Origin: Citrus sinensis | Taxonomy: Eukaryota > Streptophyta > Magnoliopsida > Sapindales > Rutaceae | Direction of reading: 5' to 3' | NCBI RefSeq assembly: GCF_022201045.2 | Contig: NC_068558.1 | Location: forward strand, 51,191,501-51,255,500 | Length of the DNA stretch: 64,000 nucleotides | Shown here: in pieces, positions 1-64,000 of the stretch | Position numbering within the stretch: the first letter of the stretch is position 1 | Layout: every line of letters begins with the position of its first letter | The notes under the pieces: generated by a model | What the model saw: the letters and a program-made list of their open reading frames with translations, nothing else | The model's database searches: none | Told to the model about the DNA's origin: nothing | Translations under genes and position numbers: made by a program

Positions 1-142
1 CTAAATCTATAATAAAATGTACAAAGAGTTCTACTATTTATCCCGGGTCAAATCCCGGATCAAACCCCAAAAATAATAACAGACGTCGTTTCAATCTCTT
101 CTTTTTTTTTCTTTTATTCAAACTAAAACGACGTCGTTTTAG

Positions 143-511
<369 letters not shown>

Positions 512-548
512 TAACACTCAGACAAATGTATTTTAGAAAATTCTGACA

Positions 549-575
549 TAGTATCAGAGCCGAAGTAGTTATATG
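549..575 (+). other. copia-like primer-binding-site remnant (weak)
   Basis: ATAGTATCAGAGCCGAAG resembles the TGGTATCAGAGC primer-binding site that follows the 5' LTR of many plant copia elements. No LTR or coding sequence can be tied to it, so it may be chance or a small remnant. Confidence 0.25.
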
Positions 576-807
576 CATTTGATTTCTATGGGGGCAAAAT
601 AAAATTATGCGACCACTGACCCACAAGTTACCCGTTCATTTCTTTCTAAATTTCTTAACTAGCCGCTCCTATGATGAGATAATTTTAATAATAAAGACAT
701 AAACACTCCAAAAATTTGAGTCAGTAGGAGGTAGTTGGCCAGCCTTTTAGCTCATATCTCAAGCTCAACACAGCCCCTGCAACTTTACTTGGATCTCAAA
801 AGGAAGT

Positions 808-1600
808 AAGGGTGTCTTTAGGCATAGGCGAACAAAGCAGTCGCCTAAAACCTTATATTATGTGAAGGCCTCATTTTTTGATTTTTTTTTCTAATAATTC
901 TTTTTTTTAAATTACGTATTTTAGGAAATCAAAAAGCTTATTAACATCTCTCTAATTTATTAATTATCCTACAGTTAAGAATTATTTTTTATGAAAAATC
1001 TATATTTGATAACATTAATGTTAAAGAGATATAACTAATAATATTATTTAACCATTAATTCATTCATTATTAGTCTTTCCAAAAAAAATTAAATTATTTA
1101 TCTTTTCAATTTCCTCTAAAAAATTAATTATCTAATATTAGGATCTTTGACTTTTAGTATTTCTTTTACTTTGTATTAAAAACTTTGTAATCTCAAAAAT
1201 TAGTAAATGAAAAAATTTCTTCCTCTCTTCTGTACAAAGAAAATTATTATATTCATTGGTTCATTTAAAAATAATCAATTTATAGAAATACAAAGTCCAT
1301 TTCTATTATCTGATCATTAATTCATCATCTCAACTTTTTATGTTCTATCATTCTAAATATTCGATTTGAAAATAATATTATTCTTATTTATTTGTTTGTT
1401 TATTTTGTAATAGTTTTAATGGAATAAAAAGATATCTTCTTAACTTTTTCTTTAGGTTTTATTTTTCAAATTCAAGAATTAAAAATGGAATAAATTTTGA
1501 ACTTTTTTGTAAATTTCTTTTAGTATTGAAATTGCAAAATAAATAGAGGCCTCCTAAAAAAATTTCACTTAAGGCCCCAAACACTCTAAAGCTGGCCCTG
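808..1600. mobile_element. hAT-like non-autonomous element inside the CHD3 fragment
   Basis: The element starts AAGGGTGTCTTTAGGCATAGG and its other end, read in reverse, is CAGGGCCAGCTTTAGAGTG, a typical imperfect hAT-type terminal repeat. It is bounded by AAAGGAAGT at 799-807 and 1601-1609; the core 8 bp AAGGAAGT is the size expected for hAT. The interior is AT-rich with no ORF. Removing it and one target copy rejoins the reading frame of the CHD3 fragment across GSQKEVEDIL, which independently confirms the insertion point. Confidence 0.75.
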
Positions 1601-2036
1601 AAAGGAAGTGGAAGATATTCTATGATGGGGAACAGAAGAGCTTTTCAATCATTCTCCTGGTATTAATGGTAAGGATATTGGTGAAAATAATACCAATATA
1701 GAGGAGGCTGTAAGAGATCTGGAACAAAAACACAGGAAGCGGGGTGGTGGTCTGGGGGACGTGTACCAGGATAAATGTACAGAAGGCACCACCACCGACA
1801 GAGAAAGAGAGCAATTTAGGCTGTTGTTGATTTTGCCTTAACCAAGCTGAAACGAAGGGGAAGAGAAACAGAGAAAAAGGAGTTGTGAGACGAAGAGAGA
1901 GAGCAATTTGAGGCCAGTTAAAACGGCGCCGTTTTAGAAAGAATGAAAGAAAAAAAAAAAAAAACAAAAACGGCGTCGTTTTGGTTCAATTCGGGGTTTG
2001 ACCCGGGGAAAATAGCATTTTCCATGTACAAAGAGT

Positions 2037-4110
2037 AGGTGCCCGGCATTTAGGGCTTTTAGTTTTAGAGTGAACCACATCTCGCCACACCACATGATCA
2101 AGTCAACAAAGAAAGATTTTGATATGGTGGTGGCCAAATGATGGATCGATGTGGTCAGGGGTTAACAATGACAATGGAATTGTAGTGAACCAAGAAAAGG
2201 CATCGATCGGAGGCTAAGTTTTTACTGTGAAAACAACAGGTGAATGAGCCAAAGCTAATCACTCCCATGCACACGTCCCTTTCTCTCCCTCTCCCCCACC
2301 TCTGCCGCCTCTGCTCTCTCTCACCCATTGCTGTTCATTCAATTCCTACCATTCATTTTATTTTCCATCCCCTCTACTCCACTGCATGTGACCCGTTTAG
2401 TTTATTTACACCAACAGCTTCTAACATGCACATGTTCATTAATCTCATTCCCATAATAATTATTTCTCATTAAGAGTTGACGATGGTAAGATAAAGTTTT
2501 ACACGGGGCAGATGCATCCTCGCTCTCCTCACTACTGTTCTAGTTTTTTGATGATCTAAAAATTTTCACAAAACGCATCTCGGTTATAAAACAGTTATTA
2601 TTGGTCAAAGTTTTAACATCAGTGCGATAATGGGGAATTATAAGAAGTATGAGAGTAAATGTTAGTGCTATAACTTTTAAAATAATTATTATTAGTTCTG
2701 TCGTAAAAATAATTAGTTGTAAAAAAAACTAGTTAAGTGTTTGATAAATATTATTTTTTAAAATATCGTGAGTTTTAAAAGTATTTATATGTGTTTGATA
2801 TTATTAAACTACTAGAATATAAATGACTAAAATAAATATATTATTTAATGAAAATTACTTACATATATAATATTTTTAGTTGTGTATATATAATAGTTGG
2901 TGAGTAAAAAAGATAATATTTATATTTTATTAGTTTTATTCTTTGTTTTGTTATTCATCATCATCATAATCATCATAATTTTCCGATTAACAATGCTAAA
3001 GTCAAGGACAAGGTAAAAGACAAAAAAAAAAGACTCTAATACAATATATTTTGTCTTGTAATATATTGAAATATTCATTTTTTATCTTTTAGCTTATCAT
3101 TGACTTTAATATAGTTAGGTATTACTGATTGGAAGCTTATTATCCCTTTAAATTTAATAATTTCACTTCTTAATTGAATTAAGATAATTTGTGGTTTATC
3201 CAATGTATATGAGGATACATGTGTAGTTAGCAAGGATAAAACTAATTCTTGCACTAAGATTTTAAAAAACTACTCATTCGTTGATTTTCAAAATTTACTT
3301 TAGAATTGGGTGAATTTACCAAACATTAAAATTATTTTTTCCTTCTCAAGACCACCTTTGAACATTCCAACATCAATCTCAAATGAGAATGGACCTAAAT
3401 GGTAAATGTATATATATCTTGGGAGAAAGTATCAATCTCCCTTAGTAAAACTTTTACTCATATATATTCATTTTAAAACGCACCAATCATGGTGGAAAGA
3501 AACAAAATTTAAAACACAAGAGTAATTTCATTGGTGATGGGATTGTCCTAATTAAGATTTTTTAATTGGTTTGTTAAAATTCAAACAACGATTGTTAGTA
3601 GATCGAAATTTGCTCAACTTCTTGTACTAAAGATTGTTAATTATACCAGTCTGAGCCAAATATGAGCTTTTAAACTAATTTTGAGTATAAATTAATCTCA
3701 TAGATTTTTATATTTAACTCAAACTCTTCCACAAGATAAAAGATCAGTTAAAAATTAACATGTGCATGAGCTTCAACTCATGAGTCATGATCAAACTTTT
3801 AAATACGGATTTGACTCATAGTTTTCTATAAAGAGAAGAAAGTTACTGTCCATATATATATATAATATATTAAAGAGAAAAAAAAATTCTTTAATGTGTT
3901 CTTCCGGTACTATATTAGTGGTCTCTCTCTCTCTCTCTCTCTCTTTCTCTATTTCTTCTTCCTCTTCTTTATATCTATAGTACTTAACAATCAAGAAGAT
4001 CAGAACAAGTTGGGATTTTATCATCCCATCAGTCCACTGATCAGTCAGTCCATCAATCAATCAAATCAAAACTAAAAAAATTAAAGAATCAGGATAATCA
4101 AAGAAACAGG
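2037..4110. other. Non-coding, upstream region of the YABBY gene
   Basis: No gene is recognisable. The stretch is AT-rich, more strongly so from about 2600. A TA-rich run at about 3851-3873 and a CT microsatellite at 3922-3945 lie 170-260 bp before the YABBY start codon and probably belong to its core promoter or 5' leader. Confidence 0.5.
3922..3945 (+). repeat. (CT)n microsatellite in the YABBY 5' leader region
   Basis: An uninterrupted CT dinucleotide run followed by TTTCTCT. CT/GA tracts of this kind are common in plant core promoters and 5' UTRs. Confidence 0.8.
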
Positions 4111-6190
4111 ATGTCATCCTCAACACCTGCTGCTTTGTCACCGGACCATCTCTCTTCCTCCGAGCAGCTCTGTTACGTCCACTGCACCTTTTGCGACACT
4201 GTCCTCGCGGTACCTTATCATTTCATTTTCTCGGTCTCTGACCCCCCGTCCCCTTTCCCCCACCCACAAGTTCTTCCTTCATATATCAATAAATTCTTTT
4301 CTTTTTCTAGTTCTTTGAATGGCTGTTTAATTATTTTGTAAAAATGTGGTTCAGGTGAGTGTTCCTTGCACTAGTTTGTTCAAGACTGTGACGGTTCGCT
4401 GCGGCCATTGCACCAATCTTTTGTCTGTGAACATGCGCGGCCTGCTGCTTCCTGCAGCTAATCAGCTTCATCTGGGTCATCCTTTCTTCACTCCTCAGAA
4501 TCTTCTGGTACATAAGAAATAATAAGAATTTCCAATTAATGTTGTACTTGTTATAACATGTGACTTACTATTTCATTTGAATCTAATTCGTTTCTATTGG
4601 GTACTGGGGATGATGGATATAACAGGAGGAGATCCGAAATGTGCCAGCTAATATGCTGATGATCAATCCGCCAAATCCAGCTGATCAATCTGTTATGCCT
4701 GTTCGAGTAGTTGATCATCAAGAGATCCCTAAGTCTCCTGTTGTTAACAGACGTGAGAATTAAGAAATACACACACACGCTTCATTTCTTTTGCATTATT
4801 TTAGTTACATTAATTTCATATGGTCGGTGAATACTAACAAGTGCAAGCATCACAGCACAACCTATATTCATAAATTCTAGGTCTATATATGACCTTTCAT
4901 TTCATGATAACCCTATTTTTATTTATTTATTTTTTCAGAGAAGTGAAATTTGACAAAGCACTTGCAAAGTAGCCTTTCGAATTTTCCAATAGGCTTTTAG
5001 CTTATAAAGAAAGAAATTTGAAAAAGTTAAATTGACGATTTTAAGTCTTTGTTTCTCAACGGTGTTTGTGGTTAATTTCTTCATGTGGTAACAATATCTA
5101 GGGCATTAGTTCATGCCTAGACTTTCTTCTTCATTTCCTTCCAGATCCATATAGTACCACATAAAGCCCTGTTCAGATCTGCTGCTTTAGTTAGGTCACT
5201 GCAGCTTTGAAGACGAACTTTAACTTGAAACACGATGCATAGTAATTAATGACTGTGTTACAGATCATGAATAGTTCAAAAATGAATAATGAACCCATGT
5301 AAGATGCATCATACATATATATACACTGAGGATGATGATAATGATGAAGAAGTGATGATAGAGTGAGAGACATTAAAGTAAAACCGAAACAACAAATTAA
5401 ATGTTTCAAAAGTCAGCGAAGTGATTTTAAAGTGTCTGTCTGCTTGTGTCTGTGTGGGCTTTGTGTTACAAATGTGCAGCTCCAGAAAAGAGACAGAGAG
5501 TCCCATCTGCCTACAACCGCTTCATCAAGTAAGTGTTCATCTGCTTAATAATACCTCTTGAATATGCATATACATGAAGCATGAAGATGATATTGATTGA
5601 TATTGACATTAACAAATAACAAATAACAAATCATACATGTCGCAGGGACGAGATCCAACGCATCAAAGCTGGAAATCCTGATATAAGCCACAGAGAGGCC
5701 TTTAGTGCCGCTGCCAAAAATGTGAGACCCAAGAAAAATTAATTTCTAAAGTCCATTGGTCCAACACATTGATCTTATTCGAGTTTCTAGCGAGGGTTTT
5801 ATTCTTCTTTAACTTCCAAATTTTTTTTTTAAAAAAAATTAAGATGGTTTGTTATAAAATTATGTCTAAATTAAGCTATTTTGTTCTTTCAGTGGGCCCA
5901 CTTCCCTCACATCCATTTCGGACTTATGCCATCTGATCAGCCCGTGAAGAAAACTAGCGTGCGCCAGCAGCAGGTACTTAATCAAATCTATAAATCATAA
6001 ACACTGTGTGTGCGCGCGCGTGTGTCGTTTTGTCACATTGCACTCATAATTTAATTTCTTTAAAGAAGCGATTTCTGGGTGTTTTAATTCTGAGATGTTT
6101 ATTTTGTTCCGAATTTAGGAGGGAGAGGACGCGATGATAAAGGATGGTTTCTTTGCTCCTGCTGCAAATGTTGGTGTCACTCCTTACTGA
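4111..6190 (+). CDS. YABBY transcription factor, FIL/YAB1/YAB3 type
   Basis: Seven exons in frame: 4111-4209, 4355-4507, 4626-4752, 5480-5528, 5646-5721, 5893-5973 and 6119-6190, giving 218 residues. The C2C2 zinc finger is built from Cys25/Cys28 and Cys49/Cys52. The HMG-like YABBY domain (about 127-175) carries [15 protein letters not shown], then [19 protein letters not shown] and [13 protein letters not shown]. The end, [20 protein letters not shown], is the tail of the FILAMENTOUS FLOWER/YAB3 clade; CRC, INO, YAB2 and YAB5 end differently. These nuclear factors set abaxial fate and blade growth in leaves and floral organs. All introns have GT..AG borders; the longest (727 bp) separates exons 3 and 4. 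The length is near that of Arabidopsis FIL (about 229). I cannot tell whether it is the FIL or the YAB3 counterpart. Confidence 0.95.
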
Positions 6191-7171
6191 GAAGAAGTGA
6201 TAATTAATATTAATATTGCTGGGGTTTGGTTGTAGTTTATGTCTTCTTCTTTTATGTTTTCTGTATAATTACCTGTTATTAGGAATGTCATTTTAGTGTT
6301 TCTTCCTAGGAGACTGATAAGAATTTTGGGGCTTGGCCATCTGCCTGGGAGAAAATTTTATAGTATCATCAGGAATGTTTGCTGTCAATTAGCTCAATTA
6401 GATAACAACTAATCTCTCTCCCCGGGAATTAACTATCTGAAATGAAGACTTCTATTCCATTAATCGTGTCCTAGTTTTTACTATGATCCTTTTCTGTCTT
6501 CTTGGATATTCTTTTGTTCCCTTTTAACATATTGTAGGAGTTATTAGTTTCTTATCATTTTGCTTGTTAGTCAATCATACACACACATCTGATGAGATAA
6601 ACTGATAATGAGATGGCTCGCTCTGTCGCTCGAGTCAAAGTTTCGTAAACGTTGTATTTGTTCGTATTGCGGTCGTATAGCAAGTGATATCTGGTGAGTT
6701 ATCATCAGAAGCTGCTCGAGCTCTTTGTCCCAAAAGGTTCTGAAAAATTGAGGACGTTAATGTCTATAGGCCTATTGGAAAATTATTTTGCTTTGGTCAA
6801 CTTACATAACAAGCATTTTTTTTTCCCTGATGAAAATGTCGGAGCTTAGGTGGAATTATAAGTATCTTTGACGAGCAATCCTATAGTTAGTTAGTTATAC
6901 ATAATTGGAGGATCTGTCTATGGTACAGGTTCTGTAACAAACATCTCCCGTCATCCCACCATCCGATTGTCTATTGTTTAGTTTCTCACTCCACATCCAA
7001 CCACATCCAACGGCTGATGCTGCTCTCTGTAGCTTACAGATTCTGTAAGCTAGTCAAGTCCATAATTGGAATATAAAATTTTTAATGACGTGACGTTTCA
7101 TTTGTTACTCATCATCTTACACTGGACAATCAATCATAGGTGACAGTGTGACACGCCATCTATATCTATAA
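6191..7171. other. Intergenic, YABBY 3' flank
   Basis: The first 200-300 bases are probably the YABBY 3' UTR. No other gene is seen. At about 6926-7055 a short stretch has related ends (TACAGGTTCTGTAA and TTACAGATTCTGTAA) and could be a tiny MITE, but no target duplication was found. Confidence 0.4.
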
Positions 7172-7570
7172 GAGCATCTCTAAAAGGATTTTTAAATTTT
7201 ACTATTTAAATTTCAATTTGTTTACTGATGTGGTAAATAAATGTATAAAAAAATATAATTCACTCCAAAAGACTCACCAAATAAGAATAAATTAATATTA
7301 TTTTAATCAAATCTTTTCCACTATCAAATTGAATTGTTATTAGATTTTTTAAAAGAAACATAAATAATAATTATTGCAGTTTTATCTTTTCAATAAATAA
7401 TAATAAAATATTAATAGAAGAGGGAGAAATTCACTTGACAATATTGAAGAGTGAGAAACAAATCTTATTTGAAGAATCTAAATTAACGTGTCTTTTGGAG
7501 TGTTTAATATTGATATGGCTTTTCAAATAAGAAGTAGAATCTTATTTGAAGAGTTTTTTTGGAAATGCTC
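7172..7570. mobile_element. PIF/Harbinger-like MITE
   Basis: The left end GAGCATCTCTAAAAGG and the right end in reverse, GAGCATTTCCAAAAA, form a terminal inverted repeat of the GAGCATCTCCAA type common in plant Tourist/PIF MITEs. TAA flanks both sides (7169-7171 and 7571-7573), the 3-bp target duplication of this superfamily. A sub-terminal inverted pair (ACTCCAAAAGAC near 7262 and GTCTTTTGGAGT near 7490) adds a second hairpin. There is no coding capacity. Confidence 0.75.
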
Positions 7571-7896
7571 TAATATTATATATTTTAACTATTAAACTTC
7601 ATTACTAATTAATAATTAAGTATGAGTTTGGAAATCCACAACTTAAATTTCTCAATCATATGACATGTATTTGAATCTAGTTCTGAGCTCATCTGTGCTC
7701 AACTCTTCATAATCTTAAGTTAAACATGTATGTATAGTAATGTATGGTTAATATTTAATTAATTTTATATTCTTATCTAATAACCACTAATTATATTTTA
7801 AAAAAAAAAGATAAATCCAGCATGGAATTGAAATTCATATTGCACGTCCATTTGACAAATGGTTCGAATCAACTATAACTCTACGTACAATCTATA

Positions 7897-7899
7897 ATA

Positions 7900-7931
<32 letters not shown>

Positions 7932-7941
7932 CATCATCATT
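7897..7941 (+). repeat. (TTA)n/(TCA)n microsatellite
   Basis: A trinucleotide run of about 11 TTA units passing into TCA units. Confidence 0.85.
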
Positions 7942-8158
7942 AAAAAGATACGGATTTAAGCAAAGTCCAAATTAATTATGTACCTCCTACCATGCCAAAA
8001 TAATCCTTAATCGAATCCAACACTAATATTTTTGTATGTTCTTCATCTTGAAAGTTTTCATTACATCTAAATGGAAGTGTTAATTGACTTAAATTTATTA
8101 ATAATCTTATTCTTCAATCATTTTTGTTAAAATTGTCTATTGTTAAATTACACTAATA

Positions 8159-8350
8159 GAAGTGTGTGCCCAACTTACGTTTCAAAATTGTCTATGTTCC
8201 CTCCAACATGGATGCATCTGGATTTTGTTTATATGACTTCGTGTCTATCACAGTTTTAAATATCACTGGGTTAATGAATCACTAAAGTGTGTATCTCCAA
8301 CTTACGTTTCAGAATTGTCGATGTTCCCTACAACATGGATGCATCTGGAT
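8159..8350 (+). repeat. Direct repeat of about 70 bp, two copies
   Basis: The blocks at about 8161-8227 and 8285-8351 share AACTTACGTTTC, AATTGTC, ATGTTCCCT and ACAACATGGATGCATCTGG-type text with a few substitutions and are separated by about 60 bp. No function is evident. Confidence 0.7.
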
Positions 8351-8627
8351 TTTTTTTTTTTAACGAGAAGGAAATGAAAGGATTAAATAGCGAACTAACC
8401 TTTCATTGATTTTCTTCTTATTCACCATTGATGCGATTAATTATTGGCTCTTATTTAGAATTGCTACTTTTCCTATGCTTTTCTCTTCTTGACTTATTTG
8501 TATCTGTTAAGTTCAATTAATCTTCAAGAATGTCGTCACCACTTTATTGAAATTAATATATACTACTTATCTTCTACTGTTTTCATGATAGGTAATAATC
8601 TCCTAACAGTAGCGATGTTAAAAATTT

Positions 8628-9670
8628 GGGTTGGATTTGAGTATGGCCAAGCCTGGATTCTGATCCGGGCTTTTTAAGTTTGGATAAAACAAAGGGAGAT
8701 TGTCACTTTCCCCCCTACAGTAATTAACATATACCATTTCCCTCCTTGCTGTTTTTATAATGGCTAAAAACCTCCATGACAGCATAAGTTTACAATATTA
8801 CCCTTATTTTCAACTAATCTTTTATTTATATTTATTATAAATTAAATAAATCACATGAATAGAAACTAAATTAAAAATTAAGCATTAAAAATAAGAAATA
8901 TATATTTTGATATGAGCAAAAAAATTAATAATAAAATTTTTTTCTTGTATTTATTTTGTGAAAATTTTCTTATAATAAAAATATAAGAAAATTATTATAA
9001 AATGATAAAAAAATTATTATAAGAAAACTTGAATGACAAATAAAAATTTATTATAAGATAAATAATAAAATATTTTGCCTATACTTTTGACATTTAATTT
9101 TAAAATATTACAAAATATTTATTATAAGAAATTTTCACAAAATAAATAAGTACAAGAAAAAAATTTTATTATTAATTTTTTTACTCACATCAAAACATAT
9201 ATTTCTTTAATACTTAATTTTTTTATTTAGTTTATATTCATGTGATTTATTTAATTTATAATAAATGTAAATAAAAGAGTAGTTGAAAATAAGAGTTATA
9301 TTGTAAACGTATGCTGTCAGTGAGGTTTTTGGCCATTATAAAAACAGTAGAGAGGTAAATGGTATATGTTGATTACTGTAGGGGGGAAAGTGACAATCCC
9401 CCTAAAACAAATTGTCCCAGGTGATTAAAAAATTATATATGTATTTTTTAATTTATTTTATAACTTTATAATTAATATTAAATTTTAATTAAAGAAATTG
9501 GGCTTGAAAAAATAAATTTTCAATATTTAAAATTTTAAATATATATAATACATAGGCAAAATAAATATAATTATTTAAACTAATATATATTTTAATTTTT
9601 TTTTATACAATTTGGGTTCTAGGCTAGACCCCGAGCTCATCAAGTGAAGCCCAAGAACTGCCCAACCTTT
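8628..9670. mobile_element. Possible hAT-like host element split by a MULE MITE
   Basis: The text GGGTTGGATTTGAG..GGCCAAGCCTGG..CCGGGC before the MULE MITE and CCCCGAGCTC..AAGCCCAAGAACTGCCCAACC after it resembles the two ends of the better preserved element at 10755-11203. This suggests an older element into which the 8694-9402 element inserted. The ends are too degraded to prove it. Confidence 0.3.
8694..9402. mobile_element. Foldback MULE-type MITE with 9-bp TSD
   Basis: The left end GGGAGATTGTCACTTTCCCC and the right end in reverse, GGGGGATTGTCACTTTCCCC, begin inverted arms that continue almost across the whole 709 bp: TACAGTAAT, CATATACCATTT, GTTTTTATAATGGC and the long AT-rich centre all recur in reverse. 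Perfect 9-bp direct repeats TAAAACAAA flank it at 8685-8693 and 9403-9411, the target length typical of Mutator-like elements. There is no ORF, so it must be mobilised in trans. Confidence 0.85.
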
Positions 9671-9674
9671 TATC

Positions 9675-10041
9675 CCCAATAATTTTATATTTTTATTCTT
9701 ATTTTCAAATACATTTTTATTTATATTTAATTAAATAAAACATATAAATAGAATTTAAATAAAAATTAAATATAAAAAATAAGAATATATGTTTCCGCAT
9801 GATTAAAAAATTAATGGTAAGATGTATTTTCTTGTACTTTTTCTTATTTTTTAAATATTTTCTTATAATAAATATCTATTTTATATTCCTAAGATAAATC
9901 ATCAGCCAAATGACTCATTAACCCCAGTTTTCCTTTATTTATTTGTTTGTTTTGAGAATAGGCTTTTGGATATTATGAAAACAATAAAGAATGTGTGATA
10001 TATATTGATTTCGATAGAGGAGAAATTAATAATCTCCCTTT
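9675..10041. mobile_element. Diverged second copy of the foldback MITE
   Basis: The interior (ATTTATATTTAATTAAAT, CATATAAATAGAA, TTTTCTTGTA, TTTTCTTATAATAAA) and the right end (GGATATTATGAAAACA, GATATATATTGATTTCGATAGAGGAGAAA, AATCTCCCT) correspond to the 8694-9402 element with many substitutions. The left terminus appears lost. It is clearly the older of the two. Confidence 0.6.
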
Positions 10042-10754
10042 ATTATATGTTAAATTTGAAGAAGAAAAAGGATGACTTGTGTGGAACTATCCCGTCACCT
10101 CAGCACCGAGATGGCGAGATAGCCCAATTGTATTCTACTATATGGCAAGCCCTACTATGGAACTAGCAGTAGGTTGCAAAGAGGACTTACTTAAACTAGT
10201 GTTAATATATCAATTGGTCCCACAGGGGACCACTGGGGCTGGGCTGTATCACTAGCTCAACTGAGCTGGTGGGACAAGTATTTTTTTTTTCCAAGAAGAA
10301 GAAACTATACATTGCGTATTTTGGTGTATGTTATTTTATGTTATTACATTAAATTATACTAAAGAGTAATTTTTTTAGTTATTTTTTGTAAGAACAGTGC
10401 TAGATATATTAAAATTTAATCCTACATTTTCTTCCCAAATAATATGGTGGCATTTATCGAGTAGGTGATAAGATAATATAATTTATTTATTAGGAACTTG
10501 TGAAAAATATCTACCACGCGATGAATGTGCTTTTATATTGGATGAAATTTGGAATTAAATATTCAAATGTCTATCATTTCTCTTCTTATGTAATATTAAA
10601 TTTTTTTAAAAAAAATATAGAATTGTTCCACTCATCGATAAAATACTAAAATGGATAACCACAACCACGATAGTTATCTTTGATAAAATCTAAAAATTAA
10701 TGCACCTTAAAGATGAAGCAATGTAGATGTAATTATCTTCGTTATTCAGGGTAG
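10042..10754. other. Intergenic
   Basis: No gene is recognised. A GC-richer patch at 10080-10270 holds an imperfect inverted pair (GGTCCCAC near 10216 and GTGGGAC near 10270) of unknown meaning. Confidence 0.4.
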
Positions 10755-11203
10755 GGTTGGCAAAAAAATCAAGCCTACCCAAGCTTATTCGGTTGGCCCT
10801 AGGTTCTCGGGCTTGAAGCCCGGCCCACAAAAGATCGGGCCTGGATATGTACAAAAACATCCAAAGCCGCAAAAATTGGGCTTGGAAAAGATTTTAGGAA
10901 AAAATGACTTTTTAATTTATAAATAAAAAAGAAATAAACTCAATATATTAAATTAATATTTTTATATTAGTATTTGTGATTTATTATGTTGCGTTACTAA
11001 TATTTTGTGTATTGAACTATTATTATATTATGTATTGGATAATTATTTTTTAATTTAAATATTTTGTTTTACTTTATTAAAAAATTATTTTATATTTAAT
11101 AAAAAACTCAAATCTAGCTCAAGCCCGACCCGTCCAAACTTGAACAGACTTTTGAAGCACTTGGGCTTGTTATGAATAATATAAGCTCATGTTTTGCCAA
11201 CTA
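10755..11203. mobile_element. hAT-like MITE
   Basis: The left end TAGGGTTGGCAAAA and the right end in reverse, TAGTTGGCAAAA, are hAT-type termini. Inside each end lies GC-rich text (AAGCCCGGCCC near 10817 and AAGCCCGACCC near 11121) around an AT-rich core. The flanks TTATTCAG and TTTTCAG are similar but do not form a clean 8-bp target duplication, so the exact borders are uncertain. Confidence 0.5.
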
Positions 11204-12700
11204 TATTTTCAGAGTGCATTAACTTATGAATACAAACTTTAGAAATTGAGTAGTGCTTTGTATGAGAAAAACATGGGATAGTTAAAATGTAGATATATAT
11301 GTGAACTAACTTCACATGGATCACCCGAGGACGAGGTTGAATCCAAAAAGGGATGCTGTCCATTGTTGGTGAAAGGAATGGAGCGTCTGCGAAATATGGT
11401 GGGAATTGATTAAAGCGAGAGATTTTAGAATACATCGGAGATACTACACTTAATCAAATGCATGTATATCATGTTGGTATTTGTTGACTAAAGTTAAACG
11501 ATGGAGTTCGCCATCACCGTCCCCAGTGATCCCTACTCACTGCCTCTGAGTCTCAACTATTCGGCTTCGTACGTTATATTAATTCGGCCACAAAATTGTA
11601 AATTTTAAGGTCTCATGTTCTCCCCGTGCTTCTATTTATAACTGCATATATATGCTCTTTCCATTTTATTGCCTCTACATTGGGGTTCATCATTCAGAAA
11701 ACGGGGAAAAAGTACGAAAGTAATAAATGGGCTTTATTGGCATGTCAGATTTTGTTTGGACATGGGGGTCTCTTCATGATGGAGTCCTTCAGTCCTTGTA
11801 CGTCACCCAGTACTGTACTGCCCAAAAGCCCAAGTCCACGTAGCTTCGATGCAAGAAACATGAAAGCTCATTCACATAACAAAAACGAAGCACGTATGAT
11901 TAACGATCGATTTGATCGAGCATTGATTTGAAGCGTCATAAAACTATTGAAAAACTCCTTTTCTTGAGTTGTCAAACAAATTACTGTTATATTTAAAAAA
12001 TATTATATTTATTTAAATAATATTATTACATTTAACTAAATAATAATTTGGTTTGATTCTAAGTTTAAATTACTTAAAAATAATATTATTATATTAATAG
12101 AGAATTAATAATATTACCTTATACTATCTTTATTTGAAAATATAATATTATTATATTTATTTAAAAATAATAGTATTATATTTATTTAAAAATAATAGTA
12201 TTATATTTATTTAATATTAATAATTAATAATAATAAATAGTTTATTCTAAGAAAATATTAATTTCGCACTATGTTAATAGTAAAAATGTTTCATTTATAG
12301 TGCTCTTATCAATAATATTTAATTTATATAATTAAAATTAATAAAAAATTGTGATGTACATAATTAAAAATATTAATATTATTATAAATTTTCAAATATA
12401 ATAAAATAAATGTTTATTCATTAAATATATTTTTTATTAACTTTGTAATTAAAAACTACAATTAATTAAATAAGGATAAAATGATAATTTGAAACTATTT
12501 ACTCCTAATCAAAGATAAAGTAAACACATAAATTAGATTTTAATTTCCATTCCATACTTACATTCAAGTGTAAATAAACAACCTACTCTCGCTCTCACTC
12601 TACACTCTCAATCTTAAAATTCCCACTCCTCAAGATTTACACTTCACTCCAAAAAATAAACGCTACCTCAATCTATTAGATTTTACGAGTTCAACCCAAT
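11204..12700. other. Intergenic; very AT-rich block with short tandem repeats
   Basis: No gene is recognised in 11204-11940. From about 11980 to 12480 the sequence is almost entirely A/T, with a 25-bp type repeat (ATTATATTTATTTAAAAATA) recurring at about 12140-12215. Confidence 0.5.
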
Positions 12701-14057
12701 TTCAGGATGCATGGCTTAGAAATAACAACGCACCGACTCTGATATTTTTTAAGTCAAAGATACTGAGTAGTAAAATATGGACTAAAACAAATGTTCGCCG
12801 ACACTGGTAATAGAAAACTCTTATCTCAATGCAGATAAAGTGCAAACAATGGAACAAATTCGTGTCATTTGAGCACAACCAATCATACAATATACATATA
12901 TGTAAAGGAAATGAAAAATGGAATCTGATAATCTCCAGAATTAAACAATTAGAAGGCAGAAGGCGCACAGCCAAGCAGCCACAAGGACAGCTCACGGTCA
13001 CAGTGATGGGAAGAACCTCCCTTTGGCTCAAAGCAACCATCGAGTGCTATCATAAGCAAATCAAAGCACCAAATGATGTTCTTTGACTTGTATCTGGACT
13101 GCTAACTTCCTACTTAAAAATGATGTTTTTTGACTTGTATCTGGACTGCTAACTTCCTACTTAAAACTTGTATTGTGTTTAACACTTCTGCAGAGAGTAG
13201 TGTTACTCTCCATTGCCATTCCATGTTAAAATACGATCATTAAATCTTGCAGCCAGCATTTCTTAATTTTATAATGTTATGACGACAAAGAGAAAGTTAA
13301 GTAGAGCAAAAGGAAAATCATTCAGCACTGCAGAAGCAAACCAGGATAATACTACAAACAAAGCTAACCAAGCAAATACAATTACCTCAGTATTAGAAAA
13401 TATAAACCACACAAACAAACTGCAGATCGATAGATTCAACATTCAATCACTTCAATGCAGAGGTCTCTGTGTTCAACCAAAAAATACTACATAGAAGGTA
13501 TTTCATAAAATGATAAACACAATCTAGCCATACTTGTTTGGATAATCAAATAAGTTTCAAGAAACAACTTAGAAACATATATTTACACACAGAACAATCT
13601 TCACTTCAAAGTCGAACTTTTATATATCAGAACACCTAATATGGATACACAGTTTGGTGAAGTATCTCTTATGTCAACTAGCAAACAAATAACAACAGAA
13701 GTAAAGAAGTAAAACAGCTTTACAGTATTTCTAAATGGGATTCAACATGAGAGCCCTTACAGACGAGAAAAGTAATTCACAGCCCAGCCAAGGATTTACA
13801 GTCAGTACCAGTTCCCTGAGTGACAAAGGTGCTAGCATTCACTTAGTATTCATTATTTAGCTCAGTAAATCACAATATACACTACAGTTCCAGCTTGAAT
13901 CCTTTGGATTCTTCTGCACTATGGTTTCCCAGGAATCCCCGCCCTTTACAGATTGTAGAGCCAAGATTCAAATGTAACATCTTTCCTTTTTCCTGATTTT
14001 CATATTGGAGCAATTACATAATTTCTAAATTTCAACAAAGTCAAAAATCATGAACAT
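12701..14057. other. Downstream flank of the DUF641 gene, includes its probable 3' UTR
   Basis: Several short open stretches exist on both strands, but none shows a known motif. The part nearest 14057 should hold the 3' UTR of the minus-strand DUF641 gene. A tandem duplication at 13071-13164 is listed separately. Confidence 0.4.
13071..13164 (+). repeat. Tandem duplication of 47 bp
   Basis: Units 13071-13117 and 13118-13164 differ at a single position (C versus T in the GATGTTCTTTG segment). The near identity suggests a recent event. Confidence 0.9.
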
Positions 14058-15602
14058 TTACTCTGTACACTTCAAGCCACATAAATAAACCTGAGACTGA
14101 ATCACTGTCCTCCCAACTTTAAAACCTGGAACCACTGTGAACCCAACCTTTGCCCTAGTTTTTCCTACCAACTTACTCCTTGTAACATCTTCCATGTACA
14201 CCATAGAAAAATCAACCCCTCTTTCAACTTGAAAAATATCAACCTGAGGATCAAATGAAAAGCCCAGCTTATGAAGCATCCATATTGAACCAGCCATGTT
14301 AACAAATGACTCATAGAACACACTGAGGGATCTCCACGAATTCAGAACCACTTCATTTCGATCCAAATTACTAAAAATAGACATTTCCATTGTTGGGTGG
14401 ATAAGCTCTTGATACTTCCTTTCACAAAATCTTGAAAATTCACAGTTGCGGTTCCTACTTATCATCTCCAAAGGATTACTCGATGCAAGCTCAAGTAATA
14501 TCTTCATGGAACTACTAGCTTTACTAGAATCCATATCATGCCCATTACACGCCACTTCATTTTCAACCAAACCAAACCCTTCTAAATCAAAGCCTCGAAA
14601 CATCCCTAAACAAACATATGAGAGAAGTGCATATTGATTATGCCCTTTCTTAGCATAATTAATATCACGATAAACAGAATTTGCTGCCAAATCCAAATCC
14701 CACCCAGCTTTTTTCATCAAATCAATCAAAATCTTAGTAAACTTATGTGCTGCTCTACAAACATCATGTAACAGAGAATCAAAAACCCTAACAGTCAAGA
14801 GAACATCGAATGATGAACTCAAATTATTGGATAATTTTCCCGATAGCTTTGAATTACACTTATGAATCTCACCCAATTGCTTCCTCAAAGCAGCAACTTG
14901 GCTATCTTTTGCATCAATTTCTTCTTGTAACCGATTCGAGACAATTTCTAAAGTCCTTAACTTGCTCTGATTCTCTTGCACTCGATGTTCTAAACAAGAC
15001 CCAATAGCCAAATCTTCCTCAGCACCAATAAAATCAGGATTCTTGCAAACATCTTTATAAAATTGCTTGAAATCAGAGAGTCTCTGAAGATGCGAAACCA
15101 GAGCTCTATCAGCCGCCTTTATATTTTCTTCAACAAACGGAACATGCGCTGTTTGTAACTGAAGATACGATGCTTCAAACGACGAAAACGTAGCAAAAAT
15201 CGAAGAAATCAACGTATTCGCCAACTGGGTGTTCACCAAACGGTTTGTTACCGTTGATTTTGAAGAAAGATTACAACTAGGCTCAAATTCGGTGGCCTGG
15301 GTCTCTGTCAGCGAAGACTTTGGAATTAAACTCGGCGACTGTTGGGGAACATCGTGCGGCCGGTCAGGCTTGATGACGACGACTTTCTGGTCGGTGATGA
15401 AATCCTCGGCGGAGTCGAGGAGAGTAAAGCCCTCGGAGTCGGAGGGATCGTGATCGTGATCGTCTTCGTCGGCAAAGAATTCGAAAGTTTTGGCCTTGAA
15501 AGCGATAGCGAATTTCTGAAACATTTCGGAGATTTGTGGGGGCTTTGCCGCTGGTGTTGTTGTGATTAATGAACAAGACTCGTCCATTTCTTTTCCGAGC
15601 AT
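14058..15602 (-). CDS. DUF641 protein, GIL1/IRKI-like
   Basis: A single exon of 514 residues if translation starts at the ATG at 15602 (MLGKEMDES); the ATG at 15587 (MDESCSL) is equally possible and would give 509. The longer open frame upstream opens with TTG, so it was not used. The N-terminal part has PPQISEMFQKFAIAFKAKTF followed by an acidic stretch and, further on, NTLISSIFATFSSFEASYLQ, both characteristic of plant DUF641 proteins. The segment RVQENQSKLRTLEIV..LRKQLGEIHK is a likely coiled coil. The C-terminal part (FDLEGFG, FCERKYQELIHP, GFTVVPGFKVG) is also shared by the GIL1/IRK-interacting group. GIL1 is needed for light-driven loss of gravitropism, and IRKI binds a receptor-like kinase; the biochemical role of the family is unclear. 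I cannot pick the exact orthologue. Confidence 0.85.
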   Translation of the reverse strand: MLGKEMDESCSLITTTPAAKPPQISEMFQKFAIAFKAKTFEFFADEDDHDHDPSDSEGFTLLDSAEDFITDQKVVVIKPDRPHDVPQQSPSLIPKSSLTETQATEFEPSCNLSSKSTVTNRLVNTQLANTLISSIFATFSSFEASYLQLQTAHVPFVEENIKAADRALVSHLQRLSDFKQFYKDVCKNPDFIGAEEDLAIGSCLEHRVQENQSKLRTLEIVSNRLQEEIDAKDSQVAALRKQLGEIHKCNSKLSGKLSNNLSSSFDVLLTVRVFDSLLHDVCRAAHKFTKILIDLMKKAGWDLDLAANSVYRDINYAKKGHNQYALLSYVCLGMFRGFDLEGFGLVENEVACNGHDMDSSKASSSMKILLELASSNPLEMISRNRNCEFSRFCERKYQELIHPTMEMSIFSNLDRNEVVLNSWRSLSVFYESFVNMAGSIWMLHKLGFSFDPQVDIFQVERGVDFSMVYMEDVTRSKLVGKTRAKVGFTVVPGFKVGRTVIQSQVYLCGLKCTE

Positions 15603-16397
15603 GCCAATTTGCAAAAATGCAGAGCTTGAGGCTTGAGCTTTCTTGTGGTCTAGGCTAAGGTTATTACAAAGATTTGGTTGATGCAATTGCGACGCCTTGA
15701 GTTTTACTACTACTACTACTACTTTGTCTTTGCGATGTGCTTTGGCTGTCTTGTAAGCAAGGAATGGTAGTCGCTAAATACGGCTGTCACTTCCTCAACT
15801 TTTCCGTTGTGTTTCTTTCTTCTTTATTTTTCTCATTAATATTTTTAATGCTGAAAGCAAGAAACTAGTTTTCTTTAGGATTTGATAATTCACATGGATC
15901 CTTACTGTTTTACATTTTCTCTATTTAGTTCATATTACATAAATAATTTTTCATAATATATTTTTACACATAATATCGTCGGAAATTTTATTTTAACATG
16001 AGTCTATAAGAGTGGATAAAATTAAATTAAATACTGTCAAATATAATAAAATTTTATTTTAAAAAAGAAAAAATTTGTGCACCTTAAATTTATTACCTAA
16101 GAACTTGTAGTTATATATTTTTATATTTTAAAAAGATACACTTAAAAGAGAGGGGTCGAAATGATATTATCAGTTGTGCTGACTTTTTAGGGAAAATTGT
16201 TTAACGGTAAGAAACTTATGAATAAGGGGTTGTTCTTTTTTTTTTTTTTTTTCCCATGGAATGAGAGACATGTCTAAAATGCTATTTTCAACAATCTTCT
16301 GTCTCCCTAGTTTCTGGTCCCCGGAAACAGCAATTATGGACTTCAGCGTTCGGCTGAATGTGACAATAGAGCTGCAAAATATGACACACCCTTTGCT
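15603..16397. other. Upstream region of the DUF641 gene and AT-rich spacer
   Basis: A CTA trinucleotide run at 15702-15723 lies close upstream of the gene and may be in its 5' leader. The remainder is AT-rich with a long T tract at 16232-16251. No gene is seen. Confidence 0.4.
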
Positions 16398-16409
16398 TAT
16401 TACTTTAAA

Positions 16410-16512
16410 TCTTAGGATCACCTGCATCCAGCCGGTGGATGCACTTGAATTAATAGGATTTATTGATATTTAACGGTTGAATACAACTGTGATACGGTAC
16501 CACAATTACACC
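16410..16512 (-). mobile_element. MITE-like repeat, copy 1
   Basis: Read on the minus strand it contains GTGTAATTGTGGTACCGTAT, AGTTGTATTCAACCGTTAAAT and a GGATGCAGGTG end. The block at 19940-20068 carries the same modules in plus orientation. Both ends hold related short motifs, as in a small inverted-repeat element. No clean target duplication was found. Confidence 0.45.
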
Positions 16513-16985
16513 GCATGTTTCCTTAAATCTTATGCTAAGTTGACAAAATAAACAGTACTGGCGCAGGACAGTTGAGATTCAGGAAATTAAATTGTATTAC
16601 GTGATATTAAATATTAGTGTAAGTAAGATTCGGGACTTGATTTTCAATTGTTTAATTAATAAACTAAACCAAATTCAGTTGTCTTCTTCTACTATTCAAC
16701 GGTGGGTGTAACATCACGTCAGGTTAGGCACGAATAAAAAGCGGGGATTAAAACTAGAACGAGTCCGCTGCCATTATTACAAGTTATGATATCTGAATTC
16801 TGATGCCTTTAAAAGGATGTGATGCTTTTGGCAGACAACTTTTAGTGGCTCAACTTTGCAAGCGAAGTAGCTCCTGTCCTGCGCCTTCTTTCATCCTCAA
16901 ACAAAGTAAGGCAATCAGGGGAAAAGGAAAACTTGATGAAGATTAAAATATTAAATGCCCAGAAATTAACCCCCAAGAATGCATT

Positions 16986-17130
16986 TCAATTGGTTCATTG
17001 ATTCCCTAAGTTACGTGCATGTAACTTATAATCCTTTCATATAAATAGTAAGTGAGCCCACACTATTCACTATTTATGTGAAAGAGTTATAAGTTACATT
17101 CATATAACATAGTATTAGCCTTCCAATTGG
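16986..17130. mobile_element. Small hairpin MITE
   Basis: The arms GTAACTTATAATCCTTTCAT and, in reverse, GTAACTTATAACTCTTTCAC continue into ATAAATAGTAA/ATAAATAGTGA around a short GCCCAC loop at 17055-17062. CAATTGG occurs near both outer ends (16987 and 17122). The whole unit could fold into one hairpin of about 140 nt. Confidence 0.6.
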
Positions 17131-19089
17131 GATAAAAAAAAAAAAAAATAGTCGCTAGAAAGTTGACCCGTAGAGAAAGACTGGGAAGTGGGAACCCCAA
17201 AAGTTGGTGCCAATGCCGTGAATATATTATAAGATGGGCAGCTTTAGGTGAGAAGTGGTTAAATGGAAGTCAAAATAAGATCAAAAGACAATGCATAGCT
17301 GTTGATAATGGTGCCATCTCAGTGTTGGCAAATTGAGCCATGGCCGCTTTCTCTAGCAACTTCCTGCTGATAGTTTTACCCGTGTCACTGATGAGATATG
17401 CACTGCTTTTGGTTGGTTTATGTATCAATCAGATTGATTAGGATATTATTATAGGATTGTGGTGTTGTCAACAAAATTTGGTGTAATTTCACAGAACTGA
17501 TTATAATTTTAGATGCAAATTGCAAATACAATGATGCTGTCTGTCTAATAATCTACTTGTTTGTTTATAGACCGGTCAAGCCTCGCATGACGAGTAGTTT
17601 GATTACAGAGTTTGTTCTCTTGTCACTACTTCAAACTTTCCTCTCTGGGAAACAGAAAAAACAATAATTCCAACTGTTAACATTTGTGGCCCAAAGTCAA
17701 ACTGTCGAGGAGGCCCAAGTTCACTAAACTGAGTGAATTCAGGCTGCCCTTGAATTTGGGCCATTTCGTAGTTGAGAGCATGGCTATCTTGATTCTTGAT
17801 AGACATGGTCAATGAGAACAAACTTTTTTTTTTGTTTTTTTTTTTGGGTTCACTCCAGAGTCAAGGGGAGAGTGTTGATTCATTTATTTTGATTTGGGGT
17901 GTATGTGTTTAACATGAGAAAGGAAGCGTATCAGAATCCTGTGGACGGGCGAGAATTAGGGATTTTGAATTTGTCATATTTGTATAAGTCGGAGAATGAA
18001 CCATCCGAACCTGAGCAGAGCATTCATTTGAATATTGTCAACTTCTGCCGCCGAAGGCACCGCGTTTTAGATTAGTTTTTATTTTTTCTTATAAAGCAAT
18101 GTGCACGTAACTCGCCTTATTTTTGTCCTTTATATGTTTTCAATATTTGATATCATCAATTAAACTACAAGTATAGAATTTTCTTCTCTGGCTCTGCCTT
18201 GTCGCTAATTTAGCGCAGCTTAATGGTCAAAATTATTGACATGAAAATGACAATGTCTTTCATTTTTTCTTCCTATAGTTATTTTTTTGACAAAAGCGCG
18301 TGGGAAAGATCTCACATCAAGCTGAAAATCTTTGGCTTGCTTTAGTCAATTCGTGTAATAAAGGAGGATCTTTGTTGAACACTGTGGATATGATGCCAGT
18401 GCTGGCTTTGCTTTAGCATTTATATGCATGTATGTATGTATGTATGTATGTATGTGTGTATGTATACAGGTGATGATAATATGTGTATGTGCAGCTGCCG
18501 CTGCTGCTGCGTAGCTGTGTCTGCTCTGCTCAGAGAGGGCTGCCCTACTCAATGCTGCTTTTTTTCTTTTCTTTTTCCTTTTTATTTTTTTTTTGGATAG
18601 CTTATGCGTACGGTTCATATGCCACCATTAACTACTCTCTGTTTGTCTGCACCACCCATTTTAAAAGTCAATTTATCTCTTCGCCTTTTTGATACATATT
18701 GATCTGTCGAAATTAATAAGTTTTAGGTTTGCTTTAGTTTCTCAGATTGAAAAATTGAAATGATTGATTATGTCTACTTGTTAAATATATTAAGAATGTG
18801 AAATTAATTTTGAGTGGAATTCATAAATTTGAGAATAAAGAATAAAAAAATTATTTCCATCAGAGAAGTGAGAATGAAATTAAAAAATAAAAGTAGAGAA
18901 TAAATTGATACTTTTACTTTAAGAAATTAAATATTTTTTTATCTTATTTAAATAATAATAATAATAATAATAATAATAATTAGTTATGATAGTTGTGTAA
19001 ATAATAATTGTAAGAATAATAACTGGTTTATTCTAAAAATTATAGTAGTACCATCAATATTATAATAGAAAATTATCATTCATATACCC
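17131..19089. other. Intergenic with microsatellites
   Basis: No gene is recognised on either strand. The open stretch at 17603-17821 (minus) has no motif I know. Simple repeats are (ATGT)n at 18428-18466 and (AAT)n at 18952-18978. Confidence 0.4.
18428..18466 (+). repeat. (ATGT)n microsatellite
   Basis: About nine tetranucleotide units with one GTGT interruption. Confidence 0.85.
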
Positions 19090-19512
19090 TTAGTTTATTC
19101 TGTTATAAAAAATACCATAATTTTTTGAGTGTGTATCAATCGTCTATACTAAATTGACAAAATGTATATGTCGTCCACTAAACCGTTAGTTGCTGTTTAA
19201 ATATGATGGTGTCAAAGGGGTGATTTGGTTTTTTCATATAATACAAGTGATAATTTAAGGGTATACAAGTAATAATAAGAGAATTTAAGGGTTACTACAA
19301 GTGATAACTTAAGGATATACAAGTGATAACTTAAGAGTATACAAGTGATAATTTTCCTTTACTTTAATTTAAGTTTCAAGAGTAAAATCATCAATTCACT
19401 ATAATTCCGCAGCTAACGGTTTAGTGGTCGAGAGATAATTTTTGTCAATTTAGGGTGGACGATTGATACACTCTCAAAGTGTTGTAGTATTATTTATAAT
19501 AGAGCAAATATA
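19090..19512. mobile_element. Long-TIR element with internal tandem repeats (MULE-type MITE?)
   Basis: The left arm GTGTATCAATCGTC..CTAAATTGACAAAA..CCACTAAACCGTTAG and the right arm in reverse, GTGTATCAATCGTCCACCCT..AAATTGACAAAAAT..CCACTAAACCGTTAG, match over about 100 bp. The loop holds five or so units of TACAAGTGATAACTTAAGGG. No transposase and no clear target duplication were found, so the superfamily is a guess. Confidence 0.65.
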
Positions 19513-19939
19513 GATTATGCCAATAATAATTTCCTTACTATAATAAACATGCATGTATTTACTTTAAATTTTTATTTATTTGTTTTATTAATAAAATATA
19601 TAATTTTAATTAGAGATATGTTGATAACTTAGAATAATTCATTTTAATTATAAAATAAAAGAAATATATTAATTAAAATACAACTTATGTTAATTTAATT
19701 TTTTATAACTTAAGTAAATAACTTATTTTAATTATTATTCTTCATTCTAATTATAATCCATTTTAATTTATGAGCACCGCAAGTGTTTTAAAGCTTTCAT
19801 TCGACAAAACATTAATAGAAATGGAATGGAAGAGGTTTTAAAAAGTGAGAAAAGTATATTGGATGCAGCACAAAAAAATAATGTCCAAGACAAAATAAAA
19901 AAGAAAAATAGGGTCACTTTTTGAACGGCTAATATAATT

Positions 19940-20068
19940 CTGGGTTCAGTTATGGTGCAATTGTGGTACCATATTATAACTGTATTTAGCTATTAGATCT
20001 AACTATAATGATAATTATAGACTAAATTTAATGGTCGGATGCAGCTGTGCACCATAATTTTACCCTGT
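19940..20068 (+). mobile_element. MITE-like repeat, copy 2
   Basis: TATGGTGCAATTGTGGTACC, AACTGTATTTAGCTATTAGAT and a closing GGATGCAGCTGTGCACCATA relate it to the block at 16410-16512 in opposite orientation. TATGGTGCA at the left and TGCACCATA at the right form a 9-bp perfect terminal inverted repeat. Confidence 0.5.
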
Positions 20069-20525
20069 AATCCCACCCCACTTGTCTTTTTTTTTTTAAA
20101 TAATAATTTCCCAACATTGTATGATATGTAACTGAGAAAAGTGACTCTTTCATATCTTGTCATTTAGCACTTGGCTGAGAGAGAGAAGCAGCAGCAACCC
20201 AACCGTACATAGAGTGCCAGATGCTCATAGCGCTAGGGTTTTTGGGACATGGGCGCTTAGTAAACAGCAGCATCAGAAAGAGGAAAGCTTTGATCTTGAT
20301 TTGAGTTTCCAAAATTATTTATCCCATTTCCCATTTAGTGTTAACATTTTCTAAAAAATTGTGTGATTCCGTTCCCCAGGCCATTTCATTTTATTGTCAT
20401 TGAGAATTCCAATTTCTCCAGCAAAACAGCAAAAAATTAAAAAAAATAAAAATTAAGACAGCTTACACACTAGAGTAGGCTAGATGTTGTACTATTATTA
20501 TATTACTCAAAACATAATTCAACAC

Positions 20526-20536
20526 CTCTATAAATG
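20526..20536 (+). promoter_or_regulatory. TATA box of the PLATZ gene (probable)
   Basis: CTCTATAAATG sits about 200 bp before the proposed start codon and just ahead of a CT-rich tract (20552-20582) of the kind found in plant 5' leaders. Confidence 0.5.
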
Positions 20537-20730
20537 AAGCCAAAACCAAATCTCTATCTCTCTCTCTCTCTTCTCTTTCTCTTATTCTTACATCGGTAAT
20601 AGTACCACCACCCTGTATCATTTGCCAGGAGGAGCCGCTCTCGTTTCTAACACTCTTCTTTCTCTATCGCCATAAATCCTGACTAAATTTTCTCTCTCAT
20701 CAAACATCAAAAGATATCTCATATCATAAC

Positions 20731-22120
20731 ATGGTGGAGTTCTTTAATTCGTTCACTTCTCTATAATCTTGCGCCGCTTTAGTTTATCTCCTGCTGCAAT
20801 TTGTTATTTTATTCTGAAAGTTAAATTGAATTATTGTTTCAATTATGTATATATGCAGTTGGTTTCTTCTCATCTTCCTCGCTGGCTTGAAGTTCTGTTC
20901 ACTGAAAAGTTCTTCAACGGTTGCATAATTCACGAAGAGGAAAGAAAGAATGAAAAGAACATATACTGCTTGGACTGTTGCACTAGCTTATGCCCTCATT
21001 GTTTGTCCCTTCATGGCTCTCACAGACTCTTGCAGGTTCTCAACAAACACATTAATTCTAATTTCACTTACTTTTTTTTCCTCTTCCTAATTATTATTTT
21101 CTTCCAAAAAAAAATAAATTCTATGCATATTTCGTGTTTCAGATAAGAAGATATGTTTACCAAGATGTTATAAGATTGGATGACGCTGCCAAGTTGGTGG
21201 ATTGTGACTATGTACAAGTAAGTCATTATTCTTGCTCATAACAAAAGTTAAAAAAAAACAATCTTTAAACTGTGAGAGGAACAAGCTTTAATTCCATTTT
21301 AGGTTTGTCTCTCTACATACTGACAAATTTATGAACTATGCCTTTGTTTAGTATAATTAAATACGAGAAGATGTATCTTTGCAACAATTCATGATGCGTT
21401 TGGGACCTCCACTCTTCTTCTATGTCCATGTTTATCAGTTGTTGCAAAATTAATCAATTGTAATAATACAATAAATTAACATTCTCTCAATTTTTTTGCG
21501 CTCTGCTACTCTTTAACTGTTCTTGCAACTATTGCTCAAAATCTTTTTTTCTGAATCTTTCTCCAACAGCCATACATAAACAACGGTGCAAAAGTGATAT
21601 TCTTAAACCAAAGGCCACAGTCAAGGACCAGAAGTTCCGGCAACATTTGCAGCACTTGTGATAGAAGCCTCCAAGATTCATATCTCTTCTGTTGCCTCTC
21701 TTGCAAGGTCATTTCTACTTCAAATTTTTATCTAATACCCATTTCACTTCTCTCAATTTTCTCATCTGGGTTTCATTTATTTTTCTCTTGATTTGTTACC
21801 AGATTGATTATCTCATAAGAATAGAAGGTGGCCTTTCGAAGTTTTTCTTTGAGTGCAACTTCTTGCCCTTACCAGAATCGAGTTTTGAAAACGGTCTAAT
21901 GACGCCTGACTCGATTCTTGAACCGGTCGGGCCGACCCGGACATCTTCTGGATCCGACGGATACGGAGGGGCTCTTGCATCCTGTGATACAATAAAGATT
22001 GTGAAGAAGAAGAGAAGTAGCATCACGGCATGTCGTTCGGTGTGTTCACCAGTACCCGAGATGTCGGTTGGTTTGATGAATAGAAGGAAAAAGACTCCAC
22101 AAAGGGCTCCTCTTTACTGA
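20731..22120 (+). CDS. PLATZ-family zinc-binding transcription factor
   Basis: Exons 2-5 are firm: 20859-21035, 21143-21217, 21570-21707 and 21803-22120, all in frame. They encode PRWLEVLFTEKFFNGC, HEEERKNEKNIYCLDCC, LCPHCLSLHGSHRLLQ, IRRYVYQDVIRLDDAAKLVD, ICSTCDRSLQDSYLFCCLSC and KIDYLIRIEGGLSKFF, the conserved PLATZ order with its paired Cys/His zinc ligands. The variable basic C-terminus ends PQRAPLY. The start is less certain. An ATG at 20731 is followed directly by GT, so a first coding exon of just ATG (intron 20734-20858) fits the phase and gives 236 residues. The alternative is an in-frame ATG at 20853 without that intron. PLATZ proteins bind A/T-rich DNA and mostly repress transcription; some act with RNA polymerase III. 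Target genes cannot be inferred here. Confidence 0.93.
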
Positions 22121-25100
22121 ATTTGTGTTGGTGCGATGATCCATTTGCTAATTGTTAATCGCAAGGAAGGACTTAGGACGGTAAGGCATTGGGGAAATTA
22201 TGAGGTTGTTTTATTATTATTATTTTGAAAAGGGCAATTAGGGGATAAAATGTATATCTCCAAAATTTTGTGAATGACAAAACTCATTATGAGCAACAAC
22301 TAAACGAGGCCCTCTTATTTATGATTTACTTCTACGATACTCTGATGTATTTGTATGAACCGTCAAATATTAGTAATCATATGTATCTATCTTTTATAGT
22401 TTCAGCCACGAAAGTTGCTACTCCATTAAAAAATCATTGTGTGCTCTTACTTGATTAACTTTTGACTTTGAAATTTAATCTGGTTAGGTAATCGATTTTA
22501 CTTAATAGTGTGAGAGTGAAAGTACTAGAACTAGACCCCCCCAATCTTGATGAAGATCCTATAATTGTGCTCTCTTTCGTCATTTATCTTAATGTAATTT
22601 GCCTAGGATAAGAATATACTCTTAGGCTATGGTTATCATCATACACACACACTGGGTACTCCCTCTTCTGGTTGTGTCTCTGCGTTTGAGAAATTCCCTT
22701 CAATTTTCAGCCTATGATCGAGTATGGGGAACTTGTGGCATGTAACTGTGAAGAAATTATTGTCTTGTGTTTTTGTTTGTATATGCTTATAGAAGAATAA
22801 CGACCCATGGGCTCCGTATATGTAGTCTATTTGGTTTCTGTCTTGTTTATGGGCATTTTCGGTTAACGAACTAGTTATTTATATTGGGTGGTATTGGTGG
22901 CCAAAGAAATCTGATAATTCATAAACATGGACATAGAAGAAGAGTAATGTCAATTGACAATTGCAAAATTAATTGGTCTTGTCCTTTTTTTTTTTTTTGG
23001 GGAATACATAGTACTTGTTCCAGTTTATACTAAGATATAAAATAGTCGCGGATCAAGAAAAGGTGGCAGTGGCAGAATAGGACCTTCATTTGAGGGTTAC
23101 CGGAGAAAATGGATTATTAGTCCCCATGTGCCTATTTTTTTTAGGAAGGAAGGTGGCCGACATACATTGCCTCTTCTCTGGACTTTTAACCAATTGGCCC
23201 TCCTAGTCCTTGCGGACGCGCTCTTATGTGCTATTGCATTTGCTACAACTGTAAGCGATAATTTATTTATTTGGGTCCAAGCTTATAGTTTTGAACGGTC
23301 AAAATATCCAATGCAAATGGCATGAAATATAGCCAGCTAAAGAATTCAGCTATAATTGCTACGGCCTACGTGCAAAGATCGAGCAGCCCGGCTCAATTAA
23401 GAGTTCAATACGGCTTTTGCCATTCTTCTTGCAGAAGCAGGACATATATAGCAGGAACCACAATAAAACAAATAGTTAAAAACATTGGAACCGTGCATGC
23501 TTATTTAATTTACCCCAGCACTGAGCAACTTTGCAGGTCCCGTATGGGGTTATATTTATGCCGCTTTATAATAGCATTCAGTTTTGTTTTATCTATGTGG
23601 TGCCATCAATCTCAGGTTTGCTAATGCGCAAACATTCGTACAGCAGCAGGGGTTTTTACAAATCTGAAATAAAAGGTTTAACAAGCTGAAAAAAAAGAAA
23701 TCAAGAAAAAACTAAATCATCATTAGAAAGGGGGAAAAAAAGGAAAAGAAGGGACCACATCACCACATACATAAACAAGAGAACTCATCAGAAACCTACT
23801 GGTCGACCGTTCCATGCATGTGGCTGTGAGCCTGTGAACCAGTCCAAATACAGAGCTTTGTTTGTTTTCCATTTCCAAGACAATAAAAATTTCTTCAAGT
23901 CTTAGCATATGAAGGCCAGCTCCATCGAAGCACATCCAAGTTCACTCGTTTAGACTTGTATCTATCTTACAGTAATTTAATTCAAACATAATGTGATTCT
24001 ATACGCAACAATCAATTCAATACAATTAATTCAATTATCAAACAAAAGACTATAAGTATGAAACAAAAGAAATTCAAAACCATATGGTACTAAACAAACA
24101 ATACCATAAAATGTAAATTAATTGAAAGCAAAGTTATTTTTTCCCTTTTTCATTGACTTTTGATCACTTGCATGTTATGCAAATATTGCCTCTTGGGGAA
24201 GTGATGAGGCCACACTGTGCATGCATGGTGTTCTCGTAGCCTAAACTGAAAAGGCCTCGTATAGTAACAAAATGCCGAGAGACATCGTTTTTGCACTGTT
24301 GTTGTTGAAGCAAAATTGGACTTCATCATGATGGGCGCTGGGCGCGGGGCGCGGCGCGCGGGCCATGGGTCTAATCATTCGGACGCGGAAGGGTAAAATT
24401 GAGAACTCGTAGCATTTGATGAAACAGCTGCGAGTAGATACGGGGTTCCTCGCGTACGCAAAGGATTCTTCCAAAGACGGGGTTTTTTCACGACGTCAGC
24501 AACGATAATGACGAGTTGAGTGAATTGGCTGTAAAAGTTTTTTCAAAAAAAATGTTCTGAACGTGCCCCCGAGGCCCCAAAGGCATCGAATAGTTAACTA
24601 AAAGTACATATCAATATTTTAAGATGATCCGCATCCAATATACGAATACGAGTGACTGACTGAGAGACAAAAGTTATTTTGCAAAAATTTAATTTATTAA
24701 TTGGTGCTATGAATTCATTCACTTATAAATTCGGTAGTCCGATAATGAACAGCAAGGCCCCTCGGATGAATAGTTTTAGATTAGATTTCTTCCTTGAAAA
24801 GCACGTAAGTTTTTTTTTTTCATATTACTTACAATTCTATTTATATCAGGTTTTGGAAGAGGTGAGTGTGCTGTACACTACAAAATTTCATTCTAATGAA
24901 ATAATATAATTAATTTACTTAAAATTAAAAGAGATAAGTAGTGTTATATGTTGCAAAATTTTATTCCAATGAAGTAATATAATTAATTCACTTAAAATTT
25001 AGAAAAAAAATCAAAACTTAAATTCTTCCCTTTCAATAACGAGATACTGCAAGCTTTTTTTTTTTTTTCCCATGAACCTCTTGACAGCCGCAATGGTGTT

Positions 25101-25639
25101 CGGATCAAGAGAATACGCTCATATTGGAGATTGTTGTATGAACTCTAATGTAGCTGTGGTCTTTACATATGTTCCGCAAGAAAAAGTTTTGTATGAGTGA
25201 CTTATCGTCTCCGTTTTTTATATTTTTATTTTTATTGGTGATTTTTTTTCTTGTCTACTTGTTTTTGTTTTTTATTATTTTTTGATGACTTTGAATGTTC
25301 CTAAGGGAATTATTTGAATGTTATTGATTTTGATGAATAATTTAGGTTGCATTTTGGCTTACGGGTTGCTAGTGAGATTGATTTATCTCTATTATTTGTC
25401 AAATCATATCCATTATTCATGATATGTCAAAGAAGGATTTTTATATTTAGGATTTGACATGCACTTTTGAGTTGTTCATATTCTTTTGTAAGGATGGAAT
25501 ATGTTATGAGAAGAATGTTTAATATAACTTTTCCACCGTTTGATAAACTAATTATTTAATCATGCCATCTTAATATAAAAAAAAAAGCACCACTCAAAAG
25601 GGTGGTTGCCTTAATAATAATAATAATCTCATTCAATTA
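22121..25639. other. Long intergenic stretch, no recognisable gene
   Basis: 22121 to about 22350 is probably the PLATZ 3' UTR. Short open stretches at 23128-23624 and 23723-23935 show no motif. A compact GC spike at 24330-24366 is unlike its AT-rich surroundings. A diverged 65-bp direct duplication (TGTACACTACAAAATTTCAT and TATATGTTGCAAAATTTTAT types) lies at about 24870-25000. Confidence 0.4.
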
Positions 25640-26690
25640 ATATCAGTTCTTTTATAATCCTTTGTTTTTAACCAATCCATGTTGGCAAAACAACAGTGGA
25701 GGTTGCTGTTGTATGATGAGTTGTTGGTCTCGAGGGTATTACAAGTACGGTATTTTCGACGAAGCTCTTTCCTACATGCTCAATTAGGTTCAAATCCTTC
25801 ATGCCTACAGTGGAGTATTCTCTTGGGCGTGAGCTTTTATAGTAAGGTATTCGTTGGCGAGTGAGGAATAGAAGAAATATTAGTGTTTATGATAGTAATT
25901 GGCTGTTGAGGATGAGTATTTTCAGGCCTACCTCTTCGGTTTCTTTGCCATGAGAGACAACAATAGATAATCTGATTCAGAATGGGAACTGCTGGCATAC
26001 GTCACGTTTACAGGACCAATAAGTGTGGGCTGTATATTGTAAAGTCGGGATTCCTTGTGTGCTGGATCATCTACTGGGGTAGTGTTGGAATCTGATTTGG
26101 AGTTTAAAGGTGCCTCCTAAGGTTAAGATTTTTCTCTGATGAGCTCTTCATTTTATTCTCCCCATTGGAGTGAATTTAGTTAGAAAGAAAGTGTTGTCGG
26201 AATGCTTCCTATTGCTTCGATGGTTTGTCAAGTGAGACTCTGATGCACTCTTTGATTTGTTGTGATGTAGGTGAAATTAAACATAGATGCAGTAGTTGAT
26301 GTAAATTGTGGCGTAGCGGGATATGGTGCTGTTGTGTGGAATCATGAAGGTTTGGAGATGGTTGTAGAAATTTCTCTGATCATGAAGTTGACATTGCTAA
26401 AGCCGAAGCCTTAATTAGGAATTGGTTTGTGGCGTGCTAGTAAGATTGATTAGTTTATCTATGTTAATAGTTGAGTCAAATTCGCGTTAATTTGCATTAT
26501 TGATTTTGGGTAAGTTCAAGCTCAGTACTTACACTGAATTATTATGGATCTTTTCTAATGTAATCTAATTATTATTGCTAAAGCATTCTTTTTCATCTTA
26601 AGGGATTGTAATATAAGAGTGGATACATTAGTTAAATATTCTATCAATTATTTAGATTCTTCTGTTTTTGATTTTAACGAAGTTATCTTT
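25640..26690 (+). mobile_element. Degenerate LINE (L1-type) 3' remnant
   Basis: The translated pieces follow the C-terminal order of plant L1-type ORF2. At 25679 onward MLAKQQWRLLLYDELLVSRV..VRYFRRSSFLHAQLGSNPS is the post-RT segment. Near 26098-26165 WSLKVPPKVKIF and ALHFILPIGVNLVRKK represent the zinc-binding RVT region. From 26271 KLNIDAVVDVNCGVAGYGAV and KAEALIRNW represent an RNase H domain. Stops and frame changes break it throughout and the reverse transcriptase core is absent, consistent with 5' truncation. An A-rich run near 26697-26706 could mark the tail. Confidence 0.7.
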
Positions 26691-27127
26691 CAAGGGAAAA
26701 AAAAAATCTAATCCTTTAGAAAAAAAGAAAAGAAAAAGAAAAGATAATTTCTTTCATAATCAGAAGACCTAAAAAAAGCGAACCAAAACTTTTAAGATTG
26801 CTCATCTAAGCGCATCAGCTATTAGGACCCCCCATGCCACAGCCGTCTAGTCACCGTTGGATTCCCACACTTTAATCCGTTAACCAAATCCACGACTTAA
26901 ATTTGTCACAGCGATCACAGTTTACGAGGCATACTTATGTTACCATATTTTAAAAAACAACGAACTCCTTTTTCTTGCGATTTTCGCACCATATGTATTT
27001 TTGTTTTTCATCAAACCCTAATTTCTTTTTCTTTTTCTTTTTTAATTTCACAGAATCGACTTATACATTTGATTTATTGTAAAACGGAAAACGAAAAATC
27101 TGAAGAAATAATCTTTAATACAGAGCC
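26691..27127. promoter_or_regulatory. Upstream region of the VAP gene
   Basis: This short intergenic stretch must contain the promoter and 5' UTR of the VAP gene. No convincing TATA box is seen; the last 180 bases are T-rich, as in many plant 5' leaders. Confidence 0.35.
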
Positions 27128-30059
27128 ATGAGTACGGGGGATCTTGTCAATATTCAGCCTTCTGAGCTTAAATTCCCATGTAAGTTCTGTTTGTTTCTCA
27201 AGAAATTTTGGAAGAAAAGTTCCTATCATGGTGATCGATGTTGCTTTTCACTTTTTCTGTCACGTGAGGTTCACATGAATGAAACCACGCTCTAACCTCT
27301 GTGTTTGAAATCGAAAGTTTAACTAATAATTTTGAATGTTCCATTTTGATCAATAATTTGATTGATACGAACAATTGGTTACACGGATATAATGTGCTGA
27401 TTCCTTGAATTTCTATTTGTTGTCTGCATGTTTTATGGCACCTGATGAAATAGTTGAATTGAAGAAGCAGAGTTCTTGTTCAATGCAATTGACCAACAAG
27501 ACAGATAAATTTGTAGCCTTCAAGGTAGCCTTTTTTAGGAATAATTGATATTTTTATTGTACTAATTTGCTTCGACTCCCATTTAGTTGTAATTGCATTT
27601 GTGTAATTTGTGGAAAATTTTCACTGGATAGGTTAAAACAACCAATCCCAAGAAGTACTGTGTTCGTCCTAATACTGGTATAATTTTGCCCAGAACCTCA
27701 TGTGCTGTTACAGGTAAACGTACTCCATAACATTTGAACTAGTTATGCTTTCATTGTGGTTTTTGGTTATCTCTTTTCTCGGAGTGAGTTGCCTTTATGA
27801 GTATAGTTATATACCATCACCGTTTTTGTGGTGATCCTTTCTTATAAATTAGTTTGTTGACATACACTGATTATGAATTACTAGTTGATGGAGTAAAAAA
27901 ATTCCTTTTTTTCAGTTTAATGATTTCTTTGTTTGATGATTTTCTTCAATGGTTTGTGCTGTGGAATGAAATTGTGGCAGTTACAATGCAAGCACAGAAA
28001 GAGGCACCGCCTGACTTTCAATGCAAGGACAAATTCCTCCTTCTAAGCGTTGTTGCTCCAGATGGTGCCACTGCAAAGGACATAGGGCCAGACATGGTGG
28101 GTCCTTTGCTGCTGTTCTTTTTTTTTTTTTGAAGTTAAATTTTGTGTTAAATCTTTCTTGGATTCTGATGGTGTCTGAATTTGATTGCAGTTTACTAAGG
28201 AGGACGGTAAGGTTGTCGAGGAGTTTAAGCTGCGGGTTGTTTACATTCCTGCTAATCCCCCCTCACCTGTCCCTGAAGGATCTGAAGAAGGATCTTCCCC
28301 CAGGGCATTCTCACAAGAAAATGGAAATCACCATAATTCATCATTTGATGATGTAAGAGTTTTGTAGCTGCTATATGAAATCTATTATTTACTTTTTGAT
28401 GAGGTTTTGAGATACATCAATGGAATAGTTACTAAGGAATTTGGTTTCTGTATCATTTTGTGTATTCATTTTTTTTGTTATAAATCTTAGGTATCAAAAT
28501 CTTTAGAGGTGCCCAAAGAGAAATCATCAGAGGTAAACGGTCCCTTTTGACTGTCTTTCAACTTTGATCGTTGAAGTGCCTTTATGAATGTTATATGATT
28601 GATTGAAGAATGATTTTATAATTTTGAGCAGTATTGATGTGTAATCCTTTTTTGTTTCTTCAATTTATCTTAAATGATTCCACGTTGTGTAGTTTCTTAT
28701 ATAAAACAGTGTGCCAGTTGGTGCTTGTTTCATGCTTAATATAGTCTCCCATGGGGGATGAGTACCATGTCCTGTTTGAACTTATGGCGAGTATGAAATG
28801 CGATAACGCAATGATAATTCATTGACCAAAACTATGGAAGGTTTGAGAATGGTGCAACAGTAACATATTCCTTTTCGGGTTTTCCTGTGTTGTGTGTTAT
28901 TTTAAAATTATGATGCTATATGAAGATGTTGTTCTGTTGAATGATAACAGACCAGGAGAGTTTGTGAGAACTAGGCCCAGATGCAGGCTTCTCTAGTTCA
29001 TACTTTATACTGGTAATCTTTGTAGGCAGATCTAATGGTTTGTTATCTATACTCCACTTGGGCTTGCGCTGAACTAAGGTGTAGGACACATGGTGCTACT
29101 TATCAATGTTAGATGTTTCAAGCGGTTGCTGGGCGAGCATATCTCCTTTTGCTGTGTGCTTTGTATGAGTTACAGTTTTATCATTTATTTTCTAATGAAT
29201 ATTATCTTTGAAATTGAAAGATATCTGCGCTACACTTTATTGCAGTAGTGCATTGTTTTTTATTATTGCTATTGTGCATTCACTGTCAGTTTTCTAATAT
29301 ACTAATCTTCTTCAGGCTTGGTCAATGATCTCTAAGTTGACTGAAGAGAAAACTTCTGCTATGCAACAAAACCAAAAACTACGGCAAGAGCTGGTTGGTT
29401 CAGATATCTTCATGTTGAACATGTTTATGCCTTGTATACAATGTTTAACACACACACACACATAATGTTCTCACATGTGGATGTACACATGAAATTGAAA
29501 TGCGGACAGAGCTAAAAGACAAGAAAATACAGATTCCAGTGCACGGTTTTCTGTCTTTTAGTGTATTGGAGTTCTTATTCTTTTTCTTTTTTTTCAGTCT
29601 TTTAGTCCCATTTGCTTGAATTTTTTGTGCGGACATCTCCACCTAAGCATGACTCTGTGTGTGTGTGTGTGTGTATACTATACATGTACATATATGAGTG
29701 TGTGTGTGTGTATCATGGGATGATCTAGAGGGCAAGATAGAGCCAGAAATTGGACTTGTTGCACTAAATCTACACATATATTATCTCTTTTGCTGTTACT
29801 AATTTGGACCTTCGTAACTTCATTTAAATTTTATTGGTTTATATTGGGGCCCTCGAGGTTATTGTGTCTGTCATATTTCATTGTATGTGATGCAAAAAGT
29901 ATTTTATCATCTGCGAAACTTCTGTTAACTATAAAAATTGTACAGGAATTTGTGAGAAAAGAAATTAGCAAAAGTCGTGCTGGTGGTTTCTCTACGGTGT
30001 TTGTTCTGCTGATTGGTCTTCTCGGCATCTTGGTTGGCTATCTGGTGAAGACAACTTAG
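27128..30059 (+). CDS. VAP27/PVA-type VAMP-associated protein
   Basis: Eight exons in frame: 27128-27179, 27454-27524, 27632-27713, 27981-28096, 28191-28352, 28491-28532, 29316-29393 and 29946-30059, giving 238 residues. The major sperm protein domain fills about residues 6-125 and starts LVNIQPSELKFPFELKKQSS. It includes DKFVAFKVKTTNPKKYCVRP, the signature surface that binds FFAT motifs, and QCKDKFLLLSVV. A linker and a predicted coiled coil (MISKLTEEKTSAMQQNQKLR) follow, then a C-terminal membrane anchor (STVFVLLIGLLGILVGYLV) with a short KTT tail. This is the tail-anchored ER architecture of plant VAP27 proteins, which tether ER to plasma membrane and endosomes and recruit lipid-transfer proteins. 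The length matches the family (about 220-260). The ATG at 27128 is the usual family start (MSTGDLVNIQP). Confidence 0.95.
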
Positions 30060-30949
30060 CAGCTACTGTCCATGAAATTGGTGGATCTGAGCTTGGATTT
30101 TAGTGATATTCCAATATTACTAAACACCATTTTGCCTTTTAATGTGTATAATTTTTAGCCTCGTTATGGATTCTTTACAATTTCTATGATTTGATTTGTT
30201 TCTTTGGGCGTGAAAACTCCGCGTGTTTAGTAGGTAGGTTCAGGCTTTTGCGAACCCGAAAAACAGAGACGGTTGGGATCGATTCAATCATATTCACCTT
30301 GTTGATTCATTTCTGTGATTCTTGAATTTGTAATACCGAATAACAAAGCGTGCGCGGACATAAGAACAGAATGCATAATCCGTTAATGTAAAAAGCAATG
30401 GAGCTCGTAAAGAATCTAAGATCACCTGCGTATTTCCCCGATCCAAGTAAGCAACGTGTCGTGTAGATTGGAATTTTATGTTTTTCAGGAACACAATTCA
30501 ATAACAAAAATGCTCTTGGAATAATCAAAATCAAACTTATAAAACCAACATTATATGGTTCAGAGTTAAGATTAATCGAGATTAGCATGAATTGCTACAA
30601 TAAAATTACTTGTGCATATACAAGATCTTCACCGAAACCAATTATATTCCATAAATAATAATATAGTAAAACTATTAGCGAGTTAAAATCTACTTCAAAT
30701 ACTATGAAAATTAAAAGTTTTCGTGTCTTAGGGTCTAATCAATTACATAATCTTTCAAGCTAATAAGATTAGCTTAGCGGTTTTGAATTTGATATCTATC
30801 TTCTTCTCTTACTTTCCATGAACTCCACCAAACGCACCCAAAACTCCAGATAATTAAGCACAGGGACCAGGCATACCGTTAAGTTTCATAACCTGTGGTT
30901 AGTAGTGAAAAATTATATTTTTAAATAAAAAAATAAACAAATAAATAAA
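30060..30949. other. Intergenic, VAP 3' flank
   Basis: The first 150-200 bases are likely the VAP 3' UTR. No gene is recognised in the remainder; short minus-strand open stretches near 30300-30590 carry no motif. Confidence 0.4.
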
Positions 30950-32985
30950 GAAGGTTCCAAACAAGCTCAGAAAGCCATAAGTCAAACCCGTTCAAGAATC
31001 CCCTTGCTTCTCAGCAAAGTTCAAATAGTCTTGCCATTTCTTCAATTCGCTGCCATAAAGTGGCTTAAAGAAGCCTTTTGATTGAGGCTCAAAGCAATTT
31101 ATTTTTTTTACCTTCCAAATGACATGCCTCCTTATAGATCTGTTCCCCAATGAATAAAATATTTCTAGCTAAGCCAACAGGTGATAATATATTGGAGATT
31201 TCACTGTCCTCGTAATATGTCAGGACTTCACTTGTTTCAGGCACAAATTCTGTGGGCAGCAGCCAACTTCTTTAAACTGAGGAAAATATAAACCTATCAT
31301 TCAGTAAGCATATAACTAAAAGTAATACCATATGGTCCACCGAGCAGATATCAAATTACATAGAAAGAACAAAAAATGTTGTCCCAGTGTGCAAATCAGA
31401 TTGAAGAAGCTGAGACATACTTATAACCATTAAGGAGCAAGAAAATCAACTTTTTTCTTGAATACTATCATTGATGATGTAACTTTTTCCTTGGAAATCT
31501 CAAAGTTTGCGCATATATTGCGCGTATATCTGAGCTGGAGAACCCCCAATAATTCTGAAAGCAATCAAGAACAAATGTATTTGAATAATCCCACAAGGCG
31601 CGGCACAGGCAATCCTTCCCTATAAACGACACCCCTTTTGAATAATCTGCAAGATAATTGGAACATTTTGAACAAGGGAGAATATACTAGGAATTGCATA
31701 GAACAGCAAGGCAGGTGCATCGGAGGAAATAAACTTTAAAGCATGAAAGAAGTAGAAGACAAAAGTACATTTATAGTTATATGCAGGAAAAATTGACAGC
31801 ATGTGTTAAACAGTTTAAGATAATTCAATTGTCCATATATAGCCAATTCATAAAATTCATTACACATTAGCTGCAGAGAAACATGGGATTACCAAAAGAA
31901 CCAGAGTATATTGTACTGCAAGGAAAAATTGCTGTGTTGTACAACTCTTAAATGTAAATGTAAAAATAGACTCAACAAAAAAATACGCCAAAATATCTAT
32001 ATCATGCATGCCTCGTGTTGTTAATTAAAAACTTGTTAAGCATAGAGAGACAGTGCCAATTGAGTACCATCAATAAGGCATATGACTGTTACCAGGAACA
32101 TGACTGGTTGAACTGAGAATACTATTGCTTCAAGGATGCAAGTGTCCCACAAAGTTTTCAGATGCTGCTTTTTACAGAGATCAAATCACTTCTCTTCTTG
32201 GTACTCGGATTTCCTATGGCCATCGGGAGGAACTTCAGATGCCAAATTACAATAGTGAAACCACACATCACTGGAATATGTTGCAGATTGCATGGATTGC
32301 TCAAAGACTTCAACAACCCTTGTCAATAGTGCACAGCATGCCTTCCTCCAGTAACCATAGCACAAATGGAAGTCAGCCAAAAACGAGTTGTATACCAAAC
32401 GTATCATCTCTGTGTCATCTTGCAGTTACAACTTACGACAAAGAATGCCATATGTGAGTTATAGCACACCAATTAATCCAGAAGCACAAATAAATTTTGG
32501 ATAACAATAGTACTTGCATATAAACTATACTGGAAGAAATGAGCTCTTGTCAGCTACCATTTTAATTTTTAAGAATTTAATGGCAGAAGCAAATAACATA
32601 AGCTAACACAGCAAAAAAGAAATCAAATATGTTGTCCTAGATTATACCACACCACAGATCTAAAAGTTGCTGTCACTTTGCTGCACATAAAAAACCTTCC
32701 GCACCAATTTTAAAATCTTAAATTCTGCAGTCTTGATCCTTGCTTTTCGTTGTTGTCACCAAATCGTTTTTGTTAATAATTTCTTAAAAAAAGGCATTAA
32801 GAAAATAAAAACAGTTTTTATGGTTGAATATTGAACTTACAGGAAAGGAATTCTCGACTTCATGATATGATTGAAGTTCATTAATCAAAGTCTAATGAGC
32901 CTTTAGCAATAACTTCTTCCAAGTAGAGTCTGTGTTTTTCAAAACCAGATGCTGTGCTGTCTGTTGAATCAAGAATCGGACATAA
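30950..32985 (-). pseudogene. PRP39 splicing-factor copy, multi-exon and decayed
   Basis: Minus-strand pieces appear in N-to-C order of plant PRP39, a U1 snRNP factor made of HAT repeats. Near 32900-32945 LEEVIAKGSLDFD is seen. At 32240-32400 LCYGYWRK then VVEVFEQSMQSATY and DVWFHYCNLA follow. At 31500-31625 ALWD and IYAQTLRF are seen, with spacers. At 31145-31255 VPETSEVLTYYEDSEIS and IGEQIYKEACHLEG occur, and at 30990-31080 GSELKKWQDYLNFAEKQGD. The frame changes several times and segments are missing, for example the residues between YWRK and VVEVFE. Non-coding gaps separate the pieces where introns would be, so this is a duplicated, not retroposed, copy. It lies just downstream of the PPR gene on the same strand. 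Confidence 0.7.
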
Positions 32986-32988
32986 AAT

Positions 32989-34944
32989 TTAAGCTTTGGG
33001 GGAAAAAAAAAATTGAACAAGAGCTTGACTGTTTTGTTTACCGCTGTCAAAAAGTGTTCCTGCACAGCAATCTCCATGCTCACGCAGACGTGCAGTCAAT
33101 GAGTGCAATTCAGCATAAATAGACTTAGCTTCGGGATGTGACCGATCACTGCTAATAAAAGTGTGCAGACCATCCTTGAGTTCAATCCAGCTACACCCTG
33201 GATTCTTCCTCACATTTTGTTGCCTCATTGTATGTCTAATATCTAACACTTCTTCATATTTACCACCGGCTACATAGATGTTTGACATTAATACATAATT
33301 TCCACAATGTCCAGGTTCAAGCTGAAAAACCCGCTGCGCAGCAATCTCAGCAAGATCCGTGTTCCCATGAAGCCGAGATGCTGCCAATAAAGTCCTCCAT
33401 ACTACTGGGTTTGCTTCATTAGGCATTGCTAGTGCCAATTCATAAGCCTCATTAAGCTGGCCAGCTCGACCAAGCATGTCAATCACACAAGTATAATGCT
33501 CAATGGTTGGAACTACACCATATCTGGATTCCATTAGTGGCAGGAACTCACGTCCTTGGCTTAAAAAGCCTGAATGGCTACAAGCCGACAGTACACCCAC
33601 AAATGTAACCTCATCAGGTTTAAGTTTTGCCTCACACATACATGAAAACATATCCAATGCCTCCTTGCCTTGGCCATCCATGCCATAACCCAATATCATA
33701 ATGTTCCATGATGCCACATCTTTTTTGCTCATCTTAGTAAAAACCATTTGGGCATCTCTCATACTTCCACATTTTGTATACATGTCCATGAGTGCATTGT
33801 TCATAAACACATCATCAATATCCTTGCAACTCCCATTTTTTGCCAGCCCATTAACAACAATGTATCCATGAATCTGTCTACCATGCATCAATGCTGCCAA
33901 ATGCGAACAGGCAGGAAGCACCGTTGAGAACGTCACCAAATCAGGCTGAAACCCAGCACTTAACATTCTATCAAAAAGCCTCAAAGTCCCGTCATGATTA
34001 CCACATTGTTCATGAACTGTCATGATTGAGTTCCACGAAAATATATCCTTCTCCTCCATCATTTCAAAAATCTCCAGTGCCTCACCAACACATTTCCCTT
34101 TCCCATACATATCAATCAAGGCATTCATAACCGGAACACCTGAATCGTACCCCATTTTCACCACAATTCCATGAACCACTCTCCCATTTTTGAAAAATCC
34201 CATCATAATAAGGGCCGATAAAACCCCAGTAACTGTGAACCTACTCATCCAAATACCTTCTTTGCTCATCCTCCTAAAAACCTCCAAAGCTTTATGAAAT
34301 TCCCCAATCTGCGCATACCCGTTAACCATCGCATTCCAAAGAACAACATCTCTAAGAGGCAATTCCTCGAACACTTTCAGTGCCTCTTCCATAAACTGAC
34401 ACTTCAAATAAGTATTAACCAAAGCACTGCCTATATAAACATCCAAATCTAAGCCAAGTTTAAACACCAATCCATGAATCTTTTTAACCTCCAGAACTGC
34501 CATAACATCACAGCAACACTTGATCAAACACGGAAACGTATATTTATCAGGCAAAACACCAAGTTGTCTCATGTGGTTAAAAAAATGCAATCCTTTAAAA
34601 GCAAAATCATTTGAATAAAATCCAGAAATCATTGCATTATAAGTAAAAACATTAGGTTCGCAGCTCAAATTGTTAAATACAAAAAGGGCATATTTCATCT
34701 GGCAGCATTTAGAATACATGTTAATAAGGCTAGTTATTGATAAAGGGGAGTCGATAATGCCAGTTCTGAGCATGTAAGAGTGAATCTCTTGGCCCTTTTG
34801 AAGGTTCGTTTGGTGGGCACATAATTGAAGAGAGGCAATACAGGTGGCGAGAGTAAAGGGATGGTTAAAAGTTTGGTTTCCGGATGAAGTGGAGAAATTG
34901 AAACATGAAGAAAATGGATTGATTCTTGAGATTTTGGACAGCAT
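32989..34944 (-). CDS. PLS-class (E-type) pentatricopeptide repeat protein, At3g14730-like
   Basis: A single intronless frame of 651 residues from ATG 34944. P, L and S repeats run through most of the protein, for example LINMYSKCCQMKYALFVFNN, NAMISGFYSNDFAFKGLHFF, ALIDMYGKGKCVGEALEIFE and NIMILGYGMDGQGKEALDMF. E and E+-like motifs follow (NPVVWRTLLAASRLHGNTDLA, ELEPGHCGNYVLMSNIYVAG, NPGCSWIELKDGLHTF). There is no C-terminal DYW deaminase motif; the protein ends soon after HPEAKSIYAELHSL. Such proteins bind organelle RNA in a sequence-specific way, usually for C-to-U editing with a DYW partner supplied in trans. The N-terminus is Ser/Phe/Arg-rich with few acids, suggesting import into mitochondria or plastids. 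The overall text closely recalls Arabidopsis At3g14730. The last 18 or so residues (QNSQALVQFFFSPKA) may be a lineage-specific extension. Confidence 0.93.
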   Translation of the reverse strand: MLSKISRINPFSSCFNFSTSSGNQTFNHPFTLATCIASLQLCAHQTNLQKGQEIHSYMLRTGIIDSPLSITSLINMYSKCCQMKYALFVFNNLSCEPNVFTYNAMISGFYSNDFAFKGLHFFNHMRQLGVLPDKYTFPCLIKCCCDVMAVLEVKKIHGLVFKLGLDLDVYIGSALVNTYLKCQFMEEALKVFEELPLRDVVLWNAMVNGYAQIGEFHKALEVFRRMSKEGIWMSRFTVTGVLSALIMMGFFKNGRVVHGIVVKMGYDSGVPVMNALIDMYGKGKCVGEALEIFEMMEEKDIFSWNSIMTVHEQCGNHDGTLRLFDRMLSAGFQPDLVTFSTVLPACSHLAALMHGRQIHGYIVVNGLAKNGSCKDIDDVFMNNALMDMYTKCGSMRDAQMVFTKMSKKDVASWNIMILGYGMDGQGKEALDMFSCMCEAKLKPDEVTFVGVLSACSHSGFLSQGREFLPLMESRYGVVPTIEHYTCVIDMLGRAGQLNEAYELALAMPNEANPVVWRTLLAASRLHGNTDLAEIAAQRVFQLEPGHCGNYVLMSNIYVAGGKYEEVLDIRHTMRQQNVRKNPGCSWIELKDGLHTFISSDRSHPEAKSIYAELHSLTARLREHGDCCAGTLFDSGKQNSQALVQFFFSPKA

Positions 34945-37900
34945 TGATGAGATTTTATTGTTTTCATTTGAGAGGAGACATGAATGTTGTGAGTTCCTTT
35001 TATGTTGTCAAATGTGGCGAACCCTCAGTCACCCCTGACTCAGAATAAACCATAACAAACAATTCGCATAAAATAAAAGTAACGGTATTTTGAATTTCTT
35101 CCACGGTAACGGGCTTTTCTTTTCCTAAAAAGTAGGACCCAACTGGCGGAGCAGGCCTAATAAATATTGGCCCGTTAGTTCTGCTGGGCTTGATGGGCTT
35201 CTAGGAGCTACTAAAACAATAGGCCTTTTTTTTGTTCTGAATGGAAATTTAATTAAATATTTAAATAAATTGCTCCTTTAAAAATATTTTTTTCACCCAC
35301 CGCATTTCATAATTCATGTTTATTATTTTAAATTTTAATTAAAACATATTTTTTGAAGAACTTTTAATAATTTAAAATATGAAAATTGAAATTATATATA
35401 AGAAGAAAATAATTTAAGATTTTAAGATTTATATGTAATTATAAATTAAAAAATGGAAAGAAATACTATTTTTAGGGTGAAACTTAATGACAAGATGATT
35501 GATTTTGAAATTTATGAGTTAGGCTCCATTTGATATAGCTTTTCAAGTAAAGCTTTGAGAAAAAAAATTTTAGTTATTTGGTAGTCGACGAGAGCTTTTA
35601 TTAAATACTATTAAAAATTGCTTTAATAGAGGAATGAAATAAAATTGTGAAATAAGTATAGGATGTTTTACACAATTTAACATTTTTAAAAAAAATCAAT
35701 ATTTACTTGCAAAAGTGAAAATTTTGAACTTTTCTTAGTATATGCAAAATAACTTAATCCCTAAAAAACTTTATTCAAAACAAAACCAAATAACAACGAA
35801 AAGAAGTTTAGAAAAAATTTATGGGATTAAATTAACACTTTTGACAATTAGATAAATCATACTAAACATGCACTTAGTATTTATAAATTAATCTCGGGTA
35901 CAATTATCTTAAATAAAATAAACCACAACTTCAATTACCATGGAACTTTTCAGGTTTGAAATAGACATATCGAAATTTAATATTATGAAATTTTGGCTTG
36001 TTTCGACAGTATTACACTATTCGTTTATAAGACCAAACATGATACATTCATAGTTTTTGACAATTTCAGACAGTAACCGACCAATTTGACAAATCCATTA
36101 AAAATCAATTGTTAGTTCAATTCATTCTAAAAATCTCCAATCTTGAAATATAAACATTCAACTTTTATTACTTAAAATTTCAAGTCAATCAAGCATCGTT
36201 AGTCACATTTCAAAGCAATCAAAATCACGATAACAATCCAACAATTCTAAAATTTTCTGTAGAATTTATAAACCATTTATCATCTTTTCACTTCAATAAT
36301 CAATTTTTCCATCAGCTCAAACATCACCAGATCATATGTTTAAAGCAAAATTGGACATGCAAACAAGGATCAGCTTTGCTTTTCAGTTTTGGTATAACAA
36401 AACATCAATTGCCCAATGTTACCTACCTAGGTTATAAGCTTTAACTTCCTAGCCTCTTAAAGCTCTTAGTCACCTTCTCAAGTATTAACCTCGGACTTGT
36501 AATTGACAAAAGCCTATCCAAAACCTAAAAGATCAAAGAAATGATAATCAATCGAGGGTTTTTAGCCAAAAACAAGAGAAAGCTAACTATCATGTACTAC
36601 TTTCTTCAGCTTCACCAAAATTTTTATCCCCCACACCAGGTTCTACGTACTCTCTCTAAAGCGTAGAAGGAGAAAGATATATCAATGGTTGGACAACAAT
36701 GGTGAGTTAAGAGTTCTGAGATAGCATAAGAATAGCTTACAAAAGCTTCAAAATTAAACCAACAAATTTGAGACAGGCTTTTTGCCTTTGGTTTTTGGTT
36801 TTGATTTTGGTTGATGAAAGAGATCTACATGGTTTTGTTTTGTGAGTTTAACCGATTCATAAAAGCATGATTCAGTAATTATACACTAGATGATAGTCTG
36901 CTTCACAACATTGACGTAATCCAAATGAAATTGTTTAAGTTTTTTTTTTTTAAATGATTTAAGTATGAAATTATCGACTTTCCCTCCATTCCAACTAAAA
37001 TATAAGAATGGCATACAGACAGTAGGAGGTGGGAGTGGAATTACAGCAAACTAGAAATACAGTGTAGTTGAGGGGAGGAGCTAAAAATAACTCCTCTTAA
37101 AATATAGATATGGTCAAAGTTTTGTTTATTTTGCATTGAATGTCTGCTACTGGTTGGTAGTATCATGCAATTGAAGAAATTACAGTTCAAACGTTTTGGC
37201 TATTGCCAATTTCCTACATCAATGAAGTCCTCTTTTTATACTGTGGTTGGATAAAGTTATAGCATTAAAACTGTTTAATAAATAATGGTTATTGTGGTTT
37301 AAAATTTAAGTTAATTTTATTTGACACTTATACAATAGAAATATATAACATCTTTATTGTTTTTTCAAATAATTATTTAAAAATCATATTTATCACATAT
37401 TATTAATATTTATTTTATAGTTATTAACTTTTTTTCATTGTAGTTATATCTTTAAATCCACAACACCTGAATGCTAAACAAACTAAATGTTTTTTAATAT
37501 GAATTATTTAGGTTATTAATATTTAGAGTGGGGATATTTGAATATCCTCATTTACTCTCTACGTCCTATTTTTAGTTAAGAATTTTATTATGTAAATAAT
37601 TTTTGAAAAATTAATTAAACAACCTTTTCTTCTCTTTCTCTTTCTAATTTCATAAATTTTCATCAATTCATTTAGATAGATTCTTTTAGTTGCAGATATT
37701 TGATATCACTAATTAAGAAGAATAAAACCCATCATTTAAAAATGAACATCAATAATTTTTTACCAAATATAGATGCTAATGAATATATTTTAAAAAAATT
37801 ATTATATATAGAAAGTATGAAATAGAGATTAAATATACTAAGAAAGACAAAAAAATGAATTTAAAAGAAAGTGATATCAAGGGTTTATTTTGTATAATAT

Positions 37901-38462
37901 GAGAGTAGAGAGAATATGCAATTGTAATGTAGAGAGAAAAAGAGATTAGTGAAAATTTTAAATTTTTAATAATAAATTTATTTTTTTAATAAGTATACAG
38001 AGAAATTTGATACATTCAAATAATCTCACTCTAATAGTTATATGTATAGAGAAAAAAAAACACATCATTATTACAAGACCCAAAAAAAGAAAAAAATTAA
38101 CTACAAGATTAAAAACAAAAAAAAAGTTCACTCTACCATTTGGCAAAGAAATGGATCCAACTTAAGGACCTATTGATAAGATTCAATTGTACCAAACCTA
38201 ACCTCAAATATATTGGAAAACAACAAAGAAAAGCAGTGGTTGGCAACGGGTAACAACAGTGGAAAGTACGAAGCTACACTCAGAAAGTGGTCTTCTGATT
38301 TTGTGTAATTGCAAAATCGTAAAGACACCATAAAATAACTAAAAAATGCAGCATAAAAAATAACTAAAATATAATTATAAAGCCTCTATGTGTCTAAATA
38401 AGTAATTTTTAAATAATTTTATTTAATTAACCATCCCAAATTTAAAATCTGAGGAAGTAACG
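34945..38462. other. Long AT-rich intergenic stretch
   Basis: No gene is recognised on either strand. The first 150 bases hold the PPR promoter and leader. The rest is AT-rich, with occasional text resembling worn MITE ends (for example GGCTCCATTTGATATAGC at 35522). A slightly richer part at 36340-36720 has no coding signal I can read. Confidence 0.4.
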
Positions 38463-38912
38463 TAGCGTTTGTTTTTTTTTTTTTTTGTCTAAAATCTAAA
38501 TAAGTTTGAATTTTTCTTAAATTTGAATAGATCTAAATACGAAAATCTAAATAATATGTTTGTTTTTCTTTTTTTAATATCTAAATATAAGTAACATCTT
38601 GTTTGTTTTGATAATAAAAAACATCTTAAACTTAGTTACTTGACATTTATATTCTTGTAAATTAAAAAAAAAAAGAGGATTAGATTTTATAGTTTAGAAA
38701 ATAAGTTATTTTACAGAAATATTTTTTGAATATAATATTTATTTATCATTCAGACATTTTTCCATTAAAATAAAAGTCATAAAAATTTACTTTTTTTATT
38801 CAAATGTAAATATCTGAAAATCAAACATAAGTTCCAAAAAACAAACAAACAAATTTTAGAAAAAATCTAAAATTAATAAAATTTCAAACTTCAAATATTT
38901 AACAAACAACCT
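38463..38912. mobile_element. Possible hAT-like MITE
   Basis: The left GTAGCGTTTGTTTTTT and the right in reverse, AGAGGTTGTTTGTTAAA, look like the G/T-rich ends of hAT MITEs, and the interior repeats AAATCTAAAT-type text in both directions. No target duplication was identified. Confidence 0.4.
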
Positions 38913-39724
38913 CTAAGAGTCAAAATTAATTTGGTCTTTATCTATGTCTCTATCTTTTAAAATAAAATGGTGATAGAACTATAAATTCTTATATAATTTT
39001 TTTTTGGGATAAACTACAATAATATAAATTCATTAATTGAATAAAATATAAAATAATAAAAATAAATCATTAAAATAAAAAAATTATTTAATCAAATCAA
39101 TTAAATTATACCACATCAATTTATACTACAGGAATTTACAACTTTATCATTCCCATTAATTAATAGTAATAGCGGGAGCCGTTGGCGCAGTGGCTCCAAT
39201 TTCTGAGCCTGGAGTGAGGGACAACGATGACCGTGGCGGCGAGGACAACGGCAGCCTCGGCCAGATAGATTATGTTGCCAATATTTCTCTTTTCGACAAT
39301 TGGAGGCTGCAATCACATACCCCAAAAGGCCAACCCAAAAGTGAGGGCAATGTTAACAAATCCGACTTTTGTTTGTTTCAGAAATCAGAAATTTAATAAA
39401 TCAAAGGACCAAAACCCGGGGTTGTATTTATAATTGCCGTGGTACCCAAGACTGAGTATGCGCACTTATAGGATTGGTCATGGTTATTGCCGTATAGGAT
39501 GAAGTATGTGGAAATTGTCATTTTGTTGTGGTAATGCTGCTATTATTGAAACTGTGGATTAGAAACAAAACCTTTTTTTTTTTTCCTTTCCCAATAAAGG
39601 GCTTGGTTCTTGCGGAGAAGACATTGGGTACATCACAGGTCCAATTCTGCGGACAATTGTGTGCTCACCTCATGCCGAGAAGTTACAGCATTCTACCATT
39701 TGATATTTGGGAAAGCAAGACCAT

Positions 39725-42652
39725 TCACTGAGGCTTCAAAAGAATTATCACTCTGTGATGTCCAATCCTTGTCTCACTAATGCGTCCAAGGTGACGAAGG
39801 ACCTGTAAAACATCACGACATAAATCACTTGCAGTTTCATGCCTAAGAAGTTACAAACAACAACTGCAACTCTGGCTATTACCCATAAACACATGTTGTC
39901 CATGTATATACACATCTGAACATTCTACAAGGCTACATTCTCATTAACAAATTTTGAATCTTGTGAACAAAGAGAATGATAATTTCTGAAATTTTATTTT
40001 GGATCTCTAAGCATTTAGAACATTAAGAGCATTTAGGATGGGTCAGGAGCACAAGAAAAGAAATCACTTACAGTTAATATTGCCTTTCCAGTGTTGTCAA
40101 GCTTCAACGAGGGTCCCTTTACATCATTTTCAAGAAAAAAGTGTTTCCCCTTCACTGCCTCGACAGTTGCAATATCTCTTAACTCCTGCATGTGGCAGTA
40201 TGTAAATCAGTTGCATAAATTAACAAGCAAGAACTATAGTTAGCAACTTGAAGAGGTAATCGGCACTGACAAGTTAATTATATGCCACTTTTTTGAAATA
40301 ATAATTTCCCCACATTTTCAAATGTGGCAACAAAATACCAATTCTAATCTGCCCCTTTCAGACACTTCAGAACGCAATTGCTTTGTGCTCCTAAAGATCT
40401 CAGAAAGCACTCGATATTTTTTTGGGAACTGCCTAAACTAAATAGCAAATACAGGTGATGCAACCCAATCAAGTTACTTACCAGGGCTCTTTCCCAGAGA
40501 TTTCCCGCCAACTACATGAAGAGGTAAAACAATAAGTACAAATGCAAGGTCCTATAAGCAAAAATAATAAAGTAATAAAAAATTGGATCATGACCTTCTT
40601 CTTTGGGGCTGAAATAAGGTGGGCATTGGCTTCAGCATAAGTTGCCATATCATTTACTGCAGCATTAACCTTCTCTAGAGTGAGCCTGCCTCTCATGTAT
40701 CTGCACTTGACAAGAGTTAGCACAGGAAATTGAGCAGAATATCATCAAATAAAAAATGTTCAAGGCACCACAATAACATCATTCTATTGAAGAGGAGAAA
40801 AGAAAAAGAAATTTTAAAGCGTCTGACCTAGTGCCAGCAAATTATTCATGCAATCAATATATAAAAATATATATGTATGTGCATGTAAGTGTGTGTGTGT
40901 GTGTGCATAAATGTATAAATGTACATGCATGCCAAGAAAAATTGTTAACATTGTTGTGATTCTCAAATAATCTCCCGAATACAAGTTGGAACACCAAATA
41001 AAAGATATGCTTAAAAGAAAATACTAAAGACACGTTTAATCTGGTGGTATTTCTTGTTTAAGAACTTGATGTCAAAAAGGCAAGCCTAAGTCCGTATTGA
41101 AATGTTGAATTTGCATCCTATTGTGGTACACAAGCAAAACGTTTAGCTAGACTTCATTCTCAACAAATAAAATTGTATGATTAAAAAGGAGAGATGTGCT
41201 TACGAGGATAGAGAATCCAGCTCATCAGAAGTTATGTACCACAGTGGTGGAGAGCCACGACCCTTTTTCTCCTGGAATTGACAGCAAACATAGCTTGAGG
41301 GAAATGAATGTATTTAGATAATTTTCTCATATTGTGTGGGTCAAGATAATTTTACTCTCCAAAAACACATGCATCTTTTGACAGATTCCAGCAAAATCCT
41401 TGATGAATGTTGTTTGTTTCCATTAGATTGCACACCTTGGGTAAAGCTGCTGGCTCCTCAGGTTTGAACGACACAGAATTGGATTGTTGCTTAGAGGATT
41501 CTGGCAGCAAGCTGAAACACAAAAGTAGCACAAGTATTGATCATCTGAGGGAGGCGAAATACAATCAAACCATCAAATCACAAAAGTATCTTAAAGTTAC
41601 AGGATTACGTTTTAGTAGTATTCAAATCTAACATGCTCATTGTCTGAGAGAGAGATGATGAAGCATAAGAAGACATATTCTGCAGTATCTTCTGCTGTCG
41701 CAGAGACGCATCAATGAGTTTCTGCAATTGGAACAGCAAATCAAATTACATCAACAAACAAATTAGGATTGCTCAAAAGAAGGAAAAAAAAAACTAGGAG
41801 CAGATGCTCACCATTGTGATCAAAATCAAATTAACCTATCAGTAATGATCTCAACTCAAACAAACAACAATATGTGGATATATTAGTCTTTCAGTTTCCA
41901 AATACTATATAAAACATAACTAAATTCTTTATAAACTAAAACATAATTTCTTTACTCTCTATCTTCACGAAGCAAAAGTATCCATGTAACACTTTGAACT
42001 CAACTTTAAAAAAATAACTTTTCACCAGAGTTAAAGATGGCTTAATTCAATGGAATCCACATTTTAATCGGATAGCATATCAGGGACTCAGAATTATGAC
42101 TGATGTTATAACTGCTTTCACAGATGCTTCTAGATCGTGAACTTAAGGAAACATGTGGCCAAAAGCTTCAAAATTCAATAGTTTTCAGTCAATTTGTAAG
42201 CAGCCAAATATAGGGAATTCAGAATTAAAATCGAACACTCAATTTCACCGAATCTCAAAAACTATCTCATATTAAACCCTAATTCGAAGAAGCAAAAATT
42301 AAAACCCTAATTGACAAGATAGAGTAGAGAAATATAGTACTTTAGCTTTAGGAATAGCCTCAGTCTCCTCACGCACGCGGCTCTTGATCGCCTGCACCTG
42401 CAGCTCCACAGCCTTTACTGCTGCGTCAATCGCCGACAGATCAGCGACGGTACTGACTGGATACACTACACGCAAAGAAGAGAAACAGTAAAAATAATAT
42501 GTCGCCGTCTGATTCAAAAATAAAAAAATTGTGATTGATTTCCTAGTTGACTCACTGTTTCGAGCGATAACGAGTTCTTGTAAGTCAGCGATTCGAGTGT
42601 TGAAGGAAGATATTAGAGAATCAAGCGAAGATCCAGCTTTCTTGACATCCAT
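39725..42652 (-). CDS. SKA1: SKA1 homolog, spindle and kinetochore-associated protein
   Basis: Nine minus-strand exons in frame: 42556-42652, 42341-42465, 41609-41721, 41436-41511, 41204-41271, 40595-40700, 40482-40511, 40072-40185 and 39725-39802, giving 268 residues. The N-terminal part (SSLDSLISSFNTRIADLQEL, then AVELQVQAIKSRVREETEAI) is the coiled coil used for SKA complex assembly. The C-terminal microtubule-binding domain has PPLWYITSDELDSLSSYMRG, RLTLEKVNAAVNDMATYAEA, KGKHFFLENDVKGPSLKLDN and TGKAILTVLRHLGRISETRI. The text closely recalls the Arabidopsis SKA1 homolog. In other eukaryotes SKA1 works with SKA2 and SKA3 to hold kinetochores on depolymerising microtubules. A palindrome AACGACGTCGTT lies about 150 bp before the start. 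Exon 7 is only 30 nt. Exon borders were set by GT..AG and phase. Confidence 0.94.
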
Positions 42653-42802
42653 ATCTATAATTCCCTATCTCTCTAAGCTCGCACTCTTTTTCTCTCTCTA
42701 AAAGTTGAGTTCGTTTTTGGGATTTGATGATGATTTCAAATCTTGAAAAACCTCTGGTGTTTTTGGAGGGAAATTTTCTAAGAAAGCGGGTGACCAGCAG
42801 AG

Positions 42803-42814
42803 AACGACGTCGTT
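42803..42814. promoter_or_regulatory. AACGACGTCGTT palindrome upstream of SKA1
   Basis: A 12-bp perfect palindrome with a GACGTC core, similar to bZIP-type ACGT elements. It lies 151 bp upstream of the SKA1 start codon. The same 12 bases occur within the left TIR of the element at 30-2023. Confidence 0.45.
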
Positions 42815-43559
42815 TTCTAAAACTAAAGTCGTCTCAACTCTTATTTTTTTAATTAAAAAAAAGACTCATTAGTTTAAAAAATGTCCTTCTTCTAAATAAT
42901 AATCTCCCTCATTTCCGGGGGGTAAAAAAGGCTTATATCTGTCTTTAATTTATGACGTGGTGTTAATTGTCCAACTAAACTACTAAAGAGTAATCTTAAA
43001 AAAAAAAACTACAAAAGAATAAAAATAAAAATCAGACCAATGTCCGCTTTCCTAATTTACTGGGCCATATCGAAGGCCCAATTTTCACGCAATCAGCAAA
43101 TAATTGTCCGAATGAGTCTGACTTGTGTGGCTATTTGGACCCAATTTTTCATTTATATAGAATTATTATTCCGATTACAGGTCTTCTATAAGTAAATAAT
43201 GTATAAAATTATTTTTTCAATTTACTGCATAAAAAGTATTATTTTATTTAAAAAATATTATTTTATTACTCACTTAACGAGCTAGCCATGCATTCAGGCA
43301 TGGTCATTCTATTGGAGTTGAAGAAAAATGAGTGAATTCAAGTTGAAGTTGTTGACTAGCTCTCAAATGATTAGCTTTAACTACAAAAAGGGAAAAGGCA
43401 TGCAGAGCGAAGCATCACGGTCAAGAAAAGACTGCAACAGCTTGAAAACATTGTTGAATTATTTAAGGCCCAAATGAAGCCGAACTAAGCAACAACCAAC
43501 AAACGCGTCCATATGGCTAGCTTAACGGGATCCTTCACTTAGCCGATAGCCTCAGGGGC
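42815..43559. other. Intergenic between SKA1 and a copia remnant
   Basis: AT-rich, no gene recognised. Worn copia sequence may begin before 43560, but no motif could be read there. Confidence 0.35.
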
Positions 43560-44620
43560 AGGGGCTAGTGATTGAGATGATGAAGAATCAGAAATTGAAG
43601 CTTATGTTGCATTATTAGGGGCTTGCACTACATGAAGCCAATCAAGAATGCACATGGTTGCGATCTGTAATTTATTATATTTAAAGTACATATAGAATAT
43701 CTTTAAATTCAGATATCTTTATAGTAATATATGAAGATAATGATGTATGTATAGTTCATATCAGAGGATAATACATTAAAGGAGATAGAACAAAACATAT
43801 TTCACCTAAATTTCTACACTCATGAGCTCTAACAAAATAAGAAAATTGATATCAAATAAATACCCTTCACGTATAATTTAGTTGATATATTTACAAAAAA
43901 TCTACCTACATCTTCATTTGAGAAAATTATATATGGTATCAGCATGCATCGTTTCAACAAACTATTAAATTAATACATGTTGCCTTCAGGAGGTGTACTC
44001 ATCAGGAAGAGCACTCAACAAGAGGAGCGTGATCTTACAAGAGAAGAATCACAACAATATTGGATGCATATGTATTGTACTCTTTTTTCCTTTTGACCAG
44101 GTTTTCTCATTGGGTTTTTACTGGCAAAGGTTTTTAATGAGGTAGTTTAAAATCACATCCAATGTCATCAGGAGGAGCACATTTTAAAGAGTAGAATTTT
44201 GCAACCATGTTAGATAATTGTGCACTATACTCTTTTTCCTTCTATCAAGTTTTGTTCTAATGGTTTTACTAGCAAGGTTTTAACTAGACAATATTACTCA
44301 CATCTAATGAATAGTTAGTGAATTCAACGGGGAGTGTTGTAAATCGTGGAATGCATATGTGAATTCCACAAAATAGTGCTCTCCCCATTATCTTATTTAT
44401 TGTTAACAATCCTAAGTGCTCTCTCCATTAATGTTCTTATAATTAAGAAATGTAAGTGCTTCACTCACTAATGCCTATATATTACTCTTCCTTTACTAAT
44501 GACAAGACACAATTCATTTTCTCCCTGAAAGCATTTTGCTCTTGTTTCTTCAATCTTCGTCTCTCTGTGATTTAAGCATCATTTGCTCAGATATCATTTT
44601 TAAATAAGTGCTTACATGCT
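43560..44620 (+). mobile_element. Degenerate Ty1/copia 3' end with LTR
   Basis: Around 43597-43620 EAYVALLGACT recalls the RNase H segment of copia polyproteins. Near 43775-43810 YIKGDRTKHISPKF matches the end of the copia RNase H domain; stops and frame changes follow. Two diverged copies of text such as TGTACTCTTTTTTCCTT..CCAGGTTTT..ACTGGCAAAGG at about 44060-44150 and 44215-44290 are typical of copia 3' non-coding regions. ACGGGGAG at 44327-44334 is a polypurine tract directly before TGTTGTAAATC, the likely LTR start at 44335. The LTR, with a TATATATT box near 44465, fades at about 44600. The 5' part of the element is not present. Confidence 0.65.
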
Positions 44621-45110
44621 ATTCCTTTAAATTATAACCTCCATTCCCTCCAATTCATAACATTCCATTTTTTATTGCTTGCTTATTGAGTAATTAAAGC
44701 TTAATAACATAAATGCTTGTTTTTATTACTAAAAGGGAACGTGAATTTTTATTTTTTTGGGTAAATTTCTCTTTTTAAATTCGCTCACAAGGATAAAGGG
44801 TGAATTGAATTGCTATTGAACTCAAAGAAATTAAAAAAACAAAAAACAAATTCGTAATAGAGAGCACGATTGGATTAAAAATTGGCTCTACGTTTGTGCT
44901 AGTAACAAGGGTTGGTGAGTGGATTAAACTAAAGTTGAACTGGTGTTAGATTAGAGAGAGGGTCGGATCGAATAATAGGGCGCAAATGGACTGAAAGTGG
45001 TTTTTGAATTGGAGATTTGGTCTGTGTCAGGGTGGAGGATGGATTAAATTTAGAGGGTACGAATGGATGAAAGCGCAGTATTCATTCCTGCTTCTAATCA
45101 ACTGCCATTG
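44621..45110. other. Intergenic between two copia elements
   Basis: No gene is recognised. The last 30 bases (ending at the copia TSD) recur beyond the other end of the element at about 51260-51290. Confidence 0.4.
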
Positions 45111-45115
45111 GTTAC

Positions 45116-45937
45116 TGTTGGTGGTAAATTTTGTGGGGAATGACAAATGTAGAGAAATACAACAATAATTGTGGAACTTTAATATGTAAAATAATGTGTT
45201 TACAACTAACTCTGTATGTAGGAAGAAACTGCAGAAATTTTGTGTGCTTCAAGGTACGTTACAAATGTCGCTTTCCTTAAGACGTTATTTGCCCCCACCA
45301 ATTGAATGATGCACATGGGTTAAGCAAATACGCCTCCAGGATACAATGAAGCACTTGTTTGTTTGCTTGCGTTGTGCATCGACGAAAGCAAACTAGAATA
45401 CTCTTTAATGTTGCAAGCCTACCAAGAAACAATATATTGTTCCTGCATAAAACAATATATTGGAATGTGAATGCACAAAAGAAATGGGTGTTTTGTGTTG
45501 AGATTCGTACTAGAAAGGAATGCTAAGAAAAGATTGGTGTAGGATCATTTATTTCATGTCTAAATGGCTTAAACATGACCCCTATTTATAGATATACTTG
45601 TGCCCCCTCATTTGGGTTATCATCTTTCATGATACCCCTTCATTCATGGCCATTGGATCTAGATTTGATTTTAATCAATGGTCCAAATTGAACCATCACT
45701 ATTTCAAATGAAATGTCACCATGAAATGATGCATCTCTAAGTGAAATGTTGCCATGAAAAGTTATATCATTTAGTAAAAGGATACCTTTTCTACAAGACA
45801 CAATTAAATGGACATGTCCTTACAACAAGACATCATTTAATTAGACAAGTCTTTAGTGAAAGGTACATTTTCTATAAGGCACAATTAATAGGACATGTCT
45901 TTACCATAAGACACAATTATTTTGAAAATTTCCAACA
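45116..45937 (-). repeat. 3' LTR of the copia element
   Basis: 822 bp, TGTTGG..CCAACA, same length as the 5' LTR. Short open frames within it are not genes. Confidence 0.9.
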
Positions 45938-46474
45938 ATCTCCCACAATTTTCAAAATAAATGAATTTGGAAAAATAATCTTGCACAGGCTTGGAAAACT
46001 TAGGCATAGATGAAGGTGTCTTTTGGACTTGAACCTTCACTTAGTGACAATACATCAAAGTTAATCAAGGTGGCATGGTAGGCAAGCTTTGAACCAGCGA
46101 CCTTAATCGACTAACCGGATATATCTCACACATAAGTTTTCAAATTCTCAAGTATTCCTTAGCCGACACGTGGATTGGCCCTGTGTCTATATCCTGTTTT
46201 CATGAGCTCTTTAGTAACCAGCCAAGTTACATAGGAAGCGGCACCACCTCCTACACTCACATAGGTAGACTTATCTAGAATGTCCCTGTAACTAAAACAT
46301 TTATAAGTCCATTAAAAGCTAAGTAGCTTAACTTTTTCCATATGTTACAGGTATCAAGCACTAACCTTTGGGACGCATCTAAAAATATTATAGTGCTTGC
46401 TATCACAACATATGATGTACTTTTGCTCATTGAACCCAAGATCTTGATATTTCAAGTGTTGTGTTGAGTTTCCA

Positions 46475-49400
46475 TCATTGGTGATAAGATGATGCTGACT
46501 TCAGTCCCATCCCCTTAGAAGTTTTAAATACAATATCCCTTGGCATGATTTCACAAAGTCAATTGTGATTACTCCATCTGTAAGTAATTGTCTTACATAA
46601 CTATGTCTTAGACCAATGTGCCTAGACTTTCCATTATAGATTTGACTATATGCTCTTGATAAAGTTGCCTCACTATCACAGTGAATAGATACAGGAGGCA
46701 TTGGTTTAGACCAAATAGGAATTTCTATAAGCAAATTCCTTAACCATTCAGCTTCCTTGCAACATGAAGCCAAAGCTACAAATTCTGCAGCCATGGTGGA
46801 GTCTGCTATACAAGTTTGCTTCTTTGAGCCCCATGAAATAGCTCCTCCACCAAGATTAAAAATCCAACCACTTGTGGATGTATGATCATCTCGATCAGTA
46901 ATCCAACTAGCATCCGAAAATCCTTCCAAAACTGAAGGATATCCAGTGTAGTATATACCATAATCCATTGTATGTTTTAAATATTTTAGAATTCTGTACA
47001 CTGCTTGCCAGTGTGCTTGGCTTGGATTACTAGTATATCTACTGAGCTTTCCAACAGCGAAAGCAATATCAGGCCTAGTACAAGTCATTGCGTACATAAG
47101 ACATCCAATAATACGTGCATATTCTAATTGGGATACTGATCTGCCAGTGTTAGGATACAGTCTTATGTTTGAATCAAAAGGTGTTGACACAGACTTACAA
47201 TCATAATAATAAAATTTCTTTAAAATTTTCTCAATATAATGTGATTGGGTCAATACTAGGCCATTCTCATTTTTTATAATTTTAATCCCCAAAATCACAT
47301 CAGCAAGTCCCATGTCTTTCATATCAAAAGTAGATGACAATAATAATTTAGTGAGTTCAATGCTCTCACTATCAGTACCAAAAATTAACATGTCATCTAT
47401 ATATAAACAAATAATCACACCTTTATTTCCATTGAATCTGCTATAGACACATTTATCAGATTCATGAATATTAAATCCATTTGAGACAATCACTTTGTCA
47501 AACTTTTCGTGCCACTGCTTTGGGGCTTGTTTAAGACCATATAAAGACTTGACTTGTTTACAAACTTTATGTTCTTGTCCTGGCATAACAAACCCTACTG
47601 GTTGTTTCATGTAAATTTCCTCATCTAATTCTCCATTTAAGAAAGCTGTTTTTACATCCATTTGATGGATTTCAAATTGATAAATTGAAGCCAAAGCAAT
47701 CAAAACTCTAATAGTAGCAATTCTTGCAACAGGTGCATAAGTATCAAAATAATCAAGGGCTTCTTTTTGTGTAAAGCCTTTTGCTACTAGTCTTATTTTA
47801 AATCTTTCAATTGTTCCATCAACTTTCTTCTTCTTTTTGAAAATCCATTTACAACCTATAGGATTAGAGCCAGGAGGTAAATCAACTAATTTCCAAGTCT
47901 TATTACCCACAATAGAGTCCATTTCATCATTAATGGCATCTTTCCAAAAAGCAGCATCTTGAGACTTCATTGCCTCTTCATAGGTGAGGGGATCAGACTC
48001 TATAGTAGATGTGATCATGGTCTGTTTTGATTGTGAGTCTCTTGTCCCTTCAACTAAATAAACTATAAAATCTGGTCCAAAAGATTTTAGAGTCCTTATT
48101 CTTTTACTTCTTCTCAAATGATTTTGCTCATTATTAGCATCATGCTTTTGACCAATTTCTATTTGTTTATCATTCTCTTGAGAATCAATACTTTTTGGTA
48201 TAGTGGAAAATCTATTTTCATAGAATATTGCATCTGTAGATTCCACTATAGTATTGATCTCAACAAAGCTATTAGGTTCTGTTACAAGAAACCTATAAGC
48301 TTTACTATGCTCTGCATATCCCAAGAATATGCATTCAATGCCCCTTTCTCCTAATTTCTTTATCTTAAGTTCTGGTAGTCTTACAATGGCTCGACAACCC
48401 CAAACTATTAGATAAGAAAGATTAGGCTTTTTCTTTTTCCATAATTCGTATGGAGTCACCTTTGTTTTCTTATTAGGCACTCTATTTAAGATATGACATG
48501 CAGTTAAAATAGTTTCACCCCAAAAACCTTTACCAAGCCCAGCATTAAAAAGCATAGCATTAACTATTTCTATTAATGTCCTATTTTTCCTTTCAGCTAC
48601 ACCATTTTGTTGTGGAGTATATGCAGTGCTAGTTTCGTGTACAATGCCAACAGATTCACAAAAATCAGAAAAGCATATTCACCTCCTTTATCACTTCTAA
48701 GGCATTTAATTTTAGTGTCACAAAAATTCTCAACTTCATTTTTATAAGTTTTAAATTTTTCTAACACTTGATCTTTAGAATGTAATAAATACACATAGCA
48801 ATATTTTGAAAAATCATCAATAAATGTTATAAAATATTTTTTACCACCTTTAGAAGGATTACTATGCATATCACACACATCGCTATGAATTAAATGCAAT
48901 AAAGAAGATGTTTTTTCAATTTTTGGAAAAGGAGATCTTGTGATTTTAGTTTGTGCACATACTTTACATTTTTCATGCATATCATTTTCATGCTTAGGAA
49001 TTAATTCTAAATTAGCCATATCATGCAATCTTCTAACATTCACATGTCCTAAACGATTATGCCACAAAGATAATGAATCAACCATATAAGCAGAAGAAAC
49101 ATTCATATTATTGATATTGAGTTTAAACATTCCTTCATACATGTATCCTTTCCCAACAAAGGTACCACCCTTAGATAATATAAACTTGTTTGACTCAAAA
49201 ACAAGTTTGAAGCCAAGCTTATTAAGAAGGCTACCAGATACAAGGTTTTTCCTAACTTCAGGAACATGATAAACATCTGTAAGAGTTAAAGTTTTTCCGG
49301 AAGTGAACTCTAGTTGCACATTGCCTTTTCCTTTAACTATTGCAGTGGAGGAATTTCCCATGTAAAGAACACTTCCATCATCCATTGCTTTATAAGATTT

Positions 49401-50342
49401 GAAAAGGCTACGATCCTTGCATACATGCTTGGTTGCACCAGAATCTATCCACCATGCATTATCATCTTCAAGAACATTAATCTCAGATATTATGGCCACA
49501 AGATTTGTGTTCGAAACTTCCTTTTGTTTCTTCAGAAGTCGACAATCTCTTTTGAAATGGCTAGGTTTTCCGCAGTGGTGGCATGTACCCTTCTTTTTCT
49601 TCTTATTGTTTTAATTCTCTTTGGCATCAAACTTTCTCTTTTGGTTATTCTTAGGGTGATTAGAATGCTTAAACTCCTTCCCTTCCTCTACGACATTAAT
49701 TTTAGAGGACATAGTAGTCTGATCCTCAATACTATTAAGCTTGAGTTCCTCTTCAATACGAAGACTTTGGCCTAAGCCATCCAGACTAATTTCCTCTTTG
49801 TTATGTTTAAGACTTTTCTTATAGTCTTTCCAAGAGGGAGGAAGTTTATCAATAATTGAAGAGACAATAATAGACTCATCCATTTTCATGTTATGTTGGT
49901 TGAATTGATCAAGAATATGCAAAATCTCATTATATTGTTCAACCACGAGTCTATTATCAACCATTCTATAATTAAAAAATTTAGAAGCCAAGAATTTCTT
50001 ACTTGTGGCATCTTCCATCATGTACTTAGCCTCTAATGAGTCCCATATCTCTTTTGATGTAGGTTTGTTGTGATATTGATCAAACAAAGTATCAGACATG
50101 GCATTGCAAATGTGTCCCTTACACACGTAGTCATCTTGCTCCCACTTATGTCGCACTCTGGTTTCCGCTAATGTCTCATTCTCACGTTCTTGAGGCTTTG
50201 GTGTTGTGAGAACATAGACCACATTGAGGCTTGTCAACAAGAAATGCAACTTTTTCTGCCAACGAATAAAGTTGCCACCATCGAACCGCTCCAATTTGAC
50301 AAAATCTACTGCAAATTGTCGAAGAGATGAACTTGGTGCCAT
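46475..50342 (-). pseudogene. copia gag-pol polyprotein, broken by a stop and two frame disruptions
   Basis: From ATG 50342: gag (FDGGNFIRWQKKLHFLL; UBN2-like). An in-frame TAA follows at 49611-49613, and beyond it, still in the same frame, is the zinc knuckle CHHCGKPSHFKRDC. Then come the protease (DSGATKHV), the integrase zinc region (WHNRLGHVN..CKVC) and the integrase core. The core loses one base at about 48675-48680, after GGEYAF, and resumes one frame over. The reverse transcriptase has [35 protein letters not shown] and the catalytic [10 protein letters not shown]. RNase H has DASW and [17 protein letters not shown]. Near 46530-46550 the frame changes again with apparent loss of sequence; the terminal [15 protein letters not shown] is in another frame and stops at 46475. 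Domain order PR-INT-RT-RH is diagnostic for copia. Confidence 0.9.
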
Positions 50343-50367
50343 TGTTGTAGAAATAACGTCTTAAAAT

Positions 50368-51189
50368 TGTTGGTGGTAAATTTTGTGGGGAATGACAAAT
50401 GTAGAGAAATACAACAATAATGGTGGAACTTTATTATGTAAAATAATGTGTTTACAACTAACTCTGTATGTAGGAAGAAACTGCAGAAATTTTGTGTGCT
50501 TCAAGGCACGTTACAAATGTCGCTTTCCTTAAGACGTTATTTGCCCCCACCAATTGAGTGATGCACATGAGTTAAGCAAATACGCCTCCAGGATACAATG
50601 AAGCACTTGTTTGTTTGCTTGCGCTGTGCATCGACGAAAGCAAACTAGAATACTTTTGAATGTTGCAAGCCTACCAAGAAACAATATATTGTTCCTGCAG
50701 AAAACAATATATTGGAATGTGAATGCATAAAAGAAATGGGTGTTTTGTGTTGAGATTCGTACTAGAAAGGAATGCTAAGAAAAGAGTGGTGTAGGATCAT
50801 TCATTTCATGTCTAAATGGCTTAAACATGACCCCTATTTATAGATATACTTGTGCCCCCTCATTTGGGTTATCATCTTTCATGATACCCCTTCATTCATG
50901 GCCATTGGATCTAGATTTGATTTTAATCAATGGTCCAAATTGAACCATCACCATTTCAAATGAAATGTCACCATGAAATGATGCATCTCTAAGTGAAATG
51001 TTGCCATGAAAAGTTATATCATTTAGTAAAAGGATACCTTTTTTACAAGACACAATTAAATGGACATGTCCTTACAACAAGACATCATTTAATTAGACAA
51101 GTCTTTAGTGAAAGGTACATTTTCTATAAGGCACAATTAATAGGACATGTCTTTACCATAAGACACAATTATTTTGAAAATTTCCAACA
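50368..51189 (-). repeat. 5' LTR of the copia element
   Basis: 822 bp. On the minus strand it holds a TATA box (CTATAAATAGGGG, about 50831-50843), which would drive the element's transcript. Confidence 0.9.
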
Positions 51190-51194
51190 GTTAC

Positions 51195-53114
51195 TGAGCT
51201 GGGAAAAGCGAGTATTGGTAAGACGCAGAGAGAGTAGATCAAAAGACGCCTCGAACTCATTCTTGTCTTCTAATCAACTGCCATTGGTTGATGGGTAAAT
51301 ATTCTTTCCGCCTCTACTTTTCGAGCTAATTATCTAATTAATCTTTGCGTTTTAAAAAATTATTCAACACGTTTATGTCAATACTTTCGTAACTGTTGAA
51401 TGTAACGTTTCAAGAATAAAATAATAATTTTGTCTGATATAACTTAAAATTCAAGCAAATCTAACATGTAAAGGCTGAAAAATAAATAAAATTAAGTAGA
51501 TTTTAAAGAAGATAGAGCTATAACATAAATTTTGTTGATAATTTTTTTAAAAATTCATGGACGAAGTGAATATCTGGCTCAAATGGTAAGAAGGAATAAA
51601 CGAGCATTTAGCTAAATGAGGCAATTGATGAATTGTGTATTGGAGATATTTGTCATAGGATTGAAAAGGACTTGTTGGCGGTATTTATAAAGCAGAGGAT
51701 GCGGTGGCAGCCATTACCACATCGCCCAAATACCGTGGCTGATATAATTAGCTGAACTAGATTTAGATACCGCAAGGTTGTTGCCGATATCCTCCGTACA
51801 ACTGGAATTCGGGTTTAGGATTAGGTTCTGTGAATGTGAAAAAAGCCACATGCAGAGCTTATTGCAAGCCAACAATACGATACGAGCGCAAAAGTGTGTA
51901 GAATATTAATAAGAGTAAAGACAAATAGAGAAAGGGGGGTTACTCATTGTCCACCACTTGAGTTGTGAGGCCTTTATCAATTAACGCATTTATGTCTGTT
52001 TACTACCTGCCAAGCTCGTGATTCTGCACTGTCGTAATCTTCTTGCTTGCGAATAAACTCATCTTATCCTGTCACCCGCCGATTCAATGTGTACAAATAC
52101 AAAGCCTGGAATTGGAATTAGATGCCTTCCAAATCCAAATTGGCGGGCGCACATACACACTCACACTAATTAATTATTTAAGTTGAAATAACAGAGCTTT
52201 CCCCCTTCCCAAAAAAAGAAAAAAATAATGTACACGAAGAAGCCGAAATGGATAAAAGATGGAGCGGTTTTCGTTGTTAGGGAGGGAAGGAGGGACGGAG
52301 AGAGAGAGTGCCATTTGGTGGGTCTTTTTTTTTTTTCTTCCAATTTTAAAAAATAAAATACAGATAAGAAACAGCTCCAACTAATAACTGTGATAGTGAT
52401 ACTGATATTCCCAAAGAATTTTGTACGCATTTTAGATATTTATAGGTTTTGATAGTGATCTAAGAAATGTTTACAAAATGCATTTAATACATAATCTTTC
52501 AAGATCCAATCTGAACATGAATGTTAGTAAAGATCATAACCGACGAACTCCAGAATTTAGTGTTTCGATTATTATTGAGGGGAAGACATTTTTTAAATTA
52601 CCTTGTGAGATTAATATGAAATATAGCTTAGCATTTGGATAGTAACTTGGTAAGTGGTTCAAAAATTATATCCGTACCAATAATAATATGTTTTGCGGAG
52701 TTGAAAAGACAAAGTTTGTACTGATAAATTTGAGATAATGAATTTTGCTGTACTCAAACCTACAGGGAGAACAATAATTAATATTGCTGAATATCTTGTA
52801 AAATGTGGGTTTCAGCACTCGGTTCTGATTTGGTGGCAGGATGTTCCACCCATTTCTTAGAGATTTAGTCTGTACTGATGGAAATGACTTTCTAGAGTAT
52901 CGATTTAGTCCATTCTTCATTGTATTTTGTATTCGTAGCTTATTCATTAGTCTCGGCGATATGGTTCTGTTATGGGGGAAAAAAAAACTCATCTTGTTCC
53001 TATTAATTATTTGTAACGATACTCTATTTTTTAAAAAAATAAATTTCCTTACATTGCCCAAAAAAAAAAGAAAGAAAAAAAAAAGGTTAATGCATGCGGT
53101 ATGTGACGTGACAT
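51195..53114. other. Intergenic, no recognisable gene
   Basis: No known protein motif on either strand. Pyrimidine/purine-rich tracts occur at 52280-52345, and there are poly-A tracts at 52979-52987 and 53060-53085. Confidence 0.4.
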
Positions 53115-53253
53115 AATTATTTTGGGAAATTTACGAAAATAACCATAAAATTTTTACTATTTTTCGAATTAACCCTCTCAACTTTTTTCTATCAACATTA
53201 GCCAAACACACGCTTTTCTCCCCAAATTACCCTTTTTTACAAACGAAAAGAAA

Positions 53254-53515
53254 CTTGGTGCGACAGGCCCAAGTCTTGGTGCGACAGGCACCTGTCGCAC
53301 TAAGCTTTGGTGCGACAGGTTGCCTGTCGCACCATGCCTTGGTGCGACAGGTTGCCTGTCGCACCATGCCTTGGTGCGACAGGCACCTGTCGCACCAAAC
53401 TTTGGTGCGACAGGCAACCTGTCGCACCATGCCTTGGTGCGACAGGCACCTGTCGCACCAAGCTTCGTGCGACAGGCACCTGTCGCACCAAGTCTCGTGC
53501 GACAGGTTGCCTTCT
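53254..53515. repeat. Array of seven GC-rich palindromes inside the Pack-MULE
   Basis: Arms GGTGCGACAGG and CCTGTCGCACC are separated by two or three bases (CA, TTG or CAA). Seven complete palindromes recur every 30-33 bp, joined by short linkers such as AAGCTT, ATGCCTT and AAACTTT. A forward half-site stands alone at each end, giving nine forward and seven reverse arms by my count. Each arm has two CpG sites. The array is far more GC-rich than anything around it and open in several frames on both strands, which is why spurious ORFs appear there; none is a gene. Confidence 0.95.
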
Positions 53516-53717
53516 TCTACCTCAGTATTTGTTTGTTTTCACCAGTCCTTTCGTCTTTGTTCGTCTCTTCTTATTCGTATGTAATATCTTCTTCTACCTC
53601 AGATCGAATCTCATCCGACAACCCAAACAACAAAACAAAATCAGCTTTTTAATTCTCTAAAATCCAATTTCGGAATTCAAATTCCCCGGGATTTTCCATC
53701 AAAAGCCACGTTGCGAA

Positions 53718-54164
53718 ATGCTAGGCGGGCTGTACGGATACCTACCTCCACCCTCCGATGAGGACAAACCCACCAACACGACCACCACTGTCTGGTCAAT
53801 TTTCGCGCCACCACAAACCATCCTCAAGCCCCAATCCAAACCCAAAACCACCCAAAATTCTCTCCCGACTAGACCCCATTCCTCACCTGCAATCGCACCT
53901 TCCCCCGACGACGTGGTAGCGCTGCCGCAACCGGCATTGGTCGACGTGACTTCGACCGTAATCAAGGAGCACGACCCCGCTAGACCGAACGATTACGAGG
54001 ATTATAGGAGAGAGAAGAAGAAGAAAGAGGTGGATGTTGAAATTAATAGAGAACTGGAGAGAAGAAGGCAAGAGGAAGAGGAAAGGGAGATGAGAGAGAA
54101 GGGTAATTTGGTCTCAACGGTTCTTTTATGGCTAATGTTGATAGAAATTTGTTTGAGGGGTTAA
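53718..54164 (+). pseudogene. Captured DRT111/SPF45 N-terminal fragment, chimeric ORF
   Basis: The 148-codon frame opens MLGGLYGYLPPPSDEDKP and continues with FAPPQTILKPQSKPK, QPALVDVTSTVIKEHDPARP, NDYEDYRREKKKKE and a Glu/Arg-rich helix (RELERRRQEEEEREMREK), the N-terminus of plant DRT111, the SPF45/RBM17 splicing-factor homolog. The G-patch and RRM domains that do the work in DRT111 are absent. The last 20 or so residues, from GNLVSTVLL onward, are encoded by the right TIR, making a transposon-tailed chimera. The frame is intact and starts at the native ATG, so it could be translated if transcribed, but there is no evidence that it is. A DRT111 cDNA-like 5' UTR seems to have been carried along. 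Confidence 0.85.
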
Positions 54165-54218
54165 GATGAAAAAAACTAAAATTTTTATGGTTATTAGTGT
54201 AAATTTCCCAATTATTTT

Positions 54219-54854
54219 ACCTTCACACGCCTAATCATTAATTATATGAAAATCACTTATTGTCGCATCAACTGAACTACATATTTTGTATGACAACAAT
54301 GGAGCATTACTCTTTATCATTAGCCTATCTTTAGCACCAATCACAGTATAAACTGTTGATGAGTCTGTATTTTCAATGTAAATTATCTGAGTGGGGCGTT
54401 TTCAGTTATTTGTTAGGTTGAAAGAAAGACATGTAACATTCGAGCAAATTAACAAGAGTTCGTGATGCTTGCTTTCTGCTTAAGTTATCCACTCAAAACT
54501 AAAAGAAGAAGAACAATAAGTCACTATTTATTTATTTATGATTATTACAACAAATCAGACGGGAAGCAGATCCATCAAGATTAAATGTAAAATACAAATA
54601 TAACTCTCCACTCCGCCCCTCTAAAATAATAACTTCAATTATTGTGCTGAATGTACGTAGCACAAGGTCAAAATAAAAAAGAACAAACGCGACTAATAGC
54701 CTGTTTGGGGCAGCAGCGCAGCCGCTCCAAACAAAGCCTAAGCCCTTCTAGTAAAACAAGTTATTCACTAGAAAGGTAACCACCACAGACTGAACAACAC
54801 CCATACAATCTTCAAACATTAATTAAAGTGCTTAACAAAATAAGATAGAGCACA
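54219..54854. other. Spacer and probable 3' UTR of the HyPRP gene
   Basis: No gene is recognised. The 250-300 bases nearest 54855 are likely the 3' UTR of the minus-strand HyPRP gene. Confidence 0.4.
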
Positions 54855-55247
54855 CTAATAAGCGCATTGGAAGCCACTCGGGACACCGTTGCCACAATAA
54901 TTCAAGAGCAAGCTCAAGGAGATGGGGAGATTTAAGTTGATGCCCAAAATGTTAGCCTTAATGGCAGTGCAAAGACATACAGCAGCTTCAAGATCGGCAA
55001 GGCCTTTAAGAAGAGCGCAGCACGGTGTTACCGGTGGTGTTCCCACAACAAGATGGACTAAATCATTCAACAAATCAGCACACACTCCTAGCTTTAGAGT
55101 ATCTCTAGGGCAACTAGGCTGGGGTGGGGGAGGGCATTGCGGCTTAGGAATAGGAGTGCAAGGCACATTGTGTGCACCGGCCAAGGTGAAGACAACAATG
55201 TTGAGAATGAGAAGAAGAGCAATGTTTGCGGAACACTTAGAAGCCAT
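54855..55247 (-). CDS. Hybrid proline-rich protein with 8-cysteine (LTP-like) domain
   Basis: One exon, 130 residues from ATG 55247 (MASKCSANIALLLILNIVVF); upstream in-frame codons to 55328 are not preceded by a better ATG. A signal peptide covers about residues 1-26. A short proline-rich stretch follows (PCTPIPKPQCPPPPQPS). The eight-cysteine motif begins at SCPRDTLKLGVC and runs C..C..CC (TPCCALL)..CLC (AVCLCTAI)..C (NYCG)..C (FQC). This is the DC2.15/AIR1/pEARLI1 group of secreted cell-wall proteins, related to lipid-transfer proteins and involved in wall extensibility, defence or root development depending on the member. The proline segment is at the short end of the range. A TATA box lies about 95 bp upstream. 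Confidence 0.93.
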   Translation of the reverse strand: MASKCSANIALLLILNIVVFTLAGAHNVPCTPIPKPQCPPPPQPSCPRDTLKLGVCADLLNDLVHLVVGTPPVTPCCALLKGLADLEAAVCLCTAIKANILGINLNLPISLSLLLNYCGNGVPSGFQCAY

Positions 55248-55340
55248 TTCCAAACACAGTAATAGTACTGTTGACGTTGCTTCTAAAGTTTTTTCTTTTG
55301 TGTGTGTTTTGAGTGGTGAGTATGGCAAAGTAGAGCTGAG

Positions 55341-55349
55341 TTTTTATAG
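55341..55349 (-). promoter_or_regulatory. TATA box of the HyPRP gene
   Basis: Minus-strand CTATAAAAA about 95 bp before the start codon, a normal distance for a plant promoter with a short leader. Confidence 0.65.
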
Positions 55350-56079
55350 ATGGAGATGGTGATGTGTTAAACTAAAAACAAATTGAAGACGCATGTACAT
55401 TATTAAAGATTGAATCAAATTAACCTTGATTTAGCTGGTAATACAACTTGGCCAATAAGGTTTTTTTTTTTTTTTTTTTTTTTTGCATTTTTGGAATGTT
55501 GTGCGCCTGAATTTTTATATTTTTTTTTCCCTACCGCATTGCGTATAGACCACATGTTACATTCTTACAAACCGACGCCAATTTTTTACTACTATTCATT
55601 TTAATTAAGAGAGATTATATATCTCATGTGACATGTATTACTGATCAGAAGATTCTGATGAGTATTGTATTGCCTTATATAACCAAAATATAGATGGTTT
55701 TTCTAACGCTTCATTACATTAATTATTAAAAAAAAATTAAATTTTTAATTAATTTCGTATCCTGTCAATACCAGTGATACACATTGTTACGAGAATTACT
55801 AGTTCGCTAAAGTCTAATTTAATTTGAATGTGATTTTGCTCTTTTTCTACCATAAATATTACTATCTGTACTTTTTAAAATATGTAAAATATATGCATGC
55901 CAAGCAACGGCTATAATTCTCCTCACAGATAAGGCTCATTATGTAGTCTAAAATTGTTTGTATCTTTTTATTTCATTTTCAATAAATTCCTCGCTATAAG
56001 ACGAGGGTCATAAAAAAGGGCCAGGTAACAGCTCACTAATCGCTTAGCTAGGATTAGTCCGCGTCAGAACAGAAGGAAA
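55350..56079. other. Intergenic, HyPRP upstream region
   Basis: Contains a long T tract (55461-55484) and AT-rich sequence. No gene or clear element is seen. Confidence 0.4.
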
Positions 56080-56215
56080 GCACTCACAGTTAATATTATT
56101 GCTTCTCCGGTGTCGTCGATTGCTTCTTGTGTGGTTGCATGGCCTCTTGGCTCCTACATGTAGTGGTGTGTGAATCAGTTGCATGATTAATTAATTATAT
56201 AACAGTAAAATTAGA
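56080..56215 (-). pseudogene. Broken copy of SKA1 exon 8 with flanking intron
   Basis: On the minus strand, ATGCAACTGATT and ACATGTAG (acceptor side), GAGCCAAGAGGC, ATGCAACC, GAAGCAATAATATTAACT and a GTGAG donor follow the same order as the SKA1 locus at 40072-40220 (GAGTTAAGAGATATTGCAAC and GGCAATATTAACT between AG and GT). About 50 nt from the middle of the exon are missing and many bases differ. It cannot encode anything useful. Its size and retained splice borders suggest a DNA-level copy. Confidence 0.65.
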
Positions 56216-56639
56216 TATATAGTCAGCAGCGACTTGGAATTGGAGTTGGGAGGTAACTGCTACTCGCAGTAAGTCGGAATGCCTTGCGCGCCACCTGTGC
56301 AAAATATTTCTGCGCTCCCACATCTTGTAAATGTAGCTCCAAAATATGAATCTAAAAGCAACTCTTTGAGATCTCTTTGGAACCTCTAGCTGAGCAACAT
56401 TTGTTCCCTGGATTTTTAGTAAAAAAAAATTCCAGACTGGTAACCATAGTTTCTATCTTTCTCTATCTTAATTAATGGTTAATTTATTATTTGTCTTCCA
56501 TTCAAATTTCGAACCCGTTAACTATATCTCTTGCCGTTTTTTGTCTTGCTTTTAGAACGCGTTAGCGCTAATCGGCGCGTACTGGCCCTGCGGTTACAGG
56601 CTGTAACTTGGAAATCTATATATATTGTAATCCCAAATA

Positions 56640-57440
56640 AGACATAATGTCAGCAATTTGACTCCCGATCGAAAAGTATGAGAAATTCGAAAAAGTCATA
56701 AATTTTTATTAGCAAACAACAATTCAACCATCGATCCCGTAAGCACCAAGGAAGCATTGGAAAAATAAATACAATAAACAGCAAGCATAGAATCGCACTC
56801 CGACCAAACATGCCGCCAACCTTTTGCGCAAGCAAGTTCAATAGCAGGATTTAACAGCTGCCATAATTTCAGCCTAGGAAGAAGTATTGGTCACCTCGAA
56901 AAGATCCTGGATTATCTATATAAATCCCATCGTACAAGCTGAAAGCCCTCGGTTGCCTTTAGATAGCCCATCAGATAATTCACTTTAATCCAACCAACTA
57001 AGAGAAAGAGGAGTGCCTAAACTGTTCAACGTTATCTCAATCTCTCTGGAAAAAGATGCAAAGTAGCGAATGTGGTCCATGCAATCTGTTTGAACTTTAT
57101 GAATTTCTACACTTCCAAATGGAGTAAAAAAGAAAGCACGCAGAAGCAATCCAAATATTGAATAATAGTGGGCTAAAGGATTGATTCACAACAGAATTCC
57201 AACCGAATCAATGTGAGGACGTGAAATAGTGAATTTATCTAATAACCAACTCCGAAGCCTCCTTACAAAAGAGAAATCCACGAACAGATGATTGGCTGCT
57301 TCAGAACTTGAGAGAGAATCACATAGAAGGCAACCAGAAACAATACATATACCTCGTCGCTTCAGCACATCATCTGTAGGCAACTTGTTCTGTAGAAGAC
57401 GCCAAAGCATAATAGATCATTTCCAAATCTGACTACACCA
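56640..57440 (-). mobile_element. Second LINE remnant, minus strand
   Basis: At 57186-57410 the minus strand reads MLWRLLQNKLPTDDVLKRRG, CLLCDS and EAANHLFVDFSFVRRLRSWL, the zinc-binding RVT segment of plant L1 ORF2. At about 56690-56870 fragments such as AFAQKVGGMFGRSAI-like text in shifted frames correspond to the following RNase H region (helix with a DLA-type start, then a WL..CCL run). Order and strand are consistent with a single 3' LINE fragment. It is broken by stops and has no reverse transcriptase core. Confidence 0.6.
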
Positions 57441-57858
57441 AGGCTGTTGAAGCAAACCAAAAAGGAAAAAAATGATATCTAATATTATTATATTATTTCA
57501 GAACATAATTTTAATTTATTAATATTATATTTTTTTTCAAAAAAAAAAAGATATCTAATACTATTCCTTAATTAATTTAATAGTGATAATATATTTACAA
57601 ACTCTTATACAAATTTAGTTTGTACAAACTGATTTGGCATAATTTTATTGGTTGAAGAAAAATATAAAATAATAAAAATAAATTATATGAGCCAAGAGAT
57701 ATTTAATTCAGCCAATTTAATCATATCACATTAGTTTGTACAAAATAAATTTGTACAAGAGTTTGTAATTATATTATTACTGTTAATTTAATGGTGGGCA
57801 TGACTAAAATCAATCTTTTAGTCACTATCTTTTGGGGATTCAAATTCAAATGATACAA
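57441..57858. other. AT-rich spacer with an inverted pair
   Basis: TTTACAAACTCTTATACAAA..AGTTTGTACAAACT at 57590-57630 and AGTTTGTACAAAATAAATTT..ACAAGAGTTTGTAA at 57733-57767 are related in reverse orientation and enclose about 100 bp. This could be a small MITE of about 180 bp; no target duplication was established. Confidence 0.4.
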
Positions 57859-58039
57859 GATGTTAGACTAGATTATGAACGGCCCAAACCTACGAAAAAT
57901 GTCGGCCTAATAAGAATATTTTACATGAAATAACTTAGGCTCACTCTCTATAAGAATAGCCTAACTATTTAGAATTCGAAGTAAAATGTCTAAATGTAAG
58001 ATACAACAAAAAACCAAAAGCGTGATTCATTAAAGAAAT

Positions 58040-58730
58040 ATCCAGGTCAATTCTTTATAAAGAACGACTTAAATCTACTCTTTACAAAAAATGACTTAGG
58101 TTTTATACTTACAACGAATGACTTAAGTCCATTCTTACAAAAAATGACATAGATTCATTTTTAACAAAAAACGATCTAAGTCCTATATTTATAAAGAATG
58201 ACTTAGGTCCATTCTTATAAAAAATCACATAAATCCACTTTTTAGGAAGAATGATCTAAGTCCATTCCTTACAAAGAATAACCTAGGAACTTGGAAAATA
58301 TTTCTAAGTAAAACACCCAAAAGACAAGTTTTCGATAAAATGCAAAAGACGTAATTCTTCAAAGAATGACTTAGGCACTTGAAAAATATTTATAAGTAAA
58401 ATACCTAAAAGGTGAGTTTTCGACAAAGCACCAAAGGCATGATTCTTCAAAGATTAACGTAGGTTCATTCTTCACAAATAATGGCTTAGGTCCAATTTTT
58501 ACAAAGAATTACCTAAGTCTATTGCTTACAAAGAATAACCTAAGCACTTAAAAAAATATTTCTAAATAAAATGTCTAAATGGCAAGTCTTTGACAAAGTG
58601 CTCCAGGTATGATTCAACAAAGAAAAACCTATGTCCCTTTTTTACAGAGAATGACCTAGGTCCATTCTTTACCTAGGTCATTCCTCATAAAAAAATGACC
58701 TAGACACTTAGAAAATGTTTCTAAGTAAAA
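58040..58730 (+). repeat. Nested tandem array, 27-bp monomers with 88-bp insert units
   Basis: The basic monomer is about 27 bp (AATGACTTAGGTCCATTC plus TTACAAAG), diverged between copies. After every few monomers the TAGG is followed instead by a long segment of about 60 bp (CACTTGAAAAATATTTCTAAGT, split here by variants, then AAAATACC..GTTTTCGACAAAGC..ATGATTCTTCAAAG). This occurs starting at about 58279, 58366 and 58532, with a partial fourth at 58696. Confidence 0.8.
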
Positions 58731-58734
58731 GCAT

Positions 58735-59025
58735 ACAGGCTAATAAGCATTCTATATAATGCGCCTATGAGCAAATATATATTCTATGGAATGCGTCTAC
58801 AGGCTATGGAATATGCATACGGGCAAATATACATTCTATAGAGTGCGCTTACAGGTAAATATACATTCTACAGAATGTGCATACTAGTAAATACACATTT
58901 TACGAAATGCATCTACCGGTAAATATACATTCTACGGAATGCGTCTACGAGTAAATATATACATTCTATGAAATGCGCCTATGGGTAAATATATATATTC
59001 TAGGGAATGCGCCTACGAGTAAAAT
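58735..59025 (+). repeat. Tandem array of about 31-bp units with a palindromic core
   Basis: Eight or nine diverged units of the type TAAATATACATTCTACGG followed by AATGCGTCTACGAG. Each unit contains the short inverted repeat CATTCTNNGGAATG, so the array is a ladder of weak palindromes. Confidence 0.8.
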
Positions 59026-59492
59026 ATTACAAAATTAATTCTTTTTGTAAGGAACCAACATAAATGCTGAATTCAAGCTTAAGTCCATTAAAAATCAAGG
59101 GCAAAAAAACTTGTCGTGAAAATGTATTAACACATATGAATATGTATCTCCTTACATGGGCTTTGGCAGATACTTGTCACAAAAAAAATGTCACGTAACA
59201 TTTCCAATTGACTCTAAGATGCATATATAAAGGCCAAGACACCTCGTTTGAAGGTAAGAGAAAAAAAAAGGCATAAATTTACATCAACAGTTGGTAGATA
59301 AAATTACTTAAAAATCATATAAACTTTAAAATAAGAAAATAGTTAGGCTTGCCTAATCAAATTTAGTCAATTTTTTTAATTAAAAAAATAGAAAACCTAA
59401 TAAATATTAATCTTAATGAAGAATAAGACGAATTGCCCGTACATAAATTCACATCGCTTGATAGGTTCATTTGTAAAGAAATAAATCCCTCT

Positions 59493-59516
59493 CCCCCCCC
59501 CCCCCCCCCCCCCCCC
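59493..59516 (+). repeat. Poly-C tract of 24 bases
   Basis: A pure C run within AT-rich sequence. Its stated length may be unreliable because such runs are hard to sequence and assemble. Confidence 0.9.
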
Positions 59517-59829
59517 TCAAGTAGGCTAACATGATGTGATCTTAGATGTTACTATCTAGCCTCAAGCTTTGAAATAATTATTTCTTCTGTGTGAGTCAAA
59601 ATATTGACCCTAACTTGAGAAATTTGACTCGATTGAAGCGGGGTAAAATCCCAGAGGAACATATATGACATGGCTGTCTGGTGGGAACTAGCAGGATTAA
59701 ACTTCATTATTTTAGATCGATTCGATTCACATTGGGAAAAGCCTCGTTCATGGAATCGTTGCCTTCGTTAAGGATTTCAAATCTGGGATGTTCGCCATCG
59801 TAAAAGTAAAAAATATTATAATTTTATCA

Positions 59830-61420
59830 AGTTAATTACTTATTGGGATTATAAATTCCAGTTGAATTATACAAGTATTTTATTTGATTTTGGAGACACC
59901 CTTGAAATCGATGCTTCTAATGTCTCTCGTTAGGTCCCGATAATTGTCCCCAGCATCCTTTTAAACTTGTTCATACATTCATCTCATAATTTTATCAAAA
60001 GAAACTACACCGTTTGGATCTTAGTATCTATAATAACATTATCGGAGACCTTAAAATCACAATACATATAAGACTTTTCCTACGTTACAGCATGAGTAAC
60101 TTGCAGTCCAGTTATTTAGAAGGTATTTATTGACTCCACTCTTGTTACCCATATTTGCACAAAATGGCTGGGCTGAAAATTACTTAAGCTGTAACTTAGG
60201 CTACATATAATTTAAAAATCAAATCGAAAATATAGAAACGGTCTAATTACTTGCTCTCTCACCAACCTTTGACCTATTAATTAAAAAACCTCTATACATT
60301 CATCTGATGGGCGGTCCAGCCTCATACTGCCATGGATATAAAGACTTTGGATTAAAAAAAAAATCTTTTGTTAAATATTCTCAGGATGAATAGAAATTGA
60401 ACAAAATATTATATTCATCAACAGTAAAGATTGGGAGCTGATATATAACTATGCCGTCATCATTTAAGAAGAACCAACCGCCACATCTCACATGCAGCGG
60501 CTGCCCATGATCAATTGGAGGTTTCTTTCATTTACGACCACAATAACACTTGACTTGAGATCATCGTTATACTTTTAATTTCACATGCAGATAGTACTAT
60601 TCATTTGGATGGGAGAATAGTAAGACTCTAACAACAAATTAACAAAATTATGCTTTTATTATATACAGCAGTTTTTTGGTAAGCTTTATCTCACGTACCC
60701 GTTCCTAATGAACATGCGCATGCAATGCTTGCGTTACATGGATGCCATCCCTCTTATACTTTAGCAATTTATAAGGACATGGAAATGAACTAAGAGAATT
60801 AATTTGCAGGCGATTTTTAATAAACTTTTTCTTCTTCGTGTTTTTTGGCTAGCTAGCTGGTTAGCATGAATTTGATAACCATGATCAACACAATTGCCTA
60901 CACAGTGAATGCCAACTACTGCACCAAATTAAACCTAATCAAAGAGCATACCAAATTCGGGGTAAGCTGATAGGAACCCATCATGAATGAAGTTGCTATA
61001 CAATTTATGATTCCCTATCTATATATCATCAATGACAAAGATGAGTCCCTGATATATCTCCTCCCGTGCAATTAGCGTTTCATTTCCCTATACGTGATGA
61101 CTCGTATAGCGTTGCCTTGAGTCTGCAAAAATCCCATGAAACATTATATATATATATATATAATAGCTAGCTTATGTTATGTAGTCATGACAAACAAAGC
61201 GCGTTATGCCTGCCTTTTTGGAGGGCAAATGCAATGCCCTAGCTAGGATAGCTAAAAATTAATCTGCTGCAGAATTAACAGCATAGATGATAAGATTCAA
61301 AATATATAGATATAGATACACGCCTCGAGTACGTACTCTAGAAGGAAAGATGAGAATAAGAGTATAGGGATTATAATAAAAAGAGCGAAAACAAATTAAT
61401 AACTAGCTAGTACTTGTTTT
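59830..61420. other. Intergenic, no recognisable gene
   Basis: No protein motif on either strand. A (TA)n run is at 61145-61162. The last 100 bases or more should include the 3' UTR of the minus-strand peptide gene. Confidence 0.4.
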
Positions 61421-61986
61421 TCAGTTGTGAGAAGGAGGATGTGTCTTTGGTGGTGAGTAATCTGAGTTGAAACCAGGATGTTTTCCTCCACGTTTATTGC
61501 GAGGCAAACGCCATGAAACTGAAACTAGAGACTCGTCAGTTTTAAGAGCACTGCCTGAAGTAGTTTCAGCTTCATCATCTTCTGATATCTTCTGATTAGT
61601 TTTCGCGTCTTTCAGGCCCTTCTGAGCATTATTATCACCCAAGTAACTAGTCTCTCTAACGCTGTCTCCTCTTGTCGCTCCAAGCTCAGTTGACAATGTA
61701 GAAGACTTATTAGTCTTTGGCAAAACTGGTACCTTGTCGACATTAGTCTCCTCGTTCTGCAATAAAACCAAGAAAATTTTAAGAAGAAGATACCTAGTAA
61801 TCCTATTATTGATGATTTATAACAAACAAATATCCGATTTAAATATTGACTAACCTTATGGTTAGAAATGCGAAATTTCTTTTCAAGCTTCTTATCATCA
61901 ATATTGGCATCGAGAGGCCGCGCATGGCATGCGTGTAATAAAGAGAGGCTTAAACAGAAGAAAAGAAGATAACACGAGATCGACAT
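61421..61986 (-). CDS. RGF/GLV/CLEL secreted peptide precursor
   Basis: Two exons, 61855-61986 and 61421-61756, giving 155 residues. The start is the ATG at 61986 (MSISCYLLFFCLSLSLLHAC), which opens a clear signal peptide; the open frame further upstream starts with TTG. A long variable acidic and Ser/Thr-rich spacer follows. Near the end, SWRLPRNKRGGKHPGFNS leads into the C-terminal 13 residues DYSPPKTHPPSHN, the mature root meristem growth factor/GOLVEN signature: a DY sulfation site, a proline that can be hydroxylated and a terminal HN. Such peptides are cut out in the secretory pathway and bind RGFR receptor kinases to control root meristem size and gravitropism. The intron has GT..AG borders with phase 0. 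I cannot say which RGF number it matches. Confidence 0.9.
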
Positions 61987-64000
61987 ATTAATCAAGAGAT
62001 GAATCTATTAACAATGTGAATTCGAAGGATGATGAGTTAGCTAAGAGAGGTTGTTCAGTTGGAGAGTATTAGTGAAAATAAAGCTACTGGCTTGATATTT
62101 GTAGTAAGAACATTAAATGTAGGTTTCAAGTGGTTCTATTGAAGAACATGAGCATGTATGGGTGAGGAGAAGAAGTATCAAGTATGAAAGGAAGTTGAAG
62201 ATATGGCTGGCCTTCCCTTTTGTCCCTTCTCTTTCACTTTTCAATCAATTGGGTCCCAAGAAAATTAAGAGACCCCTCACCGCGGAAAGAGAAGCAACGT
62301 AAACCCTTCTTTGTAGATATATCGAGAGACACAGAGAAAGAGAGAGAGCGAACATGCATGCAGACTCGAAATTAACAAGAGATTTTTCCTTTTGTAATAA
62401 ATAATAAAATAAAGAATGAAAAGGAAAGAATGATCATATAGTATATTAAAATTAAAATAACAAATATATTAAATAAAGGCCCCTAATTGTAGTTATCAAG
62501 AACTACCTAGATTTTATATATATTGTTAGATTTTAGACCTTTTGCATAGTTTTGTGTCCTCCTTGTTCCTTGCCCTAGCCCGCCTTTTTCCCTAGAAAAT
62601 CTTATACACTCTGAATTATTCTATGATCTTTATATGTACTTGTTGCGAAAAGTGTGAAGCCTTTTTAGGTCTAGGAAGAAAACACCAAACATCCTCTAAA
62701 GTAATTATAATTATGACCTGTATGTGCTCATTGTCCCACGGGCAACTGAAAACTTGATTTTTACGTTCACTTTAAAATATTCTGACCTCTTCTGCTCTTT
62801 GTTAATTCCAGTTGAGTTCCGAAAATTCAGGATAGGTTACGTAAATATTTACTAGCTAGTTAAGAGTACGTTTTTATAAAGTTGTTTTGTGAGCTTTTGC
62901 TCATGATCAGCATCGTCCTCAACAATATATTACGTCTCCTCAGCTTGAATGCATAGAAGAAGCAATATATATAATTTCGTGAAATCGCGTCTCGCCATAT
63001 GTATACATAGCTTAATTTATAATCTATCAATTTTCTCTGTCTATTGATCGTAACATATTAGATATGAAATTTAAAGAGTTAATAATAATAGATTAGACAA
63101 GCGAATTATATACTTATATTTATCAAATAATATGTATATAAACAAGATGTTTCATCAAATCCTCTTTTTTTGGGTTAAAGATAAGAAATGAAAGATATTA
63201 ATCTTCACCAAATTACTGAAAAATAAACGATGATCTTTGTTCGTAGCTTGCTCATGAAAATGGGCATTTTGATTAGAATTAAGTTTGTCGGTTCGTTATG
63301 TTAGTTCCAAGATTTATACCAAGAAAATTTCGAGAAATGGAAAGGACAATTCCATATAACTCGTAACATTCGTCTGCAATGGATCGATGTCATGTGATAC
63401 TACATGGCATGGGTGGTCGGGTGGGACCACATAAACAGTCGAGCACACGCCATGGGGTCTACATAGAGGATTGAGGGGACAAGGTTGCATGGATCAGAAT
63501 CCCTTGTTTCTTAATCTTGCGCGAAACACTAGAGGAGTGACCGAACCGTCAATACCGCCATAATTGACACGTGGCGGACACCCATGTGATACATTCACTA
63601 CGTGGAGTAGGACACCAGATGTCTTTGGTCCTCTTCACGAACGGCGGTCCGGGTCCACATTCAAACCCCACAACGCGTCCTCCCCTTAATTAACTAACGA
63701 GTGAGATTTGATTGCATCACAATGAATTGAGGGTGTCGGTGATTGTATCTCCATTTTACTCTGTTTTTGAAATGTATGTACATTTGAGTTGATACGTTTC
63801 ATTTTGGTAACATACATTTGTAAGTATTCGCGGGGTGGTGGGTGAGAACGACGGCGCGACAGGCTCGGCGACCCAGGCGGCTGGGGATTCGGGCTTTGGG
63901 TAGTTTGACAATCGGCTCGACTGGGTGTGCCTTGTTAAAGTGCAACAGTCTTGGTCGACTCGGCTCCGTTGTCCCCACGGCAATTCAATTGTATAATAAT
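61987..64000. other. Promoter region of the peptide gene and right-hand flank
   Basis: No gene is recognised. Sequence to about 62350 probably holds the RGF promoter. The GC-richer stretch from 63380 to the window edge looks different from the AT-rich part before it and may be the promoter of a gene beyond the window. The minus-strand open frame at 63756-63983 has no known motif. Confidence 0.4.
63568..63575 (+). promoter_or_regulatory. G-box/ABRE-type motif CACGTGGC
   Basis: CACGTGGC in the context GACACGTGGCGG is the core bound by bZIP (ABF/ABI5, GBF) factors. If a gene starts right of the window, this could be part of its promoter; the sequence alone cannot show it. Confidence 0.35.

Follow-up and report, generated by a model that had tools for sequence, protein, structure and literature searches.

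One stretch of Citrus sinensis DNA raised the question of what a ladder of GC-rich palindromes is doing inside a presumed transposon. An earlier note on the window, by which we mean the whole 64,000-nucleotide stretch that was analysed, had reported seven such palindromes at 53254-53515, with nearly fixed arms, loops of 2-3 bases, and TTG and CAA among the loops. The ladder is real, and it is made of repeated half-sites.

53257..53506, unstranded: palindromic array of 16 half-sites GGTGCGACAGG, forming seven full palindromes and two lone half-sites, with a centre spacing of 30-32 bp
53278..53301, unstranded: palindrome 1, spacer CA
53309..53333, unstranded: palindrome 2, spacer TTG
53341..53365, unstranded: palindrome 3, spacer TTG
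53373..53396, unstranded: palindrome 4, spacer CA
53404..53428, unstranded: palindrome 5, spacer CAA
53436..53459, unstranded: palindrome 6, spacer CA
53466..53489, unstranded: palindrome 7, spacer CA

The lone half-sites flank the palindromes, one before them (53257) and one after them (53496), and each of the 16 half-sites has at most one mismatch to GGTGCGACAGG. TRF gave the array a period of 32. The description of the loops was right as well, since the spacers, read by eye, run CA, TTG, TTG, CA, CAA, CA and CA. The reported span does contain the array, and its edges were drawn too wide, by 3 bp at the left and 9 bp at the right. With up to two mismatches allowed, GGTGCGACAGG matches the 64-kb window 22 times, 16 of them at 53257-53506; 100 shuffles gave a mean count of 3.07 and a maximum of 9, and none gave 22.

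The palindromes were also said to lie in a transposon, and the element can be delimited.

53115..53123, unstranded: left TSD, AATTATTTT, the same 9 bp being present at both sides of the element
53124..54209, plus strand: non-autonomous Mutator-like element (MULE) of the Pack-MULE type, 1,086 bp, GGGAAATTTAC...GTAAATTTCCC, with TIRs and TSD
53124..53204, plus strand: left TIR, 81 bp, of the mudrA-side type; autonomous-like copies have left-type matches on their mudrA side
53511..54125, plus strand: presumed captured host-gene fragment, containing an ORF at 53718-54164
54129..54209, minus strand: right TIR, of the DUF1985-side type, the inverted arm
54210..54218, unstranded: right TSD, a perfect 9-bp copy of the left one

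The inverted arms, found as 83-nt stretches at 53122-53204 and 54129-54211, are 81% complementary, and together with the perfect TSD they bear out the transposon. The array is confined to one end of the element, where it starts 134 bp in, between the left TIR and the captured fragment. The ORF in this fragment presumably resembles the start of DRT111/SPF45. The fragment has 30 near full-length genome matches at 95-100% identity, the window copy included, one further match at 88%, and shorter pieces. No donor was found: the sole matching locus examined outside the family (L082) is diverged and 74-84% alike in pieces, and it has no copy of the motif and no intact ORF matching the captured fragment. 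Queries with mudrA, DUF1985 and Ulp1 found no match in the window, nor was there a second TIR pair in it. A short string, CTTCTTCTACCTCAG, occurs twice, at 53511-53525 and 53588-53602, one of them where the array meets the captured fragment, and the duplicate is possibly a scar of capture.

Whether the motif belongs to this element or is scattered through the genome was examined across 299.7 Mb in 11 contigs. The 11-mer arm had 1,212 matches (587+625) versus 35 (18+17) for a reversed control, and exact palindromes numbered 211 versus 0 for the control. From about 35 clusters, formed by about 100 first places listed, 20 motif loci were picked by hand and fetched, with multi-hit clusters favoured. 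Eighteen of the 20 carry the family TIR, 16 of them at both ends and two (L014 and L025) at one. The other two, L010 and L027, are lone motif matches without the element, as expected from the control rate of the 11-mer. The opposite search used a TIR query that ends with the first six array bases, with 704 first-look candidates of which 40 were scored; when copies of the window element are set aside, half-sites were present in 8 of the 8 loci fetched from the scored TIR matches. The 11-mer arm marks one MULE clade. Neither of the two outcomes named beforehand as refutations, an artefact or a dispersed satellite unrelated to MULEs, is borne out, and the descriptions of the array as MULE-borne, subterminal and a member of a family are all supported.

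Beyond the window, 24 further element copies were read, which makes 25 with the window element. A perfect 9-bp TSD was found in 22 of the 24 parsed copies, the window element among them, and is absent in L028 and L045; a 25th copy, outside the parsed set (L039), sits in a T tract. Across 194 half-sites from 24 element copies, the eleven arm positions are 87-100% conserved among units preselected at no more than 4 mismatches, which agrees with the view that the arms are almost fixed.

The number and make-up of the units are far less stable. The parsed copies are 855-1,180 bp long and hold from 0 to 10 palindromes. Three copies at different sites (L030, L031 and L032) have identical 832-column cores and equal half-site numbers, while L031 and L032 differ in spacer bases and L030 differs in the order of its unit variants. 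The window element differs from L021 in about 1 of 832 core columns, yet the two have 7 and 10 palindromes, and L033, one column from the identical three, has 9 half-sites versus 16. Because nearly identical cores carry differing arrays, both among the three and in the pair of the window element and L021, the array changes faster than the rest of the element. A complete palindrome is missing in three of the 24 copies (L009, L041 and L043), each through a different deletion; no palindrome-removing deletion is common to two insertions, so these copies do not show the palindrome to be dispensable.

Two trends run through the same copies. The younger the copy, the longer its array tends to be (Spearman -0.67, p 0.0004, n 24), a correlation among related copies whose sign later shrinkage would also yield. 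With other states set aside, CpG decay in the 11 older copies stands at 1/63 in array arms versus 40/408 elsewhere in the element (p 0.03). Part of this decay is in fact ancestral, because the young clade dominates the consensus that served as reference. The Mantel-Haenszel odds ratio over 24 copies is 0.21. The lower decay in the arms fits what hypomethylation predicts, and homogenisation among repeats would give the same result; the arms, moreover, had been picked by similarity.

Larger relatives show where the motif sits in elements that have genes. Five autonomous-like copies (L011, L015, L016, L019 and L020), about 7.2-8.5 kb long, have mudrA starting from one end and convergent DUF1985 exons from the other, with an Ulp1-type C48 domain further in on the same strand as the DUF1985 exons. 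The DUF1985 and Ulp1 exons probably form one gene. In L020 the domains are PF10551, PF03108 and SWIM for mudrA, PF09331 for DUF1985 (E 4.9e-20) and PF02902 for the Ulp1 C48 part. The relatives have a MURA-type transposase, with homologues in L011, L014, L015, L016, L019, L022 and L025. Genome-wide, the DUF1985 domain had 141 matches (140 of 512 candidates scored) and the N-terminal part of mudrA had 124 (121 of 721 candidates scored), many of both being free of stops. At one end of L015 (L015:8429-9455, contig C1), 82-nt TIR matches follow one another five times, with about 447 bp to each pair, which resembles the multiple-TIR MULEs described in the cited part of PMC3310237.

Both subterminal zones of the five autonomous-like copies contain half-sites, from a single unit to a few. 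In the larger copies they start 323-367 bp inside on the mudrA side and 462-557 bp inside on the other side. Sixteen sides of nine elements were examined and a start codon was found in 12; in all 12 measured sides, at either end, 76-99 bp separate the end of the last half-site from the ATG, and the half-site is followed by a splice-acceptor-like TTTCAG or TTACAG. Among the matches listed for contig C1, by counts compared by hand, the exact 11-mer lies within 200 bp upstream in 9 of 12 cases for DUF1985 and in 9 of 10 for mudrA, where about 0.02 are expected in all; it is missing nearby for the other three and one.

The unit that is conserved is the half-site GTGCGACAG (mostly TTGGTGCGACAGG), usually placed head to head, and flanks, spacers and unit number vary around it. 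This was seen in the upstream regions of 20 DUF1985 genes that are 57-96% identical. A count of 9-mers in the 420 bp upstream, made with no prior motif, put GTGCGACAG first, in 18 of the 20 regions. Among 8-mers in the same regions, GTGCGACA, TGCGACAG and poly-A tie at 18. In the 14 diverged regions GTGCGACA occurs in 13 and poly-A in 12, and 50 shuffles of those regions gave no 8-mer in more than 5, a shuffling that breaks poly-A too. Exact GTGCGACA or its reverse complement was found in 19 of the 20 upstream regions (0-0.06 in shuffles); the remaining one, L057, has no exact GTGCGACA and two one-mismatch forms. On the mudrA side exact half-sites occur in five of six regions, and the sixth, L087, has one-mismatch forms alone.

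The motif takes several forms within the clade. In subfamily B the arms on the mudrA side read GTG[A/G]GACAGG and make up arrays with a 54-bp period (L050, L051 and L017a, and L049 by likeness), and the DUF1985 side mainly keeps the C form; the changed base, from GTGCGACAGG to GTG[A/G]GACAGG, removes the CpG of the motif. Arrays on the mudrA side of L083, L084 and L088 differ in their flanks and repeat about every 83 bp. Large arrays of differing make-up, at one end or the other of their elements, occur in the window Pack-MULE, in L018 with L076-L081, in L023, in L056 (30 exact half-sites, DUF1985 side), in L049/L050 and in L083/L088. As their units and places differ, the large arrays of different lineages probably arose separately. 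Spacers between arms range from 2 to 6 bp, and tail-to-tail half-sites are also present in the family.

Two short relatives have palindromes in other arrangements. One at L052:708-2578 (contig C2), with facing TIRs, is a chain of tandem 205-bp units whose two halves mirror each other; every unit holds the palindrome GTGGGACAGGTGCCTGTCGCAC, and similarly spaced ladders occur elsewhere on contigs C2 and C3. The other, a 745-bp relative on contig C1, has palindromes at about 4730-4811 of L024 that are nested in a larger inverted repeat, CGTGGGTGAATCT...AGATTTACCCACG.

The explanation that we favour, at a probability of roughly 45%, is that a cis element common to a whole MULE clade has been amplified into the array, which may act as a docking platform for an element-encoded DNA-binding protein, likeliest of the DUF1985/Ulp1 type, with an anti-silencing role. 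The evidence in place for it is the family association, the position, the conservation of the half-site amid divergence, the lineage-specific arrays and the co-occurrence with DUF1985 genes. A half-site that is kept while spacers, flanks, orientation and copy number change resembles the target of a DNA-binding protein, and we are led to suspect the following mechanism. The GTGCGACAG half-sites directly upstream of both element genes would serve as a cis element, on which a sequence-specific protein encoded by the element would dock. That protein would be the DUF1985/Ulp1-type product of the second gene rather than MURA. Once bound, it might remove silencing marks from the element, on the model of the VANC proteins of Arabidopsis, and a longer array would offer more docking sites and perhaps a better escape from silencing and more transposition.

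The preference for the DUF1985 protein comes from Arabidopsis, where VANC proteins combine DUF1985 with binding to fast-changing tandem motifs in the noncoding DNA of MULEs. According to the cited passages, the targets of these proteins are short motifs, arranged as variable tandem repeats in noncoding regions (Hosaka 2017, PMC5735166); the repeats change fast, and the binding goes with loss of methylation (PMC5735166; PMC10398659). The Citrus data set some bounds on the analogy. The same elements also carry mudrA, so co-occurrence points no more to DUF1985 than to MURA, and since in subfamily B the DUF1985 side mainly keeps the C motif while the mudrA side has changed, motif and protein do not simply switch together. 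Also counting against the favoured explanation are the three of 24 copies that hold no complete palindrome, and the misses upstream of genes: L057 and L087, with one-mismatch forms alone, and the three DUF1985 and one mudrA genes on contig C1 that have no exact 11-mer close by. The earlier note had proposed a platform bound by the transposase. A protein-binding platform is the best reading; the cognate MURA may be the binder, but the array is at one end of an element with 30 copies.

The likeness to the Arabidopsis families VANDAL21 and VANDAL6 extends to their organisation. In the cited descriptions these too are MULEs with a DUF1985 second gene and a short motif repeated in noncoding DNA (PMC5735166; PMC10398659), with arrays that expand, contract and vary among related elements and a motif that differs by subfamily. 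They differ in being non-TIR MULEs and in their motifs, given as YAGTATTAY and AGTTGTCC/AGTTGTAC. The Citrus sinensis clade has 81-bp TIRs and a GC-rich, CpG-holding, mostly palindromic motif; because of the TIRs the elements are not assigned to the VANDALs. The word 'palindrome' was not found in the main text of the two VANC papers (PMC5735166, PMC10398659). A second comparison is with the Ulp1-carrying MULEs, or Kaonashi (KIU), which according to the cited part of a review (PMC13317346) likewise join a MULE transposase to an Ulp1-type C48 domain (in the Citrus clade on the same strand as DUF1985); according to the review, Ulp1-carrying (KIU) VANDALs also recognise motifs of their own kind. 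They are described there as non-TIR MULEs of A. thaliana, with similar ones in grapevine, melon and rice, whereas the Citrus clade is TIR-bounded and has palindromic arrays.

The first alternative, which we regard as possible but doubtful, is that the array is a subterminal transposition site, where the mudrA transposase or an accessory protein would aid synapsis and excision much as TNPA does. The motif is indeed subterminal at both ends of the autonomous-like copies, and there are precedents. The 12-20 bp TNPA-type sites of CACTA elements form palindromes, and in Spm/En and the soybean Tgmt* elements, as far as they are described in PMC2613891, the short subterminal TNPA-binding repeats include many palindromes, differ between subtypes and number 12 palindromes at the right border of Tgmt*. 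Those elements differ in their CACTA ends, their 3-bp TSD and the place of their repeats, which adjoin the TIRs and take up the first 159 and 732 bp there (PMC2613891); a CACTA assignment of the Citrus element is ruled out by its termini GGGAAATTTAC and its 9-bp TSD. A MULE precedent is Muta1 of Aedes aegypti, in which a 12-bp unit is repeated in tandem near the ends, more or fewer times depending on the derivative, although these are direct repeats within the TIR, and the cited part of the paper does not mention a DUF1985 gene (PMC5225508). The Pack-MULE is harder to reconcile with such a role. It has no array at its right end and still exists in 30 copies at 95-100% identity, so that the array is hardly essential for cutting at both ends. 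The motif also starts well inside the elements, at the distances given above for the window element and the larger copies, and its placement tracks start codons. The three of 24 copies that have no palindrome would count against a transposition site too, but no deletion is common to two insertions.

The link to start codons suits a second alternative, a promoter or 5'-leader element through which a transcription factor of host or element would drive or time both genes and the captured fragment, the arrays being enhancer-like multimers. The 76-99 bp spacing to the ATG in every measured side, with the splice-acceptor-like string after the motif, is what such an element would look like, and MULE TIRs are known to contain promoters, as described in the cited part of PMC3310237. 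Alone, however, it gives no account of the growth to 7-15 units in several lineages, and we consider it unlikely.

That growth could also be idle. Unstable palindromes may expand and shrink by slippage, with the arrays as passengers that have no function, and the pairs of near-identical cores with different arrays (the L030-L032 trio, the window element against L021, and L033 against the trio) are what slippage would produce. Slippage does not explain why, upstream of DUF1985 genes that are 57-96% alike, no other 9-mer is shared as widely as GTGCGACAG, nor why GTGCGACAG is kept at both ends of the family, and the chance that the arrays are mere passengers seems small.

Least probable of all, and only a slim chance in our view, is that the transcribed array folds into RNA hairpins that are diced into small RNAs or regulate translation: the predicted fold is strong (-209 kcal/mol, z -21) and G-U single changes exceed A-C ones over all units (35 versus 22), but the fold is one long hairpin with small ones rather than a ladder, and among unique main-subfamily units the single changes are 15 G-U versus 19 A-C, with no Watson-Crick compensation and two double changes that leave G-U. 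The covariation check on main-subfamily units thus gave no clear signal, and the stacked RNA hairpins of the earlier note are weakly indicated at most. Position 4 has changed on both arms in subfamily B (C-G to A-T in many units), a change that fits a symmetric protein site no less than a hairpin; many subfamily B units, on the other hand, have G opposite T, and the 205-bp ladder type has G opposite G. The 2-6 bp spacers and tail-to-tail half-sites also speak against hairpins. Rfam returned look-alikes of miRNA precursors, but all 38 matches are below their gathering scores, and a microRNA precursor was rejected.

Within citrus itself, CitMule has been described, a MULE of about 6.9 kb with 9-bp TSDs (PMC4334395). 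It was set aside as the same family because its transposase has a FAR1 domain; the cited part of the paper further gives it a 5-exon transcript and mentions neither Ulp1 nor palindromic arrays (PMC4334395).

The ingredients of the docking platform are each known: MULE, Pack-MULE, DUF1985/Ulp1 second gene and motif arrays. The listed open-licence literature did not show them together in one TIR-bearing clade whose two genes are both preceded by a GC-rich, palindromic CpG motif, and a search of the literature for the motif strings gave no plant-transposon title among the 20 matches listed of 65. If the docking-platform reading is true, sequence-specific anti-silencing by transposons reaches beyond the TIR-less VANDALs. 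The copies form a natural series, practically the same body with 0 to 10 palindromes, which suits the question of dose, motif number versus silencing; how many motifs protect an element could in turn help explain the multiplication of Pack-MULEs.

A more far-reaching version, which we offer as speculation and think rather unlikely to be right in full, is that a large and recently active clade of TIR-MULEs has its own DUF1985-Ulp1 factor, which would target a CpG palindrome before both genes. Pack-MULEs would hijack this factor by amplifying the array, and array length would tune the escape from silencing, so that younger copies have longer arrays. The sister subfamily would have lost the CpG of the motif on one side, as if removing a methylation target.

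Two neighbours of the Pack-MULE in the window were seen along the way. Retrotransposon ORFs, Copia-like by eye, lie at 46501-50342 on the minus strand and are flanked by like repeat tracts at 45793-45855 and 51045-51107, which are presumably in its LTRs. On the other side, about 0.65 kb from the Pack-MULE, a minus-strand ORF at 54855-55328 appears by eye to encode a small cysteine-rich secreted protein of the lipid-transfer/hydrophobic-seed type.
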